This document shows, one piece after another, positions 1-32,774 of a DNA stretch of 32,774 nucleotides. The number at the start of each line of letters is the position of its first letter. Positions within the stretch are counted from its first letter, which is position 1. The stretch comes from Alphaproteobacteria bacterium (GTDB lineage: Bacteria; Pseudomonadota; Alphaproteobacteria; GCA-2731375). The stretch is from NCBI GenBank assembly GCA_016869175.1, contig VGEV01000028.1, positions 1 to 32,774 of the forward strand. The letters are read 5' to 3'. The notes beneath the pieces were generated by a model. That model worked only from the letters and a program-made list of their open reading frames with translations. It made no database searches and was not told the DNA's origin. The position numbers and the translations under genes were made by a program.

Positions 1-2
1 TT

Positions 3-203
3 GGCATTTCGCGGCAGAGCCTGCATGCCATTCTGCGGGAAGCGACCGCCGTCACGCCCGAGATGGCGGTCAGGCTCGGCAAGTTCTGCGGCAACGGTCC
101 CGGCCTGTGGCTGCGCATGCAGGCGGCGCACGACCTCTGGCACGCCGAGCGGCGTTTGCGCGACGAAGTCGCCCGCATCCCGACGGCGAGGGTGGCCGCG
201 TGA
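3..203 (+). CDS. higA: HigA-family antitoxin, C-terminal part (cut by window edge)
   Basis: The frame open from base 3 to the TGA at 201-203 gives 66 residues, with no start inside the window. It reads like the C-terminal two thirds of HigA/XRE antitoxins: the recognition-helix stretch ISRQSLHAIL, then VTPEMAVRLGKF, then LWLRMQAAHDLWHAER, the family hallmark (ITPemAlRLgk...WLnlQaayDLw). HigA proteins bind and neutralise a RelE-fold HigB toxin and repress their own operon. HigB would lie upstream, outside the window. The next gene starts with GTG at 200 and overlaps this stop as GTGA, suggesting translational coupling. Seen: motif and overlap. Inferred: antitoxin role. The longer overlapping frame from base 1 has no recognisable protein character. 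Confidence 0.8.
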   Translation, partial: GISRQSLHAILREATAVTPEMAVRLGKFCGNGPGLWLRMQAAHDLWHAERRLRDEVARIPTARVAA

Positions 204-901
204 GCGGTCGCCCGCCTCGCCGACCGGAGCAATCCGACGCCGAACGGCTTGCCGCCCTCGAAACCACGCTGCATGCCGTGAACCTCAGATTGCAGACGAT
301 GGAATTGCAGCTTCGGCAGGCACTTTGTTTCTTCGACAAGGATCGCGAGGCCGACGGCGGGCGCACCGGCGCCGGCTTGGCGCTTAGCGCCGTTGTCGAT
401 TTCATCCGGTCGTTCACGGAAAGCAAAGAAGTTGAACCCGCCGACCCCGCGCTGCGGAGCCAGCGCCTCACCCACCCGCTGGTGGTGCTGGTGGGGGCGC
501 TGGTCGACCTGGACAAAGGGCAGGTGCAGAAGATCGTCGCCCCCGCTCCGCGAACGACGCGACCGACCGACAGCACGCCTCGTGAAATTGTGAAGGTATT
601 CGCCGCGTTTTCGGTCGAACAACTGATGGAGGCAGGCGCGAGCCGGACACAAGCTTGCGGCCAAGTGGCGCGCACACTTGCGACGGCCGGCTTTCGGCTG
701 CCCGGCCGGCAAGGCGCGCCGAAGGCGCGCACCGTTCAGAATTGGCGGGAGCGACTGCGGCAAAGCCGAGACGGTTGGGCGTCTGACCGCTACTGGAAAC
801 TCAAGGCAACCCACAAGACCGGGCAAGCGCCGCCGGGACCACCCTTGCCGGACGCCGTTCTGAGTGCCCTGGCGGATTTCGTGCGCAGGGCGAGCGTCTG
901 A
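200..901 (+). CDS. Hypothetical protein of mobile element
   Basis: 233 residues from the GTG at 200, which overlaps the higA stop by four bases (GTGA); this is more likely than the upstream ATG at 107, which would lie inside higA. I do not recognise the family. Residues about 13-40 (DAERLAALETTLHAVNLRLQ) form an amphipathic, probably coiled-coil helix. The middle has a hydrophobic helix (HPLVVLVGALVDL), and the C-terminal half is basic and arginine-rich (TVQNWRERLRQSRDGW), perhaps nucleic-acid binding. No signal peptide or membrane segment is evident. It precedes the HTH and primase genes of the element, so a role in element control or replication is possible but unproven. Confidence 0.6.
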   Translation: MSGRPPRRPEQSDAERLAALETTLHAVNLRLQTMELQLRQALCFFDKDREADGGRTGAGLALSAVVDFIRSFTESKEVEPADPALRSQRLTHPLVVLVGALVDLDKGQVQKIVAPAPRTTRPTDSTPREIVKVFAAFSVEQLMEAGASRTQACGQVARTLATAGFRLPGRQGAPKARTVQNWRERLRQSRDGWASDRYWKLKATHKTGQAPPGPPLPDAVLSALADFVRRASV

Positions 902-1017
902 ACTTGCCACACTCGCGCCGGGGAAAGCCTATTTTCTCGCCCAGGTAAGTAGGCGGCGCGAGCCGCATCTTGTCGCCATCGCTAGACGCAAACCCGCGTC
1001 GGAAATTGGTGGTGACG

Positions 1018-1236
1018 ATGCAGAACGCAATTTTTTTGACGACTTCGGAAGCGGCCGAACGGCTGCGACTGTCGGCGCGGACGCTCGAACGGATGCGCCT
1101 TTTCGGCTCCGGGCCGCCGTTTCGGGCGCACGGCCGCCGGATTTTGTACTCGGCGGCGGACCTGGAGGCGTGGTCGGCCAGCCGCTCGACGTGCTCGACG
1201 GCTGAACGCGACGCAGCGAAGGCGGCCGACCGATGA
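1018..1236 (+). CDS. Small helix-turn-helix DNA-binding protein (AlpA/excisionase-like)
   Basis: 72 residues from the ATG at 1018, with a GGTGGTGA ribosome-binding stretch just upstream. An in-frame TTG at 970 lacks such a site. Residues 5-30 (FLTTSEAAERLRLSARTLER) match the winged HTH of the MerR/excisionase/AlpA superfamily, followed by a wing-like segment (PPFRAHGRRILYSAADLEAW) typical of the HTH_17 type. Such proteins act as excisionases or activators in prophages and satellites. The stop overlaps the next start as ATGA (1233-1236), so it is probably co-translated with the primase. Whether it acts on excision, transcription or both cannot be told from sequence. Confidence 0.8.
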   Translation: MQNAIFLTTSEAAERLRLSARTLERMRLFGSGPPFRAHGRRILYSAADLEAWSASRSTCSTAERDAAKAADR

Positions 1237-3776
1237 CCGCCTCCGCAGCTTGCGCCATGCCGCCGCCCGGCGCTGACGAAAAAGAAATCCTCGCCTTTCT
1301 GACTTGGTTGCACGGCCAAGCCATGCGTGGCGCCGTCGAGGTTGCTTGGAAGAACAGGCAGGGCGCACTCGCCAAGGCCGAGCTTTTTCTGCCGGAAAAT
1401 CTGGACCTCGCCGCCGCCAAGGCGGCCGAAGTCAACATTGTCGAGGGCGCTGATGTCTATGTTGGCGCGGCGCTGCGCAAGTGTGGCACCTTCCCACACG
1501 GCCGCACGTCGGACGCCGACTTTTTGGAAGCGTGGGCGCTGCACGCCGATTTCGACCTGCCCGGCGCGGTCGAGGTCGCCTTGGAGCGGTGCCGGCAGCT
1601 AGGCATCGAGCCGAGCGCCATTGTCACCACGGGGCGCATTCCGCATCACCGCGCGCAATTTTGGTGGCGCCTCGACGAGCCGATAGCCGACCCAGCAATC
1701 TATTCGGACGCCTTGAAGGCGCTGGCGACGGCGCTCGGCGGCGATCCGACCGTCACCAACCCCGGCCGCGTGATGCGGTTGCCGGGCACGATAGCTTGGC
1801 CCTGGAAAGAAGGCCGGGAACGCGAATTGTCGGAGTTCGCCGCCGGCAGCGGTGGGATGTACCCACTCGAAAAGTTCGCGCGGATATCCACGCTAGCCGA
1901 GCCGCTTCCCGGGGCACTGAGCGAGCCCCGCGCGGAAAGCGCCACGGCGTCGAACGAACCGCGCGCCAGGGCGCCGCACGAGGACGGCATCGTGCGCGCC
2001 ACGACGGGGCTGGGGCTGGATGGAGCCGTCATCGACGGTCGGGAAGGGTACATGCGCGACACCGTGCTGGCGGTGGCGCTCGAACTGACAGGTGCGCTCG
2101 AACGCTGGCCGACCGCCAGCGAAATCGACGAAGCCGGGTGGCTGCAGTATGCGGCGCACGTCGACCTAAGCCGGCCGGGGCGAAGCCGTGAGGAATTCAG
2201 ACGGAAGGCGGTTTACCTGGCCGACCGGCTGGCGCGTGGCGCCGTGAAGGGCGTGCCAAGCGTCGCCGAGGCGGTGGAGCGGTATCGTCAGCGGCATGCA
2301 GGCGCTGGCACTAAGCCTGAGCGGCCGCGCCCTCTGTTGCGCGAGTTACCGCCAGCGGACCCGTTCCCCGTCGACGCCTTGGGCGACGTGCTGGAGGCTG
2401 CCGCGCGCGGCATTCATGATCGCGTGCAAGCGCCAATGGCGATCTGCGGGCAAGCCGTCCTGGCAGCGGTGACGCTGGCCGTTCAAGGGCATGCGGATAT
2501 CGTGCTGCCGACCGGCCATGCCAGGCCGCTGTCGGGGTTTTTCCTCACGGTGGCCGCGACCGGCGAGCGCAAGACCGCGTGCGACGGGGAGGCGCTGTGG
2601 CCAATCCGGACGCGCGAAAAGTCGCTGAGCGCCGACTATCAGATTGCACGCGAACGGCACGCCAACGCGCGCGAGGCGTGGGAGAAGCAGCGCGCGCAGG
2701 TGCTAGCCGACAAAAAGAAATTCCCCGACAAGGAGGCGAAGGTGCGGGCTCTCGACAACCTCGGGCCGGCGCCGGTCGCGCCTCTCTTGCCGATGCTGCT
2801 CTGCCCCGAACCCACCTTCGAGGGCCTTTGCCGGCTGCTGGCTGAGGGCCACCCGAGTGCCGGCATCTTCTCGGCGGAAGGTGGCCAGTTTGTGGGCGGC
2901 TATGGCATGAGCCCAGACAACAAACTCAAGACCGCGGCAGCGATGTCGGGGCTGTGGGACGGCGAGCCGATCCGGCGCGTGCGCGCCGGCGATGGCGTGT
3001 CAATGCTGCCAGGCCGCCGCGTGGCGCTGCACTTGATGGCCCAGCCGGACGTGGCGGCGGCAATTCTGTCGGACCCCCTGCTCCTCGACCAGGGCCTTCT
3101 CTCGCGCGTGCTCGCGACGGCGCCCGAGCCGGCGGCGGGCACGCGGTTGTGGCGCGACCCCAAGCCCGCCAGTGACGCGGCGCTCAAACGATATGGCGCG
3201 CGGATGCTGTCGATCTTGGAAGCCGCGCCACCGCTGGTGGAGGGGCGGCCGAACGAACTCGCTCCCCGCGCAATGCCGATGTCGGCGGTGGCGCGGGCGG
3301 CGTGGATCGCCTATGCCGACCATGTCGAAGGGATGATCGGCCCGGCCGGCCCGCTGCATCGGATCCGAGGGCTGGCGAACAAACTGCCCGAACACGCCGC
3401 CCGCCTGGCGGCCGTCCTCGCTCTTGTCGATGACTTGTGCGTTTTCGAATTGTCCGGCCCGCACATGGCCGCCGGCATCCGGCTCGCGGAGCACTACGCC
3501 GTGGAGGCATTGCGGCTTTTCGAGGGCGGACGAGCCGACGGCGAATTGCTCTTGGCGGCGCGCCTGCTGGATTGGGTGCAAACCGAGTGGCCCGAACCAC
3601 TGATATCTTTGCCGGACATTTACCAGCGCGGGCCGAACGCTATCCGCGATGGCAAGACGGCGCGGCGGCTCATGGGCGTGCTCGTGGAGCACGGATGGGT
3701 CGCGCCGGTGCCCGGCGGCGGCGTTGTCTGCGGAGTGTGGCGCCGCGAGGCGTGGCGGGTCGTGCGGGCGCCCTGA
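1233..3776 (+). CDS. Primase-polymerase / DUF3987 helicase-like replication protein
   Basis: 847 residues, ATG overlapping the previous stop. The N-terminal ~230 residues look like an archaeo-eukaryotic primase (RepB/PrimPol type): an acidic DFD at 106-108, a TTGR...PHHRAQFWWRLDEP block near 132-150, and NPGRVMRLPGT near 176, all characteristic of plasmid and phage primases. A linker follows. The C-terminal part from about residue 370 resembles DUF3987, with LSGFFLTVAATGERKT at about 434-448, where ATGERKT stands in for a Walker A loop. Such fusions replicate phages, plasmids and satellites. It is the core of the element and leads into the next gene with a TGATG overlap. Domain calls are from motif memory, not a profile search. 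Confidence 0.85.
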   Translation: MTASAACAMPPPGADEKEILAFLTWLHGQAMRGAVEVAWKNRQGALAKAELFLPENLDLAAAKAAEVNIVEGADVYVGAALRKCGTFPHGRTSDADFLEAWALHADFDLPGAVEVALERCRQLGIEPSAIVTTGRIPHHRAQFWWRLDEPIADPAIYSDALKALATALGGDPTVTNPGRVMRLPGTIAWPWKEGRERELSEFAAGSGGMYPLEKFARISTLAEPLPGALSEPRAESATASNEPRARAPHEDGIVRATTGLGLDGAVIDGREGYMRDTVLAVALELTGALERWPTASEIDEAGWLQYAAHVDLSRPGRSREEFRRKAVYLADRLARGAVKGVPSVAEAVERYRQRHAGAGTKPERPRPLLRELPPADPFPVDALGDVLEAAARGIHDRVQAPMAICGQAVLAAVTLAVQGHADIVLPTGHARPLSGFFLTVAATGERKTACDGEALWPIRTREKSLSADYQIARERHANAREAWEKQRAQVLADKKKFPDKEAKVRALDNLGPAPVAPLLPMLLCPEPTFEGLCRLLAEGHPSAGIFSAEGGQFVGGYGMSPDNKLKTAAAMSGLWDGEPIRRVRAGDGVSMLPGRRVALHLMAQPDVAAAILSDPLLLDQGLLSRVLATAPEPAAGTRLWRDPKPASDAALKRYGARMLSILEAAPPLVEGRPNELAPRAMPMSAVARAAWIAYADHVEGMIGPAGPLHRIRGLANKLPEHAARLAAVLALVDDLCVFELSGPHMAAGIRLAEHYAVEALRLFEGGRADGELLLAARLLDWVQTEWPEPLISLPDIYQRGPNAIRDGKTARRLMGVLVEHGWVAPVPGGGVVCGVWRREAWRVVRAP

Positions 3777-4294
3777 TGGGCAGTTATCGGAAATTCGACC
3801 CGGCCCCCTTCCTTGCGGAAAATCGAGGAGCGGGAAGCGGGGCTGCTAAAGTTGCTAAAGTTGCTAAAGCTACCCCCACCGCACCGCCCACTTTAGCAGC
3901 TTTAGCAACTTTAGCAGGGGCTGCCTCGCAAGCTGTGAATTCTGGCCGGCTGGCCGAGGGCAAGGCCCTCACTGCGTGCGCGGGGCCTGCGGCGAAGTCT
4001 GGGCCGGTCACGACGGGGCGCTTGGCTGAGGCGGAGCGCCAGGTCGCCCACGAGCGCGCCATCGTGCGCTGGCTGGCGGCGAACCCGCCGCCCGTCGCTG
4101 ACCCCAACACGTGTGCCCATTGCCGGCAGCCGGAAACCCGCGACGCGGCCCTGTTGCCGTTCCTGGCCGGCGACGACACGCACCGCTGGGTGCACGGCCG
4201 CTGCTGGTCGGACTGGCACCGGACGCGGCGCCTGGCAGCCGAGCGCGCCCTGGCGGCGGCCCGCGACGACACTGGCCCTAGGTCCGCAGCTTGA
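3776..4294 (+). CDS. Unknown element protein with zinc-binding CxxC...HxxC motif
   Basis: 172 residues starting at the ATG at 3776, coupled to the primase stop (TGATG). Residues 23-48 are encoded by a near-perfect 27-bp inverted repeat and read as an AKV repeat followed by an LAALATLAG segment. That peptide is probably a by-product of a DNA signal rather than a fold. The C-terminal half carries C113 and C116 (CAHC), then H140 and C143 (HGRC), flanked by WxH and W residues; the spacing fits a single structural zinc site. Similar small CxxC/HxxC proteins occur beside primases in phages and satellites, from general knowledge. Function unknown. Confidence 0.7.
   Translation: MGSYRKFDPAPFLAENRGAGSGAAKVAKVAKATPTAPPTLAALATLAGAASQAVNSGRLAEGKALTACAGPAAKSGPVTTGRLAEAERQVAHERAIVRWLAANPPPVADPNTCAHCRQPETRDAALLPFLAGDDTHRWVHGRCWSDWHRTRRLAAERALAAARDDTGPRSAA
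3843..3917. repeat. 27-bp inverted repeat made of 9-bp iteron-like units
   Basis: Left arm 3843-3869 contains three head-to-tail copies of a 9-bp unit (consensus TTGCTAAAG; the first begins with C instead of T). Right arm 3891-3917 holds the same unit three times inverted (CTTTAGCAA-type). The arms match at 26 of 27 positions and are separated by 21 bases. The units are AT-rich against a GC-rich background. The repeat lies inside a coding region 67 bases after the primase stop. It could be an origin with primase or initiator binding sites, a hairpin for priming, or a regulatory hairpin. The repeat is seen directly; its function is inference. Confidence 0.9.
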
Positions 4295-4770
4295 CCGTGT
4301 TAGACGACCTCGCCGCCCAATACCTGGCCAGCGTCGAAGCCGGAACGGCTGAGCCCAGGACAACCTCTGGCCGGCCGGCTTGCCTGATCGCGCGGCTTCT
4401 CGTGGAAGCGCGGTTGACCGAATGCCAATTCATGGCGGGCGCCAGGTTCCGCGAAGCGCATCACAAGGCCAGCCGGGGGACGACCACCGCCCACGCTTGG
4501 CCAAAAGCGATGGTTGGGCGCCTGCAACCAGCCTACAGGACGCCGGACAGCGCGGCGACGTTGCAGCATCGGCAGGCTTACCAAGCGATGCTGGGGGCGC
4601 TCCCGCCGCTTCTGGCAGTCGCCGCGCTTGCCATGATCGTCTATGACCGGCCTCCACACGAATACGGATCGAAGGTTTTCCAGTATCGGAACCGCGACGG
4701 AGCGGCAGCGGGCGGGCTGGTCTCGTTAATTCACGCGACGGACTTGCTGGCCGAACAATTCCCCGAGTAG
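4291..4770 (+). CDS. Hypothetical protein at the end of the mobile element
   Basis: Up to 159 residues. TTG at 4291 overlaps the preceding stop (TTGA), and a GTG at 4297 is an alternative start two codons later. I do not recognise the family. The sequence is mostly helical with short basic stretches, including a segment near residues 80-115 (RQAYQAMLGALPPLLAVAAL) too short and mixed to call a membrane helix with confidence. It is the last gene before the tRNA and continues the tightly coupled series of overlapping genes from base 200. The next 188 bases (4771-4958) hold no gene I can support. Confidence 0.55.
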   Translation: MTVLDDLAAQYLASVEAGTAEPRTTSGRPACLIARLLVEARLTECQFMAGARFREAHHKASRGTTTAHAWPKAMVGRLQPAYRTPDSAATLQHRQAYQAMLGALPPLLAVAALAMIVYDRPPHEYGSKVFQYRNRDGAAAGGLVSLIHATDLLAEQFPE

Positions 4771-4958
4771 GTATTGTGAATTTAGATGAAAAGGCGCAAA
4801 ATCGCTCACGCTGCCGTTCCAGCGTTCGGTTTTCGCAGGGGCGCGAATTTCGTCCGCCGGGCGCTTCCAGGCTCTGCGAAATCCGTCCGCGTGGTTGCTA
4901 GACGGTAGCTACGGGCCATCGCGCCGTTCGGTCTTTCACGCTAAGTCATTGAAGTAAT

Positions 4959-5035
4959 TGGCGCGCCCGGCAGGATTCGAACCTGCGACCCCCAGATTAG
5001 GAATCTGATGCTCTATCCTGCTGAGCTACGGGCGC
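4959..5035 (-). tRNA. tRNA-Arg (anticodon CCT), CCA encoded
   Basis: Read on the minus strand, the 7-bp acceptor stem GCGCCCG/CGGGCGC, the D-arm (GCTC...GAGC), the anticodon arm TCAGA-TTCCTAA-TCTGG, the T-arm with TTCGAAT and a genomically encoded CCA are all present. The anticodon is CCT, which reads AGG. The 3' end faces the mobile-element genes on the left, the orientation expected if an integrase used the 3' part of this tRNA as attachment site. The second att copy would be at the far end of the element, beyond base 1. Confidence 0.95.
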
Positions 5036-5115
5036 CCTGGGCCAGTGCAAGCAAGCAATAGCAGAAGCGACCGCCCGGCAGAAGCCGGCGGCGCCCGGCG
5101 CGCCGGCCTGCCGGC

Positions 5116-5397
5116 TCAGCAAAGCTTGCGGTAGACCCGGACGTTGCAGATATGCGGGATGCCCTGCGTGCCGACGTCGTCGGCCCGGCCGGACACCGCG
5201 GTCAAGCTCGGCTCGATGATCAGCCCGGCGCGCACCGCCTCGTCCATCGCGGCGTTGAGCGCCGGCACCGCGGCCAGCACGACCGCGGTGATCTCGCGGT
5301 CGCGCTCGGCGGCCTGCTGCGCCGCGCCGGTGCCGCCGGCGACCGCGGTCGGCCGCTGCGGCGCCCGTTCCATCTGCGCGATGTTGCTTGCCGGCAT
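5116..5397 (-). CDS. Small unknown protein under a c-di-GMP riboswitch
   Basis: 93 residues, ATG at 5397. An AAGGGA ribosome binding site lies about seven bases upstream, immediately at the 3' edge of a class I cyclic-di-GMP aptamer. No signal peptide, membrane helix or named domain is visible. The N-terminus is Ala/Gln/Arg-rich and probably flexible. Residues about 34-58 (REITAVVLAAVPALNAAMDE) look like an amphipathic helix, and the C-terminal part (LIIEPSLTAV...NVRVYRKLC) looks like short beta strands ending in a terminal cysteine. Its position makes it a likely c-di-GMP-controlled effector. I cannot name a function. Confidence 0.7.
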   Translation of the reverse strand: MPASNIAQMERAPQRPTAVAGGTGAAQQAAERDREITAVVLAAVPALNAAMDEAVRAGLIIEPSLTAVSGRADDVGTQGIPHICNVRVYRKLC

Positions 5398-5407
5398 GCC
5401 TTGGTCC

Positions 5408-5502
5408 CTTCGGTGGCCCCGCTACCTGGCCCTTGCGGGGCTTGAGGCCGGAGGCTTTGCGTCCCGCCGTTTCCGACGGTTTGCCGTTATCGAGGAGGCC
5501 GA
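5408..5502 (-). promoter_or_regulatory. Class I cyclic-di-GMP riboswitch (GEMM)
   Basis: On the minus strand the class I (GEMM) core elements appear in order. First is a GGCAAACC block at about 5485-5478. Next is a perfect 6-bp stem capped by a GAAA tetraloop (CCGTCG-GAAA-CGGCGG). Then come GGGACGCAAAGCCTCCGGCC, a second arm, and AGGTAGCGGGG followed by CACCGA. These match the Vibrio cholerae Vc2 aptamer, as I recall it, nearly block for block. The aptamer ends against the ribosome binding site of the 5116-5397 gene, and no poly-U terminator lies between, so translational control is the simplest model. Direction (on or off) is not evident. A GC hairpin at 5504-5519 lies just upstream. Confidence 0.93.
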
Positions 5503-5565
5503 CGGGCGGCTTGCCGCCCGGCCGGTTCCAGGGCGCGAGACTAGGGCCGGCCGCTTACCGCCGGG

Positions 5566-6111
5566 TTAACGCCGGGCCGGCGCGAACAGCCCGTCGAGCG
5601 GCAGGGCGTAGCTCAAGATCAGGCTTTCGGTCCCCGGATTGTCGTCGCCGATCCCGGCATTGGACAGATGGCCATAGGCAAGGCCCAACCGCGAGCGGTC
5701 GGCGAAGCGATAGGCGAACTCGATCTGCGAGCGGAATTCCAAGGTGGCGCCGAGATCCTTGCTGCTGCCGCGGTGATAGGCGCCGGGGGCGAAACTGAGC
5801 GTGGTGACGATCCGTCGCCCCCAATAGAGGTCGACCAGCACGCCGGCATAGCCATAGAGGGCGCCGTCGTCGTTGCCGAGCATGCCCAGAAACGGCTTGA
5901 ACATGAGGAACCGCCAGCCCGAGCGGAATTCCAGCCGGGCTTCGCCCGTGCGGTGTTCGTCGTTGACGTCGAACACGCCGAACCCGGCCACCAGAAAGGC
6001 CGGATCGTCGGTTTCGGCCTGGGCGGGCGGGGCGGCCAGCGCCAGCGCCAAGGCGGTCGCCGACAGCAAGGCCCGACCGCGCCCCTGGCCACGGCGTCGC
6101 CGCCTCGGCAT
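5566..6111 (-). CDS. pagL: PagL-like lipid A 3-O-deacylase (acyloxyacyl hydrolase family)
   Basis: 181 residues from the ATG at 6111, preceded by GGGGTGG; upstream in-frame starts would add a sequence without signal-peptide character. An arginine-rich N-region and a hydrophobic stretch ending APPAQA form a signal peptide. The rest has the alternating aromatic strands of an outer-membrane beta barrel. The C-terminal GHLSN...NPGTES block is the PagL hallmark, with catalytic H148, S150 and E162 in the same spacing as the Pseudomonas enzyme (His-x-Ser-x11-Glu). The family removes the 3-linked acyl chain of lipid A in the outer membrane. It is divergent from the gene at 6144, and the riboswitch lies 63 bases past its stop on the same strand. 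Confidence 0.85.
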   Translation of the reverse strand: MPRRRRRGQGRGRALLSATALALALAAPPAQAETDDPAFLVAGFGVFDVNDEHRTGEARLEFRSGWRFLMFKPFLGMLGNDDGALYGYAGVLVDLYWGRRIVTTLSFAPGAYHRGSSKDLGATLEFRSQIEFAYRFADRSRLGLAYGHLSNAGIGDDNPGTESLILSYALPLDGLFAPARR

Positions 6112-6143
6112 GCTTGCCACCCCTGCTCGGAAGGATCCGCCCG

Positions 6144-6979
6144 ATGGCAGTCTATGAAGGCCGCCGATGGTGGGCAACGGCGCTGCTGGCATTGGGCCTG
6201 TCGCTCGCGACGACGACCGTTGCCGAGCGGCGCGAGGCGCCGCCGCTCGACCGTCTGGCCAGCGGCGGCAGCGCGCGCGTGGTCGAGGCGATCGACGGCG
6301 ATACGGTGGTCCTGGCGGACGGTCGACAGGTTCGCCTGGTCGGTATTCAGGCGCCCAAACTGCCGCTCGGTCGGGCCGATTTTCCCGCCTGGCCGCTCGC
6401 GCCGGAAGCCAAGACCCGGCTGGAGAGCCTGGCGCTGGGCCGCCCGGTCAGTCTGCTGCATGGCGGACGGCGGACCGACCGGCACGGCCGGGTACTGGCG
6501 CATCTCAGACGCGAGGATGGCCTGTGGTTGCAGGGCGAGATGCTGCGCTCGGGCTTGGCCCGCGTCTATACCTTCGCCGACAACCGGGCGCTGGCGGCCG
6601 AGATGCTGGCGCTGGAAGGCGAAGCGCGGGCTGCCCGGCGAGGGCTCTGGGGCCACCCGTTCTATGCGATACGCCGGCACGATGCGCTGTCGGGGGTCGT
6701 CGACAGCTTCCAGCTGGTCGAGGCTGCGTGCTGTCGGTCGGCGAAGCCGGCGGTCGCGCCTTCCTCAATTTCGGCGCCGACTGGCGAACCGATTTCACCG
6801 CCCGGCTGGAGGCAAGCGATCGTGAGTTGTTCCGCCGCGCGGGCGTCGACTATCGTGCGTTCGAGGGTGCTCTGGTCAGGCTGCGCGGCTGGGTGGAATG
6901 GCGCAACGGACCGGAAGTGCACCTGACCCATCCCGAGGCAATAGAACGGCTGGATGGCGCCGAAGAGAAACGGAGATAG
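6144..6979 (+). pseudogene. Thermonuclease-family (SNase-like) protein, frameshifted
   Basis: Starts at the ATG at 6144 after GGAAGGA. Residues about 1-27 form a signal peptide or anchor (WWATALLALGLSLATTTVA), followed by an SNase/OB-fold core (VVEAIDGDTVVLADGRQVRLVGIQAP...DRHGRVLAHL...LRSGLARVY). Near 6722-6725 the frame breaks: the downstream frame continues as VLSVGEAGGRAFLNFGADW...VEWRNGPEVHLTHPEAIE, the expected C-terminal domain, so one base (probably a G) appears missing. The staphylococcal active-site Asp40/Glu43 region reads GIQAPK here, lacking the catalytic glutamate. Either a recent pseudogene or a sequencing/assembly error. Confidence 0.8.
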
Positions 6980-6983
6980 TCGG

Positions 6984-8447
6984 GTGCCGGCAAGGCGCGC
7001 TGGCGCGCTGGCGGTGGCGCTGGCGGTGTGCGTGGGCCTGGCGGGCAGCGGGCCCGCCCGGGCGCAGTTCGTTTCGGAGGCCGACGAAGCGAGGATCGGC
7101 GCCGAGGAACATTCCAAGATGGTGCGCCAGTTCGGCGGCGCCTATGAGGACGAGAAACAAACCGGCTTCTATGTCGCCCGGTTGGGCGCCCGCATCGTGC
7201 AGAATTCGGAACGGGCGGGACGCAGCTTCATATTCACCTTGCTCGACTCGCGCGACGTCAATGCCTTCGCGCTGCCCGGCGGCTATGTCTACGTCACGCG
7301 AGGCATTCTGGCACTGATGAACACCGAGGCCGAGTTGGCCGGCGTGCTGGGGCACGAGGTCGGCCATGTCGTCGCCCGCCATACCGCGCAGCGCATCAAC
7401 CGCGCGGTCACCACGAACCTGGTCACCGGCGTGCTGGGCGGGCTGCTGGGCGCGGCGCTGGGCGTGCCGGAGGTGGCGCAACTGGGGCAATTGGTCGGCG
7501 CCGGGCTGCTGGCGCAGTATTCGCAGGATCAGGAATTCGAGGCCGACGAGCTTGGCGTCCGCTACATGAGCAAGGCCGGCTACAACCCTCTGGCACAGGC
7601 CGACCTGCTGAGTTCGCTGTCGCGCGAAAGCGAACTGGCGCGCGCCGTGGCCGGCAATACCGGGCGCGACCCGCTGGAGGACTTCTTCGCCAGCCATCCG
7701 AACACGCTGGAGCGGGTGCAGCGCGCCATCGCCGAGGCCAAGGAGGCCGGCGCCGGTGGCGGTGCGGACTATGGCCGCGAGGCGTTCCTGGCGCAGATCG
7801 ATGGCATGGTGTTCGGCGACAGCGCCGAGCACGGCTTCATTCGCGGTCGAATATTCGCCCACCCGAAGCTGCGTTTCAGCTTTGCCGCGCCCGGGGGTTT
7901 CCGCCTGCTGAACCGCGCCGACGCCGTGTTGGCACGCGGCCCAGGCGAGGCCTTGATCAAGCTTGACCACGCGCCCAGAAGCGCCAGTGGCGATCCGATG
8001 ATCTACCTGACCCGGGAATGGGCGGCGCAAGCCAACCTGCAGTCGCTGCGCCACTTCGAAGCGAACGGCTTGGCCGGGGCGACCGGCATCACCCGGATTC
8101 AGAACCAGCAGCTGGGAACCCGCGACGCGCGCCTGGCGGTGCTGCGCCTGGCGCCCGGCCAGCTCTATCGCTTTCTGTTCGTCACGCCGGCCGGGCAACT
8201 GGCGCGCTTCGATCGCGGCTTCGAGGCGACGCTGCTGAGCTTCCGGGCGCTCGGGTCGGCGGAGGCGGCGGCGCTGAAACCGCTGCGTGTCCGGGTGGTG
8301 ACGGTCAGGCCGGGCGACACGATCGACAGTCTGGGCCGGCGGATGGCGGTCGAGGACTACCCGGTCGAACGCTTCCGGGTGTTGAACGCGCTGGACGGCG
8401 ATGCCGGCTTGCGCGCCGGCGACAAAGTCAAGCTGGTCGGCGAATGA
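6984..8447 (+). CDS. M48-family zinc metalloprotease with C-terminal LysM-like domain
   Basis: 487 residues from the GTG at 6984, preceded by CGGAGA; the in-frame ATG at 6954 would lie inside the previous gene and lengthen the signal peptide. The signal peptide ends near GPARAQ. The HEVGH zinc motif is at residues 124-128, and the third ligand is in the ExxxD motif at 184-188 (EFEAD). The layout matches BepA/LoiP-type periplasmic M48 proteases involved in outer-membrane quality control. The last ~50 residues (VVTVRPGDTIDSLGRRM...LRAGDKVKLV) look like a LysM peptidoglycan-binding repeat. The stop overlaps the next start (ATGA). Confidence 0.9.
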   Translation: MPARRAGALAVALAVCVGLAGSGPARAQFVSEADEARIGAEEHSKMVRQFGGAYEDEKQTGFYVARLGARIVQNSERAGRSFIFTLLDSRDVNAFALPGGYVYVTRGILALMNTEAELAGVLGHEVGHVVARHTAQRINRAVTTNLVTGVLGGLLGAALGVPEVAQLGQLVGAGLLAQYSQDQEFEADELGVRYMSKAGYNPLAQADLLSSLSRESELARAVAGNTGRDPLEDFFASHPNTLERVQRAIAEAKEAGAGGGADYGREAFLAQIDGMVFGDSAEHGFIRGRIFAHPKLRFSFAAPGGFRLLNRADAVLARGPGEALIKLDHAPRSASGDPMIYLTREWAAQANLQSLRHFEANGLAGATGITRIQNQQLGTRDARLAVLRLAPGQLYRFLFVTPAGQLARFDRGFEATLLSFRALGSAEAAALKPLRVRVVTVRPGDTIDSLGRRMAVEDYPVERFRVLNALDGDAGLRAGDKVKLVGE

Positions 8448-9025
8448 CACCGTCGGCGCCCCGCCGGCGGTTGGTCGATGCCGCGCTGGCGGAAGCCGAT
8501 AGGGTGGGCTGGCGCAATCTCAGCCTGTTTGCCGTGGCGCGGCGGGCGGGCTTGCCGTTGGCCGACGCGGCCAGGGAGTTCGCGGACCTCGACGCGGTTG
8601 GCGAAGCCTGGCTGGCGCGTGCCGATCAGGCAATGCTGGCGCTGGCCGAGCAGGAGGGGTTCGCCGAAGTTAGCGCCCGCGAACGGGTCGAACGAGCGTT
8701 GACGACATGGCTCGCGGCCCTGCGCGGGCGCCGCCGGGTGCTTGGCGACATGCTCGCCTACAAGCTGCGTCCGGCGCATGTGCATCTGCACGCGGCGCTG
8801 GTGGTCGGTCTGTCGCGCCGCGTTCAGTGGCTGCGTCAGGCGGCGCTGCTGCCGGCAGGCGGGGCGCAGCGCGATTTCGAGGAGGTCGGCTTGACCTTGC
8901 TGTTCGTGGCCGCGGTGTCGCGCTGGCTTGCCGAGGACGCGGACGACTTCCCGGCGACGCGGCAATGGCTCGCGCGCCGCCTGGCGTCGGCCGAATGGCT
9001 GATGCGCGGGCTGTTCGTGCGTTGA
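8444..9025 (+). CDS. TetR/COQ9-like regulator
   Basis: 193 residues, ATG overlapping the protease stop. Residues 7-45 (RRLVDAALAEADRVGWRNLSL...) match the N-terminal TetR helix-turn-helix, though the recognition helix (LADAAREF) is atypical. The C-terminal part (EEVGLTLLFVAAVSRWLAEDADDFPATRQWLARRLASAEWLM) resembles the C-terminal region of COQ9-related TetR proteins, where a WL-D-D segment precedes a final RR-containing helix. It may be a ligand-binding regulator rather than a ubiquinone-biosynthesis protein. Coupling to the protease suggests a shared envelope-stress or housekeeping function. Family assignment is from pattern memory. Confidence 0.65.
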   Translation: MTPSAPRRRLVDAALAEADRVGWRNLSLFAVARRAGLPLADAAREFADLDAVGEAWLARADQAMLALAEQEGFAEVSARERVERALTTWLAALRGRRRVLGDMLAYKLRPAHVHLHAALVVGLSRRVQWLRQAALLPAGGAQRDFEEVGLTLLFVAAVSRWLAEDADDFPATRQWLARRLASAEWLMRGLFVR

Positions 9026-9119
9026 TCGGCCTTGGCGGCCGGGGGGCACGGACAGCCCGCGGCCGGCCCCGGGGCAGTGCCTGGACGGGCGCCCGCGAAG
9101 CCCAGCCCTGCGCCCCCGT

Positions 9120-10535
9120 TCAGTCCAGTGGCGGCAGGCGGGAATGCCAGTCGGTCGCCTGCTCATAGGCGTGCGCCGCGCGCAGCACCAGCGCATCCTC
9201 CAACACCCGGCCGTGCAGCATCAGGCCGATCGGCAGGCCGTCGGCAGTGAAGCCGCAGGGCAGAGAGCAGGCGGGCTCGCCGGTCACGTCGGCGATCGCG
9301 GTGAAGCGGGCGCAGCTTTCCATCACCGAGACCGTGCGGCCTTGCACCTCGACGTCGAGCGCGCCATGCGGGGTCGCCGGCAGTGGCCCGGTCGGCGACA
9401 GCAGCAGGTCGACCTTGTCGAACAGACGAGCGTAGGCGCGTCGGATGCGGGTGCGCACGCGCTGCGCTTGCAGGTAGTCGCTGGCCAGATAGGTGCTGGA
9501 GGCTTCCAGCAGATCGCGCAGGTCGGGGCCGTAGTCCTGTGGCCGTGTGCGCAGCCAGTCGCGGTGATAGTGCGCCGCCTCGGCCCAGGCGATGACGAAG
9601 CAGCAATCCATGCCCCAGGCGGCTTCCGGGATGTCGATCTCGACCAGCCGGGCGCCGAGCCCGCGGAACACGCCGGCGGCGCGCCTGACGGCCGCGTCGA
9701 CCTCCGGGTGCAGATCGTCGAAATAGAACTGCTTGGGCAGGCCGATGCGCAAGCCTTTGATGCCACCCTTGAGGCCGCGCAACGGATTGGCCGGCCGGCC
9801 GGTCAGGCAGGACGGGTCGTTCGGGTCGGGCCCGGCGATCGCGGCCAGGACGATGGCGGCATCCTCCGCCGTCAGGGTCATCGGTCCGGCATGGTCGAAG
9901 GACCAGCTTTCCGGAAAGACTCCGGTGCGCGGCACCAGGCCATAGGTCGGCTTGTGCCCGAAGATGCCGGACATGTGGGCCGGAATTCGGATCGAGCCGC
10001 CGGTATCGCTGCCCAGGCTGGCAAGGCCGAGCCGCCCGGCCACCGCCGCCGCCGACCCGCCGGAGGAGCCGCCCGGAATATAGGCGTGCCGCCACGGATT
10101 GTGGCAGCGGCCGAAGGACGGATTGTCGGTGGTGACCCCGCAAGCCCATTCGTGCAGGTTGGTCTTGCCGACCAGCACGGCGCCCGCCTGCGCCAGGCGC
10201 GCCGTGGCCGGCGCGTCCGCCTTGGGCACATGCGTTTCCAGGATCCTCGAACCGGCGGTGGTGCGGATGCCCTTGGTTGCGTACAGGTCCTTGAGCGTCA
10301 CCGGCACGCCATGCAGCGGCCCCTTGTAGTCGCCGGCCACGATCTCCTTTTCCGCCTTGCGCGCCTGGCGGAGCGCGGTCTCGGCGGTGACGGTGATGAA
10401 GGCGCCAAGCCGCGGCTGCAGGCGTTCGATGCGGGCAAGCGTGGCCTTGGCGAGTTCCACCGGCGACAGTTTGCGGGCCTTGATCAGGCGCGCGGCGCCG
10501 GCCACGGTCAGGCTGAGCAGATCGCGTTCTTGCAT
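9120..10535 (-). CDS. Amidase (amidase signature family, AtzE/GatA-like)
   Basis: 471 residues from the ATG at 10535 (MQERDLLS), with a GGTGAG stretch just upstream; a GTG at 10544 overlapping the previous stop (GTGA) is an alternative. The Ser-cisSer-Lys triad of the family is visible: lysine in GVPVTLKDLYATKG, cis-serine in PGGSSGGSAAAVAG, and nucleophile serine in GSDTGGSIRIPA. GPMTLTAEDAAIVLAAIAG and the C-terminal GLPIGLMLHGR are also typical. It hydrolyses a carboxamide to acid and ammonia; the substrate is unknown. It is the last gene of the nine-gene minus-strand run and directly follows an AtzG-like small protein. Confidence 0.92.
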   Translation of the reverse strand: MQERDLLSLTVAGAARLIKARKLSPVELAKATLARIERLQPRLGAFITVTAETALRQARKAEKEIVAGDYKGPLHGVPVTLKDLYATKGIRTTAGSRILETHVPKADAPATARLAQAGAVLVGKTNLHEWACGVTTDNPSFGRCHNPWRHAYIPGGSSGGSAAAVAGRLGLASLGSDTGGSIRIPAHMSGIFGHKPTYGLVPRTGVFPESWSFDHAGPMTLTAEDAAIVLAAIAGPDPNDPSCLTGRPANPLRGLKGGIKGLRIGLPKQFYFDDLHPEVDAAVRRAAGVFRGLGARLVEIDIPEAAWGMDCCFVIAWAEAAHYHRDWLRTRPQDYGPDLRDLLEASSTYLASDYLQAQRVRTRIRRAYARLFDKVDLLLSPTGPLPATPHGALDVEVQGRTVSVMESCARFTAIADVTGEPACSLPCGFTADGLPIGLMLHGRVLEDALVLRAAHAYEQATDWHSRLPPLD

Positions 10536-10540
10536 GGCGC

Positions 10541-10729
10541 TCACCGCAAGGGGCGCAGGAAATCGAACTCCACGCCGGCCACGTCGATGGCGTAGAGCCG
10601 GGCACAGCGTTGCCGAAAGCCGGGCAGGCCGGCCGCCAGATGCGCCCGGCGGGCCGCCGCCGGCGGCAGTTCGGCATGCGCCAGCAATGTCGCCACTTCC
10701 GCTTCCGTCATTTTCGCTTCGTCCGGCAT
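10541..10729 (-). CDS. AtzG-like (DUF4089) small amidase-partner protein
   Basis: 62 residues from the ATG at 10729, with a strong AGGAGA site overlapping the end of the upstream ATPase gene. MTEAEVATLLAHAELPPAAARRAHLAAGL...VEFDFLRP resembles the DUF4089/AtzG-like family, small GatC-type helices ending in an F-x-P motif. AtzG wraps around and stabilises the amidase AtzE in the cyanuric-acid pathway. Here the gene sits immediately 5' of an AtzE/GatA-like amidase with a TGA/GTG overlap, so a heteromeric amidase is likely. The call rests on position and a weak sequence pattern. Confidence 0.7.
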   Translation of the reverse strand: MPDEAKMTEAEVATLLAHAELPPAAARRAHLAAGLPGFRQRCARLYAIDVAGVEFDFLRPLR

Positions 10730-10738
10730 CGCGTTCTC

Positions 10739-11722
10739 CTAATGCGTGGTCAGTCCCCCCAGGGCACGCATCTCCTGCGCGCGGTAGCAGGCCACCGAGC
10801 GGCCCTCGCCGAAGCGGTCCATCGGCGGATAGGCGCTCCGGCAGCGCGGCTCGACCATCGGGCAGCGCGACGCGAGATGACAGCCCTGCGGCAGGTCGAT
10901 GGGGCTGGGGATCTCGCCGGTCAGGACGTAGCGGGACAGCCTGCTGGCGGGGTCGGGATAGAGCACCGAGGAGAGCAAGGCGCGGCTGTAGGGATGCAGC
11001 GGCGCCTCGAAAATCTGCTCGGTCTCGCCGGTCTCCACGATGCGGCCGAGATACATGATGGCCACGCGCTGGCAAACCCGGCGCACGGCGGTCAGGTCGT
11101 GCGAGATGAAGAGATAGGCAAGGCCGAGTTCGGCCTGCAGGTCGGACAACAGGTCGAGAATCTCTGCCCGGACCGAAACGTCGAGCGCCGAGGTCGGCTC
11201 GTCCAGCAGCACCAGATCAGGGCGGGTGACCAGCGCGCGGGCGATGCCGATGCGCTGCTGCTGGCCGGCGGAGAACTGGTGCGGATAACGATCGTAGGCC
11301 GCGCGCCCCAGCCGCACCATGCCCAGAACCTCCAGCGCCCGCCGCTGGCGCTCGGCGGCGTCGAGCTCGGGCAACATGCGCAAGGGCTCCTCGATGATGC
11401 GGCCCACGCGCATGCGCGGGCTCAATGAGTCGTAGGGTTCCTGGAACACCATCTGCATGCGCGGCCTGAGCGCGCGGAACTGCCTCTGCGTCTGCGCCAG
11501 GATATCGACGCCATCGAACTGGATGTGTCCCGCGGTCGGTTCGATCAGCCGCAACAGGCAGCGCCCGGTCGTGGTCTTGCCCGAGCCGGACTCGCCCACC
11601 AACGCCAGGGCCTCGCCCCGGCGGATGGTGAACGACACCTCGCTCACGGCCTTGAGTTGGTGGCCGCCGCCGACCGGAAAGATCTTGGTCAGGTCGCTGA
11701 CCTGCAGCAGCGTCGCGGCCAT
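10739..11722 (-). CDS. Oligopeptide/dipeptide ABC transporter ATPase, DppF/OppF type
   Basis: 327 residues, ATG at 11722 overlapping the upstream ATPase stop. Walker A GESGSGKT is at 43-50, Q-loop VFQEP near 92-96, Walker [12 protein letters not shown] near 171-181, and H-loop ISHD. The signature motif reads FSAGQ at 150-154 where most relatives have LSGGQ. The oligo_HPY-type C-terminal extension has two cysteines of the Fe-S/zinc pocket ([14 protein letters not shown]), as in DppF. It forms a heterodimer with the 11722-12702 ATPase and powers import of peptides or similar small amides through the adjacent permeases. Confidence 0.93.
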
Positions 11723-12702
11723 CAGGCGGCGAGCTCCTGGCGCAACAGGGCCTCGGCGCGCAGGCAGCGCGCCCGCCGGCCGGCAGCGACCTGCTGCAGA
11801 GCCGGCACGGCAGTTGCGCAGGCCGCCACGGCAACCGGGCAGCGCGGGCGGAAGGGGCAGCCGGTTCGTGCCGGCTCGGCCAGCGCGTCGACACGCTTCT
11901 CCGCCCCGCGCTTCCCTCGCGAGGCGGCGGCGGCGCGCAGCAATTGCCGGCTGTAGGGGTGCGCTGGCCCGGCGAAAAAAGCCTCCACCGGCGCGTCCTC
12001 GACGATGCGGCCGTCATACATCACCGCCACCCGCCGGCAATAATGCGCAACGACACCCAGATCGCGCGAAACCAGCATCAGCGCGGTGCCATGGCTGACC
12101 GCCAGTTCGTGCATGAGGTCGAGGATCTGCCGCGAGATGGTGACATCCAGGCCCGCCGTCGGCTCGTCGACCAGCAGCAGCTTGGTCTGATGCGCCAGCG
12201 CCATGGCGATGATCACGCGCTGGCACATGCCGCCTGACAATTCGTGCGGATAGGCGGCGAGCCGGCGTTCGGGGTCGGGTATGCCGACCGCGCGCAGCAG
12301 CTCGATCGTCCGCGTCCGCGCCGCCTGCTCGGCAAGCGTCTGGTGCGCGCGCAGCACGTTGACGATCTGCCGGCCGATGCTGATCAGCGGGTTCAGGTGC
12401 TTGCGCGGCTCGGGCGTGGTCAGCGCGATGCTGCCGCCGCGCAACTGCCGGAAGCTTTGCTCGTCCAGTTGCCGAAGGTCGCGACCCTCGAACACCACCG
12501 TGCCGTGGTCGGTGCGGAACGGCGGGTCGAGCAGGCCCAGGATCGAACGCACCAGCACGGTCTTGCCGGAACCCGACTCGCCAACGATACCCAGTGCCTC
12601 GCCCGCCGAGACGTCGAGCGACAGCTTGCTCAACACCGCCCGCGCACCGCCTTGCGTCTCGTAGGAGACGCTGAGCTCGCGCAATTCCAGGATCGGCGCC
12701 AC
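11722..12702 (-). CDS. Oligopeptide/dipeptide ABC transporter ATPase, DppD/OppD type, degenerate site
   Basis: 326 residues starting with GTG at 12702 after AGAGG. Walker A GESGSGKT, signature LSGGM and Walker B LLLVDEPTAGLD are intact, and the C-terminal extension (CPFRPRCPVAVAAC) is of the DppD type. Two key residues are missing. The Q-loop glutamine is replaced (ALTTPEP, Thr95, where relatives have FQDP), and the H-loop histidine is replaced by arginine (LVSRDLG, Arg213). Both codons were read from the DNA. Its own nucleotide site is therefore probably poor at hydrolysis. It partners the 10739-11722 ATPase. Confidence 0.92.
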   Translation of the reverse strand: MAPILELRELSVSYETQGGARAVLSKLSLDVSAGEALGIVGESGSGKTVLVRSILGLLDPPFRTDHGTVVFEGRDLRQLDEQSFRQLRGGSIALTTPEPRKHLNPLISIGRQIVNVLRAHQTLAEQAARTRTIELLRAVGIPDPERRLAAYPHELSGGMCQRVIIAMALAHQTKLLLVDEPTAGLDVTISRQILDLMHELAVSHGTALMLVSRDLGVVAHYCRRVAVMYDGRIVEDAPVEAFFAGPAHPYSRQLLRAAAASRGKRGAEKRVDALAEPARTGCPFRPRCPVAVAACATAVPALQQVAAGRRARCLRAEALLRQELAA

Positions 12703-12705
12703 GGC

Positions 12706-13620
12706 CTACCTCTTGTTCACCGGGTCGAGGAACTCCTTGAGCCCGTCGCCGACCAGCGCATAGCCCAGGATCACGATGCCCAGCACCAGGCCTGGGAACA
12801 ACGCCGTCCACCATTGCCCGGTCATCATGTTGGGCGCGCCGATGGCGATCATCGAGCCCCATTCCGGCGTCGGCACCGGCACGCCGGCGCCGACGAAGCT
12901 CAGCCCGGAGGTGAGCAGGATCGAGAAGCCGATGGTGGGCGAGATATTGGCCAAGGGCGGGGTCAGCGCGTTCGGCATGACATGCACGAAGGCAATCCGC
13001 CATTCCGAATTGCCGGCGCAGCGTTGCGCCTCGACGAACGGCCGCTCGCGCACCTGCAGCACCGCGCCGCGGGTGATGCGCAGGAAATAGGGGATGTTGA
13101 GAAAGGCGAGCGCGGCGATCACGTTCTCGGTGCCGGGCCCGCGGAAGCCGACCAGCGCGAGCGCGAAGATGAACACCGGGAAGGCCTGGATGATGTCGGC
13201 GGCACGCATGATGCCTTCGCTCAACAACTTGGGCACGCCCCGACCGCCGCCGAAAAAGCCGGAAATGACGCCCAGCGCGACCCCGCCTGCGAAGGCGATG
13301 GCGGTCGAGACGAGCGCGATGGTCAGGTCGATGCGCGGCGCGGCGATGACGCGCGAGAAGATGTCCATGTTGGAGACATCGGTCCCCATCCAGTGCCGCC
13401 AGGAGGGCGGTTGCAGCGGCATGCCGGGCAGCGCCGTCTCGGTCGGGTAGGGGCCGATATGCGGCCCGAACACGGCGAGGCCGAGCGACAGCGCGACGAT
13501 GGCCAAGCCGAGCTGGAAGCCGCCCCGCTGGCGCGTGAAGCTCAGGAAATCGCGCCAGGCGGTCTGCTGACCGACGCGCGGTAGGGGGGTGGCGGGCAGG
13601 CTGGGATTATCGCTGCTCAT
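12706..13620 (-). CDS. Dipeptide-type ABC transporter permease, DppC-like
   Basis: 304 residues from the ATG at 13620. The ~30-residue cytoplasmic N-terminus and first membrane helix (FQLGLAIVALSLGLAVFG) are followed by a periplasmic segment containing MGTDVSNMDIFSR, a variant of the family's LGTDxxGRDxxSR motif, then about five further membrane helices. The EAA loop (FVEAQRCAGNSEWRIAFVHVMPNA) contacts the ATPase. It works with the 13624-14640 permease to form the inner-membrane channel. The gap to the next gene is only three bases. Confidence 0.93.
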   Translation of the reverse strand: MSSDNPSLPATPLPRVGQQTAWRDFLSFTRQRGGFQLGLAIVALSLGLAVFGPHIGPYPTETALPGMPLQPPSWRHWMGTDVSNMDIFSRVIAAPRIDLTIALVSTAIAFAGGVALGVISGFFGGGRGVPKLLSEGIMRAADIIQAFPVFIFALALVGFRGPGTENVIAALAFLNIPYFLRITRGAVLQVRERPFVEAQRCAGNSEWRIAFVHVMPNALTPPLANISPTIGFSILLTSGLSFVGAGVPVPTPEWGSMIAIGAPNMMTGQWWTALFPGLVLGIVILGYALVGDGLKEFLDPVNKR

Positions 13621-13623
13621 AGC

Positions 13624-14640
13624 CTATTTGATCCGCGGGTCGATCAGGAAGTAGGCGAGGTCGACTAGCAGGAAGATCACCATCGTGAACACCGCGGAGA
13701 ACAGCACCACCGCCTGCAATGCCGCGTAGTCGGAATTCACCACCGACTGCACGGCATACTGGCCGAGCCCGCCCCAGGCGAACACCGTCTCCACCAGCAC
13801 GGCGCCGCCCAACAGGAACCAAGTCAGGATGCCGGTCACGGTGATGATGGGCGGCATGGCGTTGCGCAGCGCATAGCGCCACTGCATCAGGCGCGGCAAG
13901 CCGGCGGCGCGGGCATAGGTCACGAATTCCGAGCGCAGCATGTCCTCCATGGCCGAGCGGGTGTTCTTCAGCACCAGCGACATGTAGATGAAGACGAGCG
14001 TGGCGACCGGCAGCACCAGTTGGCCGCTGGCCGAGGCCAGCGCCGGCCAATTGCCGGTGAGCAGCGCATCGACGGTATAGAGGCCGGAAATGTTCTGCGG
14101 CTTGCTGATCAAGAGGTCGATACGGCCGATCGGCCCCGGCAGCCAGTGCAGCTTGTAGAAAAAGATGAAGATGGCCACCAGCGCGAACCAGAAGTCCGGC
14201 AGCGCGCCCGAGGTCATGCCATAGACGAAGACGCCGCGGTTGAGCGCGCCCTTGCTGCGGATCGCGGTATAGACGCCAAGCGGCACGCCGATCAGCACCG
14301 AAAAGACGACGGCGTAGAGGATCAGCTCCATGGTGGCCGGCAGACGCTGGCGCAGGTCGGCCACTACCGGCTGGGAGGTGCGCATCGACAGGCCGAAATC
14401 GCCATACGCGATGCGTTCGAGATAGCGCACGTACTGCACATAAGTCGGCTCGTCCAGGCCGAGTTGCTTGCGCACCTCGGCCACGCGTTCGGTGGTGGCG
14501 AACGGACCCGTATAAAGGAAAGTCGGGTCGCCCGGCATCTGCCGCACCAGGACGAACACGATGAGCGAAACCAGCAGCAATTGGACGGGCAGCAGCGCGA
14601 GACGACGGCTGGCGTATTTCAACAGTCGCACGCTCGACAT
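13624..14640 (-). CDS. Dipeptide-type ABC transporter permease, DppB-like
   Basis: 338 residues from the ATG at 14640 with GGGGGA upstream. The N-terminal helix (LALLPVQLLLVSLIVFVLVRQMPGDP) carries the family's PGDP motif. The EAA-like loop is YARAAGLPRLMQWRYALRNA, and the C-terminus ends AYFLIDPRIK, as in DppB/OppB proteins. A loop insertion around GRIDLLISKPQNISGLYTVDALLTGNW is longer than in many relatives and lies on the periplasmic side. It is co-transcribed with the solute-binding protein upstream and the DppC-like permease downstream. Confidence 0.93.
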   Translation of the reverse strand: MSSVRLLKYASRRLALLPVQLLLVSLIVFVLVRQMPGDPTFLYTGPFATTERVAEVRKQLGLDEPTYVQYVRYLERIAYGDFGLSMRTSQPVVADLRQRLPATMELILYAVVFSVLIGVPLGVYTAIRSKGALNRGVFVYGMTSGALPDFWFALVAIFIFFYKLHWLPGPIGRIDLLISKPQNISGLYTVDALLTGNWPALASASGQLVLPVATLVFIYMSLVLKNTRSAMEDMLRSEFVTYARAAGLPRLMQWRYALRNAMPPIITVTGILTWFLLGGAVLVETVFAWGGLGQYAVQSVVNSDYAALQAVVLFSAVFTMVIFLLVDLAYFLIDPRIK

Positions 14641-14695
14641 TCCCCCAAGGCGCCGGCGCCGGCCACGCGGATCGCGGCCGGCGCCCGCACGCGGA

Positions 14696-16336
14696 CTACG
14701 ACTTCTTCTTGTACAAGAGCTCGAAGTGGATGTTGTTGTCCGGGAACCAGACGAAGCCCGCCCACTCCTTCTTCAACGCCTCGCGCCAACCCGGATTGAC
14801 CAGGAAGATCCACGGCACGTCCTCGGCCACGCGCTCCTGGATGCGCATGTCCATCTTCAGCCGCTCGGCCCCGAAGCCGGTGACGAACATCGCCTCGGTC
14901 AGCTTGTTCAGCTCCGGATCGTCGTTCTTGACCGCGTTCATCACGTTGACTTCCGGATGGGTGAGGTAGACCCAGGCGGTGTAGCCGGTGTCCGCCACCC
15001 ACGGCCACTGGAAGTTGTCGCAATGCGCCATCTGCTTGCGGGTGAACTTGGTGTCGGAATAGACGGCCGAGGGCAAGCCCTGCAGTTGCACGCGGATGCC
15101 GATCTTCTCGAAGTTGCTCTTGATCAAGGTGCAGACCTCCTCCATCTCGGAGATCGCCTTGTCGTAGGAGATGGTGAGGTCGAAGCCGTTGGGATAGCCG
15201 GCGGCCGCCAACACCTCCTTCGCCTTGGCCAGGTCCTCCTTGTAGGGCCAGAACTTCTCGGTCGAGTTCGGATAGATCGCCGGGGTGATCGTCTTGATCG
15301 GCAGGCCCTTGCCGAAATAGACCTTGTTCAGGATGTCGTTGTAGGGCATGGCCCAGGCCATGGCCTGCCGCACGCCCTGCTTGGCCATGATCGGGTTGGT
15401 CTGCACCGGCCCGAAATAGGGGATGAAGTTGGCCGGGTGGTAGATCACCTGCAGGTTGGCGTCGCTTTCGATCTCGTTATACTCGCGTTGCCGGAGCCGC
15501 ATGGCGTAGTCGACCTGGCCCCGCTTCAGCAGCGCCAGCCGTGTGGCCGAATCCGGCACGATCTTGGCGATCACCCGCCCGACCGCCGGGCGCGGTTGGA
15601 AGTTCGGGTTGCGCACCAGGACGAGCTCCTCGCCCGGCACATGCTTTTCCAGGTGATAGGGGCCGAAGCCGGCGGTGTTGTTCTTCAGCCATTCCTTGGC
15701 CCAGGGGTCGCTGGCGGTGGCGCGCTTCTTGGCCTCGGTCGAATCGAACGGTCCGCCATAGTAGTTCATGGCCAACAGTTGCAGGAACAGCGGGTTGCGA
15801 TCCTTGATCTTGAACTGCACCGTGTACGGGTCGGGGCAGGTCACGTCCTCGGGCTTGTCCAGCAGCATCACCTTGGTGAAGAAGAACTTGACCGCCTTCA
15901 TCTCGAAGCCGCGCGCCCAACTCCATTGATGGTCGGCGCAGGTCATCTCGTTGCCGAAGTAGCTCTTGATGCCCCGGCGCAATTTGAAGCTCCAGGTCTT
16001 GCCGTCGGCGGATTCCGTCCAGCTTTCCGCCCAGCGACCGGTCACCTGCTTGGGTCCCTCCTGGTTGGTGCCGGCGCCGCACACCTTGTGCTCGGCCCAG
16101 TAGACGGGCTTGTACTGCACCAGGTCGCCGCCATAGGTGTTCGCCATGATGTTTTCGACCTCCATGGTGAAGGCCACTTCATCGACGGCGGGCGGGCTCG
16201 CGGCATAGGCCGCGACCAGCGTCAGGTCTTGGTCGGCTGGCGGCGCGTTGCCGCACTCGACCGACTGGGCATATGCCGTGCCACTAGCCAGCGCCAGCGC
16301 GGCCAGGCTCGCCGCATATCGCAGTAATGCTAACAT
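14696..16336 (-). CDS. ABC transporter solute-binding protein, family 5
   Basis: 546 residues from the ATG at 16336, which has a strong AGGAGG site; longer in-frame starts add sequence ahead of the signal peptide. The signal peptide LALLRYAASLAALALASGTAYAQ has no lipobox cysteine, so it should be a free periplasmic protein. The body shows SBP_bac_5 features: ESWTESADGKTWSFKLRRGI, AGFGPYHLEKHVPGEELVLVRNP, RQAMAWAMPYNDI. The mature N-terminus has several cysteines (VECG, KVCGAG, MTCADH, VTCPDP), which may form disulfides. The ligand is unknown; operon context suggests an amide, peptide or hydantoin. Confidence 0.93.
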   Translation of the reverse strand: MLALLRYAASLAALALASGTAYAQSVECGNAPPADQDLTLVAAYAASPPAVDEVAFTMEVENIMANTYGGDLVQYKPVYWAEHKVCGAGTNQEGPKQVTGRWAESWTESADGKTWSFKLRRGIKSYFGNEMTCADHQWSWARGFEMKAVKFFFTKVMLLDKPEDVTCPDPYTVQFKIKDRNPLFLQLLAMNYYGGPFDSTEAKKRATASDPWAKEWLKNNTAGFGPYHLEKHVPGEELVLVRNPNFQPRPAVGRVIAKIVPDSATRLALLKRGQVDYAMRLRQREYNEIESDANLQVIYHPANFIPYFGPVQTNPIMAKQGVRQAMAWAMPYNDILNKVYFGKGLPIKTITPAIYPNSTEKFWPYKEDLAKAKEVLAAAGYPNGFDLTISYDKAISEMEEVCTLIKSNFEKIGIRVQLQGLPSAVYSDTKFTRKQMAHCDNFQWPWVADTGYTAWVYLTHPEVNVMNAVKNDDPELNKLTEAMFVTGFGAERLKMDMRIQERVAEDVPWIFLVNPGWREALKKEWAGFVWFPDNNIHFELLYKKKS

Positions 16337-16394
16337 GTAAGGCTCCTCCTTTGTCGCAACCGACATCCCCAGGCTGCGGTTCCGGGAGCCCAAC

Positions 16395-16424
16395 ATTAAA
16401 CGAATTCTACTTCAGAAAAAGCAA
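16395..16424 (-). promoter_or_regulatory. Possible promoter for the solute-binding protein gene
   Basis: In the 225-base gap between hyuB and the solute-binding protein gene, an AT-rich island on the minus strand contains TTGCTT (16424-16419) and TTTAAT (16400-16395). They are separated by 18 bases, about 60 bases from the start codon. Boxes are imperfect. An 8-bp inverted repeat (16464-16471 and 16486-16493) lies further upstream and could be a terminator or operator. Nothing else is recognisable in this gap. Confidence 0.35.
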
Positions 16425-16561
16425 ACGCTGAAACACGCGCAAAACGGCAACCCAGCACCGCTGGCGAAACATCGATCCGCCAGGTTGTTTCGCTGACAAG
16501 CCCTCGCCCAACGAATGGCCAATTGCTCGCTCCGCCAGCAGGGCTCGCAGGCGTGCCGCGC

Positions 16562-18364
16562 TCAGCGCGGTTCGGCCGCGCGCCGCGCGCGCTCGGTCGC
16601 GGCAAGGTCGAGCGCATAGGCGCCATCGCTCGCCCGACGCAGCACGACGCCGTAGACGGCGCTCGCCCGGTTGGCCGTCTCCCAGCGCTCGTTCACGTCG
16701 TGCAGCACGCGTTCGGGCGGCCGCGACAAGGGGTTGCCATAGCCACCACCGCCATTGTCCGAGCCGCCCACCCACTCCCCCGGCCGCAGCTCCAGGCGGG
16801 TGCCGTTGCCCAGTGCCGTGCGCGTGCCGTCGCTGGCGAGCCGATAGAAGACTGCCCGTGCGCCGTCCTCGCCGCCCAGCACGCCTTTCGGCGGGTTGAC
16901 CATGCCGTCGCCCAGGATCACGACCGTCATGGGGTCGTGGAGCGGTCCATAGACATAATGGGCCGCGGGCGCGCCGCGCCACCGGCCGGCACCGCCGCTG
17001 CCCGGCAACAAGCGGAATTCGCGAAACAGAATGGGATGCTTGATCTCGTCGAGTTCGATGCTGTCGCGGTACATGGCGCCCGCCACCACCGGCAGGCCAT
17101 AGGTCACCCAGCCATCGGCCACTGGGCCGGCCGGGCCGCCATTGCTCGAAACCACCAGCTGGTTGATGAACAGCCGCCCGCCCTGTCGGCGGTCGCGGCC
17201 CGAGACCACGGCATAGCCGACGCCCATGCTGCTGCCGCCTTCGGCCAGGCCCCAGCCCTCACCCAACTGGGCAAAGGCGGCCTGTGTGGCATTGACCAGC
17301 CGGTCGCCGACATTGGTGGTGGCGACCGAGCAGCTATGCGGGAAGCGCGGGATGCCGACCACCGCATTCTCGCGCAGGCGCAATTTGAGGCGTCGGAACG
17401 AGCCGGCGTTGTGCGGCACGTCGGGATCCAGGCAGTTGAACACGCCGGTCAGGACATTGTTGATGGTGCAGGCCTCCGACTCGTTGAGGCCGCAATCGAC
17501 GCAGTCGATGTTGTCGCGCAGGTCGAGCTCGATCGCCGCCGCCTCGGGATCGATGGCGATCTCGACCTTCAGCGGGATGCCGTCCGGCAGGATGGGCGGC
17601 AGCGGGTCGTGCCGGCCGGTATTGACCAGGCGCGCTTTCGGCAGCTTGCGGATGGCCTGCACCATGCGCGCTTCGGAATAGTCGAACCAGGCCTCGACGA
17701 AGCTTTTGAGCGTGGCGACGCCGTGCTTGGCGGCAAGTTCCCGCAACCGCCGCTCGCCGATGCGGACCGAGCCGATGCCGGCCAGGAAATCGCCGTGCCA
17801 TTGCTCGGGCACGCGGATGCGCGCCCGGCACATGCGCACGATGTCCTCGATAGTGCGGTAGTCGCGCTGCACCCGCACGCAGGGGAAGACCAGCGAGCCT
17901 TCCTCGTACACATCGCGCGCGCCGGGATGGTAGGTCGTCGGGATACTGTTGCCGATATCCGCTTGATGCGCCTTGGTGCAGGCGGTGAACAGGTGCTCGC
18001 CGTCGACGAAGACCGGCGCCAGGAACATGTGGTCGGCGAGGTGCGTATTGCCGAGGTAGACGTCGTTATGCAGGAAGCAGTCGCCTTCGGCCAGGTCCGG
18101 ATGCAGTTCGCACATCGCCTTGGTCTGCAGATGCGAACCGAAGATGTGCACCGGCAAGCCCTCGGCCGTGGCCAGCAGGCGGTTGTCGGCGGTGCAGATG
18201 GCGCAAGAAAAGTCTCGCCCGCTGTTGATCACGGCCGAGCGCGCGGCGCGCAGCAGGGTGTTCGACATCTCGCGCACGATGGCATCCAGCCGGTTGGCCA
18301 GTATCGCCGCCAGCACCGGATCGAAAGCGCCGAAACGGGCGGCTTGCATGCTGTCGTCCCTCAT
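16562..18364 (-). CDS. hyuB: Hydantoinase/oxoprolinase subunit B
   Basis: 600 residues from the ATG at 18364 overlapping the hyuA stop (ATGA); an ATG at 18349 is an alternative. The HyuB family pattern is clear: RSAVINSGRDFSCAICTAD near the N-terminus, GDCFLHNDVYLGNTHLADHMF, ACTKAHQADIG, and the glycine-rich end GGSDNGGGGYGNPL. Subunit B carries the ring-opening active site of ATP-dependent 5-oxoprolinase and N-methylhydantoinase-type enzymes, including acetophenone-carboxylase relatives. It acts with HyuA, and the substrate is a cyclic amide or related compound that sequence alone does not reveal. Confidence 0.93.
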   Translation of the reverse strand: MRDDSMQAARFGAFDPVLAAILANRLDAIVREMSNTLLRAARSAVINSGRDFSCAICTADNRLLATAEGLPVHIFGSHLQTKAMCELHPDLAEGDCFLHNDVYLGNTHLADHMFLAPVFVDGEHLFTACTKAHQADIGNSIPTTYHPGARDVYEEGSLVFPCVRVQRDYRTIEDIVRMCRARIRVPEQWHGDFLAGIGSVRIGERRLRELAAKHGVATLKSFVEAWFDYSEARMVQAIRKLPKARLVNTGRHDPLPPILPDGIPLKVEIAIDPEAAAIELDLRDNIDCVDCGLNESEACTINNVLTGVFNCLDPDVPHNAGSFRRLKLRLRENAVVGIPRFPHSCSVATTNVGDRLVNATQAAFAQLGEGWGLAEGGSSMGVGYAVVSGRDRRQGGRLFINQLVVSSNGGPAGPVADGWVTYGLPVVAGAMYRDSIELDEIKHPILFREFRLLPGSGGAGRWRGAPAAHYVYGPLHDPMTVVILGDGMVNPPKGVLGGEDGARAVFYRLASDGTRTALGNGTRLELRPGEWVGGSDNGGGGYGNPLSRPPERVLHDVNERWETANRASAVYGVVLRRASDGAYALDLAATERARRAAEPR

Positions 18365-20436
18365 GCGCCAACCTCGATCACGTAGTTGCCTGAAGCGGAC
18401 AGCGTGGCACGGGCGCCGGGTGGCAGGACGATCGTGGTGGTCGCTTCCTCGATGATCGCCGGTCCGCGCAGGCTGGCGCCCGGCGCCAAGCCGTCGCCGC
18501 GGTGGACTTCGCTGCTGACCGGGGCGTCGGCCCCGAAATAGGCCGGCCGCCTGGCGACCGGGCCGGGCGTGGGCGACGCCGCCAGCGGCAGCGTCAGCCA
18601 CGGCGCGGTCGGCAGGCTGGCCGTCAAGCGGCCTTTCCAGTTGATGCACTCCAGTCGGCTGCCGGGATCGACCATGGCGAAGGTGCGCTCGTGCACGCGG
18701 TCGAAGGCCTGGTGCAGCGCGGCCACGTCGCCGGCGTCACGGAAGCGTCGGCCGGGCAACGGCACGTCCAGCTCCCAGACCTGCGCCTGGTAGCGCGCCT
18801 CGGCGAACAGCTCCAGGCGATGGGTTGGCGTCGCGCGCCCAAGTCGGCCAAGAAAGCCCTGCAGGGTCGCCTCGATCCGGTCGAGCGCCGCGTTGACGCC
18901 GCTGAAATCGAAGCGGTCGGATAGTGTCACCAGGCTGGCGGTTTCCTCCGCCACGATATGCGAGAACTGCATGCCGCAGGCGCTGAGGGCCGCGGCGGTG
19001 CGGGGCAGGATGACGCGGGCGCAGCCCAGCTCGCGGGCGATCGGCACGATGTTGAGGCCGGCGGCGCCGCCGCCTGCCACCAGCACCGCTTCGCGCGGGT
19101 CGAAGCCCTGCGCCACCGTGATCTCCTGGATCGCCTTGATCATCAGCTCGCTGGCCAGCGTCAGGATGGCGAACGCGGCGGCCTCGACGCCGCGGCCGAG
19201 CGGCCGGGCGACCTGCTCGACCGCGCGCCGCGCGGCCGCCCGGTCTAGCCGCATGCGGCCGCCCAGAAAGAACTCCGGGTCGAGATACTTGAGCACCAGC
19301 GCCGCGTCGGTCACCGTCGGCTCGGTGCCGCCCAGCGCATAGCAGGCCGGCCCCGGTCGGGCGCCAGCGCTTTGCGGGCCGACGCGCAGCAGGCCGCCCG
19401 GGTCGACCCAGGCGATCGAACCGCCACCGGCGCCGACGCTGCGCACATCGACCGAGGACATGGCGACAAGATGGCCGGTCCACTGCCCGCCCAGCCAGGT
19501 CTCGCGCGTGTGGTTGGGCGTGCCCGCCCGCACCAGGCTGACATCGAAGGTGGTGCCGCCGGTATCGCAGACGATGACATCCTCGCCGCGGTCCTCGGCG
19601 GCGGCATAGGCGGCGCCGGCGACCGGCGCCATGGCCGGGCCGGAACCGACCGCATGGATGGGTCGTTCGATCAGCTCCGGCACATGCTGACAGCCGCCCA
19701 GGCCGGTCGCCACCAGCAGCTCGCCGGAATAGCCCTGCGATTGCAGATCCTCGGCCATCTCGCGCAGATGGGCCTGCATCAACGGCTTCAGCGAGGCGTC
19801 AATGGCGGCCGCCGAGGCCCGGCGATATTCCCGTACGACCGGCAGCAGGCGGTGCGAGAGCGTGTACGACACCCCCGGCAAACGCTGCTCGATCAGCGCC
19901 CCCAGGCGCGCCTCGTGTGCCGGGTTGGCGGTGGCCCACAGAAAGCAGACGGCGACGGCCTCGAAACCGCGCCGGGCGACCGCCTCCAGCACATCCAGCG
20001 CCTGACCCTCGTCGAGCGGCACCCGCACCGTGCCCTCGGCATCGATCCGCTCGACGATCTCGAACGTGTCGGAGCGTCGGATATAGGGCTCGGGAAAATC
20101 CTGGCTGAAGTCATGCGCGTGGAACTTGCCGCCCTCCTTCAGCACCAGGATGTCGGGGAAGCCGGCGGTCAGCAGCAAGGCGGTGCGTCCGACCTTGCCG
20201 GTGACGATGGCATTGGTGGCGCGCGTCGTGCCGTAGATGAACAGATCGGTTGCTGCCAGCAGTTCCGGCAGCGTCAGCGACAATTGTCGGGCGGCCAGCG
20301 TCAGCGCTTCCCCCATGCCGTGGAAGATGCGCTCGGGCGTGGTCAGCGACTTGGCCAGCGTCATCCGGCCGTTCGCATCGGCCGCGACCACGTCGGTAAA
20401 GGTGCCTCCGGTATCGACCGTAATGCGAAAGCCCAT
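18361..20436 (-). CDS. hyuA: Hydantoinase/oxoprolinase subunit A
   Basis: 691 residues from the ATG at 20436, where FRITVDTGGTFTDVV begins, the phosphate-binding start of the actin-like ATPase fold; in-frame upstream codons extend into the intergenic region. Further family features are IYGTTRATNAIVTGK, the second phosphate loop CDTGGTTFDVSLV and the adenosine-region GGGAAGLNIV. HyuA supplies ATP-dependent phosphorylation of the substrate carbonyl for ring opening by HyuB. It is the first gene of the nine-gene minus run, with a divergent promoter region shared with the amidase at 20554. Confidence 0.93.
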   Translation of the reverse strand: MGFRITVDTGGTFTDVVAADANGRMTLAKSLTTPERIFHGMGEALTLAARQLSLTLPELLAATDLFIYGTTRATNAIVTGKVGRTALLLTAGFPDILVLKEGGKFHAHDFSQDFPEPYIRRSDTFEIVERIDAEGTVRVPLDEGQALDVLEAVARRGFEAVAVCFLWATANPAHEARLGALIEQRLPGVSYTLSHRLLPVVREYRRASAAAIDASLKPLMQAHLREMAEDLQSQGYSGELLVATGLGGCQHVPELIERPIHAVGSGPAMAPVAGAAYAAAEDRGEDVIVCDTGGTTFDVSLVRAGTPNHTRETWLGGQWTGHLVAMSSVDVRSVGAGGGSIAWVDPGGLLRVGPQSAGARPGPACYALGGTEPTVTDAALVLKYLDPEFFLGGRMRLDRAAARRAVEQVARPLGRGVEAAAFAILTLASELMIKAIQEITVAQGFDPREAVLVAGGGAAGLNIVPIARELGCARVILPRTAAALSACGMQFSHIVAEETASLVTLSDRFDFSGVNAALDRIEATLQGFLGRLGRATPTHRLELFAEARYQAQVWELDVPLPGRRFRDAGDVAALHQAFDRVHERTFAMVDPGSRLECINWKGRLTASLPTAPWLTLPLAASPTPGPVARRPAYFGADAPVSSEVHRGDGLAPGASLRGPAIIEEATTTIVLPPGARATLSASGNYVIEVGA

Positions 20437-20489
20437 GCATGCCGCCTTCCGTGGCCGGATGCTAGGCAGCCGGGCGCAGCCTGTCGATT

Positions 20490-20509
20490 GCCGGCCATGC
20501 ATGTCCGGC
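20490..20509. promoter_or_regulatory. 20-bp palindrome in the divergent promoter region (candidate operator)
   Basis: The sequence GCCGGCCATGCATGTCCGGC pairs with itself at nine of ten positions. It lies in the 117-base gap between hyuA (minus) and the amidase (plus), 54 and 45 bases from the two start codons. Its length and symmetry fit a dimeric regulator site controlling both arms. No adjacent regulator gene is present, so the binding protein is unknown. Confidence 0.5.
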
Positions 20510-20553
20510 CTGCTTGCGCTAACCTCGCACATCATCAGCCAAAGGGGGAGACG

Positions 20554-22110
20554 ATGCCGGTTGGTGCCGACCTACCAAGCCTTCGCCAGGTCCTGGAGAT
20601 CGCCCAGAGCCTGGGCTACGAGCTCGACGAACAGCAGGCGGCGGCCTATCGCAACCTGATGAAGGGCGCGATCAACACCTACCGGCGGCTTGAGGAATTG
20701 CCGGAGCAGCGCCCGCCGGTGAAGTATCCGCGCACGCCGGGTTACCGGCCGCGCGCGGAAGACAATCCCTTGAACGGCTGGTATGTGCGCTGCCGGATCG
20801 AGGGCGCGGCCAGCGGACCGCTGAAGGGCTACGACGTCGCCATCAAGGACGCGATCTGCGTTGCCGGCATGCCGATGATGAACGGCAGCCGGGTGCTGGA
20901 GGGCTACATTCCCGACGTCGACGCCACGGTGGTCACCCGCATCCTGGATGCCGGCGGCACCATCGTCGGCAAGACCACGACCGAGGACTGCTCGTTCTCC
21001 GGCGCCGGGCATACCGCGGCGCTGGGTCCGGTAGGCAATCCGCGCAAGCCGACGCACGCGCCGGGCGCCTCTTCCAATGGCAGTGCGGTGGTGATCGGCA
21101 CCGGCCAGGTGAGGATGGCGCTGGGCGGCGACCAGGGCGGCTCGATCCGCATCCCCGCCGCCTGGTCGGGCGTGGTCGGCCACAAGCCCAGCTACGGCCT
21201 GGTGCCCTATACCGGCTGTATGATGATCGAGATGACCATGGACCATTGCGGGCCCATGGCCGACACGGTGGAGAACTGCGCCCGTCTGCTGGGCGCCATC
21301 GCCGGTCCCGATCCCTTGGATCCACGCCAGCGCGGCGTCATCCCCGACAACTACGTCAAGGATTACCTGCCGGCCGTCGACAAGGGGGTGAAGGGCCTGA
21401 AGGTGGGCCTGGTCAAGGAAGCCTTCGCCATCAGGCAGGAGAGCGTCGGCCTGCCGGCCAGCGAACCGGTGGTGGACGAGAAGGTGCGCGCGGCGGCCAA
21501 GCGGCTGGCCGGGCAGGGCGCGCTGGTCGAGGAGGTCTCGGTGCCGGGGCATTACGACGCCTGGCACATCTTCAACGCCATCATCCTGGAAGGCGCCCAT
21601 CAGTTCATGGTCAAGGGCTACAATCTCGGCACCAACTGGCAGGGCTTCTACAACACCGGCATGCTGGACGCGGTGGCCAAGGGCTCCAAGGCGCGGCCCA
21701 ACGACTTCCCGCCCACGGTCAAGCTGGTGTCGATCCTGGGCGAGTACATGTATCGCCAGTACAACACGCGCTACTACGCCAAGGCGCAGAACCTGCGCTA
21801 TCTCGCGCGCAAGGCCTATGACGACGCGCTGGCCAGATGCGATGTGCTGGTGATGCCGACCATTCCGTTCCGCGCGACCAAGATCCCGCCGCCCGACATC
21901 GGCGTGGAGGAATATTTCTTCTACGCGCTCAACATGACGCAGAACACCGCGCCGTTCGACGCCACCGGCCATCCGGCGATCAGCGTGCCCTGTGGCATGG
22001 CCGACGGCCTGCCCATCGGCCTGCAGGCGATCGGCCGGCCGTTCGACGATCTCTCCTGCTTCCAGCTGGCCGGCGCGGTGGAGAAGCAGGGCGACTGGAT
22101 GAAATTCTGA
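20554..22110 (+). CDS. Amidase (amidase signature, nitrile-hydratase-associated type)
   Basis: 518 residues from the ATG at 20554 with GGGGGAG upstream; the much longer upstream frame is the antisense of hyuA. An extra ~90-residue helical N-terminal domain (LRQVLEIAQSLGYELDEQQAAAYRNLMKGAI) precedes the catalytic core, as in the Rhodococcus enantioselective amidases found beside nitrile hydratases. The triad is in VAIKDAICVAG (Lys), GASSNGSA (cis-Ser) and GGDQGGSIRIPAAW (nucleophile). The C-terminus shows DATGHPAISVPCG and GLPIGLQAIGRPF. It hydrolyses amides, perhaps after import by the neighbouring ABC systems. It is first in the plus-strand run. Confidence 0.92.
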   Translation: MPVGADLPSLRQVLEIAQSLGYELDEQQAAAYRNLMKGAINTYRRLEELPEQRPPVKYPRTPGYRPRAEDNPLNGWYVRCRIEGAASGPLKGYDVAIKDAICVAGMPMMNGSRVLEGYIPDVDATVVTRILDAGGTIVGKTTTEDCSFSGAGHTAALGPVGNPRKPTHAPGASSNGSAVVIGTGQVRMALGGDQGGSIRIPAAWSGVVGHKPSYGLVPYTGCMMIEMTMDHCGPMADTVENCARLLGAIAGPDPLDPRQRGVIPDNYVKDYLPAVDKGVKGLKVGLVKEAFAIRQESVGLPASEPVVDEKVRAAAKRLAGQGALVEEVSVPGHYDAWHIFNAIILEGAHQFMVKGYNLGTNWQGFYNTGMLDAVAKGSKARPNDFPPTVKLVSILGEYMYRQYNTRYYAKAQNLRYLARKAYDDALARCDVLVMPTIPFRATKIPPPDIGVEEYFFYALNMTQNTAPFDATGHPAISVPCGMADGLPIGLQAIGRPFDDLSCFQLAGAVEKQGDWMKF

Positions 22111-22153
22111 TCGTGTCGCGGGCGACGACGCGCGTGCTCTAGAAGGTGGTGCA

Positions 22154-22672
22154 ATGGGGAAGCGTGATCTGGTCGCGGCGCTCGTGGCGCTGTGCGCGGC
22201 CGCTGGGACGGCGCAAGCGGCGGAGACCGCGCGGGCGACGATGGTGGATGTTCAGGGCCGACCGCTCGGGGCGATCGAACTGCGGCAGACGCCGCAAGGC
22301 GTGCTGCTCAGTGGCAGGCTGGCGGGCTTGCCGCCGGGTCCGCACGCTTTCCACCTCCACGCGGTCGGCAAGTGCGAGCCGCCCTTCGCTACGGCCGAGG
22401 GGCACTTCAATCCTGGCGGTCGCAAGCACGGCTACTTCGCTGCCGAGGGCGCGCATGCGGGCGACTTGCCCAACCTGCATGTCGCGGCCTCCGGCGAGGT
22501 CTCCTTTGACCTGTTGGCGCCCGGATTGAACCTGGCGGCCGGCGCCGCCAACGGCCTGTTCGACGCGGACGGCTCGGCCTTCATCGTGCACGCCGGGGCG
22601 GACGACTATCGCTCGGATCCGGCCGGCAATGCCGGCGGCCGCATCGCTTGCGGCGTGGTGCGCGGTGAATAG
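22154..22672 (+). CDS. sodC: Periplasmic Cu/Zn superoxide dismutase
   Basis: 172 residues from the ATG at 22154 after AGAAGGTGG. The signal peptide ends near GTAQAAE. All metal ligands are present: copper His67, His69, His84 and His146; zinc His84 (bridging), His92, His101 and Asp104. The motifs are HAFHLH, GHFNPGG, KHGYF, HAGD and IVHAGADDY, and the conserved GGRIACGV with active-site arginine follows. It converts superoxide in the periplasm. Its place between two amidases is unusual, and it lies 43 bases after the first amidase on the same strand, so it is probably co-transcribed. Confidence 0.93.
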   Translation: MGKRDLVAALVALCAAAGTAQAAETARATMVDVQGRPLGAIELRQTPQGVLLSGRLAGLPPGPHAFHLHAVGKCEPPFATAEGHFNPGGRKHGYFAAEGAHAGDLPNLHVAASGEVSFDLLAPGLNLAAGAANGLFDADGSAFIVHAGADDYRSDPAGNAGGRIACGVVRGE

Positions 22673-22751
22673 CTGTGTCCGCGGGCGGTCCGCTTGACGG
22701 CACCGGGCGGCGGTCCGCAAGCTTGACCCTGCGGAAGCCAGGAGGTGCGGC

Positions 22752-23555
22752 ATGGCCACGGCCGCTGGGTTGGAAGCGGATGAGGTCGCGGCCTATCGAC
22801 GGGACGGCTTCGTCGTGCCGCGGTACCGGTTGCCGGCCGAGCGGCTGGTCGGACTGCAACGGGCGATGCCTAGGTTGTTGGCCGACAACCCCGAACACGC
22901 CGATGAGCCGCTGATCTGCCCGCATGTGCCGGGCAGCGGCGCGCAACGGCTCAGCGCCGGTCCGGTCTGGCGCGAGACCGCGACCGACCCGGCGATCGTC
23001 GGCATGGCGGCCGATCTGCAGGGCGAGAACCTGATCCTGTGGGGCAGCGCCGTGTTCTACAAGCCGGCGCGCGAAGGCCGCGGCACGCCCTGGCACCGCG
23101 ACGGCCGCTATTGGCCGATCGAGCCGCTGGCCACGACATCGGTGTGGATCGCGATCTGGGATACGACGCGCGAGAATGGCTGTCTGCGCTGCATACCGGG
23201 CTCGCACCTGTCGCGGCGCATCGGCCGCCATTTCACCGCCGACCGCGCCGACATGCTGATCCAGGAGACCCTGGCGGCGGAGGAATACGACGAAAGCCTG
23301 GCCGCCGACATCGAACTGGAAGCCGGGCAGATGGTACTGTTCGATGTCTTCACCATCCACGTCGCCGGGCCGAACCAAGGTCGACAACCCAGGGCGGGCT
23401 TCGCCTTGCGCTTCATGCCGTCGAGCAGCCTGTTCCGTCACGACGCGGCGGAGCGGCGCGAGCATCGCGGCAACGCGCACGATACCCGCCCGTTGATCTT
23501 GGTGCGCGGTCGCGACCTGCACGGCGGCAACGACTTCCGGCGCGGTCATCCCTAG
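22752..23555 (+). CDS. PhyH-type Fe(II)/2-oxoglutarate dioxygenase
   Basis: 267 residues from the ATG at 22752 with GGAGGTG upstream. WHRDGRYWP supplies the His115-x-Asp117 iron ligands and IHVAGPNQGRQPRAGFALRF the distal His203 and a 2-oxoglutarate-binding arginine. The GCLRCIPGSHLSR block and AGQMVLFD strand are typical of phytanoyl-CoA dioxygenase relatives. Many bacterial PhyH proteins hydroxylate small metabolites or natural products; the substrate is unknown here. The stop codon begins a long palindrome, so transcription may end or be tuned there. Confidence 0.9.
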   Translation: MATAAGLEADEVAAYRRDGFVVPRYRLPAERLVGLQRAMPRLLADNPEHADEPLICPHVPGSGAQRLSAGPVWRETATDPAIVGMAADLQGENLILWGSAVFYKPAREGRGTPWHRDGRYWPIEPLATTSVWIAIWDTTRENGCLRCIPGSHLSRRIGRHFTADRADMLIQETLAAEEYDESLAADIELEAGQMVLFDVFTIHVAGPNQGRQPRAGFALRFMPSSSLFRHDAAERREHRGNAHDTRPLILVRGRDLHGGNDFRRGHP

Positions 23556-23605
23556 TGGATCGGCTCAAACGGATGCTACCCATCCGTTTGGGCGGTCGAT
23601 CCACT
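23554..23605. repeat. Long palindrome 1 of a tandem pair
   Basis: Arms AGTGGATCG (23554-23562) and CGATCCACT (23597-23605) enclose a second arm pair CAAACGGATG (23566-23575) and CATCCGTTTG (23581-23590) with a five-base loop. Only a small asymmetric bulge interrupts the stem. It overlaps the dioxygenase stop codon. No U-run follows, so a simple terminator is unlikely, though a REP-like element is possible. Confidence 0.85.
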
Positions 23606-23617
23606 GCATCAATGGGT

Positions 23618-23671
23618 TAGTGGTTCGATTCAACCGACGCTTGGGGGCCAAGCGTCGGCATCGAACCACTA
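23618..23671. repeat. Long palindrome 2 of a tandem pair
   Basis: Twelve-bp perfect outer arms TAGTGGTTCGAT (23618-23629) and ATCGAACCACTA (23660-23671) enclose inner arms CCGACGCTT and AAGCGTCGG around a seven-base loop. The outer arm differs from the palindrome 1 arm at one position over AGTGG[A/T]TCG, but the inner arms differ. The shared ends with unrelated centres suggest one family of palindromic elements. Confidence 0.85.
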
Positions 23672-23746
23672 GGCCGCGAACCGAACCCCGCGAAGCCAAC
23701 GCCGAGCGGGGAAGCAAGCGCAGTCCACCAGAACGGAGGAATTGTC

Positions 23747-25297
23747 ATGCCGTTGCAACGCCCCGAGATCGACGATGTGATCGCCGAGGCCCGCCGCCTG
23801 GGCATCCGACTAACCCAGACCGAAGCCCGCATCTTCACTGGCCGCCACCACGACCATATCGCCGTGATGGAGGCATTCCTGGAGCTGCGCGTGGCCGAGC
23901 ACCGCCCGCCACTGCGCCATCTGGAACGCGACCCCGGCTATCGGCCCGGCCCGGCCGAGGATCCGCTCAACGCCTTCATCCGCAAGTGCCAGATCAAGGG
24001 CGCGGCCAGTGGACCCCTGGCCGGCCGCACCGTCGCCCTCAAGGATCACACGGCCGTGGCCGGCGTGCCGATGACGCTCGGCTCGCATTTCCTCGATGGC
24101 TATGTGCCGGATTTCGATGCCAGCATCGTCACCCGTCTGCTCGACGCGGGGGCCGCCATCGTCGGCAAGATGAACATGGAGGACTTCTCGTTTGGCGGAC
24201 CTGGCATCTCGGGCGTCGGTGATTTCGGCCGGCCGCTCAATCCCAACAATCATGGCCATGTGACCGGCGGTTCCTCCTCCGGTTCCGGCGCCGCGGTCGC
24301 CGGGGGACAGGTGGACATCGCCTTTGGCGGCGACCAGGGCGGCTCGATCCGCATTCCGGCCGCCTGGTGCGGCTGCGTCGGCTTGATGGCGACGCACGGT
24401 CTCATTCCGCATTCCGGCGTGTTCGGCCTGGAGGCCAGCATCGACTATGTCGGGCCGATGACGCGCAACGTCGAGGATCTGGCGGCGGTGTTGCAGGTGG
24501 TGGCGGGCGCCGATGGCTACGATCCGCGCCAAGCCAGGGTGCCGGCCAAGCTACCGGACTATGTCGGCGCGCTGGGCCAGCCGGCCAAGGGCCTCAAGAT
24601 CGGCGTGCTGGCCGAAGGCTTCGGCGCTGCCGGGGCTGAGGGCGATGTGGAGAAGGCCGTGCGCCTGGCGCTCGATGCCCTGCGCGGGGCCGGCGCCGAG
24701 TTGCGCGAGGTCTCGGTGCCGCTGCATCGCGTGGCGCCGCAGGCCATTGTCCCGATCTATCTTGAGGGGGCGCGGCAGTTGCTGGACAACAACGGCGCCG
24801 GCGCGTTCGGCGGCAGTTTCTGTCCGGCCTCGTTCATGGCGGCGTTCGGCCGGGCCAAGCGCAGCCACAGCCATGAATTGCCGCTCAACCTGAAGCTGAT
24901 GGTGGTGTCGGGGGACTATGCGCATGAGCGGCTGAACGGCCGGCTCTACGCCAAGGCGCTGGCGGTGCGGCCGACAGTGATCGCGCAATACCAACAGGTG
25001 TTCGGCCAGGTGGATATCCTTGCCATGCCCACCGTGCCGATGAAGGCGCTGGCCTACCGGACGCCAACGAACCCCGTCGAGGCGATCGAGCACACCCTGT
25101 TCGGCGGCGAATTGGGGGTCGATCTGGGGCCGCTGATCGCCAACACGGCGCCCTTCAACTACACCGGCTTCCCGGCGCTGAGTTTGCCGTGCGGCAAGTC
25201 GCAAGGCCTGCCGATCGGCCTGCAACTGGTGGCGCCGCATTTCCGCGAGGACCTGCTGATCCGCGCCGGCCACGCCTATCAGCGCGCGGCCGCGTGA
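23747..25297 (+). CDS. Amidase (amidase signature family, second plus-strand copy)
   Basis: 516 residues from the ATG at 23747 with CGGAGGA upstream. The same architecture as the 20554-22110 enzyme, including the extra helical N-terminal domain. The triad lies in VALKDHTAVAGVPM (Lys), GGSSSGSGAAVAG (cis-Ser) and GGDQGGSIRIPAAW (nucleophile). The two are paralogues of one subfamily but clearly diverged (for example PLTGxxGRT versus PLKGYDVAIK regions), so they probably differ in substrate rather than being a recent duplication. It precedes a solute-binding protein and full ABC transporter, from which it is separated by about 100 bases. Confidence 0.92.
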   Translation: MPLQRPEIDDVIAEARRLGIRLTQTEARIFTGRHHDHIAVMEAFLELRVAEHRPPLRHLERDPGYRPGPAEDPLNAFIRKCQIKGAASGPLAGRTVALKDHTAVAGVPMTLGSHFLDGYVPDFDASIVTRLLDAGAAIVGKMNMEDFSFGGPGISGVGDFGRPLNPNNHGHVTGGSSSGSGAAVAGGQVDIAFGGDQGGSIRIPAAWCGCVGLMATHGLIPHSGVFGLEASIDYVGPMTRNVEDLAAVLQVVAGADGYDPRQARVPAKLPDYVGALGQPAKGLKIGVLAEGFGAAGAEGDVEKAVRLALDALRGAGAELREVSVPLHRVAPQAIVPIYLEGARQLLDNNGAGAFGGSFCPASFMAAFGRAKRSHSHELPLNLKLMVVSGDYAHERLNGRLYAKALAVRPTVIAQYQQVFGQVDILAMPTVPMKALAYRTPTNPVEAIEHTLFGGELGVDLGPLIANTAPFNYTGFPALSLPCGKSQGLPIGLQLVAPHFREDLLIRAGHAYQRAAA

Positions 25298-25398
25298 GCC
25301 GGCGACGGGCTGATCGGCGCCCAGGTCGTTTGACATTCGAACAGGGAAGGAGAACAGTTTTCTTGCAGGAACTTTCGTCGGATCGAGGGAAATTCAGC

Positions 25399-26985
25399 AT
25401 GTGGAAACTTGCACAAGGTTTGGGCGCGGTGCTCGCGATCGCCGCACTGGATGCTGGGCCGACTTTGGCACAACAGCCGCGCACGGGCGGCACCCTGGTG
25501 GTGGCCACCACCAACGATACGCCCGATCTCGACATCCAGAAGTATATCAGCAGTTCGCAGCACAACGCGCTGATGCCACTGTTCAACGGCCTGGTCGAGA
25601 AGGACTGGACGGCGGACGAGCCGTTCCATCCGATCGTGCCGGGCCTCGCCACCAGTTGGAGCGTGTCGGCCGACGGCAAGACCTACACCTTCAAATTGCG
25701 CCAGGGCGTCAAGTTCCACGACGGCACGCCGTTCAACGCCGAGGCGGCGCATTTCAACTTCCAGCGCATGACGAACGACAAGCACGAATATTACGATGCG
25801 CAGGCCGGCAGCACGGCGCGCGGCGTGCTGAAGGGCCTGAAGGGGTCCAAGGTGGTGGACGAGTTCACCTTCGAGGTTGAGCTGAGCCAGCCGAACGCCG
25901 GCCTCATCGAGGCGATCGCCAGCCTGCCCAACTACTACATGCACTCGCCGGCGGCCTTCAAGAAGTTCGGCAAGGACGGCATCGGCCAGAATGCGGTCGG
26001 CACCGGCCCGTTCAAGCTGGTGGAATGGGTGCGCGGCCAGCGCACAGTGATGGCGCGCAACGACGACTATTGGGGCACGAAGCCCTATGTCGACCGCATG
26101 GTCTATCGCCCGATCATCGAGCCGGCGGCGCGCGCGGCGGCGCTGAAGGCGGGCGAGGTGCACATCGCCTGGGACCTGCCGGTCGACCAGGTGGAGGCGT
26201 TCAAGGCGGACAAGCGGTTCGTCGTGCACATGCGCGGCATCCCCGCCACCAAGGTGATCGAATGCTGGCAGGCGAGCGGGCCGTTCTCTGATCGCCTGGT
26301 GCGCAAGGCGGTCAACATGGCAATCGACCGCAAGACCCTGGCCGACGTGATCCTGAAGGGCACGGCGATCCCCGCCACCCAGCTCTATGGCGTGGGTTCG
26401 GCCTCGTTCGACAAGAGCCTGCCGGTGTTCGAGAAATACGATCCCGAGGAGGCCAAGAAGATCCTAGCGCAGACCAAGCATCCCAACGGCTTCGAGTTCT
26501 TCATCATCACCTCGCCGGAGAACGAGCCGGTGGCGGGCGCCCTGCAGGCCTATGAGTTCGTGCAGGCCAACCTGGCCAAGATCGGGGTCAAGATGGACAT
26601 CCGCGTGCGCGACAACGCGGTTTTCGGCGAGACCTACATGCGGCCCAAGGCCGACAACGAGTGCGTCACCTTCGACCGCGGCTACGACACCGACTTCATC
26701 CTGGACATGGGCTATTACGGCGGCCAGTGCGTGCCGAACGGCCTTAACAACCAGTGCTTCAAGAATGCCGAAGTCGACAAGCTGTTCGAGAAAGCCTACA
26801 CAGCGGCCAGTATCGAGGAATGGCGCAAGCTGCACGGCGAGGCGCAGAAGCTGATCATCGCCGACAGCGGCAGCTTTCCCCTGGTGCACGGCTTGCGGCC
26901 GATGGGCGCGTTGACCAGCGTCAAGAACTGGTTGCCGGCCAAGGCATGGTTGCAGTTCCCTGGCAATGCGTGGCTGGAGCGCTAG
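25399..26985 (+). CDS. ABC transporter solute-binding protein, family 5
   Basis: 528 residues from the ATG at 25399 with CGAGGGA eight bases upstream. A TTG at about 25363, after GGAAGGAG, is a weaker alternative. The signal peptide ends DAGPTLAQQ without a lipobox. SBP_bac_5 features include LATSWSVSADGKTYTFKLRQGVKFHDGTPFNAE, VGTGPFKLVEW, RLVRKAVNMAIDRKTL and SVKNWLPAKAW. It is not closely similar to the minus-strand binding protein at 14696-16336, so the two importers probably bind different ligands. It leads the plus-strand transporter operon. Confidence 0.93.
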   Translation: MWKLAQGLGAVLAIAALDAGPTLAQQPRTGGTLVVATTNDTPDLDIQKYISSSQHNALMPLFNGLVEKDWTADEPFHPIVPGLATSWSVSADGKTYTFKLRQGVKFHDGTPFNAEAAHFNFQRMTNDKHEYYDAQAGSTARGVLKGLKGSKVVDEFTFEVELSQPNAGLIEAIASLPNYYMHSPAAFKKFGKDGIGQNAVGTGPFKLVEWVRGQRTVMARNDDYWGTKPYVDRMVYRPIIEPAARAAALKAGEVHIAWDLPVDQVEAFKADKRFVVHMRGIPATKVIECWQASGPFSDRLVRKAVNMAIDRKTLADVILKGTAIPATQLYGVGSASFDKSLPVFEKYDPEEAKKILAQTKHPNGFEFFIITSPENEPVAGALQAYEFVQANLAKIGVKMDIRVRDNAVFGETYMRPKADNECVTFDRGYDTDFILDMGYYGGQCVPNGLNNQCFKNAEVDKLFEKAYTAASIEEWRKLHGEAQKLIIADSGSFPLVHGLRPMGALTSVKNWLPAKAWLQFPGNAWLER

Positions 26986-27049
26986 CCGCACGGCCAGCAA
27001 ACGGGTAGCTGACAAGGGGCGGGGCCGGGCAGCCGGTCTCGCCCCGGCC

Positions 27050-27076
27050 GCCTGTCGGCGCGGCGCGGCGACAGGC
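27050..27076. other. Stem-loop between binding protein and permease genes
   Basis: GCCTGTCG (27050-27057) pairs perfectly with CGACAGGC (27069-27076) around an 11-base loop in the 123-base gap after the solute-binding gene. Such hairpins often protect the binding-protein mRNA or attenuate downstream transcription. No U-run follows. Function inferred from position only. Confidence 0.45.
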
Positions 27077-27108
27077 CCGGAAGCGATCCCGTTCACGCAC
27101 GGTACCGC

Positions 27109-28062
27109 ATGCTCGCCTTCCTGATCCGTCGCCTGCTGTTGCTCATCCCCGTGCTGCTGGGCGGCACCGGGGTTGTTTTCGTTCTGATCCAGTTGGCGCC
27201 CGGCGATCCGATCGACGTGCTGATGGGGGTCTATTCCTCGCCCGAGGCGCGCGCCGCCTTGCGCGAGAAATACGGCCTCAACGATCCGGCGCATGTGCAG
27301 TATGTCCGCTGGCTCTGGGCGGTGCTGCAGGGCGACTGGGGCACGTCCATCCAGCAGCGCGTGCCGGTCCTGCCGCTGGTGATCGAGAAGTTCTGGATCA
27401 CGCTGTTGCTGACCGGTGCCGCCGCCTTGTTCGCCACCGTGCTGGGCGTCGTTGCCGGGGTGGTGTCGGCGGTGCGGCAGAACACCTGGATCGACCGCCT
27501 CGTGCTGGTGGTCTCGGTGTTCGCGCTCAGCATGCCGGCCTACTGGCTCGGCCTGCTGTTCATTTTCGTCTTCTCGGTGCAGCTCGGCTGGCTGCCGACC
27601 GGCGGCTTGCGCTCGTTCATCGCCGAGAAGACCACGCTCGACGTCATCGAGCACATGATCATGCCTGGCATCGTCGCCGGGTTGACCCCGGCCGCGATCA
27701 TCGCCCGGGTGGCGCGCACTGCCATGCTGGAGGTCATGCGGCTTGATTTCATGACCGCGCTGCGCGCCAAGGGTCTGTCGGAGGGCGCCGTCATTCTGCG
27801 CCATGCGCTGCGCAACGCGGCGCCCACCATCGTCAGCATGACCGGCCTGCAGATCGGCTATCTCATCCTGGGCGCCGCGCTGTTCGTCGAGATCATTTTC
27901 AGTTGGCCGGGGCTGGGCCTGGAGATCTACAAGTCGGTCATCGGCCGCGACATGCCGATGATGCTGGGCCTGGTGCTGTTCAGCACCTGCGTCTTCGTGC
28001 TGCTCAACCTGGTGGTGGATATCATCTACCGGATCATCAATCCTCGGGTCAGGGACAGCTAG
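27109..28062 (+). CDS. Dipeptide-type ABC transporter permease, DppB-like
   Basis: 317 residues from the ATG at 27109; no strong ribosome binding site is visible. The N-terminal helix (LLLIPVLLGGTGVVFVLIQLAPGDP) has the PGDP motif. The EAA loop reads FMTALRAKGLSEGAVILRHALRNAAP, and the C-terminus ends IYRIINPRVRDS, as usual for DppB/OppB. About six membrane helices are expected. It pairs with the permease at 28066, four bases downstream. Confidence 0.93.
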   Translation: MLAFLIRRLLLLIPVLLGGTGVVFVLIQLAPGDPIDVLMGVYSSPEARAALREKYGLNDPAHVQYVRWLWAVLQGDWGTSIQQRVPVLPLVIEKFWITLLLTGAAALFATVLGVVAGVVSAVRQNTWIDRLVLVVSVFALSMPAYWLGLLFIFVFSVQLGWLPTGGLRSFIAEKTTLDVIEHMIMPGIVAGLTPAAIIARVARTAMLEVMRLDFMTALRAKGLSEGAVILRHALRNAAPTIVSMTGLQIGYLILGAALFVEIIFSWPGLGLEIYKSVIGRDMPMMLGLVLFSTCVFVLLNLVVDIIYRIINPRVRDS

Positions 28063-28065
28063 AGG

Positions 28066-28938
28066 ATGGCGGTCACACCCGAAATCGCCCCCGTCGAGCG
28101 CCCGGTCTGGCGGCCCTGGGCGCTGATGACCAGGCACAAGTCGATCGCCGCCGGCAGCGCCATCGTGCTGCTGGTGGTGTTGATGGCGTTGCTGGCGCCG
28201 GTGCTCAGCCCTTACGATCCCAACGAGGTGCATCCGCTGGACCGGCTGAAGCCGATCGGCTCGCCCGGCTATCTGCTGGGCGCCGACCAGCAGGGCCGCG
28301 ACATGCTCACCCGGCTGATGTGGGGTGCCCGCAGTTCGCTCGCCATCGCCGTGCTGCCGCTTAGCATTTCGGCGATCATCGGCTTGGCGCTGGGGGCCAT
28401 CGCCGGCTATCTGGGGCGGCTCAGCGAGACCTTAATCATGCGCGGCATGGACGTGGTGTTCGGCCTGCCGCCGATCCTGCTGGCGATCGCGGTCTCGGCC
28501 ACACTCGGGCCCGGTCTCGTCAACCTGATGCTCAGCCTGACCATCGTGTTGATCCCGCCGATGACGCGGGTGACCTACCAGGTGGTGGTGGGTCTCAAGG
28601 AGCAGGCCTTCGTCGAGGCGGCGCGCGCCGCCGGTGCCAGCAGTTTCCAGATTATCTTCTCGCAGATCCTGCCCAACAGCCTGGCACCGACCATCGCCTA
28701 TGCCGCCTCGCTGGCCGGCGCGATGGTGGTGTTCGGCGCCGGCATCAGCTTCATCGGCTTGGGCATCCAGCCGCCCGATCCGGACTGGGGCCGCATGATC
28801 AACGATGGCCGCGAGGTGCTCGACTTGAAGCCGCATGTCTCGACCTTGCCGGGGCTGGCGATCTTCGTATTGGCGGCGGGCTTCAACTTCCTGGGCGACG
28901 GCGTGCGCGATCTGCTCGATCCGCGCATGCGGCAATAG
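28066..28938 (+). CDS. Dipeptide-type ABC transporter permease, DppC-like
   Basis: 290 residues from the ATG at 28066, whose GAGG site lies in the end of the previous gene. The N-terminal cytoplasmic part precedes a first helix (AAGSAIVLLVVLMALLAPVL). The periplasmic motif LLGADQQGRDMLTR is canonical, followed by about five helices and an EAA loop (FVEAARAAGASSFQIIFSQILPNS). The C-terminus LLDPRMRQ is typical. It completes the membrane channel of the plus-strand importer. Confidence 0.93.
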   Translation: MAVTPEIAPVERPVWRPWALMTRHKSIAAGSAIVLLVVLMALLAPVLSPYDPNEVHPLDRLKPIGSPGYLLGADQQGRDMLTRLMWGARSSLAIAVLPLSISAIIGLALGAIAGYLGRLSETLIMRGMDVVFGLPPILLAIAVSATLGPGLVNLMLSLTIVLIPPMTRVTYQVVVGLKEQAFVEAARAAGASSFQIIFSQILPNSLAPTIAYAASLAGAMVVFGAGISFIGLGIQPPDPDWGRMINDGREVLDLKPHVSTLPGLAIFVLAAGFNFLGDGVRDLLDPRMRQ

Positions 28939-28950
28939 GTCCGGCCGGCC

Positions 28951-29961
28951 ATGTCAACCGCCGAAGCCGTGGAATTGCTGCGCGTCGAAGGCCTGCGCAC
29001 GCACTTTTTCACCCGCCACGGCGTAGCCAAGGCGGTCGATGGCGTCGACTTCAGCCTGGCCAAGGGCGAACGGCTGGGCCTGGTCGGCGAGTCGGGCAGC
29101 GGCAAGAGCGTGACCGCGCTGTCGATCATGCGCCTGGTGCGCGATCCGCCGGGCCGCATCGTCGGCGGCCGCATCCTGTTCGAGGGGCAGGATCTGCTGG
29201 CGCTGGACGAGGCGGCGATGCGCCGCCTGCGCGGCAGCCGGCTGTCCATGATCTTCCAGGATCCCATCGCCTATCTCGACCCGGTGATGCGGGTCGGCGA
29301 CTGGATCGCCGAGACATTGATGCTGCATCGCGGACTGGGACGCAAGCCGGCGCTGACAGAGGCGTTGCGCATTCTCAGGCTGCTGAAGGTGCCCTCGCCC
29401 GAGGAAGTGGTGCACGCCTATCCCTTCCAGTTGAGCGGCGGCATGTGCCAGCGCGTGCTGATCGCCACGGCGATCGCCACCGAGCCGGCGCTGGTCATCG
29501 CCGACGAGGCAACCAGCGCGCTCGACGTGACGGTGCAGGCGAGCATCCTCAAGACGCTGACCGAGCTGACCGAGACACTGGGAACGGCGCTGCTGCTCAC
29601 CACGCACAACATGCTGGTGGTGCGCAAGGCCTGCTCGCGCGTGATGGTGATGTATGCCGGCCGCGTGGTGGAAAGCTGCGCCACCGACAATCTGTTCCAG
29701 GCGCCGTTGCATCCCTACACGATTGGCCTGTTGAACAGCGTGCCAGCGCTGGAAAGCATCGGTCAGCCGCTGGTACCGATGGCGGGCGAGCCGCCGCTGC
29801 CGACCGACACGCTGCCGGGCTGTGCCTTCTATGCCCGCTGCCCGTTGCGCCAGTCGCGTTGTCAGGTCGAGCGCCCGCCGCTGCAGGAGGTGCGACCGGG
29901 CCGTTGGAGCGCCTGCTTCTTCGCCGAGCAGGCTGGACGGATGCGCCATGCTGCAGGTTGA
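28951..29961 (+). CDS. Oligopeptide/dipeptide ABC transporter ATPase, DppD type
   Basis: 336 residues from the ATG at 28951. Walker A GESGSGKS, Q-loop IFQDP, signature LSGGM, Walker B VIADEATSALD (DEA rather than DEP) and H-loop TTHN are all present. This makes it a complete NBD, in contrast to the minus-strand DppD relative. The C-terminal extension has the cysteine cluster CAFYARCPLRQSRC. The gene ends 14 bases inside the next ATPase, which suggests coupled translation. Confidence 0.93.
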   Translation: MSTAEAVELLRVEGLRTHFFTRHGVAKAVDGVDFSLAKGERLGLVGESGSGKSVTALSIMRLVRDPPGRIVGGRILFEGQDLLALDEAAMRRLRGSRLSMIFQDPIAYLDPVMRVGDWIAETLMLHRGLGRKPALTEALRILRLLKVPSPEEVVHAYPFQLSGGMCQRVLIATAIATEPALVIADEATSALDVTVQASILKTLTELTETLGTALLLTTHNMLVVRKACSRVMVMYAGRVVESCATDNLFQAPLHPYTIGLLNSVPALESIGQPLVPMAGEPPLPTDTLPGCAFYARCPLRQSRCQVERPPLQEVRPGRWSACFFAEQAGRMRHAAG

Positions 29962-30934
29962 GAACCTGACCAAGCACTATCCAGCACGCGGCCGCGGCCT
30001 GTTCACGCGCGATCCACGCCGGGTACGCGCGGTCGATGGCGTCAGCTTCGAGGTGAAGGCGGGCGAGGTGGTGGCGGTGGTGGGCGAATCCGGCTGCGGC
30101 AAGTCGACGCTCGGCCGACTTGCCATCCGCCTGCTGGAGCCGACCTCGGGCAGCATTCGCCTGGGCGGGACCGATATCACTTCCCTCAAGGGCGAAGCCT
30201 TGCGCGAGATCCGCCTGACCGCGCAGATCGTGTTCCAGGATCCCTTCGGTTCGCTCAACCCGCGCATGACGGTCGGCGCCAGCATCGCCTATCCGCTGCG
30301 GGTCAACCGCCTGTTCGGCCGCGCCGACGGCGCCGCCATCGCCCGCCGGGTGGACGAACTGTTGGAGCGGGTCGGCCTCAACGCCGCGCATGCGCGGCGC
30401 CTGCCGCACGAATTGTCGGGCGGCCAGCGCCAGCGCGTCGGCATCGCGCGGGCCATCGCGGTCAATCCGAAGCTTCTGGTGCTGGACGAGCCGGTGGCGG
30501 CGCTCGACCTGTCGGCGCAGGCGCGCGTGCTCAACCTGTTCAAGGAACTGCAGCGCGAGATGGGCATGGCCTATCTGTTCATCACCCACGATCTCAGCGT
30601 TGCCGAATACATGGCCGACCGCATCCTGGTGATGTATGCCGGCAAGCTGGTGGAAACGGGCGGGCGGCTGGCGCTGTTCCAGGCACCGCGGCACCCCTAT
30701 ACCCAGGCGCTGTTCTCAGCCGCCATGCTGCGCAGCGGGCGCGCGTCCGAGGAGACGATCCTGGAGGGTGATCCGCCCAGCCCCATCGATCCGCTGCCCG
30801 GCTGCCGCTTCAACACCCGCTGTCCGCATGCCGGCGAGGTATGCCGGGCCGCGGAACCGGCTATGAGCGCGCTCGACGACGGGCACGGCGCCGCCTGCCA
30901 CCTGTTGACCGGCAAGCTGCGACGGAGCGGCTAA
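29948..30934 (+). CDS. Oligopeptide/dipeptide ABC transporter ATPase, DppF type
   Basis: 328 residues from the ATG at 29948 (MLQVENLTKHY), overlapping the previous gene by 14 bases; upstream in-frame starts lie inside that gene. Canonical Walker A GESGCGKS, Q-loop VFQDP, signature LSGGQ, Walker B LLVLDEPVAALD and H-loop ITHD are present, with the C-terminal cysteine extension (CRFNTRCPHAGEVC). It is the last gene of the plus-strand arm. Its stop codon overlaps, by three bases, the stop of the convergent dctM gene. Confidence 0.93.
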   Translation: MLQVENLTKHYPARGRGLFTRDPRRVRAVDGVSFEVKAGEVVAVVGESGCGKSTLGRLAIRLLEPTSGSIRLGGTDITSLKGEALREIRLTAQIVFQDPFGSLNPRMTVGASIAYPLRVNRLFGRADGAAIARRVDELLERVGLNAAHARRLPHELSGGQRQRVGIARAIAVNPKLLVLDEPVAALDLSAQARVLNLFKELQREMGMAYLFITHDLSVAEYMADRILVMYAGKLVETGGRLALFQAPRHPYTQALFSAAMLRSGRASEETILEGDPPSPIDPLPGCRFNTRCPHAGEVCRAAEPAMSALDDGHGAACHLLTGKLRRSG

Positions 30935-32211
30935 ACGCCCAACACCGCGATCAACCAGAGGAACGTCCCCGGCAGGTAGGCCACGATGGCCAACACCAAC
31001 AGCAAGGCCGGCAGCACTAGCAGTATGTTGCCAAAGATGCGTTCCACCGGAATCCGGGCGATGGCACTGACGATGAAGGCCGATTGCCCGAACGGCGGCG
31101 TCAAAGTGCCGATCATGATGTTCAGCACCATGATCATGCCGAAATGCACCGGGTCGATGCCCAGGCGAACCGCGATCGGTACCAGGATGGGGGCGGTCAG
31201 CAGCAGCGCGGTCGCCTCCATCAGCATGCCGGCGAACAGCAGGGCAAAGTTGACGGCCAGGAGGAACATCGCCGGGCTCGTACTCTGTTGGGCGATGTGC
31301 GCCGCGACTTGTTGCGGCAGGCCCAGCAGCGTGATCAGGAAGGTGAAGGTTGCCGCCACCGCGACGATCAGCATGACAATGCTGGTATCGACCGCCGCAT
31401 CGAGCAGCAGCCGGGGATAGTCGGCAAGGCGGATCGTGCGATAGATGAAGCTGCCGATCAGCGCGGCGTAGGCGGCCGCGATGGCGCCAGCCTCGGTCGG
31501 TGTGACGATGCCGAACGCGATACCGACGACCACGATGACCGGCAGCAGCAACGCCCAGGCGGCACGGCCTGCGCAGCGCATCACCTCGCGCCAAGAAGCC
31601 CGCGCGTGCTCGCCGCGATAGCCGCGCCGCACCGAGATCAGCCAGACCGTCAGGCCGAGTGCGAAGGCGACCATGAAGCCCGGAACGATGCCGGCAATGA
31701 ACAGCTTGCCGATGGAGACGTTGGCGACCGAGCCATAGAGGATCATGGCGATGCTGGGCGGAATGATCGGTCCCAGCATGGCCGCCGCGGCGGTGATGGC
31801 ACCGGCGAATCCGGCGCCGTAGCCCCGCGCCACCATGGAGGGGATCAGCACCTTGCTGGTCAGCGCGGCGTCGGCCGAAGACGAACCGGAGATGCCGCCC
31901 AGGAACAGGTTGGCGACCACGTTGACCTGTGCCAGGCCGCCCCGCAGATGGCCGACCAGCGCCGAGGCCAGATCGAACAGGCGGACCGAGATGCCGCTGG
32001 CGTTCATCAATTCGCCCGTCAGGATGAACAGCGGCACGGAAAGCAGCACGAACTTGTCGATGCCGAAGATCGCGTTTTGCGTCAGCGTCACCGCGGGCAG
32101 GCCGCCCACCAGCAAGTAGGCCGCGATCGAGCTGGCCGCCAGCGCGGCCACGATCGGAATGCCGATCAGCAGCAGCAGCAGGAAGACGCCGAAGAGCAGA
32201 ACCGCATCCAT
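30931..32211 (-). CDS. dctM: TRAP transporter large permease, DctM type
   Basis: 426 residues from the ATG at 32211. About a dozen hydrophobic helices, with the DctM-typical stretches FLGGISGSSSADAALTSKVLIPSM and GAGFAGAITAAAAMLGPIIPPSIAMILYGSVA, and a C-terminal LTPPFGQSAFIVSAIA segment. It is the sodium-coupled subunit of a tripartite TRAP importer. The C-terminal end overlaps the plus-strand ATPase tail-to-tail. The small permease lies four bases upstream; the periplasmic DctP protein would lie outside the window. Confidence 0.93.
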   Translation of the reverse strand: MDAVLLFGVFLLLLLIGIPIVAALAASSIAAYLLVGGLPAVTLTQNAIFGIDKFVLLSVPLFILTGELMNASGISVRLFDLASALVGHLRGGLAQVNVVANLFLGGISGSSSADAALTSKVLIPSMVARGYGAGFAGAITAAAAMLGPIIPPSIAMILYGSVANVSIGKLFIAGIVPGFMVAFALGLTVWLISVRRGYRGEHARASWREVMRCAGRAAWALLLPVIVVVGIAFGIVTPTEAGAIAAAYAALIGSFIYRTIRLADYPRLLLDAAVDTSIVMLIVAVAATFTFLITLLGLPQQVAAHIAQQSTSPAMFLLAVNFALLFAGMLMEATALLLTAPILVPIAVRLGIDPVHFGMIMVLNIMIGTLTPPFGQSAFIVSAIARIPVERIFGNILLVLPALLLVLAIVAYLPGTFLWLIAVLGV

Positions 32212-32215
32212 CGGT

Positions 32216-32702
32216 TCAAGTGCCGTCCGGCCGCGCCGCCGCTGTGCCCTGGGCGGCGGCGCGGAGGTGCCATAGCTGGCGCAAAGAATAGAACAGCATC
32301 AGCGCCCCGCCGCAGGGAATGGCGGCATTGATGGTGGATTGCGGTAGACCCAGCGCGTTGGTGAACTGCCCAACGCTGTTGGCCAGCAAGGTCCGCCCGG
32401 TCACCAACAGCGCCAGGCCAAACAACGCCAAGGACACATGCGCCAGGGCGCGCAACAGCCTGCGACCGGTGGGCGGCAGCACCTGCTCTAGCACGTCGAG
32501 CCGGAAGTGCCCGCCACGCTCGATGGCGACCGCCGCCCCCAGCAGCACCATCCAGATGAACATGGCGTGGGCCGCTTCCTCGGCCCACACCAAGGTGTAG
32601 AGGCCGGAATAGCGGCCGATCACCGATGCCAGCAGCACCAGTGCGATGGCGCCCATCAGTCGGCCCGCCAGGACGCTTGGACACCTCGAAGAACCCCATC
32701 AT
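32216..32702 (-). CDS. dctQ: TRAP transporter small permease, DctQ type, apparent N-terminal frameshift
   Basis: The frame open from 32656 to 32216 gives 146 residues (MGAIALVLLASVIGRY...VWAEEAAHAMFIW...IERGGHFRLDVLEQVLP), a DctQ pattern with four helices but a short first helix. The missing start is found one base out of frame: ATG at 32702 gives MMGFFEVSKR, then the frame jumps near 32674 to LAGRLMGAIA. Removing one C (CGTCCTGG to CGTCTGG) joins the two into a normal ~162-residue protein. So either a frameshift mutation or a base-call error. The ATG overlaps a TGA in the third frame upstream (TGATG), which may mark the end of another gene, but nothing there is recognisable. Confidence 0.7.
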
Positions 32703-32774
32703 TGACGACGAAGCATCGCCGATGAGGGCATGGCCTGCGGCCCAGCCTGCGGATTGGGTGCTGTGGCGGGGTCT

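Follow-up and report, generated by a model that had tools for sequence, protein, structure and literature searches.

Genes and features of the locus

The features that concern us here lie in the first part of the window, by which we mean the whole 32,774-nt stretch of DNA that was analyzed, and they are listed in Table 1. At the contig start (window positions 3-200) is the 3' portion of an antitoxin gene of the HigA family (TIGR02607). Downstream of this lie a gene for a small DNA-binding protein, a large primase-helicase gene, two smaller open reading frames and a tRNA-Arg gene.

Table 1. Features of the locus and of related contigs of the same genome. Positions are those of the window unless a contig (C) is named.
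Feature	Positions	Strand	Remarks
Helix-turn-helix protein, excisionase/AlpA-like	970-1236	+	HTH_17, 1e-11; phrog_66 (excisionase and transcriptional regulator), 2e-10
Primase-helicase, 847 aa	1233-3776	+	N-terminal primase-like part, DUF3987 (YfjI-family) AAA+ helicase, predicted C-terminal winged helix; proposed iteron-binding initiator
Small ORF, 172 aa	3776-4294	+	array in N-terminal linker; C-terminal part conserved, Cys/His/Trp-rich (CAHC..W.H..CW..W)
Inverted repeat, upstream arm	3843-3869	+	three 9-bp units, CTGCTAAAG TTGCTAAAG TTGCTAAAG, pointing to the spacer
Spacer between the arms	3870-3890		21 nt, CTACCCCCACCGCACCGCCCA; 24% AT
Inverted repeat, downstream arm	3891-3917	-	three 9-bp units, CTGCTAAAG/TTGCTAAAG/CTGCTAAAG
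159-aa ORF	4291-4770	+	final ORF of the element on this side of att; the C33 element has a copy with 96% identity
tRNA-Arg(CCT)	4959-5035	-	integration target
46-bp att core	4959-5004	-	tRNA-Arg gene, 3' part; second copy, next to the tyrosine integrase gene, at C124:2899-2944
Tyrosine integrase, 396 aa	C124:1539-2729	-	adjoins the att copy; phrog_1 (integrase), E = 3e-67
Sister element L009 (C33)	4776-8613		at tRNA-Lys; primase half and last ORF kept, helicase half and iterons different

The att core recurs only once elsewhere in the genome, in C124, where no complete tRNA is present at the copy. Because it recurs there beside an integrase gene, the window appears to begin within an integrative element that spans some 7.9 kb or more and is split over contigs; the link between the window and C124 is made through the common 46-bp core, and with the window starting at a contig end the element is partly visible. 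No virion genes are found in its visible part. It has the set of genes by which PICI and PICMI elements are recognized, namely an integrase, an AlpA/excisionase-like protein, a primase and an att in a specific site. Upstream of the integrase gene in C124 (locus L147), TAGCTACC is present three times at 11-bp steps (2750-2779), and a single copy of TAGCTACG is located near the other att, at window positions 4904-4913. These repeats are likely integrase arm sites.

The helicase part of the 847-aa protein matches PF13148 (DUF3987, YfjI) with an E-value of 4e-83 (280 bits; curated cut-off, 27), and the RepB_primase match at its N-terminus is weak (E = 0.02). Among the PHROG families, phrog_2373 (DNA helicase; 3e-50) and phrog_10514 (DNA primase; 1e-6) were matched. 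With AlphaFold2, the helicase half was modeled at a mean pLDDT of 93 as an AAA+-like core that is followed by a helix-strand-helix-helix-strands arrangement, with helices at residues 372-386, 395-401 and 409-421 and then strands up to residue 445; from this order of secondary structure, and not from a dedicated search, we predict a C-terminal winged helix. The best neighbors of the model in the PDB (Foldseek) are MCM helicases (E = 5e-5), with a TM-score of only about 0.3. None of the PDB sequences matched the helicase profile, nor was similarity to solved members of the D5/SaPI Rep family found. A tblastn search of 50,697 INPHARED phage records gave no match to the window helicase; the helicase of locus L086 is likewise without a match among isolated phages, and those of L127 and L051 have two distant matches each.

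An opposed array of 9-bp units inside a coding sequence

The array starts 67 bp past the stop codon of the DUF3987 gene. Its unit is TTGCTAAAG, of which the first base is C or T, and there are three copies in each direction. The earlier note had described a near-perfect 27-bp inverted repeat with three units each way inside a coding frame, and this is what our repeat search of the window returned: two 27-nt arms, 26 of whose 27 positions (96%) are complementary, on either side of a 21-nt spacer. When up to one mismatch is allowed, the iteron is found seven times in the window, one of them outside the array, against an expectation of 1.6, and no shuffled sequence reached seven. All four occurrences of GCTAAAGNTGCTAAAG in the 3.97-Mb genome are in the array, and no further copy of the tandem core was detected anywhere in this genome. 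The GC content of the array is 49%, versus 68% for the window.

The array lies within the small ORF, whose ATG overlaps the stop codon of the primase-DUF3987 gene, and which has no Pfam or PHROG match. The array-coded stretch reads GAAKVAKVAKATPTAPPTLAALATLAGA, in which the iterons are translated as AKVAKVAK and TLAALATLA. Given these amino acids, the codons used in both arms are expected, from the codon usage of the window, with a probability of 10^-23.5, and the lowest value among 20,000 simulated codings of the same peptide was 10^-14.2. For instance, all three leucines of the array are encoded by TTA, which accounts for 0.9% of the Leu codons. Because the choice of codons is this extreme, and because the reading frame and the coding status vary between loci (see below), the array is a DNA-level signal, written in codons that are very improbable for the host gene. 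The best explanation for the array-coded peptide is that it is a by-product, held only in so far as the frame must stay open.

Opposed arrays with a period of nine follow DUF3987 genes in diverse genomes

Exact matches to the iteron were sought in 84,980 genomes, where ten loci were found, and nine viral contigs were obtained besides. Three of the ten genome loci and one of the nine viral contigs have a DUF3987-like helicase gene at the iterons. In L016 (Omnitrophota), L017 (Alphaproteobacteria) and L028, opposed arrays are located directly after this gene, and in L019 (Methylomonas) the iteron copies span its stop codon.

For the wider survey, loci were collected by family and alignment, not by repeat, from genomes and viral contigs. 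A viral scan using the window protein alone gave no match, and a scan using the alignment gave 43 loci in IMG/VR. Together with C33 and the four iteron-fetched loci, and with the window included, this resulted in 94 non-redundant DUF3987 loci. The strict detector required two tandem copies plus an inverted pair, each with at most two mismatches, in the zone from -100 to +300 relative to the stop codon. Opposed arrays with a period of 9 were detected in this way at 27 of the 94 loci, whereas the other 413 kb of this DNA would lead one to expect 0.27, and the Markov controls gave none. Other periods gave one locus (period 7), one locus (period 8) or none (periods 10-14), and without the window and the four iteron-fetched loci the count was 23 of 89. 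With relaxed detection (a score of 4 or more), arrays were found at 37 of the 94 loci, versus 1/93 and 0/89 control stretches. A clear array at this place is missing in more than half of the 94 loci, and the two E. coli YfjI regions that were scanned have none. Those arrays that are present after DUF3987 genes span bacterial genomes of several lineages as well as viral contigs.

The geometry was compared over 29 loci. Most of these have 3+3 units, the median start is at +49 and the median spacer is 22 bp. The units themselves differ among loci (CGCAATATC, GCTACTTCC, AACTGACAG, GTGCCA type), as do the frames in which they are read (TLA or NFS; SVA or VSQ); thus, the second array of L016 is read as NFSNFSNFS and not as TLATLATLA. 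No open frame runs through the arrays of L028, L049, L126 and L132, and coding therefore does not impose the 9-bp period. In most loci of the TGCTA type this motif is on the coding strand in the upstream array, and hence the two arrays face each other. At three loci, the array is upstream of the DUF3987 gene.

The earlier note had suggested that the DNA signal shapes the protein and not the reverse, and it had named an alignment of homologues as a check of DNA symmetry against codons. The comparison of loci comes out in favor of this suggestion: the opposed 9-bp arrays are kept, at the same place, while their sequence, frame and coding status change. The converse explanation, that the repeats exist for the sake of the Ala/Lys/Val and Thr/Leu/Ala tripeptides and that the symmetry of the DNA is incidental, could appeal to L013, L014 and L027, where the same DNA occurs as Ala/Lys-rich coding repeats without an opposed partner. 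The codon test, the differences in frame and the non-coding arrays make it extremely improbable, and none of the loci examined is a homologue that keeps the peptide with synonymous, asymmetric DNA.

A hairpin could also maintain an inverted repeat, either as a cruciform, as the self-priming site that the earlier note had put forward, or as an RNA fold that governs how the small ORF is translated. The RNA of the array indeed forms a long stem when folded (z = -3.4), but so would any inverted repeat, and a hairpin does not need a tandem period of 9 bp. Moreover, the units do not co-vary in the hairpin register: over the 29 loci, we counted 123 mismatches versus 129.5 when units were permuted, so the arms match no better. 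L044 and L046 have iteron copies in one direction only, and the sole Rfam match in the window is the tRNA. Self-priming was therefore abandoned, and we judge any form of the hairpin explanation to be very unlikely.

The 19.2-kb circular Pseudomonas putida plasmid NZ_CP043577 (L151) contains a YfjI-family gene followed by direct 9-bp repeats of the GTGTCGCCA type. No other replication initiator is present among 11 of its 15 annotated genes, and its replication may therefore depend on the YfjI-repeat system.

The iterons change together with the helicase half

Over the surveyed loci, the distance between iterons tracks that between helicases (Mantel r = 0.45, p = 0.0005), a correlation that does not point to the C-terminal domain in particular (partial r = 0.04). 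A comparison within the genome is provided by the sister element in C33. Its primase half, its last ORF and the end of its small ORF are 75%, 96% and 66% identical to those of the window, respectively, while its helicase half shows no significant BLAST similarity and its iterons are of the TGCAA type, 9 bp apart and two each way (2+2). In C221, GCGGACGGT iterons lie within the 3' end of another helicase-like gene, and the small ORF after this gene has an end with 88% identity to that of the window. The N-terminal part of the small ORF is not conserved in either C33 or C221. The iteron goes with the helicase half, not with the primase half or the small ORF. With 75% identity retained in the primase half, an exchanged helicase half is accompanied by other iterons, and for this reason the binder is likely the helicase half rather than the primase half. 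The arrangement in C33 reflects modular exchange between elements of one genome.

Alternatively, the iterons might be bound by the protein that the surrounding small ORF encodes, as for lambda O. The array does lie in the linker between the two parts of this ORF, and an origin within an initiator gene has a precedent in lambda. However, the arrays of L028, L049, L126 and L132 lack such an ORF; among L016, L017 and the window, which have the same iteron, the downstream ORFs vary in length and in their C-terminal part; and in C33 and C221 the end of the ORF is kept (66-88%) next to different iterons. We therefore consider an origin bound by the small-ORF product unlikely. In the window and in L016, L017, L039, L040 and L046, the otherwise different ORFs that follow the DUF3987 gene begin alike (M..FDP) before the array-coded linker, and this common start is perhaps a helicase-contact peptide.

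In C187 (L010), four 9-bp repeats in the same direction (GGCACGCTG; 3334-3369) are present upstream of a related primase that has an AAA_25 ATPase partner; an inverted partner of these repeats was not found.

A putative replication origin

Judged on sequence, we consider it probable (about 0.8) that the array is the origin core of the integrative mobile element and is bound by the DUF3987 AAA+ helicase via its C-terminal winged helix. The earlier note had proposed an origin or a primase-binding site; the first part, as the origin of a mobile element with satellite-like traits, is retained as the best reading, given the integrase, the tRNA att and the SaPI/PICI-like position, and the second gives way to the helicase half as the likely binder. 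We infer the following series of events. The product of the primase-DUF3987 gene would bind the iterons through the winged helix, with one helicase ring per array and the rings facing each other; the helicase would open the AT-richer DNA of the arrays and load itself, giving bidirectional replication; and the origin would sit in that part of the following gene which encodes the linker.

Repressors, integrases and partition proteins also use opposed short repeats, and only 1 kb separates the array from the end of the element. The arrays might thus be operators or other protein sites, serving autoregulation, partition, packaging or integrase arm binding. Such sites are not expected to recur at about +49 after a helicase gene in many kinds of elements and in viral contigs, at the 3' end of a gene instead of a promoter, and to change together with the helicase half; in addition, the putative arm repeats have another sequence (TAGCTACC). 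A role of this kind is decidedly unlikely.

If the helicase-bound origin is correct, the plan known from SaPIs and PICIs would be present in compact form beside a different helicase family, which probably makes these origins short, portable and predictable. It would thereby give DUF3987 a likely function and make testable how a self-loading helicase can recognize an origin that lacks an AT-rich core and melt it. It also carries a warning: tripeptide repeats such as AKVAKVAK or TLATLATLA encoded adjacent to such genes would be origin DNA and not protein motifs. A more general proposal, which we put forward tentatively and at less than even odds, is that DUF3987/YfjI proteins form an MCM-like family of initiator helicases with a compact origin class of their own. 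These origins would consist of two converging 9-bp triads about 22 bp apart and lack an AT-rich melting region, with a pair of rings loading head to head on the triads; specificity would be exchanged as a helicase-iteron module, and the origin would commonly be tolerated in the coding linker of the next gene. If true, compact origins in coding linkers would explain many tripeptide-repeat proteins in databases.

Comparison with known origins

Searches of a collection of open-access papers turned up no account of an origin of the DUF3987 type. The iterons of the phage lambda origin are located in the coding linker of gene O, which encodes their binder; here, iterons also lie within a coding linker, but the binder is probably encoded by the gene before. 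Origins of iteron plasmids (RK2, F, P1, R6K) similarly contain repeated initiator sites, and they use a separate host helicase. Their iterons are 17-22 bp long (PMC4980987), whereas those described here are 9 bp, opposed and probably bound by the helicase itself.

The Cch2 helicase of SCCmec is closer, since its C-terminal domain binds to short repeats located directly behind the gene that encodes it; these are direct 5-nt AAGTG iterons, however, and the inverted repeats there are dispensable for binding (PMC7581432). In the PICMI satellites of Vibrio, deletion of the DUF3987-type primase gene lowers replication. They share with the window element the set of int, AlpA-like and DUF3987-type primase genes but integrate next to fis instead of in tRNA-Arg, and the paper on them does not use the word iteron, nor was an origin sequence found in the parts consulted (PMC10803314).

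The closest parallel is with the SaPIs and PICIs. SaPI Rep helicases recognize, by their C-terminal domain, iterons directly downstream of the rep gene, apparently as two hexamers (PMC7581432), and in the PICIs of Gram-negative bacteria two iteron sets flank an AT-rich region 3' of rep, the rep-ori segment being able to maintain a plasmid (PMC6092414). The window array likewise consists of two opposed sets of short iterons directly 3' of the gene for what would be a self-loading initiator helicase, with a primase part that is fused or adjacent (PMC6092414, PMC7581432), and by analogy we propose recognition by the C-terminal domain for DUF3987 too. The differences are that the initiator is of the DUF3987/YfjI and not of the D5/DUF927 type, that the period is almost strictly 9 with 3+3 units, that the array is usually read through by the next gene and that the window spacer is not an AT-rich region. 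When the same detector was applied to D5_N helicases, opposed arrays were found at 17 of 29 loci; their spacers have a median length of 74 bp and are enriched in AT (p = 5e-5). As this is the published plan, it validates our approach to array detection. Several of the inter-array spacers of these D5_N loci (L155-L164) contain alternating CGCG/TGCG and inverted repeats resembling GGTTTTTC...GAAAAACC. The DUF3987 spacers are shorter (22 versus 74 bp, p = 4e-7), and over the 29 loci their AT content is not above that of the gene (p = 0.09), so that an AT-rich melting region was not found in the spacer; it is the arms that are richer in AT than the gene (+12 points, p = 3e-5). Because the DUF3987 spacer is shorter and not enriched in AT, the array is, by this analogy, best explained as a compact variant of the SaPI/PICI origin plan.
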